A program made the position numbers and the translations under genes. A stretch of 64,000 bases of DNA from positions 110,657,727-110,721,726 of the forward strand of contig NC_092458.1 in the NCBI RefSeq assembly GCF_047495875.1, in the 5' to 3' direction. Of this stretch, positions 1-64,000 are shown piece by piece; within the stretch, counting starts at the first letter, position 1; every line of letters starts with the position of its first letter. The notes beneath the pieces are model-generated. The model made no database searches, was not told where the DNA came from, and saw nothing but the letters and a program-made list of their open reading frames with translations. This DNA is from Pithys albifrons albifrons (Eukaryota > Chordata > Aves > Passeriformes > Thamnophilidae).

Positions 1-2723
1 TCACGTTAATTCCATTTCAACTCAATGAGGGAAGGTTTAATAAGTCAACATTAGTTTAATGTTTAATGTCTAGTTGAGATAGTGAAATATTTTTATAAAA
101 CTCTTTCTGTTGGAGATTATCTGTCATTTATTTCAATGGATCCAGGATTATGCTCTATGGGTTACATCAAAATCCATCACTTGCACTCACGTTTTTGTCA
201 ACTCCTGCTATTCTATTAATGATAACCATACTTCAAAAAGCTAGAAAGGAAGTGAAAAAGCATACATAGCTCTGACATAGTGAAGAATAGACTTTTAATG
301 AAACAGCATTTAAATACATTTTTGCATGAAGTCAGAAGTCATTGATATCTTACCATCACTGGCACAACACAACTCTCTACAAGTAATAGAGTAGCAAATG
401 AGTCTACCTATTAAAATAATGGAACATGCAATCAGCACACCCACTAGTGCTTTCAAAACACTGATTTGAAGTATTTTGGAATGATCTCAGATTACTGGAA
501 TAATTGTGAAATCCCTGCTTCACTTGGAACCCAAAAAGGAAGCATTCATACAGCTGATATTAATATCTATTAGGTTTAAGGAAATGATAGCAGCTGCTCT
601 TGTAATCCATCCATGTTATATGTTTGCTTTTTCTATCCTGCACAAGGCATGGTGGATGTCAAGAACCTGGGAACAGGCAGCTTAACCCAGGGGTAGGAGA
701 TTAATAGTGTGAGCTACAAGGAAGCTGAGGAATGAACCTGAGTTCAACATTCAGTGTAGATGTTCTGTCTGCCAGATAGTGCTGTTGTAGTTGGCCTGTT
801 TGGCTGCGATGGCTCCTCAGCCTGTCAACGTCTCCTTCTCCTTCACAAAATTAAGGAACTATTTGTTTACTTTTTCCCCTGGTAAAAACACATATCTAAA
901 TAGTCAGGGACATTTTGTTTCAACATTCTTCTTATTTCTTTAGGATCAAAGTTTTGGCTTTCTCCCTCCCCTACTAATTTGCCACCTATACACAAATGTG
1001 TAACAAAAAGAGTGACATACCATTATGTTATTGCATGTTTTAAAATTTTCCTTAAAAGACAGGTGAAAAAAGAAATGACTGCGTGTTGTTCAAATCCTTT
1101 AGTCCTTTCACTAACTTGTTGGGACTGTTTTTAGACTTAATGGTGAACCCAGATTGAACCCTTCAAGAGAGTAAAATGTTTTCAGAAGTTACAAAAACAT
1201 CTCTCAAATCCACATGTGGTTCAAACAAGACAATCCCTCTCTACAGGACCTTCTCATTTGAATTATGTAGATTTACTATTCTGATCTCAAACCACTTGTC
1301 AAAAGTATTAAAGGGCAAATAAAACACCCAGAAAACATGTAGAGTGAGAGAGCTGCATTGTCAGAGAAAGTTATTATTATCTTGTAATACCACAGCAAAT
1401 GCTTTATTACAGGGAACAGCTGAGAAAAAAACATGCAATATTTCATACTTGAAAAAGACAAATAAGTAGATAAAAAAAATATGAAGGGAATTCTTAAAAC
1501 ATAAATTGTGCTGTTACAATTGATATAGATGCTACCATACCTTAATGTTTTTCAGAAGAAATTCACATACTTATTTTCATCTATCTTTGTGTCTTTTCAG
1601 CTCTACACACTTTCAATTTATTGCCTTTTGCATAAATGCCATTTCTATTCCTTTCTATTCTACTTCAACTTCTGCTTTTTCATTAGGCAAGGCTTAACTG
1701 CATACAATTTTTTCTATCTCCAAGCAGCAGCTAGACATCTCACAGTGCCTGCAAATGTAATTGACCCTAATCACTACATGACAATAATCACTTTAATGAG
1801 ATCTGGTCTAGTCAAGCTCCTGACATAGTGTCAGCTCTTTACTTACCAAACAGGAAATTCTGAATCAGGGCTTTGGTTACACAAGCTTTTGATCACCATG
1901 TGTTTTCAAGGAGGTGATCAGTTAGATCTCCAGTGAATACACTGACAGTTCGCATGGAAGGCAACGCCAGCCACTGCTCTGAGTCCGGTTGACACTAATT
2001 CCTGCAGAAGGCAAGAATCCCAATCTTCCAGACTTAACAAGAGAGAGGCAGAGAGTCTCCAGTCAAAAGGAAAGGCCACAGAACACAGAGAACCGACACT
2101 TTTGCCGTTGATGTATTGCACTACACTCATGCCAGTAATCAGCTTTGCCACGTATTTTCTTCCAAGCCTCTGCTAAGTCATCTGTTCTCCCTGCAAATCA
2201 GTGCCACACTGGCACAGTGGGGAGGACAGGACGCTCTCCTGCTTGTCATTTATCTGACTTTTAAAATTAGTTTCAGTCTTTCATGAAGAAGCACACACAG
2301 AGTCTCTTTGTCAAACAAGCAGAACCCTGCTGGTGCTGAGACCTTCCCCACAGCTCCAAGGCTCCAGCTGCACAAGTTACACCTGCTTTGGCAAGCACAC
2401 AGAAACTCACCCACACATGCTCATGTAAATGTTAACAATACAGTGCACCTTGATCCTGAGAATGAAAAAAAAATATCTTCGATAAACCAGTGGAAAGGGT
2501 TCATTAAAGCTACTAATTTATGCTAGAATTTTAAAGACTTCTCAGCTTGTCTTGGTATTACCACTAATTATAAGCAAACTCATGATGACACATCACACAA
2601 TTGTTAACATTTAACTTAAAACCTTGATGTTTTGGGATATTTGATTTGTGATTTGAAGTTTCTAATTCAAAGTCAAACTAGGAAACTAAATATTTTTGCA
2701 GTTCATACAATCTTCTCCAAAGT
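1..2723. other. unique AT-rich non-coding DNA
   Basis: No recognisable gene, repeat or RNA was found. The short open frames here (up to 99 codons) show no motif, signal peptide with a plausible mature protein, or family resemblance, and are taken as chance. Confidence 0.6.
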
Positions 2724-2764
2724 TCAAGTTTTTTTAATCTATTTCAAGATTTTTTTAATCTATT
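2724..2764. repeat. two-copy tandem duplication, unit about 20 bp
   Basis: Two adjacent copies of a unit of about 20 bp (TCAAG, a T run, then AATCTATT) lie head to tail with one or two differences. It looks like local slippage or a small tandem duplication. Confidence 0.65.
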
Positions 2765-3962
2765 CGTTTTATTCCTGGTGTTTGAAGAGTGGGACAGGGA
2801 AACCAAAACACCACCTGTGGTTCTATTTTATTCCTAACCCATACTTCACTTATCATTTTAAATACTGCATCAAAAGGAGCCTGTTAAGGTAATCATAGTC
2901 ATTGTCAATTCAGAAAAATAATATAGTATTATCTCCTAATGATGTGATTCACATTTATAATAAAACTAAATCGTACTTCCTATTTAATTCTTCCCTCAAA
3001 AATTCTTCATAATACGTGGAAGATAACTAGAGAAAAAAAGGCATATCAGATCTCTACACCCTCCATTTTATCCAAAATATTCATTTTAATTAAAAGTAAC
3101 ATTGTTTATACTTGGAGGAATACTAGGAAGGAGTGATTAATATTCTATATATGAAAGGGAAGAAATAATCAACGCTCTCTGAAGGCTTGGAACATACATT
3201 CATGTTATCTAATGTTACAGTGATTAATCAGATGATTACTCTGTCCTGTGGGAATGGTAAGAAAATGCTTCACAGTTAACACATAGAGCTTCACATTCTC
3301 CATGTAGCAAATTGTTTAATTTATCCATAAGATAAACAAAGTACCAACTGGGGCTTCAGAGTTCCTAGGGGTTTTTTTTAACATGTAGATAAATTTTACA
3401 GAAATGGAAGAAACTAAGAAACTTTGATCAACTTTAAAATATGGTTTTGATAAATGAATGCATTTGTCACAACAGGTAAAACCAGGGAATTTTACCTACC
3501 CTTAACTTTTAAAACTTTTCCCAACAGCTTTGATGAGCAGAACAGCCTAACAAGAAGACACTGTAGTACCTGTTTAGCAATCAATTCATTCCCTGAGACA
3601 GACTGAGCAAGGCAATGTCTCACTGACCATGTCTCAGCCTTACCAGAGGATGACAAAGGTGATGATTTGTTTGTTAGGTAGTTGGAATATCCTTACCTCT
3701 GCTTCAAGTGAGTATGTTTTATTCTACAGTTAGAAAGGTATAACTTTTTTTTCCACATATTCTTCTTCCCAATGCGACAGCAGATGATACCATGCTTCTA
3801 GCACAGATCAACAGTTTTACACTTTTTCAGTTTCTTGACATGTCAGGGTCTGATCACACAACATGCTAAATGTAGCTGGTCCAACACTGTGTTATACTGG
3901 AAACTGCTTGAAAGTGTGAGAAAAGAAACATTGTGAAGTTTATAGTTTCAATGTTATAAACA
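2765..3962. other. unique AT-rich non-coding DNA
   Basis: Nothing recognisable was seen. The stretch is AT-rich with scattered T runs. Confidence 0.55.
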
Positions 3963-4316
3963 GTGACAATGTGTAATAAGAGATGCAGTGTATCCTCTTT
4001 AAAATCTTATTTCCTTCCTTTAATGAAGAAAGCAGTAAGTGTTCTGATGAAGGAAAATATCAGTCTAAAAGTCCAAGTATTAAAGAGACATCTTTTCCAC
4101 TTTGTGCTTCTGCTGCCTCTAGTCTTATTTGGAGTAGCCACAGTTGGTTCAGCTGCAAAAGGATTGAAAGTCTTTCCTGATATGGCTATTATGTCTACAC
4201 CTGAGCCTGCTTTAAAATTGACAGTTTTCCCACAAACATTCAGTTCCACTCTTCAGGCTGGCTCTGTATCATTTCTTGTGACTGAACCCAGGAAGAAAAT
4301 AAAGGAAAAAAATTGA
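3963..4316 (+). other. weak coding-like stretch, possible old pseudogene
   Basis: A 117-codon frame overlaps a second plus-strand frame (3983-4180). Read in succession they give a Ser/Lys-rich stretch followed, after a frame shift, by a Pro/Thr/Phe-rich one, and the composition is less AT-driven than nearby. An A-rich run follows at the end. That would fit a decayed processed pseudogene, but I recognise no parent protein and chance is at least as likely. Confidence 0.15.
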
Positions 4317-7300
4317 AAAAAGCACACTTGACCCAGGTGCTTGCTTTCCATGCTGTCTTTGTGTGACATAAATCAACAATTTTGTATGTCGGTGGCATTT
4401 GGCTGCTGTAGCTGAGCAATTACCTTCAGATATTGGTGTCTCCACCTCAGCTCTACTCGGGGGTAAAGACATGAATTTGACCTGAAATATTCCACATAAC
4501 CCATTCAGGTCCACTGTAAAAGCAGTCAGTAAGGGGAGACCCCAAAGGTGAGATTCTGTAACACTGGACACATCCTGAGACTCAGAGCTCCACTTGTACA
4601 AAAGTCAGGTCAAGCTATTCTACCATTTTTCTGGTCATCTCAGAATCCTTCATATATCTTCTTGTCTCTGACTGTGAGGCAGAAGTTAATTATAATTTGT
4701 AAGTTCTGTATATTAATATCTGTCCTAAAGAGCCTCAACAGTGAATTGTTAACATCTTGAACCTTTGTAATGGAACCTCATAATAGAATGTACTTTTTTT
4801 CCTTAAGACTCAATAGAATAGTTTTGATATCCAATAATTAAGGAAAAAATTATTAATTTAAGAAATTATACCAGTTTCAAAGTGTTTATTATGTCAGAAT
4901 CTACTACTCTTCCATTTCACCACTGATTTTATTATGCTTAAAGAGTGCAATCACAGCCTTACAATGCAGAAAATAAAGAAAGAATGAAATTTGGAAATAA
5001 ATAAAAACTGCACCTCAGAAGATTTTTTATACCATTTAGGTCATTTCCAGTTGCATGGTTTATATTTGAACCACTTGTTTCCCCACACATTACTTTTAGC
5101 TACAGTAATAAAGTGAGAGGAAAACAGGAGATATTTAGGCTTAGGCAGCTTAAGTACTGTATTGTGGTAAAAACATAGACATAGAGAGAAAACTGAATGG
5201 AGGAAAAAGAATACTAAAATGCTTTTGTCTGGCTGGCCAGTCAAGAATATCTTTTATTCACTTGGTTGCTTTATTTGTTTGGGGTTTTTGTTTGTTTGTT
5301 TACCGTTTTGATGAAAGGAAATATCTTTAGTAATCCTAACATATGCTCTTAGTACCCTGAGAGAGCATCTGATAGAACATACTTGAAAGACCAGCATTTG
5401 CAATGACATGGCTATCCTTAGCACCTTTTTCCTCCAGTACTGATAATGTTATGCACAGCAAAGAGGATCTATGAACAACACAGTGACTTGCCTGCTCTTA
5501 CAGAGCCTTAGTTTTCTGTTTTGCTGTCCCAAATTGTCTGTTGAATAGCAATGAGGCTGCCAATGAACACTGCACAATGACAGCTTCTAGAAGTTTAGAG
5601 TTCCCATCAAGAGCAGCCACACTTCAAAATGAGAATTCTTTTTATCTGACAAAGAAATTTGTTTTCACGTAGATCGTCTGGGGAATCCAGTGGGCAACAA
5701 GACAGACTGCTCTGACTTCTGAAGTCTTACCCAGGAAGCCTCACAGGAGAGGGCTACTCTCCTCTTCTATTGATGAAAGAAAAGAGGCTGCACGGCTCTA
5801 ATGCAAAGCAGGACACAGGTACCATGAGTAAGGAGGAGGCCCTTCACATCTCATTTACAAACTGAGACTCAAAAGCCTTCATTCAGCACCATTTCTTGCA
5901 CATTTTCCTTGAATATGGAGGAATTAAAATATATTACTTCCTGTAGAAAGAGTTAGATGCTAGAACAAATGATTGATTTCTGTCCTATAGGATTCACATG
6001 TTAAAAAGGGAACATAAAAAATTCACTGGTGGTGGAAAGATTGTAACTCAAAGTTCTCCACTCAAAGCAAGCAAGAGCATAGTTTACAGAACCTCTGTTA
6101 TACTGAAGTTAATGGGAAATGAGAGAGGGTAAGAATTTTATATGTTTGAGTCTACAGAATATTATTAAAACCCAATCTATCTCTTCCTATTTATCAAGCT
6201 TGCTTACAGGGTCCTCAGAGACAGCTTGAGAGCTACAAGGGTTTTATCCTTGAGGACTTCAAGCAGCACAGGAGGCATTCAACTTTTACTGAGTCTTAAA
6301 TGGAAAGGTTTCTCAAATCAGTAATTAACCTATATTTGAGAGCTTTTACCTAATAACTCACTTTTACCATCCTTGTGTAGTTCACAGAATCTGTACTGGT
6401 GTGGCATCATAACACAAAAAAGTTCCCAATACATCATCCACGTACAGTAATTTTTACAAAATCAGTGGCTTGCTTTTTAAGACAGTATCACATTTTACTA
6501 AATGAGTCATGTTATAAACTATGCAGAGCACAGAAAGAGGATGAAACATGGAAGTAATAGTGCTAGAGTCTTTTGGCTACTGCTCAAAGAAAAGGTATTC
6601 AGGAATATGTGCTGCACACTGGGAAGCACAGAAACAGATAAAAAGATAAGAAAAATATTTTGTGGACATGTTACTTCCTCTAAGAGACAGAGATTTCATC
6701 ATTTGAATGTGAAAGACAACAGGTTTTCATGCTTGAAATAGCCACCATTGCAATACTTGTTAGCAACTTTTGTTGTTTCTTGATTGTTATCAACAGCTAA
6801 GTTTATTAATGCCCAGTCTTGTAATGGGAGATTGCTTCTCTTGCAATTTTCATATTGATTTTCATTATCAAAATAAAATGTTTTGTTGTTGTTGGTTTTG
6901 GTTTTTTAATTGTTTCTGCCTCTTTGCACTATCTGGCAAAAATCATGACATATTAATTAAATCTTTATGTTAATTGCCTTAGAAGCAGTTCCCACCTCAA
7001 TAAATCAGGACCTTCCAAATCTACACAGTTTGTTCCACTTGCAATCAATGTTAATTTCCTTTTGGTTCAGCAACTTCATTTACTTCTCTATTGAAAGCCC
7101 AATTATTTCTGATTAAAATTTCAACATATTAAAATTAATGTGATATACTATCTATATTGTAATTCACTGTAATTTAAGTTTTATTGCACTGTGATGTTTG
7201 AACTTATTTTGAAGCTAACCTCACAGAATAAATACTAATATTGTTATCCTGAAGCTTACTTTCTGGTTTTCACATAATTCCTCTGCAATCTAAGCATGAG

Positions 7301-8837
7301 CACAATTTGGACTGTTAACCCTATGAAGTTTATTTTTGATCATATGACATGGGATAAAAGAAAATTAGACCTGCAAAGTTATGGTTGCTTCTGTAATTAT
7401 AAAAGTATGTCAATCAGAGTCTGTGGGCTGTTGTAAAATTAACATAATCACATGTTCTCTATTTAATGAGTAGTTTGACTTTTCAGATCCCTTACAAAAA
7501 CCTGTGAGGCTTTTAAGATGTTTCATCACTTGCCTCTCTATTTTCTTATATTTGTGCTTTATTAACAATTCTTCTGGTACTCTTTCATGATGTGTTGTCC
7601 TTCATTTTAACATCACTCAAGTAATAAGTAAGGAATTTCTAGTATTTTCTCTTAAGGCAGATTATATAATGAGGACAACTTTTTGAAGAAGATTGTTTAA
7701 CATGGAAACCTATTAAAACTACTGTGTAGAGGAGTTTCTATGAAGGTGAGGGTTTTTTTATGTTTTTTGTGGGGTTTTTTTTAATTTTTTATTATTTTCC
7801 TCTGTATTTGTATGCATTTGCCATGATACTGCATTCATTTTAATCTCCTATAGTAAATTATGGCTAATTGTATATTTCCAGTCTTGCAACTGATGGCCTT
7901 ATTTATGCCTTATTTCCTCCTTTACAAATTGTCTTTGTTACATCTGTGACTTCTTTTATGGACAGAATCCATTTTTTTGGCCTTGCCTGTCAAAGCACTA
8001 CAATCTTCGTCCTCTAATTAGCAAATTAGACATCAGTATATGCAACAGGATAAGTAGCTAAAAAAATGATGAGAGATTGGAAGCACTCCTATAGTTAAAT
8101 GATTAAGAGCTTTATACAATAGTGTAAATCATTGGAAGCTTCTTTGACTACATCTGACAATTTCTTTAAATCATTTGAGGGACCATTTGAGACGTATTGA
8201 CACTTCATTAGGCAAACACAGTAGAACTCCTGGATGTATTGTGTAGCACTTCATTAGATCAATCAGTTTAGCTAATTTACCTACATTACATTAATATGGC
8301 CACGAAAAAGGGAGGCAGAGGCAGAATTTGTTACCTTCTAACTACCAAAAGAGTTAGAAAAAATGTGTTCAGATTATTCTTGCCCTGGCTCTGATAGTGC
8401 TTACGGAAGATCCCTTCCACTTTCACTCTGATCTCTACACATTCATGAATCAGATATAATTCTCTAAGGAATCTTAGCACTAATGAGGTGAATATTTCCC
8501 CACTGATTTCAGTGGCTCAAAAATTTCTGAGTTTGCATTTCTGGGTAAAATCCACCAATCACTTAAGCAAAACTACTAACTTCAAGCACAATTTGATTTT
8601 TGCATAATAGGTCAGTTTACCATCCAGAAGCAAATGTTGGAGGGATCAAATCAGGCTGCTGCAAAGTACTTATAAGAACTGGTCTACAGCACAGGCAGAC
8701 CAAGGATCAACTGTTCACTGTGTCTCCAATGAGAAGAATCAAAGGAGGAAAAGCTAAAAGTCAAAATAACCAGAAAAAGCCACATTAAAATCCAAGGATC
8801 AGTAAGCAAATTCTGGATTGGGATGTTCTGAGTAGTC
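4317..8837. other. unique AT-rich non-coding DNA with short G/T-rich tracts
   Basis: No gene or transposon was recognised. T/G-rich tracts occur near 5278-5305, 6881-6909 and 7751-7798. Open frames are at most about 110 codons with no motif. Confidence 0.55.
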
Positions 8838-8940
8838 TGGGGGGGGGGGGTGGGGGGGTGGGTTTGGTTGGTTGTTGGGGTTTTTTTGTTTGTTTTGGTT
8901 TGGGGTTTTTTTGTTTTGCTTTTTTCTTGTTTAAAGTGCT
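8838..8940 (+). repeat. G/T-rich low-complexity tract with G-quadruplex motif
   Basis: A run of 12 G (8839-8850), then T, 7 G, T and 3 G satisfies the four-G-run rule with single-T loops. About 75 bp of mixed TTTG, TTGG and TTTTTT follow. The first part is a canonical candidate for a parallel quadruplex on the plus strand, and the whole is a low-complexity tract of a kind repeated elsewhere in the window. Confidence 0.9.
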
Positions 8941-10424
8941 CCAGAGCTGCAAAACTGTTTTTTCCTTTTTCTTACCCCAATGGATATTGTGGTTACTCAG
9001 GTTTTTATGGGTTCAAGCGATGAGGAATATCTTGGAAGAAAAAGTCACTGACATTTTTTAAATACACAGAGGCATATAAGGCTTAAAAACTGGCAGAAAA
9101 AAAATAAAAAGTTGGAGAAAATACAGAGAGAAGTCCCATATCTGACTGTCTAGTTGGTACATGTTTTCTTTCAGCTAGCAAATCTTTTTCTTAGTAGCAA
9201 TACAACACTTCATCTAATAAGCAGCAGATTTAAAACAAAACAACAAAAAAGCAATATTACAGATATATGAATGTTTACTTGGTGCTCTTAGAATGGGTCA
9301 CAGGAATCACCAAGTCATTCAGACAAATTTGGTATGTCACACTTTTCAGCGAGGCACTTGAGGGCTAAGCCTTAGAAAAATGGCTCTCTAAATGATAGTT
9401 TTCTGTTCATAATCATCTTCAATCATTCCTCTTTGCTTCTCCCTTGCTCCAAGTTCAGAGTACAGAGATATTAATCTTTATGAAAAATGCAGAACAGAGC
9501 TGATACACAAACTATGTAAGCTATACTTGAGCTCTTAAGGACATTAAAACCAGTATCCCTCAGCCCTCAAGGAAGAAAAAGCATCAGTAGGCAGGTAGCT
9601 ATCTTCCTCCTTCTTTTATATTCTCTATGACCTCTAAAATAAAGAAAAGCTGTTCATAGCTTGATTAGAATTCAAATATTTTGATTATTTCTTACTTAAA
9701 AATTACAATCTAAGGTATGAAAATATTTTTGTTTGTTGGTTGGTTGTTTTTATGCTTTTTTGGGGGTTTTCCCCCCTCACACAGTTTATCTTCACAGTGG
9801 ATCTGCAGGTAGTGAAAAAAGTTAGAACCAGTCATTATTCCTGGAGCTTAAACTATAGTGCAAAACATAACATTAAAATAAAAAAAATCAGCCTGAATTG
9901 TGATACTATGACTCCAGCTGTAGACAAAGACTGCTGTGCACAGCCTCAGGATATCCAGTAGTGTAGGTTTCAGCATTAAGTTTTCAGTTGGTAAAATTAA
10001 AAAAAAAATAAACAAAATTATTCAGGCAAACTTGCTGATTATTTGAGTAGAGGCTTATTGACGATGGCATTGTTAACTTAATGGTTAAAATTATGCAGCT
10101 GAGGCAAATATCAGGAAGTCTGGCCTTAGCAAAATCAATTCCTTCTGCCAAAACCTCCATTATAGTCATTGCAGTTAATGGCCATGTAAAAATGGGATTT
10201 ATCAAAGGAAAATCCTACGTAGCTATCTACAAAAATTAGGTTAACAATTGTTACTTAACACAACTGTGGATATTTTTTGAGTAGGGAAATAAAACACTTT
10301 CATTCCCATCTTCTAAGTACACTTTTGTAATGAGCTTTCCACAACTAGTTTTAACTCTTGCCTGCAAGAAAAATATTTAGTGCCAGAATATATTCCAAAA
10401 CACATGCAAATTAAGGTTTTAGAG
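8941..10424. other. unique non-coding DNA
   Basis: Nothing recognisable apart from a T/G-rich tract at 9728-9778 that ends in a run of six C. No repeat family was recognised. Confidence 0.55.
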
Positions 10425-10848
10425 GACTATGTTCAGCTCTGGGGCCTTCATCATAAAAAGCTGGAGCACCACTTGCAGGGAGACAGGCTGAGAGAATTGG
10501 GGTCATTCAGCCTAGAGAAGGCACCAGTACAGGGGGCAGGGCTACAAGAAATACAGAGAGGGAATTTTCTACAAGGGTATGTAGTAATAGGACAAAAGGG
10601 AATGGCTTCAAAGTGAAAGAGGGTAAGTTTAGCAAGAAATGTTTCACTGTGAGGGTGGTGAAGCACTGGCACAAGTTGCCCAGAGAAGGTGGGGATGCCC
10701 CATCCTGGAAGTGTTCAAGGTCAGGTTGGATAGGGCTTTGAGCAGCATGGTCTAGTGGAAGGTGTCTCTCACTGCCCATGGCAAAAGGGTTGCAACTAAA
10801 TGATCTTTAGGTCCCTTTAAACCCGTCATCCTCAATCATTCTATGAAC
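10425..10848 (+). mobile_element. CR1 LINE 3' fragment, sense
   Basis: This is a 5'-truncated copy of the avian CR1 non-LTR retrotransposon. It begins in the C-terminal part of ORF2, where the frame reads RLRELGSFSLEKA, matching the conserved RELGLFSLEKRR-type end of the CR1 reverse transcriptase ORF. It runs through the usual 3' region (TGAGGGTGGTGAAGCACTGG, then GTTCAAGGTCAGGTTGGAT) and ends at ATTCTATGAA, the CR1 terminal octamer motif. The ORF is broken by stops, so the copy is dead. 5' truncation is normal for CR1. Confidence 0.93.
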
Positions 10849-12537
10849 ATAACCTGCCCCTCTCTTGCACAGTCATAGTAAAACCTTCCAGGAGCACACA
10901 GCAGACATAACAATCCCATTCACATTTTCAAGGTAGTTTCTTTCTGCTAAATGTGAATTGGCAAAACCTGTTATGCTTCAAGTACAAGAAGAAACCAGCT
11001 GATTTCTTTGTGGCCAAAGGCAGCAGACAGTGCCATTTAATTTAAATAAATTGTACCTATCCAAGCAGCAGGTGCAGAATTAATGTTAACTTTTTAAAAA
11101 CAGTCATATTTTTTTACTGTGGCACATGTTTAGAATTTTGAGTCCATGCTTTCAGAACACACTACCAGATGCAGAAAGACTAAGAATTTTCAGCACAACC
11201 TCCCCTTCATGAAGGTGTCAGCAGACAGGTAGAAAAGTTATAGATGGACCTGCCTCTCTCTTTCTCCTCTGATACCATTTACAAAGAAACAATGTGGAAG
11301 AAATCACTGCCTGTAATCTGCAAAGGACTACAACAATGTCTTTTCTCTGTAAGATCAGTCATAGTAGTTTGGTCTGACAGAAGAGGCAAAGAAATGAGGC
11401 CCAGAGATTTTAATTCATCCAGAATCTGGTCTGACAGCATCAGAGTGACAACAGGAGTAACCACTGTGAAACTGATTTTAACATACTCCCCGAGCTGTTT
11501 ATCTTTCACATAATAATTAAATGCTATTCTGTGGATACGTCACTGTTAAGGGAAGTAACAACAGCAACATAATTTTCTTCTTTTTAACATAACAGTTCCA
11601 AAGCATCATAGGCAGCACTAAATCTGTTGAGGATTAACCACACTGCAGATTAAGCTTGACAAAATAAAAATCACATAAATAACAAAAGTTAAAGTAATAT
11701 GCTATATCAAAACCTATTTCAATAAGCACAACAAAAATCTCACTATTTTTGCCTCGATATTACTGACTTTGCAAGGGGACAATTAGCCACATCTTCCACA
11801 CTTTGAAGCTTCAGGGACAAAGTTTTACAGACAAAAAAACGTTGTCAGCCATCAGTAACCTGCTTTCCAGGAACTGAGATCCACACTGGATTGTAAAAGC
11901 CTTTTGGATTTGTTGTCTTGAAGAAATCAGGATTCCAGAGACCTGTCAGTGAGTACCACCAGCACAGGCACGGAGTGGTGGGTTTAGCTGGGAGCAGAGA
12001 TCAGGATGGGGAGACAAAGCCAAGAGAAAGAGCTCCCAGAACACCAAATCAGAGGGGCAACTCTCTGGCCTAACAGTAAAGAAAGAGGAAGCATTAGTAA
12101 GTTTGCCTGTAAACAGTTTTAAGGTATTTTAATTAGGTTTTTCTCTTTTGATATAGACTATATTTCACCTTTTCTCTTTTTCATAACTGCTATCTTACTA
12201 TATAATTTTTTATCCTTTTAGTTATTGCAGAATTATTGTCATGCCATTTCCAGAAAGATTAAACACAGGAAGTAGTAAATGAGAATTTCCTTAATTTGTC
12301 AGCAAATCTCTCTTGAGGAGGGAAAATCCTGAGAGTCTGATATTAATTTCTCTTATTTTTAACACTCAGTTTCTATTGTTTCATTAAGTGCATTACCTAT
12401 ATCACTGCTGCCTATTGTGTACAAAGTGGTAGATCAATATATTGTACATTTTAAAAAAAATCAGACTGTTGGTCTATTTTATTTTTGCAACAGCAATACT
12501 CTCAATTTAATTAGTTATACTTTGCTCACAACTTAAT
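10849..12537. other. unique non-coding DNA
   Basis: No gene or repeat was recognised. 10935-11060 is somewhat more balanced in composition than its surroundings, but I can assign no function. Confidence 0.5.
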
Positions 12538-12570
12538 CACACACACACACACACACATACACACACACAT
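12538..12570. repeat. (CA)n microsatellite
   Basis: About 16 CA dinucleotides with a single TA interruption, a typical length-variable microsatellite. Confidence 0.97.
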
Positions 12571-12729
12571 GTATCTAGTTAGATGATCAAGTTTAAAACA
12601 GATATGGTAATTCAGCAATTTTGTAGAAAATAGCTGATCTCATCTCCTCATTTGTTATCAATGGGCTTCTTTCCGTGTAAAAAAAATATTCTGAATACTG
12701 GTAACTCACTGGGAGCTAAAACAGGGACT

Positions 12730-13200
12730 TCAGCAGCTATGATAGAGGGTGCCAGAAGGTAGAAGCAATTCTGTGGAGAAGGACATGGGGGTCCTGGGGG
12801 ACAACAAGCTGTCCCTGAGCCAGCTTTGTTGTGCCCTTCTGGCCAGGAAGGCCAAGGATATCCTGAGGTGTGTTCAGAAGAGCACTGCCAGCAGGTTGAG
12901 GGAGGTGATCCTGCCCCTCTGCTCAGCCCTAGTCAGGCCACATCTGGAGTGCTGTGTCCAGTTCTAGGCTTCTCAGGACAAGAAAGACAGAGCTCCTGGA
13001 GTGGGTCCAGCAGAGAGCAACAGGTGATCAATGGACTAGAACATCAAGAAAAGATGAGGGAGTTGGGCTGGTGCAGCCTTGAGAGGAGATTACTGAGAAG
13101 GGACCCCATCAATACTAAAGAGAGGTTGTCAAGAGAATGGACCAGGCTCTTCTCAGTGGTGCAAAACAATGCACAGAAACTGATGCACAGGACAGTTTTC
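12730..13200 (+). mobile_element. CR1 LINE ORF2 fragment, sense, 3' end missing
   Basis: A frame of 72 codons from 12749 carries the C-terminal ORF2 signature of CR1: [18 protein letters not shown], then ILRCVQKS, then [19 protein letters not shown]. After a frame change the sequence continues with the RELGWCSLERRLLR motif. It stops near 13200 in the region that normally encodes the last ORF2 residues, with no 3' untranslated region or ATTCTATG end. CR1 copies are normally truncated at the 5' end, so this one has lost its 3' end by later deletion or rearrangement. Stops and a frameshift show it is inactive. Confidence 0.92.
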
Positions 13201-16088
13201 CAATAAAGCTCTTTTTCCTGATAATCAAGAAAAAAGTGTTTTAAGATATTTGTGCAGAAGAAAGAAGGAGTAGAAATTGGCTGAAAATTTCTAGATTTCT
13301 AGATTGCTCAGAAAACTATCCACTTTGTGTATGAATTACAGGACTATAAAATGGAGTGGATCAGGAGAGGGGGGCAGACAAGGGGATCAATAAAACTTCA
13401 CTGACCACACATCCCAATAACACTTTCTGGAAATCAGTTACTCAATCCATAGGCATTTCCTTTTCTCTTTCAGTCTGTAAAAGTCTTATAAAGATCTGTA
13501 GAGACCTAAATTAGTGTAATTGTGTCTTCTGCAATACAACAAAGGTTCAGCCAAGCTTTGTATATGTCAATAAATATCTAGTGATGTTCTGGCCATATTA
13601 GTAATAATAATAATTTAAAGTTTGCACCAGTAGAAGTAGAAATATTCCACACTGCCATTGTTTACATTTATAAGCATTTAGTGAGCAGTGGATATTGCTT
13701 TTCCTCAAACAGTTCCCTTGCCAGATGACAGAAATAAACTGTAAGCTATATGGTCACTGTTACATTATTAGCAAATATTTGCTAGGACAAGTTAAGGAAA
13801 TTTTTTTTTCCAAAAGTAAACACTGTGAAGCCTAACTGAAAGCTGACATTGAAACCACTGCACCTACATCCAAGATACCTGCAAGTAAGCCAGAGAAATA
13901 TGAAGCATAAAGATTAAATAATAAGAAATTACAATAAGGAATATTCATGATTAACAAAAGTATCACTCATTTCATAGAAGACCAGTTACTAATATACTTT
14001 CTCCATGACTGACAAACAGACATGTAAGTATAACATGCATTTAAAGATATTACAGAATGTTCAAGAACATATTGAATAAGATGGTGTCAGAGTTGTAAGA
14101 TTTTTTTGTAAGACACTAAGATTTCATTTTTCCTTGGTGCTTGTCTATGTATGGCATTAAAGTACCTTTCTTGTATCTATGATTTCAAAGATCTCCAGTA
14201 AAATGAGTATTTAGTTGCATGTGTATTTGCTGGATCACAGGATGTTCCCACCATCACCATCTTTTTTGAAGAGAAAGACAGAAATCCAGCCATATACAAA
14301 TTTGAGGTTTTCTTTCTTTAAATATCAATTAATATGTTTAAGGCATTTTGGCGCACTAAATTTTCTGGATGAAGAACCTCTGAGGAGCTCAGCTGTCATT
14401 TCTTACAAATTCTACATCCAGAATTCAGCCTGTAGAGACTTAGCATGTTTAACCAGTATAAGACTAAAAGAAATCTAAATACTCTGGTCAAAATCAGCAT
14501 TTTCAAAGCTTGTGATAAACCTTCTGAAGGATGTGTTTAAAGAAATGCTGTATTCAGTTTAGAGAGAGAAATATGAAGGGAGGGAAAAAATATCACAGAT
14601 CTCACATGTTCAAAGAAGTCACTGGGTTTTGCTGTTTGTAGGCAGAAGAAGTAACATTTTCCTTCAATCTAGTTAGTTTTATCTGCTAATTAATTATTTC
14701 ACCATAAAAACTCAGTTAGATATATTACAAAGGACTATCTAAAAGATATAGTTAGGTTACACTTAATGTATTTATAAGAAACACAATTAGGTAACACCAG
14801 CCATAGGAAATAGAGTTCACGATCCTCTCATTGCTATTAGAGCACCTCTACAGATAAAATTGTCACAGAATCTCAAAAGTGTTTCAGGATTGGAGTACCA
14901 GAGGAAGTGCATATGAATGGAGAAAGCAAAAGGAAAAATGCAGGAGGATGAACAATATATTCATTTTAAAAAAGAGAAAACGATTGCTAGAAAGGGCATG
15001 AGTCACTGGGAAAAATGTTACAAAAATTCATTTAACTTTGCCTTCTTAATTTTGATCATCTACTAAAACCTACTATGCTGTTACCAGCAGTAAATTTCAT
15101 TTTAATTATGTTGGAGATTCATTTATATGTAGATGTTCGACATCAGATGCATAAACCCAATGAAAGAGATTCATTGAACATCTGCCTAGGAAATATAACA
15201 AAGAGTCAGGTCTGTTCAATGTATAGCATTGTCCAACTGCCTGTGTTTTCCTGTCATTTTATTTATCTTTTTTTCCTAATAAATGTAAAACCATAAGCAG
15301 GGAACTATATCTCCTTCTTTTTACAATTACTCCATACAATTTGTAAAGATAATAATAAAACATGAAAGATTCCCCAGCTGAAAGGGGAGCTGAGGGCAAT
15401 ACATTGTAAATAACTCCATATTATTGATTTGGAACTAGAAACACAACACTGAACCTTATACCAAGAGAGTGATTCATGTACTTAAACACAATCATCAGGT
15501 GCCATATTTCAAATGCCCAAGTGTATACAAAACATTGCAACACAGAACCTGATTTCCTGCTTTTCTGCTGCAGCAGCAGGTGGAAATGTGGGATATCTTT
15601 GGGCATCTAAACAGCCACTAGATTTGCAATTTTAAGCACCATTATCATTTGTGAAGTGACCTGCCTATGAAAAGTTGCCTTATAATAATGGCAGCAGGAT
15701 CATTTTCAATGACATTGTCTGCATTCAGAGATACACTGAAAAGACAGCTGTGGTCAAGATTCAGTCTTATTTTAGCTTGTGTTACTTCAGGGAAGTGTAG
15801 TTTTATTTGCATTTTCACATTCTGCATCCAGCAGTACAACATGGCAGTGGAAATACCATACAAAAATGAAGGAGCTAGATCATCCATACAAATACATATA
15901 ATACCTTTAATTAGCTTTACTAAATGCTAAGTGCTAATGCTGAAAATCCCAATCTTTCTATGAATAAACTAAATAAGTGAGTGCCAGGAAATATACCTCC
16001 TATAATATGACACTGACAATTTATATGAATTACTTGGCATTTTTCTTTTTATGTGTGTGGGGGGTGGTTGTTTCCCACCTTCTCCCCT
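13201..16088. other. unique AT-rich non-coding DNA
   Basis: No recognisable genes, RNAs or transposons. Open frames (up to 87 codons, some on opposite strands of the same stretch at 15645-15930) have no recognisable features. Confidence 0.55.
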
Positions 16089-16140
16089 CCCCCCCCCCCC
16101 TTTTTTTGGTGTGTGTGTGTGTATATGTGTGTGTTTTTTC
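16089..16140. repeat. compound simple repeat C12-T7-(GT)n
   Basis: Twelve C, seven T, GG, then an interrupted (GT)n run to about 16135 and a T run. Mixed homopolymer and alternating purine-pyrimidine DNA of this kind is length-unstable. Confidence 0.95.
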
Positions 16141-18092
16141 CCCCTCAAGCTCTACAACATATTTTGCAACAGGGACGAACATATTAGAAAGCGAAGGTAT
16201 TGTCCATTTGCTGAGAAACTGCTACAGTATCATTCCCTCCAGCAAAGCCACATGATGGGCAACACACCTGCAACAGGTCAGATAACACAGGTGACACAAC
16301 GGGGCAGTGGGAGAGGGCTACACATTCCTTGGCACCTGTCAAATGCAGCTCTCTTACTCTAGGTGACAGCTGTGCCTGGCACGTGGAGCTGAGAGCGAGA
16401 GAAAAGCTGTTGCACATAAAGTTGTCATCTCTCCTCCCAGGCTACTTCTGCCACATGTTGGTTTTCACAGCACTTGTATTGCTTCCCAAGAACTACATGC
16501 ATAGCATTTATTCTACTGCATGTACAAAACCAGATCAGGTTCATTTATATAAGCTATAATGTTTAAAATTTCAGGAAGATCCCCCTGGAAACAGTGCTGA
16601 CCTGTGTAACTCCTTACTGATTACTTGAGTGAGCAAGAGGAAGTACCTTCCCAGAGAAGAAGTCTTTCTCCCTCACTGTTATCCTCTTACTTTTATCAAG
16701 TGGGGAAAAAAATGGTATTCTAATTGCAATGCTTTCTTCCTCCTTTCTTATATATTAGCAGAGGTGTAGGGTTTTTTTGATTCTTAAACCATGCAATCCA
16801 TGAAAAAATTATAGGATGTTGAAAGGTAAGGTGAAGAAAACAAAGTCGAAAAAAAGGCTAAAGGGATCATCATAAGAACAGTCAAAATTAATTCAGTTAG
16901 GAGAGCTCAGTAAGGAAAGATGAAATGAAAACACTGAGATCTTGTCCAGGAAAGAAAGGGTCAACCCGAACTAAGCACAATTATTTTACTGAAATTATTT
17001 TATTGAAAGAAGTTCTTTGGACAGCAACATTTGACAATCAAACTTGAGCTGACAACCAAACTATGGTTACAAGATTACTAATTTTTACCCTACACTTTTA
17101 GGTTTTTTTTCTTTAGGATACATGTCCCACAAAACAGCTGTGAAGCTTAGCCTACTCAAAAAAAAAAAAAAAGGCACTAAATTAAACACATCTTTTCAGA
17201 AATGTCTTACAAATTATTTTCTCCCTTTCTCACTTTTTATTTATAAATGTTTTTTCTCCTTTGTATCAAATAAAAAATCCTCTTATTTTAAGAGGACTCC
17301 TTATGAAAACAGAAAAAATAAAATAACGTCTTGTGAAATACAAAACATGATAAAATACAGTGCTGGAGTTTCTGTCATACACTTGCAGAGCCTCAAGCAT
17401 CTTGAAATTCAGAGTTCAAAGCACTTCATATCATAGTCAGCTTTTTAGAGTCTCATGACTGTGTCCCACTTACAGCTTGACTTTGGCCATGGAACTGGAG
17501 AACAGACAAATGTGAGCTGTCTGTGCTACAATCAGTTTTACTTATTGTTGTTGACCACAGAAACTCTTATCCACCTACATTCAAAAATACACCATCTCAG
17601 GTTGTCAGTGCCCTAGGATGTACTTAACTCTGCCTATTCCCTCTTCCTAAGTATCTGGGCCAGATCTATCTTCCCTATGACCTCCTGAGAAGGTATCTCA
17701 GATACCAGTGATGCCTGTATAACAAGATCAAATGAGATAGCCAAGGTTTAGTCATCCTTCCCTCCTTCAAAGAACTATTATTCTTTTCAGTTTTAAACCA
17801 TTTTTAATCTTTGGACTTGAGTATAGTGATAAAATGACATCCAGGTTCAGAAACAGAAGCAATAATATTAGATGGAAAATTCAGACAGTCTTGGAGGCAG
17901 CTGCCACTCCAAGGTAGAAAAGGAAAAGAGATGTGTATCTAATATATATTTATTAACAAATCTCTGCACACTGATGAAAGCCCATTATTAATTAATACAC
18001 AAATTTCTGCAGAGTGACTTAAAGAAATGGGCCCCAAGTCTCAATACTACCCATAACCTTTTTCAGACAGCGTCCAGGAGGTTGTAAAACAA
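16141..18092. other. unique non-coding DNA
   Basis: Only a short A run at about 17157-17172 stands out. 16180-16420 is slightly GC-richer and is open in several frames on both strands. I found no family resemblance. Confidence 0.5.
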
Positions 18093-18150
18093 AAGTATAT
18101 TTTATATTTATGTGTATATACATAAATATATATATATATATATGCATGCA
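18093..18150. repeat. (TA)n-rich palindromic microsatellite
   Basis: TATATTTATGTGTATATACATAAATATA followed by alternating TA and GCATGCA steps. The first half is nearly self-complementary, so it can extrude as a hairpin. Confidence 0.85.
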
Positions 18151-20201
18151 CATACTTTCTAGATGAGAAGGTGTACAGCAGCCCAGTCTCCTGGAGAGAT
18201 TGGAGAAATATTAAAAATATTTTATTTTATTCAAAGAGGTATATCTTCTTTTGGCCTAAGCAAATACGCAAATGAGTGCCTTGTGCAGGCTTTTATAGAC
18301 ATCACACATATAAATATAGGCAGGTTAAGTAGGCCCTTTACTGAAAGGCACAAGGCTGTGGTACTCATTGCAAACCATCAGCAACAAAACGGCTTGGACT
18401 GGGCTGCTTATTTTCCTTTCTTGAAGTTAGAAGTTCCTGTTTACTTCCATATCTATTAGTTATGAATGCACTTAATATTTGCAAAGCACAAAAGTAATTT
18501 CCAGACTCTCAAAGGGGAAAGAACAGTTTATAATCTTACCTCTACAAAGTTCTATTAACCATTTTAAAGCAATTCACACAACCTTCTACTCCATAAAGCA
18601 TATTTGAGAATTAGAACAGTCGTATTGAAATCCTTTTCCTGAAGCCACAAAGTGTGAGACAGTATCTGAACCTCATCCAGATCTTCAACTTTGCTTTGGT
18701 CCACAAACACAGCTCACTTTTAAGCCTTTATATTGGCGTATGGGGTGTTGCACATAGAAGTCAGTGAGGAAGAAAGAGTTGGGAAAAACTATTATATTTA
18801 ACATGAGATTCTGTTCCCAGTGAAACATACTGTATCTGACCAGGGGTGTTATGAATAGGACTGATTTCATGGGAGGGGTTGTAAACTTTTTGATTTGTGG
18901 TATTTGACTCCTTAAACATAAAGAAACAGAATGAATCCAACCCTAGAAGAACACTAGAGAGTCCTGTTCAATGGTAAAGAAACTTCTGAAGATATTTTAA
19001 TTAAATTCTTCCTAAGCTTGGGGGTGTGTTTACATGTTTATTTATTTAATCTTGCTTACCAGATAAGTGTTTGCAAATCCTTAATACCATATTTCCAAAG
19101 CCAGTCCAATTCACGGATACTGCTTAGCTCTGAGAAGTGCTACAAGTGAATACTGCATTGTTTTAATTGTAAAATTATTTATAATGATACTTACTGGAAT
19201 CTAAAGCATTCTACACAAACTTCAAAGGGAAGTGAACTTCAGACATAAATAGTGGTTTGAATAGAACAATGCTTATTGTATATGCTTTCTGCTTGCTCAT
19301 TTATCCAACCCATTCTTTACCTCCAGACTTCTCAAATGTTGCCATTCTTTCTTTTCTTTCACTTCTTTGCTTTTCATATTCATTTCTCAAGATGTTGATC
19401 TAATCCATCCATCAGTCATACACACATACATATACTTTATCCCTTCTGTTTTTATCCATTCTACAAAAACACTTGGATCTCCATTCTAGGAGTCCAAAGA
19501 TCTCACACCTTAAGCTAAGGTCTAAGGCATGCTGGAGAGATGGGTCTTCAGATTTCCTTTTAAAGGAATATAACTCGGTATCTATGAGTTATAGGTGTAT
19601 ATTGTCAATTTGTCTCCACTGATCATTAAAAAAAAAAAAAAGACAGAGAGATGGAACAGCTTGTGGATATTTTTTGAGAAACTCTGTAAAAGTCAGGAAT
19701 AACATCAAGAATTCTTCACTGAAAATAGTTTAAGAGAGAACTCTTGCCAAATATTTTTTTGCTGAAAATAAACTCTAACTGCAAAAAAAAGTTTTACATG
19801 CTCTGTTTCTGACTGCACATAGTCTTATGCTCTATTTACCAAAATAATTTTTATAACACAAGGCAAGAGTATTCTCATTTTACATGACTGTATTTTGGCT
19901 GTCTTCAATGAAATTAGAATTGTTCACATGAGGGTTTAAAAAATGCTCAAATTTTAAAAGTAAGAGAGCATACAAGTCCTTTCATTTTTTCAATTGCTTA
20001 CCCACACAGAATTATGAGGTAAAGAAAATCAAGCAAGTGCCTTTTTTTTTTTTACCCCTTCTATCATCTGTAGTTCTCTCAAATCTTTCTGCTGAAGGTA
20101 GATTTTTACAGACAACATCAAGTTCCTTGTGTCATGTCACACTATGGCTATGTGGTAATTTTCTCATTTCAAAAATATCAAATTTTAAGACTCACTGGTA
20201 A
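18151..20201. other. unique AT-rich non-coding DNA
   Basis: No gene or transposon was recognised. A 15-base A run lies near 19627 and an 11-12-base T run near 20043. Confidence 0.55.
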
Positions 20202-20252
20202 CAAAAAAAAAAAAAAAAAAAAAAAAACCAAACAAAAAAACAAAACCAAAAC
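20202..20252. repeat. poly(A) run with A/C-rich continuation
   Basis: About 25 A residues followed by CCAAACAAAAAAACAAAACC. It could be mistaken for the tail of a processed transcript, but the sequence before it is not recognisable as a retrocopy or SINE. It belongs to the same A/C-rich class as other tracts in the window. Confidence 0.9.
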
Positions 20253-21409
20253 TCTTGAGGTTATTTGCTAAGAAAAAGCTGACACCCTAAAAAGAAAAAA
20301 ATAGCTCTTTCATCCTGTACAAATTCCTGTGGGGTGAGACTGCCATTTCCCTCACAGTATGTAGCTGGAGGTATAAAGAGTATTTATAAATATATGCATA
20401 AAGGGGGTTCTGTACAGCTCACATTTACCAAAGAACAGTGTGAGGTATAGACTAAAATAAGAACTTTTTTTTTTAATGTAGGCTACATGAAAGGGGAAAG
20501 AAGTGACAGATATGTTGCCTGATTAAGAGCTTTGTTAGGTTTAAAGCTTCAACAGCAAGCCTTTCTATATAAAATTGTACAACTGAGACTGTCTAAAATA
20601 TACAGTTTATATGTCTACTGAAAAACTGAAGTGTAAAAAGAGTGAGAGCAAGGCAACGACAGTTCCACGTGTCTATTCCAGGCAGTATATGCAGTCTACA
20701 GGCATCAGAATGTTCTTTGCAAATATGTGATGCTGGCAACTTTTATCCCAAAGTGTCTCAATAATGATCGGATAGCAATGGAAAGGAAATATTTCTGGAC
20801 TGGATGTTAGAAGATAAAACAAAATAAAAGTAGTGCACAACAACAGAGAGTGGAGGAGAAAATTGAATCAGAAAGCAGGACATGCACTTTTTCATTCTTA
20901 ACATGCTGGTAAAGCAGCTAGGAAAACAGAGCTCACAGTGCAAGATGTAATGGGAATGTGGAGGTTAGCAGGTGAAATAAAATTTATCTTTCTACTCTTC
21001 TGTTTGTAGAAGTTCCCTGTCAGGGAAGAATTTCCAATTCCAAAGCTCCCAAGATATAATTCAGGAGAGTGCCAGTGTCTCAGTGGTACAAAAACCAAAA
21101 GGATCTACTTGAATAAACTGGCATTACTTACGCCAATAGATGAGGAATGTTCCACCTACAGCTCCTGCAAATCTTGCCTATATCTCATAAGCATTTCAAG
21201 ACTGCTTCCTTCCCTGGCCTAGGTTACATGATGGATGACTAGGCTGTCCTTTGGTCAAAGTTCAACAACAATCCAAATTGCTACATTTAGGAGATAAAGC
21301 AAACAAACAAACAAACAAAAATAAACCAGAGGTGATTGAGGCAGGTATCACTGAGAGTGCTGAGATCCTTCTGAATATTCGGCCCCATACCACAGCCTAG
21401 TGAAGAACG
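20253..21409. other. unique non-coding DNA
   Basis: No features except a short (CAAA)n run at 21299-21320, just before the CR1 fragment. Confidence 0.55.
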
Positions 21410-21866
21410 GTCATAGAATAACCAATGTTCGAAGGCATACCTGGAGGTCACCTGGAATGACACCCTGCCTAGAGAAGGGGAATCCAGAGGAATTTGTTTA
21501 ATGTCCAATCTGGTTTTGAATGTCTTCAAGGATGGAGACTCCACAAGGTATTTAGAAAAACTGTTCCAGTATTCTATCATCCTCATACTAAGAAAGTTTT
21601 TCTCACATTTAAATAGAGTTTCCTGTATGCCTCTTTGTGATCATTGCCTCTTACCCATACACTGGGCAACTGACCCTTCAGGCTGTCTTCCTTAGTCCCT
21701 TCCTTCACGTATTTATTTATACATATGGATAAAGTCCCACAAGCCCTCTCACCTCCACAGTTAACAATCTCAAGCTCTTTCAGCCTCTGATCATACAGGA
21801 TGGTGCATTTTGTCCCTGTGATCCAGGTCATTAATAAAGAGGTTAAACAGTATTGAACAGTCAGGT
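21410..21866 (-). mobile_element. CR1 LINE fragment, antisense, with internal deletion
   Basis: The plus strand begins with CATAGAATAACCAATGTTCG, the complement of the CR1 3' end, and passes through the usual antisense landmarks (CTGTTCCAGTATTCTATCAT and CTCTTTCAGCCTCTGATCAT). The complement of 21820-21850 encodes LFNLFINDLD, which sits upstream of the catalytic ADD box in the reverse transcriptase domain. In an intact CR1 that motif lies more than 1 kb from the 3' end, so several hundred bases have been lost between it and the downstream part. Inactive. Confidence 0.85.
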
Positions 21867-22906
21867 CTGTGTTCTAGATGTTGAGGATTATGATATTGTT
21901 TTTTGTTCTGTTCCCTCCTGTAAAGTACCTGAACACCATGGAGTTACGGCCACTGCAGCAAAGGAATAACCTCAATCTTCACATCCCCAACCAGTTATTT
22001 TTGTTTGTAAGTATAAGGTACAGCAGAAGTATGAGGTCTAGCAGACTTCAGTACTTCACATTAGGTAGCACATGCTCTCTAACTCTTCACAAGGTGAGAT
22101 CTTAGTTTATAGTTCACCACAGAATCAAGGCCTAAACAATTCATCCTAGAACTGTGAGGTTCTGGTTACCCCTCCATCAGAAGTATTCTTTCTATAGACA
22201 AGTGAACCAGTTTTATTACAGAAAATTAGGAATAAAGACAGTGTTTTCTCTTAGGACTTGGTCCATGGGACTTGCACTCTGAAACTCAGCTCACATGAAG
22301 CAAACTAAACTTGCAGAGGTACTCATCCCAGCTTCTGTTAGTTTACTTGTTAAAAAATAGACTGATTACTTGTTTTCAGCGTCAGCTTTGACTTTGTCAT
22401 CATGTCCTCATTATCATATTCAATTAATTAGCATGTAAAGGTAATATTCCAGCATGCACACCTCCCTTAGAAACATTATCGACTTCAGCTAAATAAGGTA
22501 GACTTGCAACAAAATAAGGGGATTAAAAAAGATCTAGGGGCTTGCATGCATACAAAATTGTACACCTCCTTGGAAAAGAAGGTTATAGTAAAATTATACT
22601 AGTTTCTTATAACGACACCAGAAAGAAAAAAGTAAACGAGGAGAAATATTAAAAAAAGGGATGAAACTAGGGAAAACCGCATGCCTGCTGAAAAGTGCAC
22701 TCATTTTTCTTCACCTTGACCTCATTATGAATAACAAGTTGAGGGGAATAGAAAATGACCATATATTAAAACCATATATTCTATTTTCCTGTCTCAAAGA
22801 AACAAACAAGTGTTTTGTCACAATTTGGGGGGATAATAAGAAATTAATTTCTGGATTAATTTTAATCAAATGTATTAAATCTATTGGAAGGGAGGGGAAG
22901 ACAGTA
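21867..22906. other. unique non-coding DNA
   Basis: No gene or repeat was recognised. 22375-22500 contains homeodomain-type AATTAATTAG and other balanced sequence and is discussed as a possible conserved element. Confidence 0.5.
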
Positions 22907-22930
22907 AAAAAAAAAAAAAAAAACAAAACA
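22907..22930. repeat. poly(A) run
   Basis: About 16 A residues then CAAAACA. It is a simple homopolymer, and no retrocopy is recognisable upstream. Confidence 0.9.
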
Positions 22931-23324
22931 CTGCATTAATCGCAAAAAGAAGCCAAACCATATGGGGTGTACCTATAGTTTCCCTAGCTGGGTTCAATGG
23001 TGCTTTCAAAGAAAATAGCATGATCATCTCCATTTCATGTACTTTGGTTTTCTCTGTGAAATGATTTCAAAGCATATGATTTGGAAACCTTCTTGATTAA
23101 AAGAAAAAAGCTGGAAGATACACTCTGGAAGCATCCCTAGTATACTTCATTCAGTCCATGAAACCTTAATAGGGCTCAAAAAAACCCTAAAAACACATAG
23201 GAAAGAAATATATAAAAATAAACATGGTTGGTGCAGCTGTTTGATCCCCAGCATAACTGACAGACTGTTTCTAAAGATCTTGCCCTATTTGCATATGGTA
23301 ATTGCAGCACACTTGGAACAGAAG

Positions 23325-23690
23325 AGAACATTTTTAGTTGGAAGAGACCTATAATGATCATCTGGTCCAACTGCATGATCACTTCAGGGTGGACAAAGCT
23401 AAAGCATGTTACTAAAGGCATTGTCCAAATGCCTCAAACACTGACAGGGATGCAACATCCATCACCTCTCCAGGAATTTTCAGTTTCACTGCCTTCTCAG
23501 TATGGAAATTTTTCCCAATGTCCAGTTTGAACCTCTCCTGGCATAGCCTTGAACCACTCCCTTGTGTCCTGTCACTAGATCCCAGAGACAAGAGCTCTTC
23601 ATCTCCCTCTCCACTCTCTCTCCTCAGACAGATGTACAGAGCAACAAGGTCACCTGACAGCCTCCTTTTCTCCCAAGTAAAAAAGTCCAA
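23325..23690 (-). mobile_element. CR1 LINE 3' fragment, antisense
   Basis: The plus strand reads TTAGTTGGAAGAGACCTATA then GATCATCTGGTCCAACTGCA, the classic complement of the CR1 3' untranslated region. It continues through the complement of the ORF2 end. The minus-strand frame 23412-23690 contains EKRRLSGDLVALYICL and, further on, FKLDIGKNFHTE, matching the CR1 ORF2 C-terminus. It lacks the terminal octamers and is 5'-truncated, so it is a dead copy. Confidence 0.92.
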
Positions 23691-26600
23691 ATGTTTTTGC
23701 TATGTAGACAATGCTGATGAAGAATCAAAATGCTTCTCAGGCTTCACAGCTTGAAGAGAAGGGCATATCCATATATCTCTTTGACACTCATACAAGCTTA
23801 GTAGGTTTGTATAGTCTTCAGTAATTGGTCTTGTGAACCTCTGGGCTTCAAGAAGTCTCAAGATTTCTGTGGTTTAGCTTTTTGTCATGACAGTTTACAG
23901 TGATGATTTTCACAATAGGTGAGTAAATTGCTTTTGTGTCTAGTTGGTGTCCTCATTCTGGTGGTAAAAGGTTTTGGTTTTCATCAGTAAACAGTCTAAC
24001 CTCTTTTTCTTACATATTTTTCAAATTAAGTGAAATATATATGATGCCACATTTTTACATTAAGCACTTCCAAATCTCATTAACTGAAGCTTAATAAATG
24101 TAATCCTGCTATTGGTATTACTTGATTTCAGGGAGGTAAAAAATTATATGTTTCTAATGCAGACAAATTGCATTTGGATACAACATATGACCCTGCATAC
24201 TCAGGATAGAGAATAATCACTAAAAAGCTATTTGCTCTGCTTTTCCCTACAATCTTTTACCAGAATATCAATGTTGTACTGGAAGTAACATAAACACAGC
24301 ACAGCACATTGATCTCATTGGGGTCACTGCTGTAAAGAGGTTATACATATATTTCCTAAGGCCTCTTATCCTAAAATGCTTTTTCTCACTCTTCCCCTGT
24401 CAGAAGACCTTGTTTCAACATTGCTACTAGAATTATCAGTACATTAAGGTTCATCTGCTATTAAAAATACATTTCCAATTCCTCAGTTGGGAAAGTATTC
24501 GAAACTTCAGTGGCTCACATAACAAAGATTTCAAGTGCTCAGAAGCAGAAAAATAATGTACAGGATTATATAAGGCATTAAGACAACTACAGAAACTTCT
24601 CTAAACAGCACATTCTCTGAATTAAAGCACTAAATTCCACTTATACCTAAACCCATTTATTATATGCTCTGCACAGTTGCAGGTGCATTTATTACATTAA
24701 TATTAATGGCAATATTGATTTTACTGTTAAGTCCCTCTCTTGGACAGATCTATCAAGGAAACGTCTTGTTGCTTAAATCCAGTAACTCTGACAAACTCTG
24801 GTCCTGTCTGAGCTACTGCACACACTCCCAAGAACCAAGAGTTGCCCTGCACATCTAGAACAGCTGCAAGGGATGTTCGTGATAGCACAGCAAAACCCTG
24901 TATTAAACCAGCTGGGTGTCCACAGCTTGGATGTACATGCACATTGACACATACTACATACACAAGGGTTTGCATGAGCAGCAGCTTTAGCAACAGATGT
25001 GACAAACATACAAAATACTAGTGAGAATGGAATTTCTGACTAGTCAGAGAAAATTGACCCGTTGGTAACTATGAGTTTAAAAAAAGAGCAATTATGAATA
25101 GAAAATACTCACCAAGAGACACTTAAATGCTGTTGGGTTTATCTGATTTGTTGCTGAACTTTGCTGTTCCTGATATCACAAATATCCACCTATTTGATTT
25201 TCACAAAAAAGTTCTGAGTGGAATCAGTGTTTGGAATATATATAGAGAGATAAATTTGAAATTTGACACAGATTACCTTCCCTGGGATGATAACTTAGAC
25301 ATCACCCTGCATTGTACACTTACTTCCTCTCCTGGCTGGGCCTCCTGTGAGTGCTGAAGTTGCTTGGTTGAAGACATTTAGAACATCAGCTGAGTGAATT
25401 GATTACTTGAGGTCTGTCAGCCACTTTCAGTATTATTTGCCTTGACAGCTGAACACATCTTATGAATCAGGCCTCCAAATGTACAGACTGAAAAACAAAG
25501 CCTATAACAATTATAACAAGCCTTTTCAAGACAATCTATAGGTTAGCAAGGACACCAGACCCTCCTATTTGGAAGCATAGGGTATACATTTGCAGCCACC
25601 ATGAAGGGATATTTATCTTACAAGTGATTCTTCCTTTGCAACCTATCATTTCTTACAATCCCATCCTGTTCACTTTAACTATCATACTTCTTCCACCCTC
25701 TTCTTGCTAACTTTGCCTTTTATTTTCATCTGAAGATGACAGTTCTGTTAGGATTTACTTTCTAGTACTGACAGTTCTAAAAGCATAAGGATTATTTCAT
25801 GCATTGGTTAGTCATAGAAAAATCCTTGTTAGGCATTTTTTTTATCTGTCACTTGTTTGACTGGACAATGTTGCATTTCCAGTCTTTACCACAATAAGTC
25901 TCTTTTTACTTCTGGAAACAAAAATAAAATCATGAGTTTTTAAATAAACTCTAATTCATATTCTTGAGAATGATTCAGTTTCCATTCTTTAAAGCTTGTA
26001 AAAAAAAATTTCTCCCTTACATACTTAAATTGGCTTATCAACATTAAGCTGTACACTCCTCAATGCCTATTACTAGTTGGTAGTAAATCAAGTTTTCATT
26101 TCATAGCTGACATAAATGTTCAGCTTTTCTGAAATCAAATTTAAAGCTATACTTTTGCTGACAAGCATGCAAGGGTTTCACTTTATCTTCACCATGTGAA
26201 ATTTGAAGTTATTTTAGATAACTTCATATGTCAAGGTAGCACAAGTTGAAGGCCAAAGTGAATTGTTCCACAGGCACTAATTGCCTTACTAAGATAGAGC
26301 AAGCTGCACTATAGTGAAGTGTCATATTGGAACACATTTTTATGCATTATGTTCAAGGTTTCTCTTAACTGTAGGAAAAAAAAAAGAATGTGTTGTGATG
26401 GTAAGAATCAATATAGCATAATTGAACATTTCAGTAGTAGAAGGTATACTTCAGTATATGACAGGATCTAGAAGTCAGTTTGTTAAAACTATTAACTAGA
26501 CAAAAATCCCCTCCCTGTACTTGTATTCTAATCTGCCAAGAACTCTCCACACATCAAAAGCAAGTAAAAAAATATCTTCCAGACAACTTCAGACACACTA

Positions 26601-27906
26601 GTTTAATAAAACTAGCAAAGGAGAGCACATACACTGAAATGAGTGGAATGCACCAAAATAATTTCAAAACAGTTTGTAGACTAATCTCCAAGCCTCAGAG
26701 TACTTTAATATTCTTCTAAACCAAACTGCAACTTTGTGATGAAAAAACATAAATACTCAAAGGAAATATATAAAGGTATTATTAAAAAAAAACCTGAAAA
26801 TACGTATTTAATTTTATTTTCTTTCAGGGATAGAAATTAAAGGATCAAACCAATATGGCCTTCACTCTAATAAAAAAACTACCTGAGACAACTTAATAAA
26901 AAAGATTATTCTATTCTACTACCTGTCAAGGGACAAAAAATGTTAATGATAATTGTGAAACTTAAATTTAAAGTAACTGAAAGACAGAAGGAAGACCTAA
27001 AAGGTTTTCACTTTACGTGGTTCAGTTCAACATAACTCTCAATTCACACTAGACATAAAAATAAAAGTTACTCTAAAACACCGTACAAAGAACTCATCAA
27101 ATATCAGTAACAGATACAGTGAATAAGTAAATAATACAAGAACATTTCAAATACCTGGTTTTAGCAGACTTGAAAATTAATCTAGTTGAAATGTAACCTA
27201 CTGAATTCTAGTGGCTTAAAATGGCAAAGAAAATAGATTGCCTTGGTTACTACAAAATTAATAGCATAACTGCTGACTATGTGCTACTTTCTGTTATAAG
27301 GAGAATCCTGCAAGAGTAAAGGTAAAAAGCGCAATGATTTCACTGTAGCCACAGTTCTCATTTTGAACTCACATTATTTTCACCTACAGCTGAACTTATT
27401 TCCCTCCCTCAAACGCACTGAGAATCACCAGCAAAGTGTTTGCAGGTGCTGAAATTGGATTCAAAAGGGCAGCACCTTGCATGTACAAGAAAGTTTTGCT
27501 TTAACTAATTCTCAGCTTAGGCTGACTTTTCTGTACAGGGCATGTTGTTCCTCTAGATAAGCAAAATATCAAAAACTTGTCAGCAGATATAAAAGGCCAC
27601 TGAGTACTATCTCTCTGATTTTAGAAAAAAAATATCATATGCTGTAATGGTCAAGCAAGATGTAGTTTTATGACTCTAGTCATAAAACCTACCACAAGCT
27701 CTGTTATTTAGGAAGCCAAGTCTTAACTTGTGATAAAACTCAGTTTTCCTCCTAGGACAACAACTTTAAAAAGAAATAATTTTTTTAATATTTCATTTAC
27801 GTACAGAAGTAGCAAACCAGTTTAAGTAGTGGGAATTGAAAAGTCCATAAAGGCTTGTGCAAATTATTGTTGAGAAAGTGCAGTCTGGTCAAAAAACAAT
27901 ACTGGC
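23691..27906. other. unique AT-rich non-coding DNA
   Basis: No gene, RNA or transposon was recognised over more than 4 kb. Overlapping minus-strand frames at 24727-25009 and plus-strand frames at 24664-24858 have no motif. Confidence 0.55.
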
Positions 27907-27952
27907 ATTTTTTTTCGGGTTTTCTTTTGTTGTTGTTGTTTTTGTTTTTTAC
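27907..27952 (+). repeat. T/G-rich low-complexity tract
   Basis: Poly(T) interrupted by CGGG, then (GTT)n and T runs. It is one of many similar tracts in the window. Confidence 0.9.
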
Positions 27953-30900
27953 TCAAGTACTGAGTTGCCCCTCACAGTTGCCTCAGATCTGAATGCAGCT
28001 TGTAATTAAAAGAATTCTTACTTAAAAAAAATACATTTGGCCTTAATTGCACATATTAAAGGATAGAAATACATGAAGTTTGCCCTGTTATGTTTGTTCA
28101 CTGAGATAGTTTGGAGAGCTTTTATTTTCTAAAGGAAATGCTTATTCTACTATAAGTGTCATTGCTATCAATTCAGTTTTTGTTGGACGCAAAAAATAAA
28201 CCAAATTCTGTCTCCACGCTAAATGGCAAGAAAACAAAATTGCATGTACCACTGGTGCAAACTTTCATGATTTCATCAAAAGCTTGTTTTCCTCAGAGGT
28301 GAGGGTCAGAGACTCACTTGAGTTCCCACTTTGCCTAATGTACAAAAGGCAAACATCAGAGCAAAACTCTTGCAAAAATTGAGAGTTTGAAAAGTCACAT
28401 GATTTTCCAGTGCTTGGGGTCAGTAATGCTCCTGTGAAATTTTAAGTAGACCTGGAAATAGAAATCATTCCCTTTAGGAAAAGATAGTGCCAGAACAGAT
28501 TCCCTGTACTAATGAACTATTACCAGTTTCTTACCTTGCATTATTACAAACTGCTGCTAAAGCTGAACGGTTTAATACAGGGTTTATATTAAACCATCTG
28601 AAAGTATCACTTGGCCTTCCTAGATATCAAGCATCACCACAGTCATTTTCCTGGTTTCCCTTTGCAAATACACTGTTTAAGCTGTACCTGTAACACAAAC
28701 ATAACGCAAGTAGTTGGAAAAAGAGTTAATTTGCATCATTGTCTGCCTGATGCCTCCTTCCTCATTCTCTCTTGGTGTTCCTGATTTTATGGCCCGGTTA
28801 TGCCTCTTGAATATGCATGCCATTTAGTGGCACATCCTTGCCCCACAAACCTGGCGTGCAAACACAACCAGTGTTTACTGCATTTGACTTACCAAGCATT
28901 TTCCAACTGATAAAATGATCTTTCAGACTATTTTACACATAAGAAGAAATTATTTTTGTTAATAATGATGGAAGAGATTTCAAATGCCCATGGGAAAGAG
29001 AAAAAAATCAGTGGAATCTGCATTCTCAACACACCTAGATTTCTTGGAAAAAAACCTCCTCTAGTATTATCTCTACTTGAATAATTACTTTTCTCTATAT
29101 TTATGAAAAATCTAGAGTACAGGAATTCACTACTCCTTAGTGCTTTCTTAAAACTATTGTGTACAGTTCTGTATTTTAAGTCCATGCTAGATGTTTTTCA
29201 TTAATACATCCTGAGAGGTTTCATAATTACCTATGCCAACATGTATTTTAGATATTTTTGCACATTTAAAGAAGAGAGAGAAGTGTTCATTGCTATTTCA
29301 AACAAATGGTTTCCAATTCAATTTTAGGTATTGCAGGGAATTGCATCCTGAACTAGGGTTTGAGTGGTTTGGAGGTTTGGTAAGAATATTTCTCTCAGTT
29401 TGAAATGAAAAGGAGATGAAGAAAGTTTTTGTGGCTTTCTTTGGTCCAGTCCTCACAAGGCATATATTCAAAGCAGTTGGATATTTCTGGCTTTACACTG
29501 ACACTGTATGTACAGTACTAAATATAAAATCCATTTGTCTATAAGGCTTTGACTATCCTTCCTTAAGATGTTCCTGCTCTTTTCTTGGGTAATGTGTTCT
29601 CTTCTTTCCTTAAGTTTAATTTCATACCTATCAAATATTTGTTTTCTTTATAAGGACGCTTTATTTTTTAGCCTTAGAATTTTCTTTCAGTCATGAAAAA
29701 GGAGTTTACTCTTTACTAAACTTGACTGATTGCTTTTCTGACTTCAGTGTGTATTAGAAATATCAGCTTTATTAGTAATGGAGTTGCCAGGTACCTGCAG
29801 CACAACATAAATCGTTTGCACTTTAGAAATGTTTAGGTAAATACTTTCAGTGTAATAATTTGCATTAGATGTCAGAAATTACCACACACTTAAAATCTAT
29901 TGCCTTTGGAACAGAGTGCAAGATATAAAACACCATAATGGTGTGGGTCTACTGGAATCAAATCTTTTCCCCCTGTCAGAGCCGCCAGCAGAACAAACTC
30001 AAAATCCATCATTTTGTTATGTATTTTGGGGGAAGCAAATCAGTCCTTTTGAAAATCAATATTAGATCATCTTATTTCCATTTGGGTATTAACTTTCAGA
30101 GAAAGACAACAGCATTGAAAGTATCAGCACTACCTACTTAAACCCAGCCTCACAAAAAACTACTAAATCAACAATGGCATGACAGTCAGCACTATTAAAA
30201 TATGTGCTAAAGGGGCAATTTAAAATTTCTTAAAAGTACTACTACAATAATAACTCAAATGTGAAAACAAATATTAATCATGCCATAGACGCTATCTCAA
30301 AATGGTTACACTTAAGTGACAGAACTGAGTTAAGAATCTACAGTTTGCTGAAGAAAAAATAATCACACCTCAGTGATCTTTTTTTCTGACTTTAAGTAGT
30401 CATATTTTTTACACAAGAATTACTATTTCTTAACTGATGCAGTGCTTATAAACAGTGTACAAAATATGCATGAACAACAATGAAAAATGGAGGAACATAA
30501 TATTCTATATCACCACAATTCTTTCCTCTCCTTTGCACATCACACAGAAATCATGTATTTATTAGAGAACTTTAGGAAGAACCATAGTTTATAACTTGAT
30601 TTTCAAGTCCTTTAAAGAGTTTTGAAATGCCTAGTTCTAAATCACATGGATATTATTCTGTTGGCTGATATGAACACAAGTGGAAAATGTAATATTTTTT
30701 GGTGGCTGGTTTCGTCATACTCTGCTGTATAGAAACTGTGGGAGTGTGTCATTTCCAGACGTGTTTACAGTGTCTTCAAGACACAAAGATAATCTTAAAG
30801 GCATAGATAGATGTGTTTATTGAGTGAACGAGCCAAATTTTAATTCTTCAGTAGAAACTGTAGTAAGTTAATAATTGTTGCTTAGATTAGAGGTCTTGAT

Positions 30901-32697
30901 TAAAGGTTTTGATTTTCTTGAATTTAGAGTAGACTGCATTCAGTCTATTTCTCTGAAATATCCAATTTTCACTGATCCCATAAAAAAGTATTTTTCTAGC
31001 CACTGCTCTTTCTCCAGATGCCTTCCAATTTCTCCTTCCTCTGTACTTGAGCAGCTTTTATATTTGCACGAGTACCTATGCACACATTAATTCCTGAACT
31101 CCCAATTTTACTCCTCTGTTCCTACCCTCTCATTTTATCTAGTGAATTTTACAGAGTGGAAAATTTCATTCTCCAACTTTTTATCTTCCTTGAACACCTT
31201 CCTGGGTGTTCTTTTAGATGATTAAATTTCTTCTCCTTCTTCCCCCTAACTGTTCTCATCCATTCTATTTAACATATGACGGCATTCACTTTGAAAACTG
31301 TATCAACATCAGAAGTTTTACTCACAAATACTACATAGTTCATCTACCTGCTAATATTGCTTTTATTTTTGCCCTCTCCTTTGAGTTTTACTAAAGCAAA
31401 CACACACACACTAAATCAACAAGTTCTTTCCTTTTTTCCAAGAACAAAACTTTGCTACATCAAGATGAGTTACCTTCTTTCATACTTTTAAGCTATATAT
31501 CTTCACATATATTGTTCATATTTTAGTGAAAAACTCACATACTTGCACTGCAGAGAGCCTTAATTCTAGTCTCTAGTCTGTACCCTTGTTCTCTTCTGTT
31601 TCTACAATGTCAAAAAAAAAAAATTGCAAGTAATGAATAACTACATTGCTGTTTCTTGTATCAGGCTTTACTTCTAGCTAACAGATTCATGCTTCATCTT
31701 CTGCTCTTTGTCTAAATGTCTGTGGGTGGAAGTGGAAAAAGACAGAGAAAGTTATGTGTGTATTAAATAGGTGACATAATGTACTGTATAGCACAAGATA
31801 ACCCTTATTTATGCCTAACAAGAGCCTAATCAACATACATTACCGGAATTAGTTCTTATTCTTTGCATGTAAATACGTAACATATCTAAGGGAAAACCAA
31901 AGTAGTGTAACAAGTGTACACTAAATTACACTGATTTGCCATATAGTAGACACTTTAAATTGAGTATATAGCAACTTCCACTGATTTGATATTCTGACAG
32001 GCCCTTAGGAATGGCAGAAGGATACACTAAGCAGGGAAGTGCCTGATTTATGTCACCCTTTCCTGTTGTCTGCCTCTACTGCTGTATGTGTTTGGTAGAC
32101 CCACTGAATGGCAATCAAATGTAAGCTGTATTTCTACATGTGATTTTATGATCAGTTTATGACATCCTTTGCACAATGACTGAATTTGACTTGGTGGCTT
32201 TCAAGGGAGTTGCAACCTATTCCATAGGGTAACTGGGCAAAATTACCAGTTCTTTGGACTACAGAGTTCAGTGATGTCATTATTACTTGTTCAAAATAGT
32301 TCCAACTACTTTGTTACCAACCTCTTTAAATGCCTATATCTAAAAATAAATAAATAAATATGGTCACATTACAGAATTATGGCCAATTATTTATTCTGGT
32401 ATGCTTATAGTACTGTTCAAGAAGACATTCTGGAATGGAGATATTTATCACTACAGTGATGACAGTTTCATTAAGCCTTTAGTACTTTAGGCTATGGATA
32501 ACCTTTTTTGTAGAACTTCTATGTAATTAGCCAACAGTCACAAAGATATTACTGTTTCCACTGCTGTCCCACCATATTCTAGGGGCACAACAGGCACATT
32601 TTTCAATTCAAATAGACACTACATGATGACCTTTCATTGCTCACACTAAGTCAGATACATAACTAACTTCATTTTCATTTTTCTCTATTAACTTCTG
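27953..32697. other. unique AT-rich non-coding DNA
   Basis: No genes or transposons were recognised. Short simple repeats include CACACACACA near 31401 and (AAAT)n near 32344. 28720-28880 has balanced, low-repeat sequence with octamer-like and homeobox-like words. Confidence 0.5.
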
Positions 32698-32757
32698 GGG
32701 TGGTTTGTTTGTTTGTTTTTGTTGTTTTGTTTTTGGTTTTTTGGGTTTTTTTTTAAC
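32698..32757 (+). repeat. T/G-rich low-complexity tract
   Basis: GGTTTGTTTGTTTGTTTTTG followed by further T and G runs for 60 bp, with no adjoining recognisable element. Confidence 0.9.
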
Positions 32758-34054
32758 ATATTTGAATCCACAATTCTGACAATAGTAAAACCACAAGTGT
32801 ATCTTCCCTTGTCAAAACACTGCACTACAATTTTTTTTTTCACTGTTTAAGATTTTCATAATTTTTTTTAACTGAATAGAACTTTAACCAAAGCATCACG
32901 AATAAGAATTCAAGAATAAAGAATCAATATGATCAGTTCTAAACAAATATATCAGCACAGCAAAAGAAAAATACTGCTTCAGAATATTTCACACTGTCCT
33001 GCACCTGTGACACCATCTTTCCATATCCTGTCCAAATGCCGCACCCAAAACTGTGCCAAAAAACTCTGAGCAACCCATAGAACCACAGAAAATACTGTTT
33101 GCAGAGATGGGTTGCACATCACAGAAAAATCATAATCCATCCATGGGTCAACCCTATTAGTATAGCACAGATACAGACTACCAAGTTAATATTAAAAAAA
33201 AAAATTCTAATTAAGGTCAATTTCATCTCACAAATATTAGAAACTCTCTATCCTGGAATATCAGGTATTTCAGGTGAAGACAACATGAAAAACAGAAAAA
33301 GAAATACCACAGCTAGAATATTTTGAAATATTTTCAATAATATTTACAAGCAAAACTATACTCGCAATTGCCACTATACTCACAATTCCTTGACTCTTGT
33401 ACTTCATTTTAGACAGTATATAAGTGGGATTACACTGCAGTTTTATAGAGATAGTTGAGAAGACAGTCAAACCACAGCAAGACATTAGAACAATATATGC
33501 CATATTCTTTTAATTTCAGGTTTATTTACTCAAAGTTCAGACATCTGGGTTTATCTGGTTTATGGATGCTATTTTAATTTAGATCAAGATGTCACACAAC
33601 AAATATGAAGGAGAAACAGATTTTTCTTGTAAGTAACTGAAAAACTAGAACCCAAAGTTTCATGGGAAATCAATGCAATTTAAAATCTTCAGGAAACTTC
33701 CACAAGAAGTCTGAGAAACGTACTGTTCAAAACCGTGTCTGTGATGCTCAATCTATATAGATTACTATGAAATTGTTCTGCATTTCAGATCACTGTAGTG
33801 GGTATAGCTTTTGTTTAAAATGCCTACAGAGAACATCACTGTTAAAAGAAATGAGGATTTCACAGACAATGTAACGTTCCAAAAAACACTTGAAATTATT
33901 CCTTCTCCATGTTCTGAATATGAGACATATGCATTTCCTATTACATTTGTTCAAATGCTTATATTTAAGACACATTACACCTTACATCCCTTGACAGAAT
34001 CACTCTAATTCTATTGTTTTTGAAAGCTTATGCAGACTTTGAAGACAGCAATGG
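32758..34054. other. unique AT-rich non-coding DNA
   Basis: Nothing recognised. The short frames at 33099-33326 and 33270-33503 on opposite strands have no motifs. Confidence 0.55.
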
Positions 34055-34171
34055 GAAAAAAAATCTAAAAAAATAAAAAACAACAAAAAACCAACCAACC
34101 AAACAAAAAACCCCAACAAGATCAACAACAAAACAAAACAAAAAAAAAACCCAAACAACCAAAACCAACCT
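34055..34171 (-). repeat. long A/C-rich low-complexity tract
   Basis: About 117 bp made only of A and C with very few exceptions: AAACAAC, CCAACCAACC, AAACAAAACA and A10 runs. On the minus strand it is the same G/T-rich class seen at 8838, 32698 and 39829. It is the longest tract of this class in the window. Confidence 0.93.
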
Positions 34172-37100
34172 TTAGGGTAGTGGAATAGGTACTGCATGAG
34201 TGTAAGAGTAATAAATGTACAAAATTTGGTATGTCTTCTCATGTCACAACATCCCTGTGTGACATGATTCCTTCTCTCCCAGCTTATTTGAGACAAGAAC
34301 ATTGGACCTTACATCTCATCAGTGCTGACTGTGGCATCATCTAAATGAAGGAGAGAAATAAGTTTCCTCAATATAGCAAAAAGTATTACTTGAAATGTTT
34401 CTTTTTCCCAGTTAAATCCTCCCAAAAAGATAAATAAGTCATCATTTCTTAAATTCTTTGTTAAAGGCCAATGAAACTTGCACTTTGTTGCTGGATTTAC
34501 ATTAATGCAAGTAGCTAGCACTCAATTTGCATTTTTAAATCAATTTGAATGTCTACATATATTTCCAAAAGCAATAGTAATGATTTTGCTGCTATATGTA
34601 AAGCTCTGACAGTTTTAAAGTCTTGTTTGAGCCCTGATGTTTATTTTACCAGTCTGGAGTGATCTGTGTAGGCACCTAATACAGGCTGGTTTATAACAAG
34701 GATGCAGCTGCAGCTCGGAAGACAAAAATTTTGAGCCCATTTCCCATACTGACAGGGAGAAGGAAGATGGTTTTGACCACCCAAACAGAAGCTTACAGTG
34801 CTTAATGCAAAACCCCATTAGACATGTGTTAGTTTCTTTAGAATTATCTAATACCAAAGAAGGATCCTTTAATGTTCCGTGCCACAGAACTCCAATGTCT
34901 CCAGCCTTACTCTCAAATAGGAGTGCTCACAAGGGAGGGAGTAGAAGAGTGCCCCGAGTGGATGTGTTTCACGAACCAACGGAATATTTCTGAGGCTACA
35001 AGTTACTACAATGACACAAATTGCTGCAATTTAAAGCTTTTATGACTTTAACCAAACATGTCCACCCTACACTATCTACGGCCTTCTTTCCACTGCACAC
35101 ACTTGGGCCTTCACCTCTAGAAATGTGTTTCTGGCAAAAATGCAACACTGTATTAGTGTGGACACAGAGTCCTGCTGAATCAAATACCAGCCAATTGGAC
35201 CTATCCTTCCTACAAGACATTTTCTATCGTAAATTTGGTGTTTGAAAATACCCTTCATACCAGCAGTCCTACTGTGGAAAGCAATTTTGTTAGTATTTGC
35301 AGTTTATAATCTAAAAAGAAATTCAGACCCTTTATATTCGGACTCTATCTGATGCCCTCTGAAAGATGTTTCTCTTTAAAAGCATTTTTCAATACAATGT
35401 CTGAGGAATTTTTTTTTAAAGTTCATCATTTCACAGTCTCTAATTTTTTTAAGAATTGGATTCAATTGAGCTTTAACAATTTTGTAAGACCCAATGGGGG
35501 AAAACCACTTTCATCTGTAACTTTACATGAAAGAAAACTTCAATGCCTCCAGTACTTCTGTTTCTGCTGTGGGGACAACTTCTGTAATCCACTTTTTGCC
35601 ATCTGAGAGTAACAAAGGTCTCTTTAAAAAGCAACCTTTTTTGGTTTTTATTTTATTGTGGTCAAATAGCTAAAACAAAGAGTTATTCAGCTGTGCAGAT
35701 TATATAACAGTTTTATATAAAGTAGCTCTTAGTATTTAGCAAGTCCTACATAATATTTTCTAGTGCTTTTAAATGAGAGATTCAATATTGGTCTTTTTGC
35801 TGCAATTCCAGCTGCATTTGTGATTTCTTATGTATGTTGGAATTGTGTTAAAAGAATTAAGAGACAACCTGGTATACACAATATGCCCTGCTATATGAAA
35901 CTTAGGGGCCTTCAAAAGCTTACTGTTTTTTTTGAAAGTGCTGCAAGAATTTCTGCAGAATATTTTCTGTCTTGTTGGGGTTTTTAATGACATGCTCATA
36001 TTTTATCAAACAAAATTTTAATACCTTTTTATATATTTGTGTATGCATTAATTTTTGTCTGGTGTATTTATATATCAATTAATTAATGAATAAATGTGAA
36101 AATAGAGGGAATTTGTTTCAGTTCTTGTAATACTGTTTGCCAACTATCTAAGAATTATTCTAGAATATATTCATGACTGAATAGTTTAATGCAATTAGAA
36201 CTGAATCCTTTAGAGAGCAGATCTTTGCATAGAACAAATCACAACCAATATAGAAAAAAAAGCAACAGAAAATTATATTCTCTTGCAACAAAAAGTAGCT
36301 GAGCAAGTTACTCTTTGATACACTTGCCTTAAGTTCTTTCCTGTACACCAAGTTTTTATGGTATTCAGTGTACAGAATGATGAAATAGAGTCAGAGGTAG
36401 CTGCAAAGCTATATCTTAAGTACCTGAAAGTGTTCAGAACTGTAGCTAAATATTTCCTCCCTTCTATTTCACATATGTTGAGTCTTTAGGGTTTATGAGG
36501 TTTTGTAAGACACTTAATGAAACAGTCCAAACTGTGACAGGCTACAGAAAGCTCCACAGAACCATTTACATGCCTAAGCCTGAAGTACCTGTGTTCTATC
36601 TTCAATCCCCAGCCACACTTAACACAGGGGAGATTTTATCATGACAACTTCTTACAAAGATACCACAAGGTCTCCTTGCTGGCACAATCAGTAGCTGCTG
36701 ATATTTGAAGGCACTGAGAAAATTGATGCTGAATTGGATTCCCAAGTCATGGTTTGATTCTCCCTGATGAGCCTCTGAGCCATTTTGCAGGGCCCACCAG
36801 GAGAGCAGCCAGCAAAACGTCACTCCCTATAAAACACCTTGAGAAGACAGTGACAGTGCTGCTCCCCTCTCTCCCCAAAGGACTCACTGGTGAAACCAGT
36901 CTTCTCTTATGCCATAGGTACTCCACTCCGTTGCTTCCCATTAGTGTGTCCCAATTATTAACTTACATGGGGTTTTGTCTGGGTTTGGCTTTTGTTCCTT
37001 GTTTTTAACAACAGCAATTAGAGAAGAATGAGATCTTGATTCCCTTCCTTCCAGGTGAGTATACTGAAACCACATTTGTCACTCTCTTTGAATCTGCCAT

Positions 37101-37739
37101 GATATTAGTTGCAAGTCATGCAGAGCTCTTTTACCAGACTCTACTTCATCAACTAAGAGCAATACTGCTGGCATTGATCTTGTTTCCTACACAAAAATCA
37201 CAGAGCTAAGTTCAGGATTTGATCTGTGTCACTCAAGTTCATATCAATATGCGCTGTTGTTCAGACACTCTGAACAAGAAGAAATCTGGAAAGCACACGC
37301 CTCATAACTGTGTCATAAAGCAATACTGATTAACTTGTCCTTTACCTTATTGCCCACATGTCTCAAAGCCTTTACTGTTGATCCAGGGTTTGAACTGAAG
37401 AGAAGACCTCAGCGGTAATTCATGTATCCAGTTTTCACCCTATGTGACAGTACTGCAAAAAGGCACTCTCCTGAGAGAGTAAACTGATCCTGAGTCATCC
37501 ACAGGTGTCTCCAGCTGCCAGTTGTGTTGTTTCAGCAGGGCATTCTGTAATGCTCACCTTTTAGCAACACCACCTATAAGCAGCTATGAATTCAGAAAGC
37601 CATGATGATTTCAAAAGCCAGTGGTTTCCCTCTGTTGAAATGTACAGGTCTTTTCACTTCTGAGACTGTTCAAAAGCTGTACTATTAAGTTTCACATGGT
37701 ATTTCTTCTTTTTATTAAATAAAAATAAAAAGAATAAAT
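34172..37739. other. unique non-coding DNA
   Basis: No gene recognised. 36590-36960 is GC-richer, is open on both strands and contains CTATAAAAC near 36829, which could be an old LTR promoter or a chance TATA-like word. I could not define any ends. Confidence 0.45.
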
Positions 37740-38118
37740 GACATTTTCTAACATTTACAACCACACTGTATACACAGTACGTAGGATCCCACCCCCAGGG
37801 GAAAGGGAAAAGGAAAAAGGGGACTGATCAACTAGAAAACTGAGAAGAGACAAAACCAAACTAAAAGAAACAGATGAATCAGACAAACACAATTAAAAAC
37901 CTCAAGGAAGGGGAACAAGCATGAAACAATCTCACCCAGGACAGGAGAACCACCAACAACTGGAGGGATCAGACTCCAACCACCCAGGAGCTCCCTGGCC
38001 AAGGAAGGAAAGCCCGACACAACCCCTCCTCCCCTGCTATGTGGAGGACACATGCGGAATACTTGTAACTTCCTTAGATACAATGGTTACTGAGGAAGCC
38101 ATGGGTCAAACCATTACA
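37740..38118 (+). mobile_element. possible degraded LTR (left end uncertain)
   Basis: The right edge reads CCATGGGTCAAACCATTACA (ending 38118), which resembles the GGTTAAACCA(T/C)GACA-type terminus of avian ERVL LTRs. Upstream is a purine-rich block (AGGGGAAAGGGAAAAGGAAA, from about 37797) and a GC-richer block unlike the flanks. The expected duplicate of the bases after the end (TAGCC) was not found on the left, so the left end is a guess and orientation rests on one terminus. Confidence 0.4.
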
Positions 38119-39828
38119 TAGCCCTGAATATTCTAAGAGTAGCAGCCTCGTCAAGAATTCTGTACTTCTGAAGCTGGACATATACCTGTTTCTTTGTAAG
38201 GAAATCAAGTTGTTGCTGTCACAGCAGGCAGTTCTCAGCAAGTTTTAGATCCTATTCCCCACCCTCACTATATGCTAGACAATTTAACATGTTTCTCTCA
38301 CAGTGACTGTATACAAGGATAATAAATGACTAGCCATTCCAAATCCTGCCATGCCTCTGGCATTTTCCTCTTGATGATCTCAAGAGCGCTATTAACACCA
38401 AATATACACCTGTGGCTAAAAGATAAAATAGCAAAGTACCTTTTCTCTTGGAAGAGTGCCTTACAGCACACAACTAATTAATCTCCCAACCATTTTGTTT
38501 GGGTGCTGCCATCCACACATTTAAGAACTACTCTACATTTCATCCAATACACAAAGCAATACCTTATGAAATGTGATTCTTTATACAGCACACCCCCCTT
38601 CCCTAAATCTTCTAAGTCTTCTGGAGCTGGACATGTCTTATTGTGAAATTTTCATTTAATTTTAATTGAACATCAACCAAGGTATGACAGAAGCACTATT
38701 TCCCTGAGATTACCAAAACCAACTTTTTCCAAAACCCATTTGAGAGAAGTGTCAAGTTATAAATTTGTTGGCATAGACAAGCAGTCCCAGAGCATCCCTG
38801 ACACCTCTCCAGTACTAAAAAAGTACTAGGTATCATCTTTGCTATTTTCTTGTTTGAGGGAATGCTTTTGCAATTCAGGCATGCTGGGCAACATCTCCTG
38901 AAGCTGCTACTGCCTCTCTCTTCTTATATGTCACAATAATCTGCTTCCTGTGGAAAAGATAATGCCAAATGGAGAGAAAAGACAAACACATCAAAAGGGT
39001 GAAAACGGCCAAAATTTGTGCAGTGGGTTGAAGTTCAACAGAAGTGAAGATGAAAGGACAGGCAAGCAGATGAACATGCCTGTTATTGGTGTCACCAATC
39101 CTGCTTATGTCTCTGCCAACTTGCTCAACTAATCTTCGCTCCATTCCGTACATTGACAGCAAATACAAGTAACAGCAGCTGCAAAGGATTCATAAAAATG
39201 TTGGAATTCAACCCTCTAGATGACGCAACACAATGGCACAACCTTAATTCTTCCCCTTGTCTATTTATTATGGCATGGCTAGCAAGGAACCTTTCCAAGT
39301 AGACAGTGCCAGCTTGGAGGGCAGAGCTAAGTAAAATTTAATAAACTGAGCTAGTTAGAAAAAAGCAGAGGGGTAAAGGTGAAAGGCAGCCACTTCGGAT
39401 GGAGATTAAAATCAGTCAGAAAAAACTGCTACCATTTGGAAAGCAGTTCAGAAAAACTAAGGAAATTCAGCTGGCTGAGGCTTCAACATGCCTCAGGATG
39501 GTTTAGGGCTGCAAATGCCTTCAAAGAACTTGCCAGTGTTCATCATAGTTGCTTTTGCACTTCCAGTTTCCATCTACATTTCCAATCTAGAAAAAGCATT
39601 GCCAGGACTGACATCATTCAACCTCTCAGTGACAGTCTGGCATCTCAGTGACCCAGGAGAAAGGTAAAGGCTAAGATAGGAAGATAAATACTAATATAGT
39701 GAAATAAACCTCTAGTTTATAGAGCTCTATGTCCCATATGACATGCTCCAAACACACTGTGCTTATCCTCAACCCAGAAAACATTATCTCCCTATTCACC
39801 AAATTTTAAATGTGTGCTTTTTCAGTTT
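38119..39828. other. unique non-coding DNA
   Basis: No confirmed gene. The minus-strand frame 38875-39168 (97 codons) has a hydrophobic stretch (ILAVFTLLMCLSFLSIW) followed by basic residues, as in a single-pass membrane protein. No family is recognisable and chance is likely. Confidence 0.45.
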
Positions 39829-39902
39829 GGTGGTTGATTGGTTGGTTGGGTTTTTTTTTTTTTTTTGGTTTGGTTTGGTTTTGGGTTTTTTGTTGTTGTT
39901 GT
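39829..39902 (+). repeat. T/G-rich low-complexity tract
   Basis: GGTTGATTGGTTGGTTGGG, then about 16 T, GGTTTGGTTTGGTTTTGGG and (TTG)n, with no adjacent recognisable element. Confidence 0.92.
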
Positions 39903-41450
39903 ATGTGTCAAGCAGAATAAATCCTGCTTTTGATGTATATTTTATCCTTCAGATGACTGTTGTCAACTTGTTTCTGCTCAGTTTGGATAAGCTCACAATG
40001 CCAACCCAGCCTGCAAACATAATTTCACCATCCTCAGTGCAGCTGCCAGCATTACAAAGGGGAGGCTTGCATGGCTCTGTTTTGCCCCTGGTCACACACA
40101 GTTTGGACTGAGGGTCTTCAGCATCACTATTCATTTCTGAAAGAATGTTATCATTCCAAGTCCTGTCCAAACATTAAACCAACTTCATGCAGAGTTTCAG
40201 CCTGGCCAGATTAGTTTCATCATATTCTGATTAATATTTAGTCCCTTTACCCAATAAGAAGGCTAATCCTTTGGACACCTCTCTGCAATGAGGCCATGCT
40301 TCAAATTAAGGTGGAATGTATGAAAAGGGAAATTTGTAGATTTGGATCAAGACCAAAGGTCCACGCATTTAAACAGTTCTTTGGCTAAAAACCACCATCA
40401 CACACACAAACCCCCTAATCTCATTTCCTGTATCAAATAAAAATTAGGCATCATTATGTTCATTAGCATGTAAAATCTGATTCAGCTCCACCCACTAGCT
40501 GAAGTAACATGGACCATAACAAATCATCCACAGAAGTCTTTCAAAATAGTTATTATTCCCAATTTCATTCACTTTGATAGACTAATAACTGAAAAATATA
40601 CTATTGTAAAGCAGATGTGGTATTTGGCTCTCCCCATGTACAACTTCCTCAACACACTTGATGACCTTGACATTGATTACTGCTGCATTCCTCTATCCAA
40701 GAGAAGAATTTAAAAATGCCATATGTATTCGTGGTTATTAATTCCATGTCTTTTATATAAAGTCTACTTACTGATTTATTTCCCTTTGATTAACTTGAAA
40801 ACTATTAGCTAGCTATATTTGCAATCTATGTTATTACACATTGGTAAGGGTTTGCACTAAAGAAAACAGTGACTCAGGTGTCCTTGAGGTGCTCCTCTTT
40901 ATCATTCTCAGATTTGCACTAATTCCTGCCAAATCAGATTTCCTTTGTTCCCCAAGATTATAGCTCTTCTAGTAAAAAAGTGCTCTCATCTATTGTGCTT
41001 CATTTGGGGATAAAATATTCACCAAACTACCAAACCATAACTATTTCATAACCATTTACATAATCTTTGCACTTAAATGCTAAGGTTTGAAGTATTTGTT
41101 CTGTGTTCATCCCCTTGACACACACACAGGCAGCAATGCTGCCCTTCCTTGCCCTGTGCTTTCAGCTCTGTGGCCATCCTGTAGCAAGCAGGTCAAACAT
41201 TATTCCCCATCAGGGCAAGCTCCTGAACAGCTGAACAAAAAACCTTCAGGGTGATCCATTTCTTCTTTCATCCTAAATATAAACTTATATCCTCATTTTA
41301 CTAAACAACTCCTTCTGGACATACATCTGACTTCAGCACTAACCTTACAGCTCATGAAAGCACCATTGAATTGGAAATACTTACTACCACTGCATTGTGG
41401 TTATGAGGAAAAAACCAAACCATGCTGCTGAAAGTCAAAGAACTAGTCAA

Positions 41451-41453
<3 letters not shown>
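39903..41453. other. unique non-coding DNA
   Basis: No gene or transposon recognised. Short frames on both strands at 39949-40170 have no motif. Confidence 0.55.
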
Positions 41454-41482
<29 letters not shown>

Positions 41483-41975
41483 GAGGGAAAAAAAAGGAAA
41501 AAAAAGGAAAAAAGGAAAAAAAAAAAGGAAAAAAAGAAAAAAGGGAAAAAAAAGGAAAAAAGAAAAAAGGAAAAAGGAAAAAAGGAAAAAAGGGAAAAAA
41601 GGGGAAAAATGAAAAAAAAGACAAAAAACCAAAAAGAGACAAAAAAGACAAAAAAGACAAAAAAAGGAAAAAAGAAAAAAGGAAAAAAGGAAAAAAAAAG
41701 GAAAAAAAAGACAAAAAAGGGAAAAAAAGGGGGGAAAAAGGAAAAAAGGAAAAAAGGGAAAAAAAAGGGAAAAAAGGGAAAAAAAAGGGAAAAAAGGGAA
41801 AAAAAAGGGAAAAAAAGGGAAAAAAAAGGGAAAAAAAGGGAAAAAAAGGGAAAAAAAGGGAAAAAAAAGGGAAAAAAGGGAAAAAAAGGGAAAAAAAGGG
41901 GAAAAAAGGGGAAAAAAGGGAAAAAAAGGGAAAAAAAGGGAAAAAAGGAAAAAAGGAAAAAAGGAAAAAAGAAAA
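41454..41975 (+). repeat. polypurine tract, (GGG A6-7)n
   Basis: An almost pure purine stretch of 522 bp. 41454-41609 and 41713-41975 contain no pyrimidine at all. The middle (41611-41712) has a few C residues in GACAAAAAA units. The right half is a near-regular repeat of GGG followed by six or seven A (period 9-11). Long Lys/Gly frames on one strand and Phe/Pro/Leu frames on the other arise only from this composition. Such tracts can form intramolecular triplexes (H-DNA), and the G runs with loops of seven or fewer satisfy the loose quadruplex rule. Confidence 0.97.
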
Positions 41976-43858
41976 CCAAATGCAGACACACAAACCATGA
42001 AAACAACATTTCTGTGGAATGCTACTTGTCTCTCTACAAGTGTCTAGCTAGTTGACTTTCTCACTCATAATAATAAAATAATAAAGAAGTAATCCCATTC
42101 TAAAACTTACAGCTAGCTCAGCTTTATCAGCAATGCCTCTCCACATTAACACTTCAGAACCACCACTTCAACAAACACTGAAATTCATTTCATGAGTTGT
42201 TCTTCACAGCTTCTAGTCACATATATCTTGATTTATAATAAAAAAACTTAGCCCCTATAAGAGTGGTTTCCTTCAAGACTCTAGTAAATTACACTTAGGC
42301 TCTCTGTATATATTTTTTACTAGATTTACCTACCCTTTTGAAGAAGCCAAACAGACCCTCATTCATTCACAAACTGAAATTCTACATGTACTTTTTAGCA
42401 GAGGCACAGACAAAACAGATGGAGAGAAAAAAGGAAGGGGGGCCGGGGGAGAGGGAACTTGATTTTGCATTTCTCCAGGAGCCAGTTCTGCTAGATCTTT
42501 TGTGGCATTTCTCACAGTTGTTTTACTGAGATACTATTGTTTTCATCCACTGACAGTCAAAAAAATCCTCATCCATAACAGGCTTAATGTCTGAGCCAGA
42601 ACTTGACTGCTCCAAGAGGGAGTTAATATCATTGAGCATCAGAATAATTCAGGATGTAATTTGTTGGGGCTTTACGTGTGATGAGCACAGATCATTATAC
42701 CTCTGTGTGTATGTGAATGTGCACAGATGCTCACAGACACAGTGCTAGAGAGAGAAAGCTTTCTGTCCCTTTTCTGTCACACATTTCTTCTTTGTCTCTC
42801 CACATTTTAAAACTTGATCTTGGTCAAGATGAGAGATAGAGGGTGCACATTAAATGGGCACCTATCAACACACTCTCTTTATATATATATTATTTTCAAG
42901 CAGTCAACCATGTGAATTAGTAGCACACTAAAGTGGTGGTGCTGCCCATGAGCAGCATCTGCCCTTAGATATTTGAAGATGGGCATCTCTCTCAGCAACA
43001 GAGCTCATTGTGTTCCTGCAGACACAACGAAAATGGTATCACTTAATCTTTCTTGAAAGAGGTGTGTGTGCATGGGGAGAAGAATAACACACATGTACTA
43101 GATTTCCAAGTCTTTTTGAAATGTATCTTCTTGTACAGAAGAAAAAAAAACAATAAAAAGCTATGTTTCATTTTTCTTTGAAAACCTAGGCTTCTTAGTT
43201 TGCTCCCTTGCCATTTGTTGTCTTCCTCACAGCACTGGTGCATAAAAATCACTTCATATTTTTTTGCTAACGGAAGTTGCCAAATTATCATGAGATTGTA
43301 GTACAACATGTAGATGTCCTTACAGAGGAAAATGACTACCAAATGCCTAATAGTCATAAGTCCAGTAATAAAAGATTTCAGAAAGTTTTCTTAAGTTCAA
43401 GTAAGAAAATTGGTAAAGCAAAACTCAAAAGGAAAAACTAAAACTATTTGATACTTTCATTACTTGCTTTTCTCACAAAAGAATTCTTATATAGAGCTTA
43501 CAAAGTGAGTTCAAATTGGCCAGAGCACTTATACCCGAACTTACAATCTTATTCTGTCCCAAAACATTATTTCCTTAGAGGCTTTATTGTTGGATGGCGA
43601 AGGGTTTGGTTTGTTTGGAGGGTGTTTGGGTTTTTTTATAACTGTATTTGGCTTTGTTTCCAGTGCACTGCTTGTGGTGTTTTAAGTGAAATAAAATCAA
43701 TGCTATGTATACATCAATAAGTATTTTCAAATACATGTACCTGTTTTACCTTTTGGACATTAAGAAATGCACAAGTTTCTCATCAGTGCAATAAAAATAC
43801 AGTTAGTGGCTAAAAGTTGAAATATTTTTATCTTTCAAAGAGTGTAGCTATTTTATAG
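41976..43858. other. unique non-coding DNA
   Basis: No gene or transposon recognised. There is a short (TA)n at about 42882 and a T/G-rich tract at 43606-43639. Confidence 0.55.
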
Positions 43859-43952
43859 TTTTGGGTTTTTTTGTTTTGTTTAGGGTTTGAGTTCTTTTGT
43901 TGTAGTTTTTTGTTTGGTTTTTTTTGTTTGTTTTGCCTTTTTTTTTTTCAGT
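43859..43952 (+). repeat. T/G-rich low-complexity tract
   Basis: About 90 bp of T runs separated by G, GG or GGG with few other bases. A smaller tract of the same kind lies at about 44200-44240. Confidence 0.9.
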
Positions 43953-44240
43953 GTAGATTTCCTGTGTAAGAAAAAAAAGATACAAACTTTCACCATGTAT
44001 ATAATGTATTTCAGTATAACATCAGTAAAAACCTGACTCCCAGTCCCCTATATAACATATAAAATATTTAATTGTATAGTTTTGCTGCTGTCACTCCACT
44101 TTGGCAAGCTAATTAATTCAAGGCAAATTCAATTCATATGTTACCCTATTGAGGTCAACAGCTGTACCAGTTGTACATGTGAGCTGTTTTTTCTTTTAGT
44201 GAGGTGGGGGGGTTGTGGTTTTTTGTTTGCTTGTTTTCAG

Positions 44241-45429
44241 GTTTAACTTGCAACTTTCTTGAGGATATTTAGCAAAGTATTAAAACAAACAAACAAAAAG
44301 TATCAGAGAATATACTTCAAGAGAGAAACAAATACAAACAATCTTGGATGGAAAAAAAAAGGAGATTATATAAATTATGAGAAGAGTATTGGCTTTGATT
44401 GGAAGAACTTACTTTACCATCACCTATATTTTATATACTTGTCAGTCCAGGGGTATGATTCCCAGAGGTATATCTTTCTCAGCATCATGCTACAAGGCAG
44501 TAGATAATATAAAGTAGAACTGTAGTTAAAATTCTTATGTGCTGGTTTTCCTACTATTGCCTCTAAGGCAGGAAGAGACCACCGAGCAGTATTGTATTGA
44601 GACTCTCAAATGCAATTTCAGCCTAATGCTTTGCATTAATATGTGGCATCTCTGAGTGCTCTGCTCTACTACAGAATGAAAGACTGACTCAGGTACTGTG
44701 AGAACCACATCTGCGATTAGATGTGGCAATAGTATTCTTATTGTGAAGCCACTGGTGAAACAGTTTAAGGACTGATGAGAAGAATGTTCCACCACAAAAA
44801 TAGTGGAGCCAAATTACGTAGAGAGATTTACAGTACTCCAAAGAGAAAGCAAACACATTTCTGCAGATATTGCTAAGTTATCTTTAATAAACACAGCTGA
44901 ACACATATATTAACCTTTACCATAAACATACAGGTTACTTGTTCAGCTAGGGTATGTTCTGTAACTTTGAGAGGATAAGATCTCCCAAGCAGATATAGAT
45001 TTTAGACCTGCATGTTTTCTAGAAACTGGTCATACTATTTGCAATTACATAGTTATAACTTAGTCCCCAAAATAGAAAATGTTTAATTTTCTTTTTCCTC
45101 TTCCTAAGTTTAAATATTTTTATTAGTCCCCCCCCCAAAAAAAAGAAATAATTTTTCAAAAGATAGTACTTCAATTCTTTTTCCACCCCCGTGCATAAAA
45201 TCATCTTGTCTTTCAAAATAATATTGCCACTATAACATATCAACACAATAATATATATTTTCCTTTTTCATCGACCACATTGCATTCTGAAAGAAGTTCC
45301 AGCAGCATACAGTTCTTGTTTCTTTGCTCTATAACTGTTCTCCTAGCATGGAATTTCATGTGATATCTACTGTGATGCTTTGTTGGTACAAAAAAATCAA
45401 AGGTGAGCAATTCAGATCCATATAGACCC
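44241..45429. other. unique non-coding DNA
   Basis: No gene or family recognised. The minus-strand frame 44535-44795 (86 codons) has no motif. A C9-A8 junction lies at 45128-45144. Confidence 0.5.
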
Positions 45430-45785
45430 TGTGAGACTGAAAGCAGATATCAGCTGAGAAGCGGCAAGGCCACAGCTCCTGTTGTCCTGTAAAGGAGAAA
45501 CACTCCCTGGGAGTTCTTAACAACTCCCCAGAAGTTTCTCATGAGAACTCCTCGGGTTTCCCACAGCACACTGAAGATAGTCCTGAAAACAGTCAGGATG
45601 ATTTCACCAAAACACTGGACTTGTGAGATACGGATTACAACCAACTGGGATTTGTAGATTGATAGTGTGAGATTCAGTTTAGCCAATGGAATGTAGCCTT
45701 AACCCTATGTAAACCACATGAAGTGTTTAATAAATGGCATTTGCTAGACCACATGGGTCTGGTGTGTGGTGTCCTTATTCCTCCA
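45430..45785 (+). mobile_element. probable solo endogenous-retrovirus LTR
   Basis: The block begins TGTGAGACTGAAAGC and ends CCTCCACA, so it has TG...CA termini. Near the 3' side it carries the polyadenylation signal AATAAA (45730-45735), followed within about 25 bases by a self-complementary AGACCACATGGGTCT and a GT-rich segment. That is the R-U5 layout usual in retroviral LTRs. The flanking bases (GACCC left, TATTT right) do not form a target-site duplication, so the ends are approximate or the duplication has decayed. No internal retroviral coding sequence is present. Confidence 0.5.
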
Positions 45786-45865
45786 CATATTTATTGTTTA
45801 CTTTAATTCTTTAGTGAACTTCCTAAGCTTTTTATTATACACCTTTAATGGAAGACTGATAGAGG

Positions 45866-46102
45866 GCAGATGTCAATTAAATATTAGGAAGAAATTCATT
45901 ACTGTGAGGGTGGTGATGCACTGGGACAGGTTGCCTGGAAAAACTGAGGATGTCCCATCCCTGGAAGTGTTCAAGACCAACTTGGATGTGGCTCTGAGCA
46001 ACATGGTCTAGTGGAAGGTGTCTCTGCCCATGGCAGGGGGGTTGGAACTGGATGAGCTTTCAGGTCTTTTCCAACACAATCCAGTCTATGACTATGTGAT
46101 TG
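45866..46102 (+). mobile_element. CR1 LINE 3' end, sense
   Basis: Starts within AATATTAGGAAGAAATTCAT and runs through ACTGTGAGGGTGGTGATGCA, CTGGAAGTGTTCAAGACC and the CR1 3' untranslated region to a degenerate terminal repeat (CTATGACTATGTGATTG). It is strongly 5'-truncated, keeping only about the last 240 bp. It begins about 80 bp after the probable LTR and keeps the best-preserved 3' region of the CR1 copies here. Confidence 0.93.
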
Positions 46103-46213
46103 AATTCTAAAATTAATGAAGCCTAATAAAAATGCACGCTCATCACGTACCTTAAAACATGTGGACTGTAGCAATTCTACCCCAACTTTTAGCAACATGC
46201 AAACAAGAATCAT

Positions 46214-46250
46214 TAAAAAAAAACCAAACAAAACAAAAAAAAAACCCAAG
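46214..46250 (-). repeat. A/C-rich low-complexity tract
   Basis: Runs of A broken by CC or C (AAACCAAACAAAACAAA), about 110 bp after the CR1 end. It is of the same class as the other G/T-rich tracts, on the opposite strand. Confidence 0.85.
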
Positions 46251-47899
46251 ATTTGAATAGTGGGTAGTTTACACAGTTACATAATGAAAATTTTAGAACA
46301 AAACAGCTCTGGCCCCAGTGCACTCAAGTGCAACTTTGTCAGTACATTTCATAGGATTACACAGTAGATTGATGTGGAGTCCCTGTGTGCTGTGGTCCAA
46401 AACTTATTCAAAGCTGGAGCAATTTGAATTCTTATTGAATTTGATGCCTCTCCTAAAGCTATCCCACTGCTTAAGTGCAAACACAGAAATACTTGTGGTT
46501 TCTAAAAACGCCATATATTAAGAAAGACAGTGCTAATACAGCAATAAGAATGATGCAAAGAAAATTGCAACTCTTCATCCTAAAAGCCCAGTAATGCAGT
46601 TTAAAAGTTATAAAATGGGAAGTAAAAGACACTCAGAGCATAACATTTTTTTATCATGTTAAAAAAAAAGTGTTGACAACCCCCTACCAATAATAATATC
46701 TGCATAAAACACTACAGCTATTTCTGGAGCAGTGTTTTCTTTACTCTTACTAACTTCCTTTTCATCAATCACACTCAGGAAATTTAGAAGAATTTCAATA
46801 CAAAAGTTACTAAAAAAAGTTATTTCTATATTATACAATTTCAATTTTAAAAGGAACTGCATTCTAGAGTTTGAATTTTAATATCATAGAACCATAATGA
46901 AATAAAAGGCAACCTGATGGCTAAGAACGATTTCTTATATACACTTTTCAATATGCCTAAGTACATGCATCATTTTTGGCCCATTTCTAAAATTCATCCT
47001 ATGGCAGAATTTCAAATGAGCACAAAATACTGACACAAGTTAAGATAAAAGCCAAATTCACATTCAAATTTTTATCAGTGATGGTTGAAGTTCGGTTTTT
47101 TGGTTGGTATTTTTTATGTTGTTGCTTGTTTCTTTTGCTTTTATTCTTGAACTCTATCTTACTCTTTAAAATCTGTTAATGGCAAACCTATTTACTTATA
47201 CATTTATACATTAAAAAATCCAAGTTCAGACTGTATGACTCCATACTTAGTGTTTGTATTTTGGTTCTTATGGACTAGAAAGAACACAAATACTATGAGT
47301 AAAAACAATTAAGAGGACTTACCTCTGTCATTCTTTGGTATGATATCTATGTCCCCTACACTGATTCTTCAGACAGACCTCTTCTGTAAAAATTATTACT
47401 TCTGCTTCTCCTCCCCAGCCCAGCCCATCCCCAACACGATTCTGCAGGTGCATGTGGAAGGGCACAGAGAGATGCTGAAGAAGTGATTGTTTGTGTGTTA
47501 TCAAGTAGGGAAACAAAGGTAGCATCTCGTTTCAATAGGACAAGATGCTGTTTGAAACGTCACAGACACTTTTATACCAGTCAGGTACATTTCAGCTGTC
47601 AAGTGAGTGGGCAATTAGCATAATGCACCACCCTCCCAATACTGTAGGGCTCAGGATTGCCATTTTACACCTTATTGTTTCACCTGGTCAGCTAAAAGCC
47701 TTCCTAATTTTTCCATTTTTTTTTCCTTGAACAAAACTAAAATAAGGGTCATGAACCACTAATTATCTGTTTAAAAACTGTTGCAACTAGAATGACCCTT
47801 CTGCTTCTGAGCAACGCCCTGCTTGCTCCTGAACAAATTTTATCTGAGAAAAAGAAGAAAAGAAGGAAGAGGTCCACTGTATTTTTTTAATTTCTTTAA
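46251..47899. other. unique AT-rich non-coding DNA
   Basis: No gene recognised. A T/G-rich tract lies at 47092-47125. 47570-47700 has well-mixed sequence with homeobox-like words. Confidence 0.5.
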
Positions 47900-47901
47900 T
47901 T

Positions 47902-47940
<39 letters not shown>

Positions 47941-47943
47941 TTA
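47900..47943. repeat. (TTTA)n microsatellite
   Basis: About ten perfect TTTA units, a tetranucleotide microsatellite likely to be length-polymorphic. Confidence 0.97.
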
Positions 47944-48609
47944 ATTCTGGCCAGCTTTGTTACAGATCTCACAGAGGATGGTCTGTGAGCTCAGGGTTAC
48001 ACTAAACAGACATGAAGCAAATGAGTAGTCTAGAGTGGTCAGGAGACTGGGCACATCTGTGGAGAACAGGACACTTACCATTCCTGTCTCTGGTCTTTCA
48101 GAGACACTGCAAGAAAAATAAAAGGGCAAGGCAAATATAGATTTTATATTGAATCAGTTCTATTCTCAATGCACACGCAAAAGTGCCAAATCAGCAGCAG
48201 AGAAAAAAAAACATCGTTTATTAGGAAACGTGTGATATGCTAATAACATTGAAAAAGTAGCTGGGGAGATGGGAAACAGCCTCTTCAGGCTTCTTCTGTA
48301 AGATGTCTGTGTCAGGTCTATTCCCCGTAAATGAGCAGGGAACTTAGAAATAACCAGTTTTGATTTGTTTTAATAGGATGTGCTTTCTCAGCTCCCTTTT
48401 TACCTAGTGATAGCACTTTACAGTATTCAAGCAGAACTCCCCACAAATTTGCACAAACGTGAGCTAAAAATTTTGTCCTATTCAGAGCAACAAGATTAAC
48501 CTGCCATGTTAAAGAAAGGTAGATTTGCTTTTCAGTTGAATGCCACCTAAGTATGCTATAATTTAAGAAGGTATGCTCATTCAGTCTGTCTCCAATAGGT
48601 TAGAATAAA

Positions 48610-48790
48610 ATAAAGTATTTCAGATGTAAGGGACCTACACTGATCATCTGGTCCAACTCAGGGAACCAAGAGTTAAAGCATGTTGTTAAGGGCATTATCC
48701 AAATCCTCTTAAACACTTACAGAGATGGGGCAAGGATCACCCCTCTAAGAAGACCAGTCTAGCGTTTGACCACCATCTTCGTAAAGATTA
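48610..48790 (-). mobile_element. CR1 LINE 3' fragment, antisense
   Basis: The plus strand carries GATCATCTGGTCCAACTCAG, then GTTAAAGCATGTTGTTAAGG and a degraded ACCACCATCTTCGTAAAGA, the complement of the CR1 3' region. It has several small indels compared with the copy at 23325 and is truncated on both sides. Confidence 0.88.
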
Positions 48791-49854
48791 ATAGAGCCAG
48801 GGAATGTATTGTGCATAACAAAATGCAAAAGCAAATGAGTAAACACAAATAGCAAATGAATAAACCTTCTTGATGCTACAGTATAAACATGCATAGTCAT
48901 TTACCCTGTTCTATTTCTTCCTGACCTGCATGAACATGGAACAAAATGAATGCAAACCTACCAATCATTTATAGATTATATTTTGACAAAAACTATAGAG
49001 TATATCCATCATAACAAAGAAGCACTTTGGCATTTGTTGAAATTTTAATTCACTTTTATTTCTAGCTTCAGGAAGGAGCTGTCTTGCACAGTAACTCATA
49101 GACAGAGATGAAGATATTTAAACATCCACAGCTCACTTCTCAAAAACATCAATATTTCAGTCATGCTTACAAGACTCAAGGAATTCTGCAAACTGAAGCT
49201 TTATATTTGTTGTTTTAAAGACTGCTTTCAGTTGCTTCTAGTACAGTAATCTTTCTGAATTTTGTAGGTATGAGGTGTCACTAAGACGAAGTGTTATTCC
49301 TATTCATGTCAATGCGCACATCATATTATCCTCTGTAATCATTCCTGGGATTCATGTCAAGAATGACACACTAAAAGATGCTACTCACTCTGAATTGCAG
49401 TTAAGAACACCATATTTTCCAATATACTGCTCAGAATGTAAGAGATTCCCTATTCTGGGGCATTGCTTTATTTTTATCATTATTTTTATCCCATCAAATT
49501 CACAGTCAATGATTTGAGCTTGCAGCACAAACTTGCCTCAAGCATTTTGTAGTCAGGCCAAGAAAAACTGGACAAAACACAGTGTATTCATTATTCACAA
49601 TGTATTTTAAGACAGTTACATTAGAATTTCACTGAGGGGTAGAGGTTTGGTTTTCTCTATAAATGAGGCTGACCACACAATTCAACCCATTTCCTGCAAG
49701 GCGTTCTTTAATAGCAGTGTGCAAAGACACATTTGAGAAGATTTGTTCAATGCAGCTCACCTTTACAGAGCAAAATGGCACAAAGCGAGGGGACAGATAA
49801 AAGAAATCTTGTGTTATTTCATTTACTAAATATTTTCTGGAAATGAGTTACAGG
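48791..49854. other. unique non-coding DNA
   Basis: No gene or repeat recognised. The 80-codon frame at 49275 has no motif. Confidence 0.55.
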
Positions 49855-50190
49855 ACTAGGAGAGACAGAGAAGTCATTCAGCCCCTTCCCCTATAGTAAG
49901 ACAGTTTCAGCTATACCTTTTCCTATCTGACCTGTTGTTATGTAAACCTTTCTTAAAAACATCTCATATCAAAGACACTACATTTCATCAGGAAAGGTGT
50001 GCAGAGTTCACATATCCTTTCCATGACATATTTCTTTTTCCCATAGCATCTAAGCTCAATCTTTATGCTACTTAAACCTGTACTTCTTGGGACCCCTAAT
50101 GTGTACACAGAAAAAAAAATCCTTCTTGCAGCAAGACTTATGAACCAATCTTTCTATTCATCTTGGCATAGGTAAAGACTCTGCTAGAAT
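49855..50190 (-). mobile_element. ancient CR1 / L3-like LINE fragment, antisense
   Basis: The plus strand has AGGAGAGACAGAGAAGTCAT, then CCTTTCTTAAAAACATCTCA, then CATAGCATCTAAGCTCAATC and CTTAAACCTGTACTTCTTGG. This series of landmarks matches the antisense 3' part of the old amniote CR1-L3 type more closely than the younger avian CR1 copies nearby. Many substitutions separate the landmarks, consistent with an old insertion. The assignment is from memory of the family pattern. Confidence 0.65.
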
Positions 50191-50767
50191 ACTATGACAA
50201 CCTTTGACTTTCACTGTGCAGTAAAAATACAGGCTGACATAGCTCAGAAATCATCTCTGAGAATTACCAGAGGTCCTATCACACCCAGATATGCTGTCAC
50301 CCTCTTTCTCAAACCAAGGGTGCAGCTTAGTTCTTTAACCATTGCTCTAAATTATGTCAGCAAATGACCTTTGTAACAAGGATGATGCAATGAGTTGTTA
50401 TAATCTTAAACACTTGTAGAATCACCAGTCAGCAGCTTTCCCTCTATACAGAGTAGTGGACTACCACACAACTAAAGTTATACAAACAGGTACCAACACT
50501 AAGTTAAATATAATTGCCAATTTCAAAATGTGGAAGGGAACTATTTCAGCAACTAAGAATACATATTGGGTTTCATTAAGAAATTACATTTTACAGGAAA
50601 AAAAAAAAACAACAAAAAACAAACCAAGACATTTGTTGTGAAACATAAAGGGAGGGCACAGAAAACTTGCTGCTTCTAGCTGCTTCCTAGCTTTACATTA
50701 TCTACTGAAGGTCTGGATGCACCATGGAAAGGAGCATTAGCCAGTCAAGCACCCTGACTGTTCTCAG

Positions 50768-50880
50768 ATCACAGGCTATTTTGAGTTGGAAGGGACCCAT
50801 AAGAATCATCGAGTCCAACTCTTAGAACTCACACAACAGATAGATAAGCCAGACAACCATGAAAGGCTCTCATAAACACT
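50768..50880 (-). mobile_element. CR1 LINE 3' terminal fragment, antisense
   Basis: TTTTGAGTTGGAAGGGACCC followed by AGAATCATCGAGTCCAACTC is the complement of the very 3' end of avian CR1. Only about 110 bp remain, which is typical of extreme 5' truncation. Confidence 0.88.
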
Positions 50881-52429
50881 GGGGGCTATGACTAAAATGA
50901 AAGACTGGTTTAGAGCTCCTTAAATTTCATTCTGAAATGAAAATGATGGGTTGAGCTTATGAACTCAGAGGGTTTAGACACCTTTAAGGCTTTAAATAGT
51001 AAAAATGATACCCTTAATTGCATCCTGCAGCATTTGTGTCTTGCAGAAGGATGATTGATATTTTATCTTTTAAAAGATGTAAAAATACTTGGAATTCTTG
51101 CTCCTTTTAAGCCATTATCCTCAGACTCATTAACCTGGAGGCACTTTGCATTCAAACATCCCTTGATCTTAGGTAGAGAAAAGAAGGCTCTCTGCAACTT
51201 GACTTGCTCTTTTCCACTTAATCATGGTCCAAGCCTCATGCTGGCAGTCCATCATATACTGACACACAGAGACACATTGGCTTACCGCTTTTAGTCAGCA
51301 AGAGAGAAAATAAAGTTTGGAGAACTTATTCTATGCACACGGACAATCCTAAGTATTTGCATAGGACAGGTTTCCTCCTACTGATTATTACTTGGAGCAC
51401 AAGTGATCCTACACACAAGCCACAGGGGCTGCTTGAGGAGCAAGGCTGTGCTTCACATGTAATCTTGTTGTTACAGATTATTTCGCACTCCATGTCATAC
51501 ATGCGAGTCAGGAGAGCTTAATGAACACAGGGCCCAACAACCAGGATTAGCAGCAGGAAGTTATAGAACATTAGATTAATGAGCTAAAGCTACCAGGCCC
51601 AGAACAGGAACAATTGGTAAGAATCCAAGATTGTGAGCCAAGGACTAGAGTCCTACAAAACCAGTCGCCAGAAATAAATGCCTATTGTACTAACACAAAG
51701 GGAATAGAAAAAAAGAAGTTTCCTATCAAAGCACGTGACTTGGGGACTGAAAAAAACCCCAGCAATGAAACCAAAAAAGTAAGAATGACAACCTCCTGCT
51801 CAGAAGCAACAATAAATAAATGCACAAGCTGGAAGAATATTACAGGAGTGATTTAAAAAAAAAAAAAAGAAAAAGAAAATAGTTCTGTGGAATCCAACTG
51901 AGGGAAGCCCACAGAGCCATAAAATCAAGTTGATAGAAGTTTCTAATATGTTTATTTCATTCTGACAAAACCCTTTTCCTGTTTAGGGCTGCTGATGTAG
52001 ATGCCTTATGAAAGCAACACTCTGGAATTGCTTTAAACAGAGCATGGGCAAGATCTGGATGCAAATAAGTAAAAAGCCATTTTAATACATTTGTTTCCTG
52101 TTGCTTATATAAATCTGAACATCGCTCTTGGCTGTGTCACTGTTAAATCCTAACTTTGATTTCAATGAGAGATTAGCATGGAGGGAGGGGGGAATGGATT
52201 TTTTTATGTGTTCATTTTTGCAGGGCATTAAAGAGAGGGTATTTTGAGCATTAAAAACCAAAACAAAACAAATTAAAAAAACCTCAAAACACACCAGAAT
52301 CTCCACGGGCATAGAGAGTTTTGTCATCCAAAGTTTTTGGTACTAAAAAAGTCCAAAGTGTCTTGCCATAAGGTAAAATCCACCCCAAAACAGAAGTCCC
52401 AACTCCAATAACTTCTAAATCCAACAAAC
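50881..52429. other. unique non-coding DNA
   Basis: No gene recognised. Short A runs lie at about 51856-51868 and an A/C-rich tract at 52253-52292. Confidence 0.5.
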
Positions 52430-52495
52430 AATTAAAAAACAAACAAGCAAAAAACCAAACAAAACACCAAAGCAGAAGCACAAAAAAAAACCTCA
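52430..52495 (-). repeat. A/C-rich low-complexity tract
   Basis: Runs of A with CAAAC, CCAAAC and ACACC interruptions, with some G. Degenerate member of the dispersed A/C or T/G class. Confidence 0.75.
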
Positions 52496-52741
52496 CAGAA
52501 AAACATAGCTTCAACTTTCCAACTCATATACAAATAATACCAACAAAAGCAAGCAAAACCAGCAGAATTACCAATCTTTGCAGAGTTGTCAGGTTTCTAG
52601 CTCTACCTCAGTTTATCCTTTACACAGGATAGACTTTTTATTTGTTTGGTTTTTTTTTAATTCAGTGAGCATTCTTGTTTACTCATAGTAGGCCCTTCTG
52701 CATTACTATATGCACAGCAGTAAGAGATGGCCAGAGCATAA

Positions 52742-52806
52742 GATCTGTATCTATATTTTGTATAGATATATGTATTACAGATACAGAGCCTGTATCTATA
52801 TTTTTT
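52742..52806. repeat. short direct repeat around CTGTATCTATATTTT
   Basis: CTGTATCTATATTTT occurs twice about 45 bp apart, with AGATATATGTATTACAGATA between. It is a small local duplication with hairpin potential. Confidence 0.65.
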
Positions 52807-52925
52807 AACTGAAAATAAAACAGAAGAACTAGATCTCTAAAACCAAAGCCGTAGAAGCCAAACCTATGAAGATGATTCATTATCTTGTAATTCTTCAGAA
52901 ATATACAGAAATACAAAGAAATGGA

Positions 52926-52940
52926 CCTATCCTTTCCTAT
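52926..52940. repeat. target-site duplication, left copy
   Basis: CCTATCCTTTCCTAT, identical to 53297-53311. The pair exactly brackets the SINE. Confidence 0.93.
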
Positions 52941-53130
52941 GTATGGCCATATTTCCCGAACGAAGATCTGGGAAGGGCTCTCCCCAGGTGAGTGTGCCCT
53001 TCCAGCCTGCGCAGTGGATGTTTTAGGTGAGGCACAGCGTGTGCAGAACTGGTCCCACCGTTTCAGTCCTAAGGTCCATCTGCCATGGCCGAGAGAGCTT
53101 GGACAGTGATAGTGAAGTCCTCAGGACTGT

Positions 53131-53199
53131 CACAGCACCCGGTACTAATCGGGGCTGACCCTGCTGAGCATCCGAGATCTGACGGGATCGGATGTCAGG
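53131..53199 (-). other. 5S rRNA-derived segment of the SINE
   Basis: On the minus strand it reads CATCCGATCCCGTCAGATCT, CGGATGCTCAGCAGGGTCAG, CCCCGATTAGTAC, CGGGTGCTGTGACAG. This follows vertebrate 5S rRNA through GATCTCGGAAGCTAAGCAGG and GGTTAGTAC, then jumps directly to the 3' end CGGGTGCTGT. About 26 bases holding box C (TGGATGGGAGACC) are missing, as are the first bases of 5S. It is not a functional 5S gene. Confidence 0.85.
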
Positions 53200-53220
53200 G
53201 AGGCATTGAACTGCCCAGTA

Positions 53221-53294
53221 TGGTCTCCACTGAGACTCCAACTCACGACCTTGTGATCCAGAGTCCGGCGTGCTCACCACTACACCACGGGACC
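53221..53294 (-). other. tRNA(Gln)-derived head of the SINE
   Basis: 74 nt that align end to end with a tRNA. The 5' GGTCCCG partly pairs with the 3' GGAGACC, and the anticodon-loop equivalent CTCTGGA puts CTG (Gln) at the anticodon. The arm equivalents carry mismatches (anticodon stem 3' half TCACA instead of a complement of CCGGA), so it is a SINE head and not a working tRNA gene. Confidence 0.8.
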
Positions 53295-53296
53295 TC

Positions 53297-53311
53297 CCTA
53301 TCCTTTCCTAT
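53297..53311. repeat. target-site duplication, right copy
   Basis: CCTATCCTTTCCTAT, identical to 52926-52940, directly after the SINE. Confidence 0.93.
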
Positions 53312-53483
53312 ATAACAGCATTCCTAAAAGGAAGCTACATGCATTAAAATGATGGAAGACAGAAGCATCTCACTGTGCAGTCCTCTCATGAGTCTGCTTT
53401 TTCCTTGGGATACTGGAAGAAATATGTTTCTCAGCACATTGGTGTGAAACTCCTGACATATGCACACAAGATGGAAAAGAAAG

Positions 53484-54055
53484 TGTGGTAGTTTTGGCTT
53501 TAGTTTTAGGTAGGCCTCAAATTAGCAGGCTCAGAGAATCCACGTAGATTAGGAGAGACATGTCACCTGACTTAAGCAACCAAAGAAATATTTCATACCA
53601 CATGACAAAAACCTGAGATATGAATACAGGAGTAGGAGGCGTGTTCTCAGTTCCATCATGTCTGTGGTGGAGGCAGGACAGGCTGCAGGTGTCCTGCTGT
53701 CCTGGGTCTTGCTCCTGCTGCCACTACATTGTATTTTGTTTTAGTTTCAGAGAAGTAGAAACGTTTTATTGTTATGCTCTTGCCTTGCTGGGTGTCTTTT
53801 AGAGTATTTTATGAATCAAGAGTAATGAAATCTGGTTTTGGTGGAAGGTAGAGAAGTGTTATTTCTAACTTCTGTGTGTATTATATTGTAGTTTTCTTTT
53901 AATTTTTCTTTTCTGTATAAATATTATTAGTTTAGTTTTAAACCTGTTCTGAGTTTCTAAGTTTTTTTTTACCTTTCTCCCTTTTTCTCAGTGAAGAGTG
54001 AGGGAAGCCTTGACTGTATTGAGCAGTTGGTATTTTGCCAGCTCAACCCAAGACA
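53484..54055 (+). mobile_element. complete solo LTR, ERVL-like, with 5-bp duplication
   Basis: A 572-bp block begins TGTGGTAGTTTTGGCTTTAG and ends GCTCAACCCAAGACA, so it has TG...CA termini. It is flanked on both sides by GAAAG (53479-53483 and 54056-54060), a perfect 5-bp target-site duplication. The 5-bp length and the CTCAACCCA(A/T)GACA-type end fit avian ERVL elements. Inside are a TATA-like TGTATAAATATT (53915-53926) and the AACCTGTTCTGAGTTTC stretch typical of this LTR group. No second LTR or internal coding region is present, so it arose by recombination between two LTRs. It retains no viral gene. Confidence 0.9.
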
Positions 54056-54060
54056 GAAAG

Positions 54061-57000
54061 AAAAGAAGAAAGTAAGATTAAAAAAGGCGAAAAGGAGGAA
54101 ATAATTTCTTTGTCATGCAGGAGATTCTCTTGAAAATGGTTCACCTTGCAGATGCTCCCCAACTAAAGCAATTGGCAGATGGCAACTACTGCAGATGGGT
54201 CGGCACAGCTGAGTCGCACATACAGCTGCGAGGAGCTGGCTCGGCAGTGTTTGCTTTTCCTTCTGCCAGCCAGAGTCACAGCACTTTTTGAGAGCGGGTG
54301 GCAAAGTAGGGAGAGGATTTCCCAAATTCACGGCAGAGCAAAAAGCCTTCTGTTAATATCACTTTCTTCCTTATTATCCTGAGTGTGTGATAGTACAAGA
54401 CATTCTGCTAATTCATTAATGAAAAGAGATATACTTTGGCATCTATTCAGTAATGTGTATGATTAATTTAGAGAAGATTTGTTAGATGCAAATCTGGTGT
54501 TAATTTACCCTCTTTCTTACAGATTTCCACTCAGCTCTTATGAAGCCGCAAAATGTTATAAATTTTATCCTAGTTCTGCTCCAGCAACTCCTGCACAGAA
54601 GAGTAAATTGCAGGCTGTGAAACAAAGTCCACTAAGGTCAGTATTTTAATGTGACCATGAAGGAAAACTTAACTTATATCATGAGCAACAATAACAAAAG
54701 GATCACATTTGGAAACTATCTAAGGTAATTGTGCAAATCTCTTTGCCCAACCCATAACACATGCTGTGGTATTTTTTAGCCTGAATTAATTTTTTTTTAT
54801 CCTTCTTTTTTTGGTTTTTATTTGTTTCTGTTGTGCCAGTTTGTCTAGGTAAAACCTCAGCCTAGCAGGCTAACAACTCTCCAATAATAGAGATGATAAT
54901 AACTGTTTCTACCTAGAGTACTAATGCATTGAATATCTTTTAAAACAGTAATTAAGAGCTATGCATTTTAGTAATATAAGAAAACAGCCCAGCACATTAT
55001 CTCATATTTTGAAAGAGCACTCTGACAACAGCTAAAGGGTGGTTAGATACTCCAATACTTTGAGAGCAAGGATTCCTATTTGCATGCTTATTTTACACAA
55101 AGAAGTTTCAAGCCTCTTAGTACAAATATGGGCTAATAGACAGGTGTTCCCTCCTCCACCTGCCCTCCTAACCATGGGGACTGCCTAATTGGGTAATAGA
55201 AACATTAATGCATCAGAGATGTGCATTCATTCTGTTACAATGCCTAGTGTCACATATCCTACAACAAAGTGCAGCCGATGGACCCTGCTCAGGTCCATCT
55301 TCTTGTCAGGCAGACCACTTCTGGAGCTCAGACTTTCCCTTGCCTTTTTCCTCATCCAGAAACATCCAACTACTGGAGTTTCAGTCTGTCATTACTGAGG
55401 GCACTTTTCCCTCCCTCTTGGTTAATAAAATCTCATACAGACAGAAACATTCTGTTGATGGACATGACTGCTAATGCCACATCTAAAAAGGCATTAGCCT
55501 TTCAGAAAAGGAGGTAGGAGCAAGGTTTCCTTGTGCAATCCTAGGTGCAAAGAGGCAATTTTTATTAAACTGGGCTAATTTATTAAGATGGAAAAAGGCT
55601 ACACAACAGATATGTGTATGTGATGACAGGTGTCCATCTGTAAACAGTAATACTAACCTGTTTGTCTTATATATCGAAACCACAGAGTGAAATTTCAGAG
55701 GAAGAATGAAAAAACCCAGTAATTTAACCATTAAAGAATAAACACTTCTTGTCTGGAAATAAAGATCTTTCTAGGACTGTCATAGTTGTTGAGATGTTCT
55801 TTAATAGTCATATCAAAATAAAATTCTCAAGGAAGGTTCTATAACACACCATTGTCATTTCTAGGATACTACATAAAGTGTGAGGGAACTGGAGCAATGT
55901 ATAAACTGGTTATATCCTTGGTTATAATTTAGTGGAACACATACATATTTAGTCATGTTTAGAACAAAGAACATCTCTAACAAGTTATAATGAACAAGTC
56001 TATAAACTGTTAAATGTGCTTGGTTAATAAATTAGATTACTAAACAAGCTCACCAAGCAGATTTGTCAGTGATTTATTCACCTCAGAGTATATAAAAGAC
56101 TTGTCTCTGGGAACATGGTTATATAAAAGGCTTTTATTGGTATCCTGTAAATTCACCCATGGTGCTACTCCCACCAAAGGGGTGGAAACTGACTGTGCAG
56201 TCATATTTGTGGCAAGTTTTTGTTAAAGGAGATCACAAGAGATTCCATTGATGCTCAGTTTTTGATTACCCATTTATATACTTTTAGATAAGAACTTAAA
56301 AACCAACAAGGATAATTAAACAGACAACTAAATCAATTCCAATACGGATAATACCACTTCCATGAAGGAAATAAATGCGTTAGCCTTGCATCAACATGGA
56401 CTTACCGAGTCAGACGAAATAATTCTGTGATTTTACTACAGGAGCATTTCATAGAATTGGCTAAAGACACATTTGAGGACCTACACCAATATGTTTAATA
56501 AGTCAAGAGCTATGCATAAACAAGAACTGGAAACCTCCACAACAAAACACTTAATTCACCAGTAGGAATCTATAACTTTCCCCTCCTCCCTTTATCAACG
56601 GACATTTGCCCACCTTCCTTTCTTCCTTCCTTTTAACAGTGGTCCTTTAATAGCCAACTCTGTATTTTTATGAAACTTTTAACTCCCTTCCTACACAAAA
56701 CTCTTGAGTCAGTATTAATCATAAAGGAGTGTTTGAAAATTGCCTGTGCATAGTGGCACCTAATTAGATGGGGCAAATTTAAAACAAGCTGTGGGCCAAA
56801 TTTAGACTGCCAGGAGAAAAATAATTTCTATCTGTCGGAAACACATCTTTTGAGATTGTCCTCAATGGAGAGGTAATCAGCATGCTATTGCCAACCTCAT
56901 CTCCAGACTGTTTTTCTTTCCATGCACAACTACATGCAACTCAAGAGGAATCCACTTTTGCAAGGGAACACTTAACTTCACTGTCCCCCCCCCCCATCCC

Positions 57001-57252
57001 CTTTTGCCACAGACACAGTTTAACAAATTCCTTTTTACAGGCAATGCTTAGCAAACAGCCAGTATTTTTTAGTTACAGAACAGACATACTACTGAGCAAA
57101 TAGATACTTAGGAAAGTATTTAAAAGTCTTATATGTAAGAATAAAGCAACTGTAAAAGGGTTCTCACGTCATGAAAATCACCAAGTTGTTTACATTGGAA
57201 AAGATATCTGAGATTGAGTCAACTTTTGATTGATAATTACCTTGTCAACTAG
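54061..57252. other. unique non-coding DNA
   Basis: No gene recognised. 54110-54330 is GC-richer with a 67-codon plus frame and a 72-codon minus frame but no motif. 55189-55517 is open in three plus frames at once, which suggests composition and not coding. A run of 11 C lies at 56985-56995. Confidence 0.5.
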
Positions 57253-57565
57253 ACCATTGCACTAAGTACTACATCCAATAGTTTCTTGCCTCCCTGGATA
57301 ACCCATTCCAATGTTTAAACAAGCTTCCCCTGAAGAAATTACTCTGATGTGCAACCTGAACCCTCCCTGGCACTGCTTAAGGCTACATCCTCTTGTCCTA
57401 TCTCTAGTTGCCTGGGAGAGGAGGCCGATTCCCACTTGTCCATAACCTCCTTTCAGACAGCTGAGAGCAGTAATGCCTCCACTGAGCCTCATTTTCTCCA
57501 GGCTGAACAAGTCAAGCTCCCTCACCTGATAGTCACAAGACTTGTGTTCCAGACCTTTCACCAGC
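57253..57565 (-). mobile_element. CR1 LINE fragment, antisense
   Basis: The minus-strand frame (57262-57561) contains VRELDLFSLEKMRLSGGI and, later, RDRTRGCSLKQCQGGFRLHI, clear relatives of the CR1 ORF2 C-terminus. The plus strand shows CATTCCAATGTTTAAACAAG, matching the usual CR1 complement. The frame is almost unbroken over 99 codons, which is better preserved than other CR1 copies here, but the element is a short 5'-truncated fragment and inactive. Confidence 0.92.
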
Positions 57566-58364
57566 TCCTTTACCCTTTACTGGTCACACATATGTTTTAA
57601 AAAGTATAGAAGTTTAATGTCCAATTCATTGACCAAGCCCACTACATAAGAGAAGAAAATGTCTATTCTGCTAGATAAATGCACAAACTCTTCAAAGTAG
57701 ACTATATATACATATATGAAAAATCACAACAAAAAAGCCCAAAACCAAACACACCCAACAAAACAAACCACCCCATAGTAGTTGCTTTAAAGCAAGTAAA
57801 ATACTTTTAAATACTTTTCAAATGTATATATCTTGTACACATGCTTCTATCCAAAATTCAAGTGTATATTAAAGCAGAGGATTACAGTTGGAATTTTACA
57901 GGTTTTATCTGCCATTTCCATACCTTCTCTTTTTCAGGCTATTCAACCAATTATACTGTGCTAGACTTCAACCTAATATTTTGATATTTTTGAAGCTTTG
58001 TGGAAACAACAGTCTTAAGTTCCTAGAACTCAATTCTGCAGTGCTTTCCCAAGCAAGAAACTCAGCTCACTGGAGAAATATTTGTGATTCCCTGAACTCA
58101 CATGCACAGTCAGGCTCCCAAACAAATGCCTTTTTTATCCCTCCCTTCAAAAGTGAATTTCTTTACTTTTTCATATTTACATTACAAGCACAAATTTACC
58201 CTGAAAGCTTAGACACAACTGTCAACCTTGATTGCCAAACATGTTGATGCCACTCTGGGCACAGTCCTTAGAGTTTTCCCAAGGTGAGGAGTGCCTGATT
58301 TACATCTCTGTTCATGATCTGTTAAGGACTTCTAGCATAATCTACAGTAAAATAATGAAAACAG
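57566..58364. other. unique non-coding DNA with an A/C-rich tract
   Basis: An A/C-rich tract lies at 57727-57775. The rest has no recognised feature. The 119-codon frame at 57888-58247 is Phe/Leu-rich with no motif. Confidence 0.5.
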
Positions 58365-58690
58365 CACCTTCCACAAGCTCGAGGGGACTGAAGTAACTAC
58401 ATTGATCCTTGTCACCAAGAGAAAAGGTGACACGACATGACAGCTGACCAAAGGGATATTCCATAGCATAAGATGTTAGCTCAGACAATGAGGAAAAGGA
58501 GATGGAAGGGAGGACATTTATTATGTACAATATTCCCCCTCTGCAGGCCTATTTCCCAGGAAGTGACTGGACAGTGCCTGCTGATGGGAAGTGGAGAATA
58601 AAATCTTTCTTTTCTCTTCGCTTGTGCATGCATAAACTTCAGCTTTTATTGCCTTACCTCAGCCTATGTTTTGAGGTTTTTTTGTTGCCT
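58365..58690 (+). mobile_element. ERVL-like LTR fragment, sense
   Basis: Contains GACCAAAGGGATATTCCATA, then GGAAGGGAGGACATTTATTA, CCTGCTGATGGGAAGTGGAG, TTTTCTCTTCGCTTGTGCAT, and GCTTTTATTGCCTTACCTCA. This ordered set of landmarks is characteristic of a widespread avian ERVL LTR family. The 3' part breaks off into a G/T-rich tract and the 5' boundary is unclear. No target-site duplication was found. The fragment carries no retroviral coding sequence. Confidence 0.6.
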
Positions 58691-58740
58691 TTTTTTTGGG
58701 GGTGGGGGGGTGGGGGTGGGTGTTTTTTGTTTTGGTTTGC
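58674..58740 (+). repeat. G/T-rich tract with G-quadruplex motif
   Basis: T runs surround GGGGGTGGGGGGGTGGGGG and TGGG at 58698-58720, giving four G runs with single-T loops. It is the second strong quadruplex candidate on the plus strand and sits at the broken 3' end of the LTR fragment. Confidence 0.93.
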
Positions 58741-61700
58741 AAAGTGGTTGGACTACAAAATCTTTCTGTTATACCATGGGATTCAAAATAACCAAATTGA
58801 ACAGTAATTTTAAAGCTAATTTAAATATTTTTGTGTGTGTATACACACACTTGTTTGATAAGGTTTATGCTTGGAGATTTAGAGAGGTGAAGCACTGGTT
58901 AAAATATGATTGCAAAAACTATTCCTGCTCCTGGATGGTTTATTTTGTGCACCTCCTGTTGGGAAAATGTCTTTTCTTTTTCAGTAATAGGATTATAGCA
59001 CTAACAGGCTTGCAGAAATATCTGTCCAATCCTCTCCCCTTACTCTGCCTACATTAACATCATCCCAGCTCCAAAACACATCCTCTATTTCTGATTTTGA
59101 CAGATAGTTATTAAAGCAAGTAAGGTGCTACAATTCATTACTATAGAGTGGTCAGAAGATTTAAATCAACAGCTAGTGAACAGAGATTTTATTTCTTACC
59201 CCCTCCATTTTTGGCAAGGTACATTTAAGTTTGCAACAAAAATCACATGTTGCAAGGCACCCGAGATCTTAGTTAACAATAACAACTTGATTATTCTCTA
59301 ACTATAAAATGTCTTAGTTAGGATGAAACCCATTCAACATAATGACTCTTGGGGACCCCTTACATTTTTAAGCTCCTGAGCTGGAAGTGCAGTGATGCAG
59401 GAGTCACACCTGCCAACAATAAGTACAAAGTTTAAGGCCTACTAAATACATGACAAAACTTAATGATAAAGAACTTGCATCTGATCTTTGACAGCAATAC
59501 TACAGGAAACCTTTATAGAAAGAACAAAAGAGGTGGCAGCTAACATTCTAACTTTAACACTGGAAAAAGAGGCTGTTTCAGCTTTGAGGAGGAAATGCTC
59601 AGTGTTCCCTTAGGCTAGAAAACATTCACCTGGAGTTCCTGCAAGATTTCTGCATTTTATTTCTATTACCTCAAACTAACAAAAAAAATCAAGAAATTGT
59701 TAGCACCCAGTAGGGCAACAAATATAATTTCAAAACTGTCATATTTTATATAAAAATGACTATATGTGCAAATAGAGTTCTGAAGCGACCTAGAATCTAA
59801 CTGTTAGTAGAAGCTGCTGGTTGAAACTTAACTATTCAATCTTAGAGTGAGAATTAAGGATTTATTTATGTTTGAGGGGGTTTTTTTATGCAGTGATTTG
59901 ATATGATTGGGAATTTGCTCAGATTGTGAGCGCAAATCCAGGGGGATCAAATACGGCATGAAGAAACAAAACACGGCCCGAAAAGCAAGTCTTGCCCAAT
60001 TATTTATTTTTAAAAGCAGAGAGTAAATGTACCTTTCCAAAAAGCATTTCTGGTTATGCTGCCTTTACAGAAAAGTAAATTGTACACCTCAGGAAAGAAA
60101 GTAGATAACATCAATCCTATTCTTGCCTTCTAACAGTTTCAATGTAAAAATGCTACATTTGTATCAATTAATCACATTTCAAAAGGAAATTCCATATTTT
60201 AAAGAACTAATACAATACAAAGCTAATACAAAAGGCTATTATCAGACCCTGGAGGCTGTTAAAGAGCAGTGGTTTAATACAGGCATCAAATAAAGAAAGG
60301 AAGTTATAATTACTGGGTAATTAATGGGATAAAAATTATAATTATTTAAATAATAGTATTTCAAAAGCATACTGCCAATAACTTTGCAAACATCTTGTTA
60401 AAAATTAATCCTACTATCTACCCATGGCATCTTTAAGAAAGCAAATAATCTCCATTGCTAAATGATTTCCAGATCAAGAAATTAAACTGATAAAACCAAT
60501 GTGTTACCTTGGGTTATGTAATCTCCAGTTTCACTATAAAGTAGTGCGTGTTTACATGTGAAAGCAACAGACTGTTTTTGTATTAGTTGCCATAAATATA
60601 AACATGTATTTGCATGGGCTTTAACCCACTTTTCCCCTGCAAGTTCAGTTTTTTCTAACAGAGGTAACATGTGCATGAGTAAGAGCAGAGAAGAGCACAC
60701 ACCTGCAAAAACACCTGGGAGATGGCAGAGAAATTATTCACTTTGGTAAATAAAAAATGTAACTACAGTTGTGCTCCAAATAGCTGTTTACCACCTTACA
60801 GTGCTGAGAAATAAGTACTTTATCTCCATTTTTCAGACAAAGTAAAGTTAGGTCACAAATTAGACATTTCTACAGCAGGAACAAAACCCAAAATACTTGG
60901 TTTTCCAGACTCATACTCTGTCCACTTCCCCATGCTTCCGTGAATTTAAAAAAAAAAAAAGGAAAAGTAGTGGATCAGCAGCCATTGCCCAGCCAATTTT
61001 GTTTAAATCACTGCTGCTCAGTTGGTGATCTAATCAGGACGGCAGTCAGGCCTGCTCTGCTTGTGGCTCCTGCAGTGCTCATCTCAACAGGAGCTGCAGC
61101 ATAATGCACCTTTATAATGGATGGTTGAATCAAAAATAAAGGTAAGCTATTTGTCTGAAGCATTCAACTTATTGATTTTATGTTCATACACTTGCATAGG
61201 AGGCCTCTTAAGTGGCTGTTCGAGATCCAAGTCAAAAGGAGGTGTGTGATAGGCAAAGCCAACAAATACTCCTACTTATTGTCGTGTGTGCCTCAGCATC
61301 TGCTCACAATGATAAATCCAGAAAGTAAAACTGGAAAGGTTTGGTTTTCCAAGGCATCCTCAAAGTGAAACATTGACGCTTAAAAAAGGATTCCTGGTGC
61401 AATATGAAAATAATTTGACAACATAATAGTAAGACAAATACCCCTCCACTCTAAGTGTATAGAATTCAAAATTTCTTTGGCAGTCATACATGAGATAACT
61501 ATTTCCAATATATGTACACAAAAATTTACACCCAAAAGCAACTTTCATATACAGTGATTAAAAGCTACATCCTAAGAATGAAAGCTTTTTCACAAAAAAC
61601 GAACAAAAAAAATAAAGATTTACACTATGCCCATCTGTTGTGGTAATGGGGATAAGTCTAAATTAGCCTGTGCCAAAACTCTCTTCTCAATGTCATTTTC

Positions 61701-64000
61701 TATTGTCAGGTACCCATATGCATTTTCTTAAAGAAAATGAACCTCTTGTTTGCAATCATAGTTCTGGTGAGCACAAATATTACAACAAAAATATAGAAAC
61801 TACTCAAAAACATTGTTTAACAAGCACAACATCCCATACTGTTTGGACACACAGAGACACGTATATAAACACACAGCATCCTCAGAAGACTTTTCCCCAG
61901 ATGTCTGAGCAACTGAAAGGTTAACTGGATATCATGGAGTGCTTATACTTTTCTTTGATTAGATACAGGAAAAGGACTGTTAGCCACTGAGTAAATAATC
62001 TCACAAAAGACTCCTGGAGTTAAACACAAAGTGGTGATTTTCTATAAATCTGTATTTCTTGAGTCATATCCAAAATATAGCTTCACTGAGTTACATTCCA
62101 TAGATTATATCCACCAAGATGTTTATTTTTTGACCTCTTGGGGACTACAGGACAATGACCACTAACTTTTTGGTGGTCTCTCTCATGGTGAATGATTTTA
62201 AAGGCTTGTCTGTCTGGAAAAGATGCTGAAGGACAATATGCTTTGAATTTATGGCATGGCACTAGGCAACAGTCAAAATTATAAGTAATGAGATGGTCCA
62301 CGTGGATAACTATTGTGGAATTACCAGTGTATTGCAAAGCCACAAACATAGTTATATATACGGCGCACTAACACCCTTGTCTCCTTATAAATAAATTCTT
62401 CACCCGCTCTTGGTAAGCAGAGTCCTAATTTTCTAGAGACAGGAACAAGTACACACAGACTAAAGAGGCCTTGGGGATGGAAATCTGAGTAAAGTACATA
62501 CACAAAATTGAGGAAGGGTTTTCAGTGAGCCATTCAGATTGACTGGAGTTGGTTTAGGCTTCAATAAGTGCTGGTTGGAACAGACGATCTTTTTCATGGT
62601 TAATTCTGCTAAAAGTACAGAGATATTCTCAATCCTTATCAGATATAGAATTTCAGCACAATACTAAATCAATATTCTCAGAAACAAAAATATGGTTTTG
62701 ATCAATAAAATACTATTGATTCAATAAGGGAAAACATGTCAATTCATATTTTTATGTTATTTTAATACACCAGACGATTGAAATTAAAATCAGAAAGTTA
62801 CTTTTTGATAATACAAAAATGTCATTTGAAAAAGAATTTTTTTTCACTCCAAACTTTTTAGTGTCATTTGACTCATGAGTTTGTCTGCAAATTGTGCACT
62901 TGCATATCTGTACACATGCACACACACACAACATACTTGCACTGTAATTCTGAACACCTTATGCTTTGCCTATAAAAATAATAGTAGTAATAATAAATTC
63001 TGATTCAGAAGTGGAAAGGGTGCAGAGTGTTCCTGTAAAGAGAAAAGGCACTTACTAAAGTGACAAAAAAAGAAAGGATCTGTTTAGTTTTGTAGAAAAA
63101 AAGGTAAAACAAGAAAGAGAAAAGGAAAAAAAAATTCTACAAAATTTAGAAAAGAGAACAGAGCTCTGGAAGTAGCTCAAGTCAGAGTTTCTATTTTGAA
63201 AAAGAACTGATATTTCTGGCATTAGCAACTGGCAAAAGGGATATTTGAAGAAATTATTTACTCTTTCTGTGAAGAAAAAGAAAATCAGCAGCTCAGTAGA
63301 ATCACTGATCTTATATTTTTGAATTTGATGCAATTATAGCAATTGTTTCTATCATTTCTTAGACATTAATAAATGTAACTCATTTTATAGGCTATCTATA
63401 AATCATACATTTAAGTATACAGCATGTCCAGGAGAAAATGAGGCATTATTACTCACAAAGAGTATCCTTCTGTGGAAATACACCTTAGTAACTGGATCAG
63501 AATTTACTGCAAGCTATCAAGATAACAAGGCATTAAAATCAATGAGAGCTTCAATCTGTGTACAGTAGGCCTAAATCCAGGCTAGTGGAAATCTATCCTT
63601 TCACTATTAAGGGTAACTGTCTTGAACAGAAAGTGCAGGTGCATTCTCAACGTTTGTCTCTATATTATATAATAGCACAAATAATAAGTCTAATTAGTTA
63701 GTGAAAGATAATTTCTGCAAATGTATAACTGTGGAAAAAGCTGTGCTTGTGCCAAATAAAATTTATAACAATAAAAATATTTTGTACACAATCATACCTC
63801 ATGAAGTGTCATGCTTACTGCAGTCAACGCTACCTAAAGGAAGTGAAGGGCTCTTACAGTGGCTTGTATATGATGTGACAATGCCAAAACAAACTGGAGG
63901 ATCCTTATCATTTAATCAGCTAAGTTTCTGAAGACTTAAGAAAACCTGTCAATTAATGATTCAAATGTGTCATCTTGAGCTCAAGTTACACCTAATCATA
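58741..64000. other. unique AT-rich non-coding DNA
   Basis: No gene, RNA or transposon recognised. A perfect 18-bp palindrome of GT/AC type lies at 58833-58850 and an A run at 60949-60960. 60965-61150 is better mixed and ends in a splice-donor-like AAAGGTAAGC. A short (AC)n lies at about 62917-62930. Confidence 0.5.

Follow-up and report, generated by a model that had tools for sequence, protein, structure and literature searches.

The window, by which we mean the whole 64,000-nucleotide stretch of DNA analysed here, carries on its minus strand a copy of a compound SINE in which a tRNA-Gln-derived head stands before a 5S rRNA-derived segment, followed by a body and tail that appear to come from the LINE AviRTE. 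This arrangement very probably arose when a 5S SINE mobilised by AviRTE gained a tRNA head, and with that gain its promoter would have moved from the 5S type to the tRNA type of Pol III promoter. From the 5' side of the element onward, the copy is made up as follows.

53297 to 53311, no strand: left target-site duplication (element's 5' side), an exact 15-bp repeat of 52926-52940
52941 to 53296, minus strand: compound tRNA-5S SINE copy; 39 further full-length or nearly full-length copies were fetched, about 90 to 92% identical to it
53222 to 53293, minus strand: tRNA-Gln(CUG)-derived head; Rfam tRNA match of 18 bits, under the gathering threshold (29); 58 of 72 positions identical to a host tRNA-Gln(CTG) gene
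53277 to 53287, minus strand: predicted A box of a tRNA-type Pol III promoter; no mismatch to the A-box consensus TRGYNNARNNG
53234 to 53242, minus strand: predicted B box; one mismatch in the window copy, and none in the family consensus, to the B-box consensus GWTCRANNC
53132 to 53216, minus strand: 5S rRNA-derived segment without 26 nt that include the C box, by Rfam 5S and alignments
53142 to 53144, minus strand: scar left where the C box was deleted, at a TAC common to both deletion ends, by alignments and a genome-wide junction signature
52981 to 53128, minus strand: body, probably derived from the AviRTE 5' UTR, by published primer sites (the limit at 52981 is approximate)
52941 to 52980, minus strand: tail, probably from the AviRTE 3' UTR, with a published length of about 40 bp; length and bipartite tail are taken from PMC4844689
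52952 to 52965, minus strand: 3' stem-loop of the family, CTTCG-TTCG-CGAAG, by the fold of the consensus; decayed in the window copy to 3 of 5 pairs
52926 to 52940, no strand: right target-site duplication (element's 3' side), an exact 15-bp repeat

An earlier note on this DNA had called the element a SINE, and a search of the host genome for further copies confirms that it is a genuine one. The perfect 15-bp direct repeat that the note had described around a 356-bp minus-strand element is present on both sides (CCTATCCTTTCCTAT, at 52926-52940 and 53297-53311). It lengthens to 18 bp if one mismatch is allowed, and a shared stretch of at least 15 bp was met at 3 of 2,000 random window positions of the same geometry. 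Both edges of the copy are ambiguous by 2 to 3 bp, because the consensus element begins with GGG and the tail continues with ATA. With the element as query, the host genome (1.144 Gb in 53 contigs) yielded 5,250 first-look candidates, and the best 40, which were scored, all proved full-length or nearly so and came from many contigs, with 2 further rows partial. All 42 rows were fetched; the 40 full-length copies, the window copy included, were aligned, the 2 partial rows were kept apart, and the family consensus came to 358 nt. The copies have different flanks and duplications of their own: a target-site duplication score of at least 9 was reached by 29 of the 40, compared with 2 of 400 combinations in which flanks were mixed between copies, while 7 copies had no duplication by our criterion and 4 more only a weak one.

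The numbers of candidates returned by our three family searches (5,250, 3,622 and 3,249) should not be read as copy numbers. Allowing up to 2 mismatches, a 20-letter signature that spans the junction left by the 5S deletion was found at 1,516 + 1,498 = 3,014 places in the genome, and the reversed pattern at none. A random sample of 18 stretches of 10 kb (180 kb, from 11 of the 53 contigs) held two compound copies and no copy of the 5S-only kind described below; by extrapolation we estimate about 12,700 copies of the compound form, with Poisson limits as far apart as about 1,500 and 46,000.

The body of the element had been left unrecognised in the earlier note, which had offered an RTE-type LINE as a guess for the mobilising partner. 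The body can now be recognised, since it is matched by the two primers published for the AviRTE 5' UTR. According to PMC4844689, AviRTE is a LINE of RTE type that occurs in filarial nematodes and in seven lineages of birds, suboscine passerines among them; SINEs mobilised by it carry tails from its 5' and 3' UTRs, and primers in its 5' UTR were published for a 126-bp amplicon. In the window copy these primers match at 53105-53125 (minus strand, 2 mismatches in 21) and 52999-53017 (plus strand, 2 in 19), in the correct orientation and 127 bp end to end compared with the published 126 bp. The family consensus matches them with 1 mismatch in 21 and 2 in 19, again over 127 bp. At up to 3 mismatches each primer matches the window once, and shuffled sequences with any match numbered 0 of 100 for one primer and 1 of 100 for the other. 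Judged by these 40 primer letters and their spacing, most of the body would be AviRTE 5' UTR. Its last part should be AviRTE 3' UTR by its length, which agrees with that of the full 3' UTR (about 40 bp, by the length published in the same source). The tail of the consensus folds as two hairpins, of which CTTCG-TTCG-CGAAG is the last; all 5 pairs of this stem-loop are kept in 23 of the 40 compound copies, 4 pairs in 14 and 3 pairs in 3. Beyond the tail the consensus runs into an (ATAC)n end. With the primer matches and this end taken together, the guess of an RTE-type partner gains support and is very likely right.

Two boundary patterns were used to look for the AviRTE LINE itself in the host genome, and by these it was not found, all matches being SINEs: the pattern at the assumed 3'-UTR boundary occurred at one place, in a 5S-only SINE (L097), and the pattern at the 5' boundary of the AviRTE part at seven, all of them SINEs with a changed base. 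A pattern made from the AviRTE primers had no match in a collection of genome contigs. It did match two viral contigs (L001 and L002) that agree with the window copy at 19 of 20 bases; their surroundings are unlike those in the element, the site in L001 falls inside an open frame of 346 aa, and both were rejected.

The 5S rRNA-like segment of the earlier note is present, by Rfam and by shuffling, but it is not full-length. Rfam 5S_rRNA matches 53216-53111 on the minus strand with 24.9 bits, under the gathering threshold of 38, and the alignment score of 76.5 that the element attains against a 5S sequence was reached by none of 2,000 dinucleotide shuffles. Absent from the compound form are 26 nt of 5S, running from TAGTAC to the TAC that is followed by CGGGTGCTGT and including the C box. 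The TAC at both ends of the deletion looks like microhomology. Across all 40 compound copies the C box shows at least 6 mismatches, that is, it is absent.

Some compound copies are adjoined by elements that share their tail, begin with 5S and have no tRNA, and adjacent SINE copies also occur in the host genome at L014, L039 and L043. A 5S-only element used as genome query gave 3,622 candidates, the 40 best of which were scored (the query at 100%, the other 39 at 95 to 96%); from these 40 rows we read the query and 16 others, and altogether 28 5S-only copies, drawn from three lists, were compared. The C box is intact, with at most 1 mismatch, in all 28 copies read. Their target-site duplications score at least 10 in 20 of the 28, compared with 2 of 300 mixed flanks, and at least 9 in 22 of the 28, compared with 10 of 300. 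Most begin at the 5S end GGGCAGTTAAATGCC, and a few are shorter. Ten copies end like the compound form in (ATAC)n, with a mean divergence of 4.3%, and 18 have a (CA)n tail, with a mean of 2.0% from their own consensus. The (CA)n set (L069-L084, L014 and L097) also has a changed 3' UTR (GAAGCCGAGCCACAC). The low divergence of its 18 selected copies suggests that this set was active later than the compound form. As far as a brief published description allows agreement to be judged, the co-resident 5S-only family fits a GymnSINE-like element. Together with the AviRTE tail, this family suggests that the host is a bird, probably a suboscine passerine close to the antbirds.

Compound and 5S-only forms share more than their tails. 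Over the 56 positions before the deletion, the consensus of the 5S-only (ATAC)n set differs at 8 from human 5S; the compound consensus shares all 8 of these changes and has 2 more. In a tree of the 40 compound and 28 5S-only copies the compound copies form one clade, with an SH-like support of 0.941 on 237 clean common columns and of 0.987 when 278 columns, some with letters from the flanks, were used. On its 5' side the 5S part of the compound form still begins as the 5S SINE does. The form that bears the C box has the older structure, because a lost stretch does not return by itself, though one of the 5S-only sets looks younger by divergence. Two 5S-only copies, L049 and L090, are without an extra A found in the others, and in this they resemble the likely source of the compound form.

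A free tRNA-Gln-AviRTE SINE was sought with a query that joined the tRNA head directly to the tail, and among the best 40 of 3,249 candidates, the ones scored, there was no SINE that has a tRNA-Gln head and lacks 5S by origin; a tRNA-only SINE may still occur beyond these 40. The joined query matched throughout at one of the 40 places, and 27 others had a separate row for the tRNA head. The remaining 12 were fetched and comprised eight 5S-only elements, three compound copies (L089, L096 and L115) and L086, which has a C-box-less 5S without tRNA and may have lost its tRNA through 5' truncation. The single throughout match, L085 (G000:C4:19764957-19765355), was rejected as a free tRNA-AviRTE SINE, being a compound copy that lost nearly the whole 5S at a short direct repeat.

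The description of the head as full-length and tRNA(Gln)-like was a fair one. Its anticodon loop in the Rfam alignment is CUCUGGA, so the anticodon is CUG and the tRNA is tRNA-Gln, and the match to the host tRNA-Gln(CTG) gene extends over 72 positions. The best tRNA alignment score of the element was reached by none of 500 dinucleotide shuffles. Of the 16 tRNA sequences compared with the consensus head, tRNA-Gln agrees best (57 of 72), and tRNA-Glu falls outside the best 8. TTTT, which would stop Pol III, is absent inside the element, both in the window copy and in the family consensus. The window has no Rfam match that reaches a gathering threshold, nor does ARAGORN call a tRNA there; a tRNA-Leu call that the program made on the element at a relaxed threshold was taken as spurious.

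Genes that could have supplied the head were sought in the host genome with a tRNA-Gln gene as query, and 10 of the best 40 rows were fetched. Seven loci stood out at 93 to 94%, five of them clustered on one contig; four of the seven were fetched, and ARAGORN calls three of these tRNA-Gln(CTG) and one tRNA-Gln(TTG). The other 33 of the 40 rows lay at 83 to 89%, and the 6 of these that we fetched all proved to be compound SINEs. When the host tRNA-Gln(CTG) gene is compared with the family consensus head, 61 of 72 positions agree; with the heads of individual compound copies the number is 66 (L103, L105 and L106), 61 (L104) or 60 (L102); the C box is missing from L102-L106 as well. Given these identities to the consensus and to the copies, the head of the SINE most likely derives from host tRNA-Gln(CTG). 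The linker GTCCCCT of copies L103-L106 does not occur within the first 10 nt behind any of the four host tRNA-Gln genes. One compound copy, L107 (G000:C8:37622839-37623289), has about 50 nt of its tRNA head tandemly repeated at least 2 more times; the repeats are without the A-box part, so that the B box is multiplied.

We propose that a 5S-headed, GymnSINE-like AviRTE SINE acquired host tRNA-Gln sequence before its 5' end, most simply through template switching of the reverse transcriptase. For the suboscine PittSINE, template switching has been suggested as the way in which one head came to replace another (PMC5729268). The 5S C box would have been lost through a deletion at the TAC microhomology, and all compound copies examined for the C box lack it, as does the tRNA-less L086. 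Pol III would then transcribe the element from the A and B boxes of the tRNA and not from the A/IE/C promoter of 5S. The AviRTE enzyme would recognise the 3' tail and, at a nick in the target, begin to copy the RNA from that end; new SINE copies would be inserted by this target-primed reverse transcription. One may go further and see here a SINE lineage in the course of changing its promoter type, a reading for and against which we find the balance about even. A type 1 5S element with its C box deleted would have survived and reached thousands of copies because a type 2 head from host tRNA-Gln preceded it, its intact 5S-only relatives would have multiplied alongside, more recently by divergence, and two promoter types would be competing for one AviRTE machinery.

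Several other explanations deserve weight beside that of an added head. A rearrangement at a single locus, or a chance likeness to tRNA and 5S, might be argued from the Rfam matches under gathering thresholds and from the silence of ARAGORN on the window. It is nevertheless ruled out for practical purposes by thousands of dispersed copies with different flanks, by their target-site duplications and junction signature, and by shuffled sequences that fall short of the tRNA and 5S scores. A more serious objection is that the compound SINE has already been deposited, as GymnSINE or ManaSINE1, with a head that was described only in part, and that nothing here is new. One figure legend of PMC4844689 does bring together ManaSINE1 with tRNA-Glu, GymnSINE with 5S, and tails from the AviRTE 5' and 3' UTRs, and at a guess a shifted anticodon register (CTC instead of CTG) could turn a tRNA-Gln head into a tRNA-Glu one. 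We consider this identity unlikely, as the 5S-only family, which is separate and abundant and has duplications and a C box of its own, agrees better with the legend for GymnSINE, and as the consensus head agrees best with tRNA-Gln, both among the tRNA sequences compared and with a host gene that ARAGORN calls Gln. A compound head, moreover, goes unmentioned in that legend.

It is also doubtful, to much the same degree, that tRNA and 5S were joined by a genomic accident, through adjacent landing or SINE dimerisation, and not by template switching. Neighbouring SINE copies do occur in this genome, two SINEs can combine into a dimeric one, as in Sbg9 of the cockroach (PMC9191728), and an unexplained linker separates the tRNA and 5S parts. 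Yet the search with the joined query, within the 40 candidates scored, turned up no 5S-less tRNA-Gln-headed SINE, and the 5S part of the compound form retains the start of the 5S SINE. A tRNA head added by template switching to an existing 5S SINE is the reading that we prefer.

How old the window copy is can be judged less closely. The earlier note had deduced a fairly recent insertion from the perfect duplication; the duplication stands, but the deduction is weakly founded, the copy differing from the consensus by 5.9%, or by 3.8% when CpG sites are set aside. For the remaining 39 compound copies, which were chosen for similarity, the corresponding averages are 4.4% and 2.7%, and both compound copies met at random lie 8.5% from the consensus. 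Ages of the SINE copies are lower bounds, because scoring the best 40 favours copies of low divergence that resemble the query, in the 5S-only set as well as among the 39 compound copies aligned with the window copy. AviRTE invaded suboscines more than about 18 to 20 million years ago, according to the available text of PMC4844689. The divergence of the window copy is compatible with that age and does not indicate special youth, and an unchanged 15-bp repeat, by our estimate, allows for tens of millions of years.

Elsewhere in the window, 41454-41970 is a purine-rich low-complexity array with a period of about 10 and about 52 units, with long open frames on both strands. The segments 10629-10813 and 45884-46066 are 81% identical to each other and represent a dispersed repeat. 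An open frame of 117 codons at 21287-21640 (minus strand) resembles the C-terminal end of avian CR1 ORF2; Pfam reported nothing on three window ORFs, this frame among them.

The compound family has the features of a SINE, being multicopy and dispersed, flanked by target-site duplications and headed by a Pol III gene sequence with predicted A and B boxes. Birds have few SINEs, according to PMC5729268. Here an ancestor-like 5S-only family and a family with stacked tRNA and 5S parts occur in one genome, and a change of promoter type within a SINE lineage can therefore be dated, counted and tested. Insertions of both kinds would also serve as presence/absence markers for the bird group concerned.

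Among known SINEs, AmnSINE1 has 5S followed by tRNA and a Deu core. The compound SINE, like AmnSINE1, has both 5S and tRNA in its head, but in the reverse order, tRNA then 5S, and its body carries AviRTE primer sites, while AmnSINE1 is not known to have an AviRTE tail. The earlier note was correct about this order, although the main novelty lies elsewhere. Fruit-bat tRNA/5S SINEs reportedly also have 5S and tRNA sequences in their heads and no AviRTE tail. HaSE3 and HaSE1 of Helicoverpa, in the accessible part of PMC3272025, are 5S- and tRNA-headed SINEs with a common body and tail, the tail of HaSE1 resembling an RTE LINE; likened by description, their heads are alternatives, whereas those of the compound SINE are stacked.

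The closest relatives are the SINEs of AviRTE itself. In the excerpted text of PMC4844689, GymnSINE is the AviRTE-mobilised, 5S-headed SINE of the antbird lineage, and by that description it has the same 5S-derived head and AviRTE tail. The compound SINE differs from it in the tRNA-Gln head standing in front and in the deleted C box, so that its head is not a 5S-derived promoter in any of the 40 copies. ManaSINE1, by the same excerpt, is AviRTE-mobilised and tRNA-Glu-headed and belongs to manakins and tyrant flycatchers; it shares with the compound SINE a tRNA-type head on an AviRTE tail, but the compound SINE has a tRNA-Gln head, which a 5S segment separates from the tail. No compound AviRTE SINE was met among the titles and abstracts listed for bird and suboscine 5S and tRNA SINEs, and within the literature searched GymnSINE and ManaSINE1 are mentioned in PMC4844689 alone. 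For the passerine SINEs PittSINE and TguSINE1, PMC5729268 proposes that a new tRNA head was gained by template switching on an existing SINE. Their tails are CR1-derived with an 8-bp microsatellite end and their old head was replaced, whereas the consensus of the compound SINE ends in (ATAC)n and its old head was kept behind the new one. What is probably new is a tRNA head added onto an already existing 5S-headed SINE, and not the order of tRNA and 5S as such.
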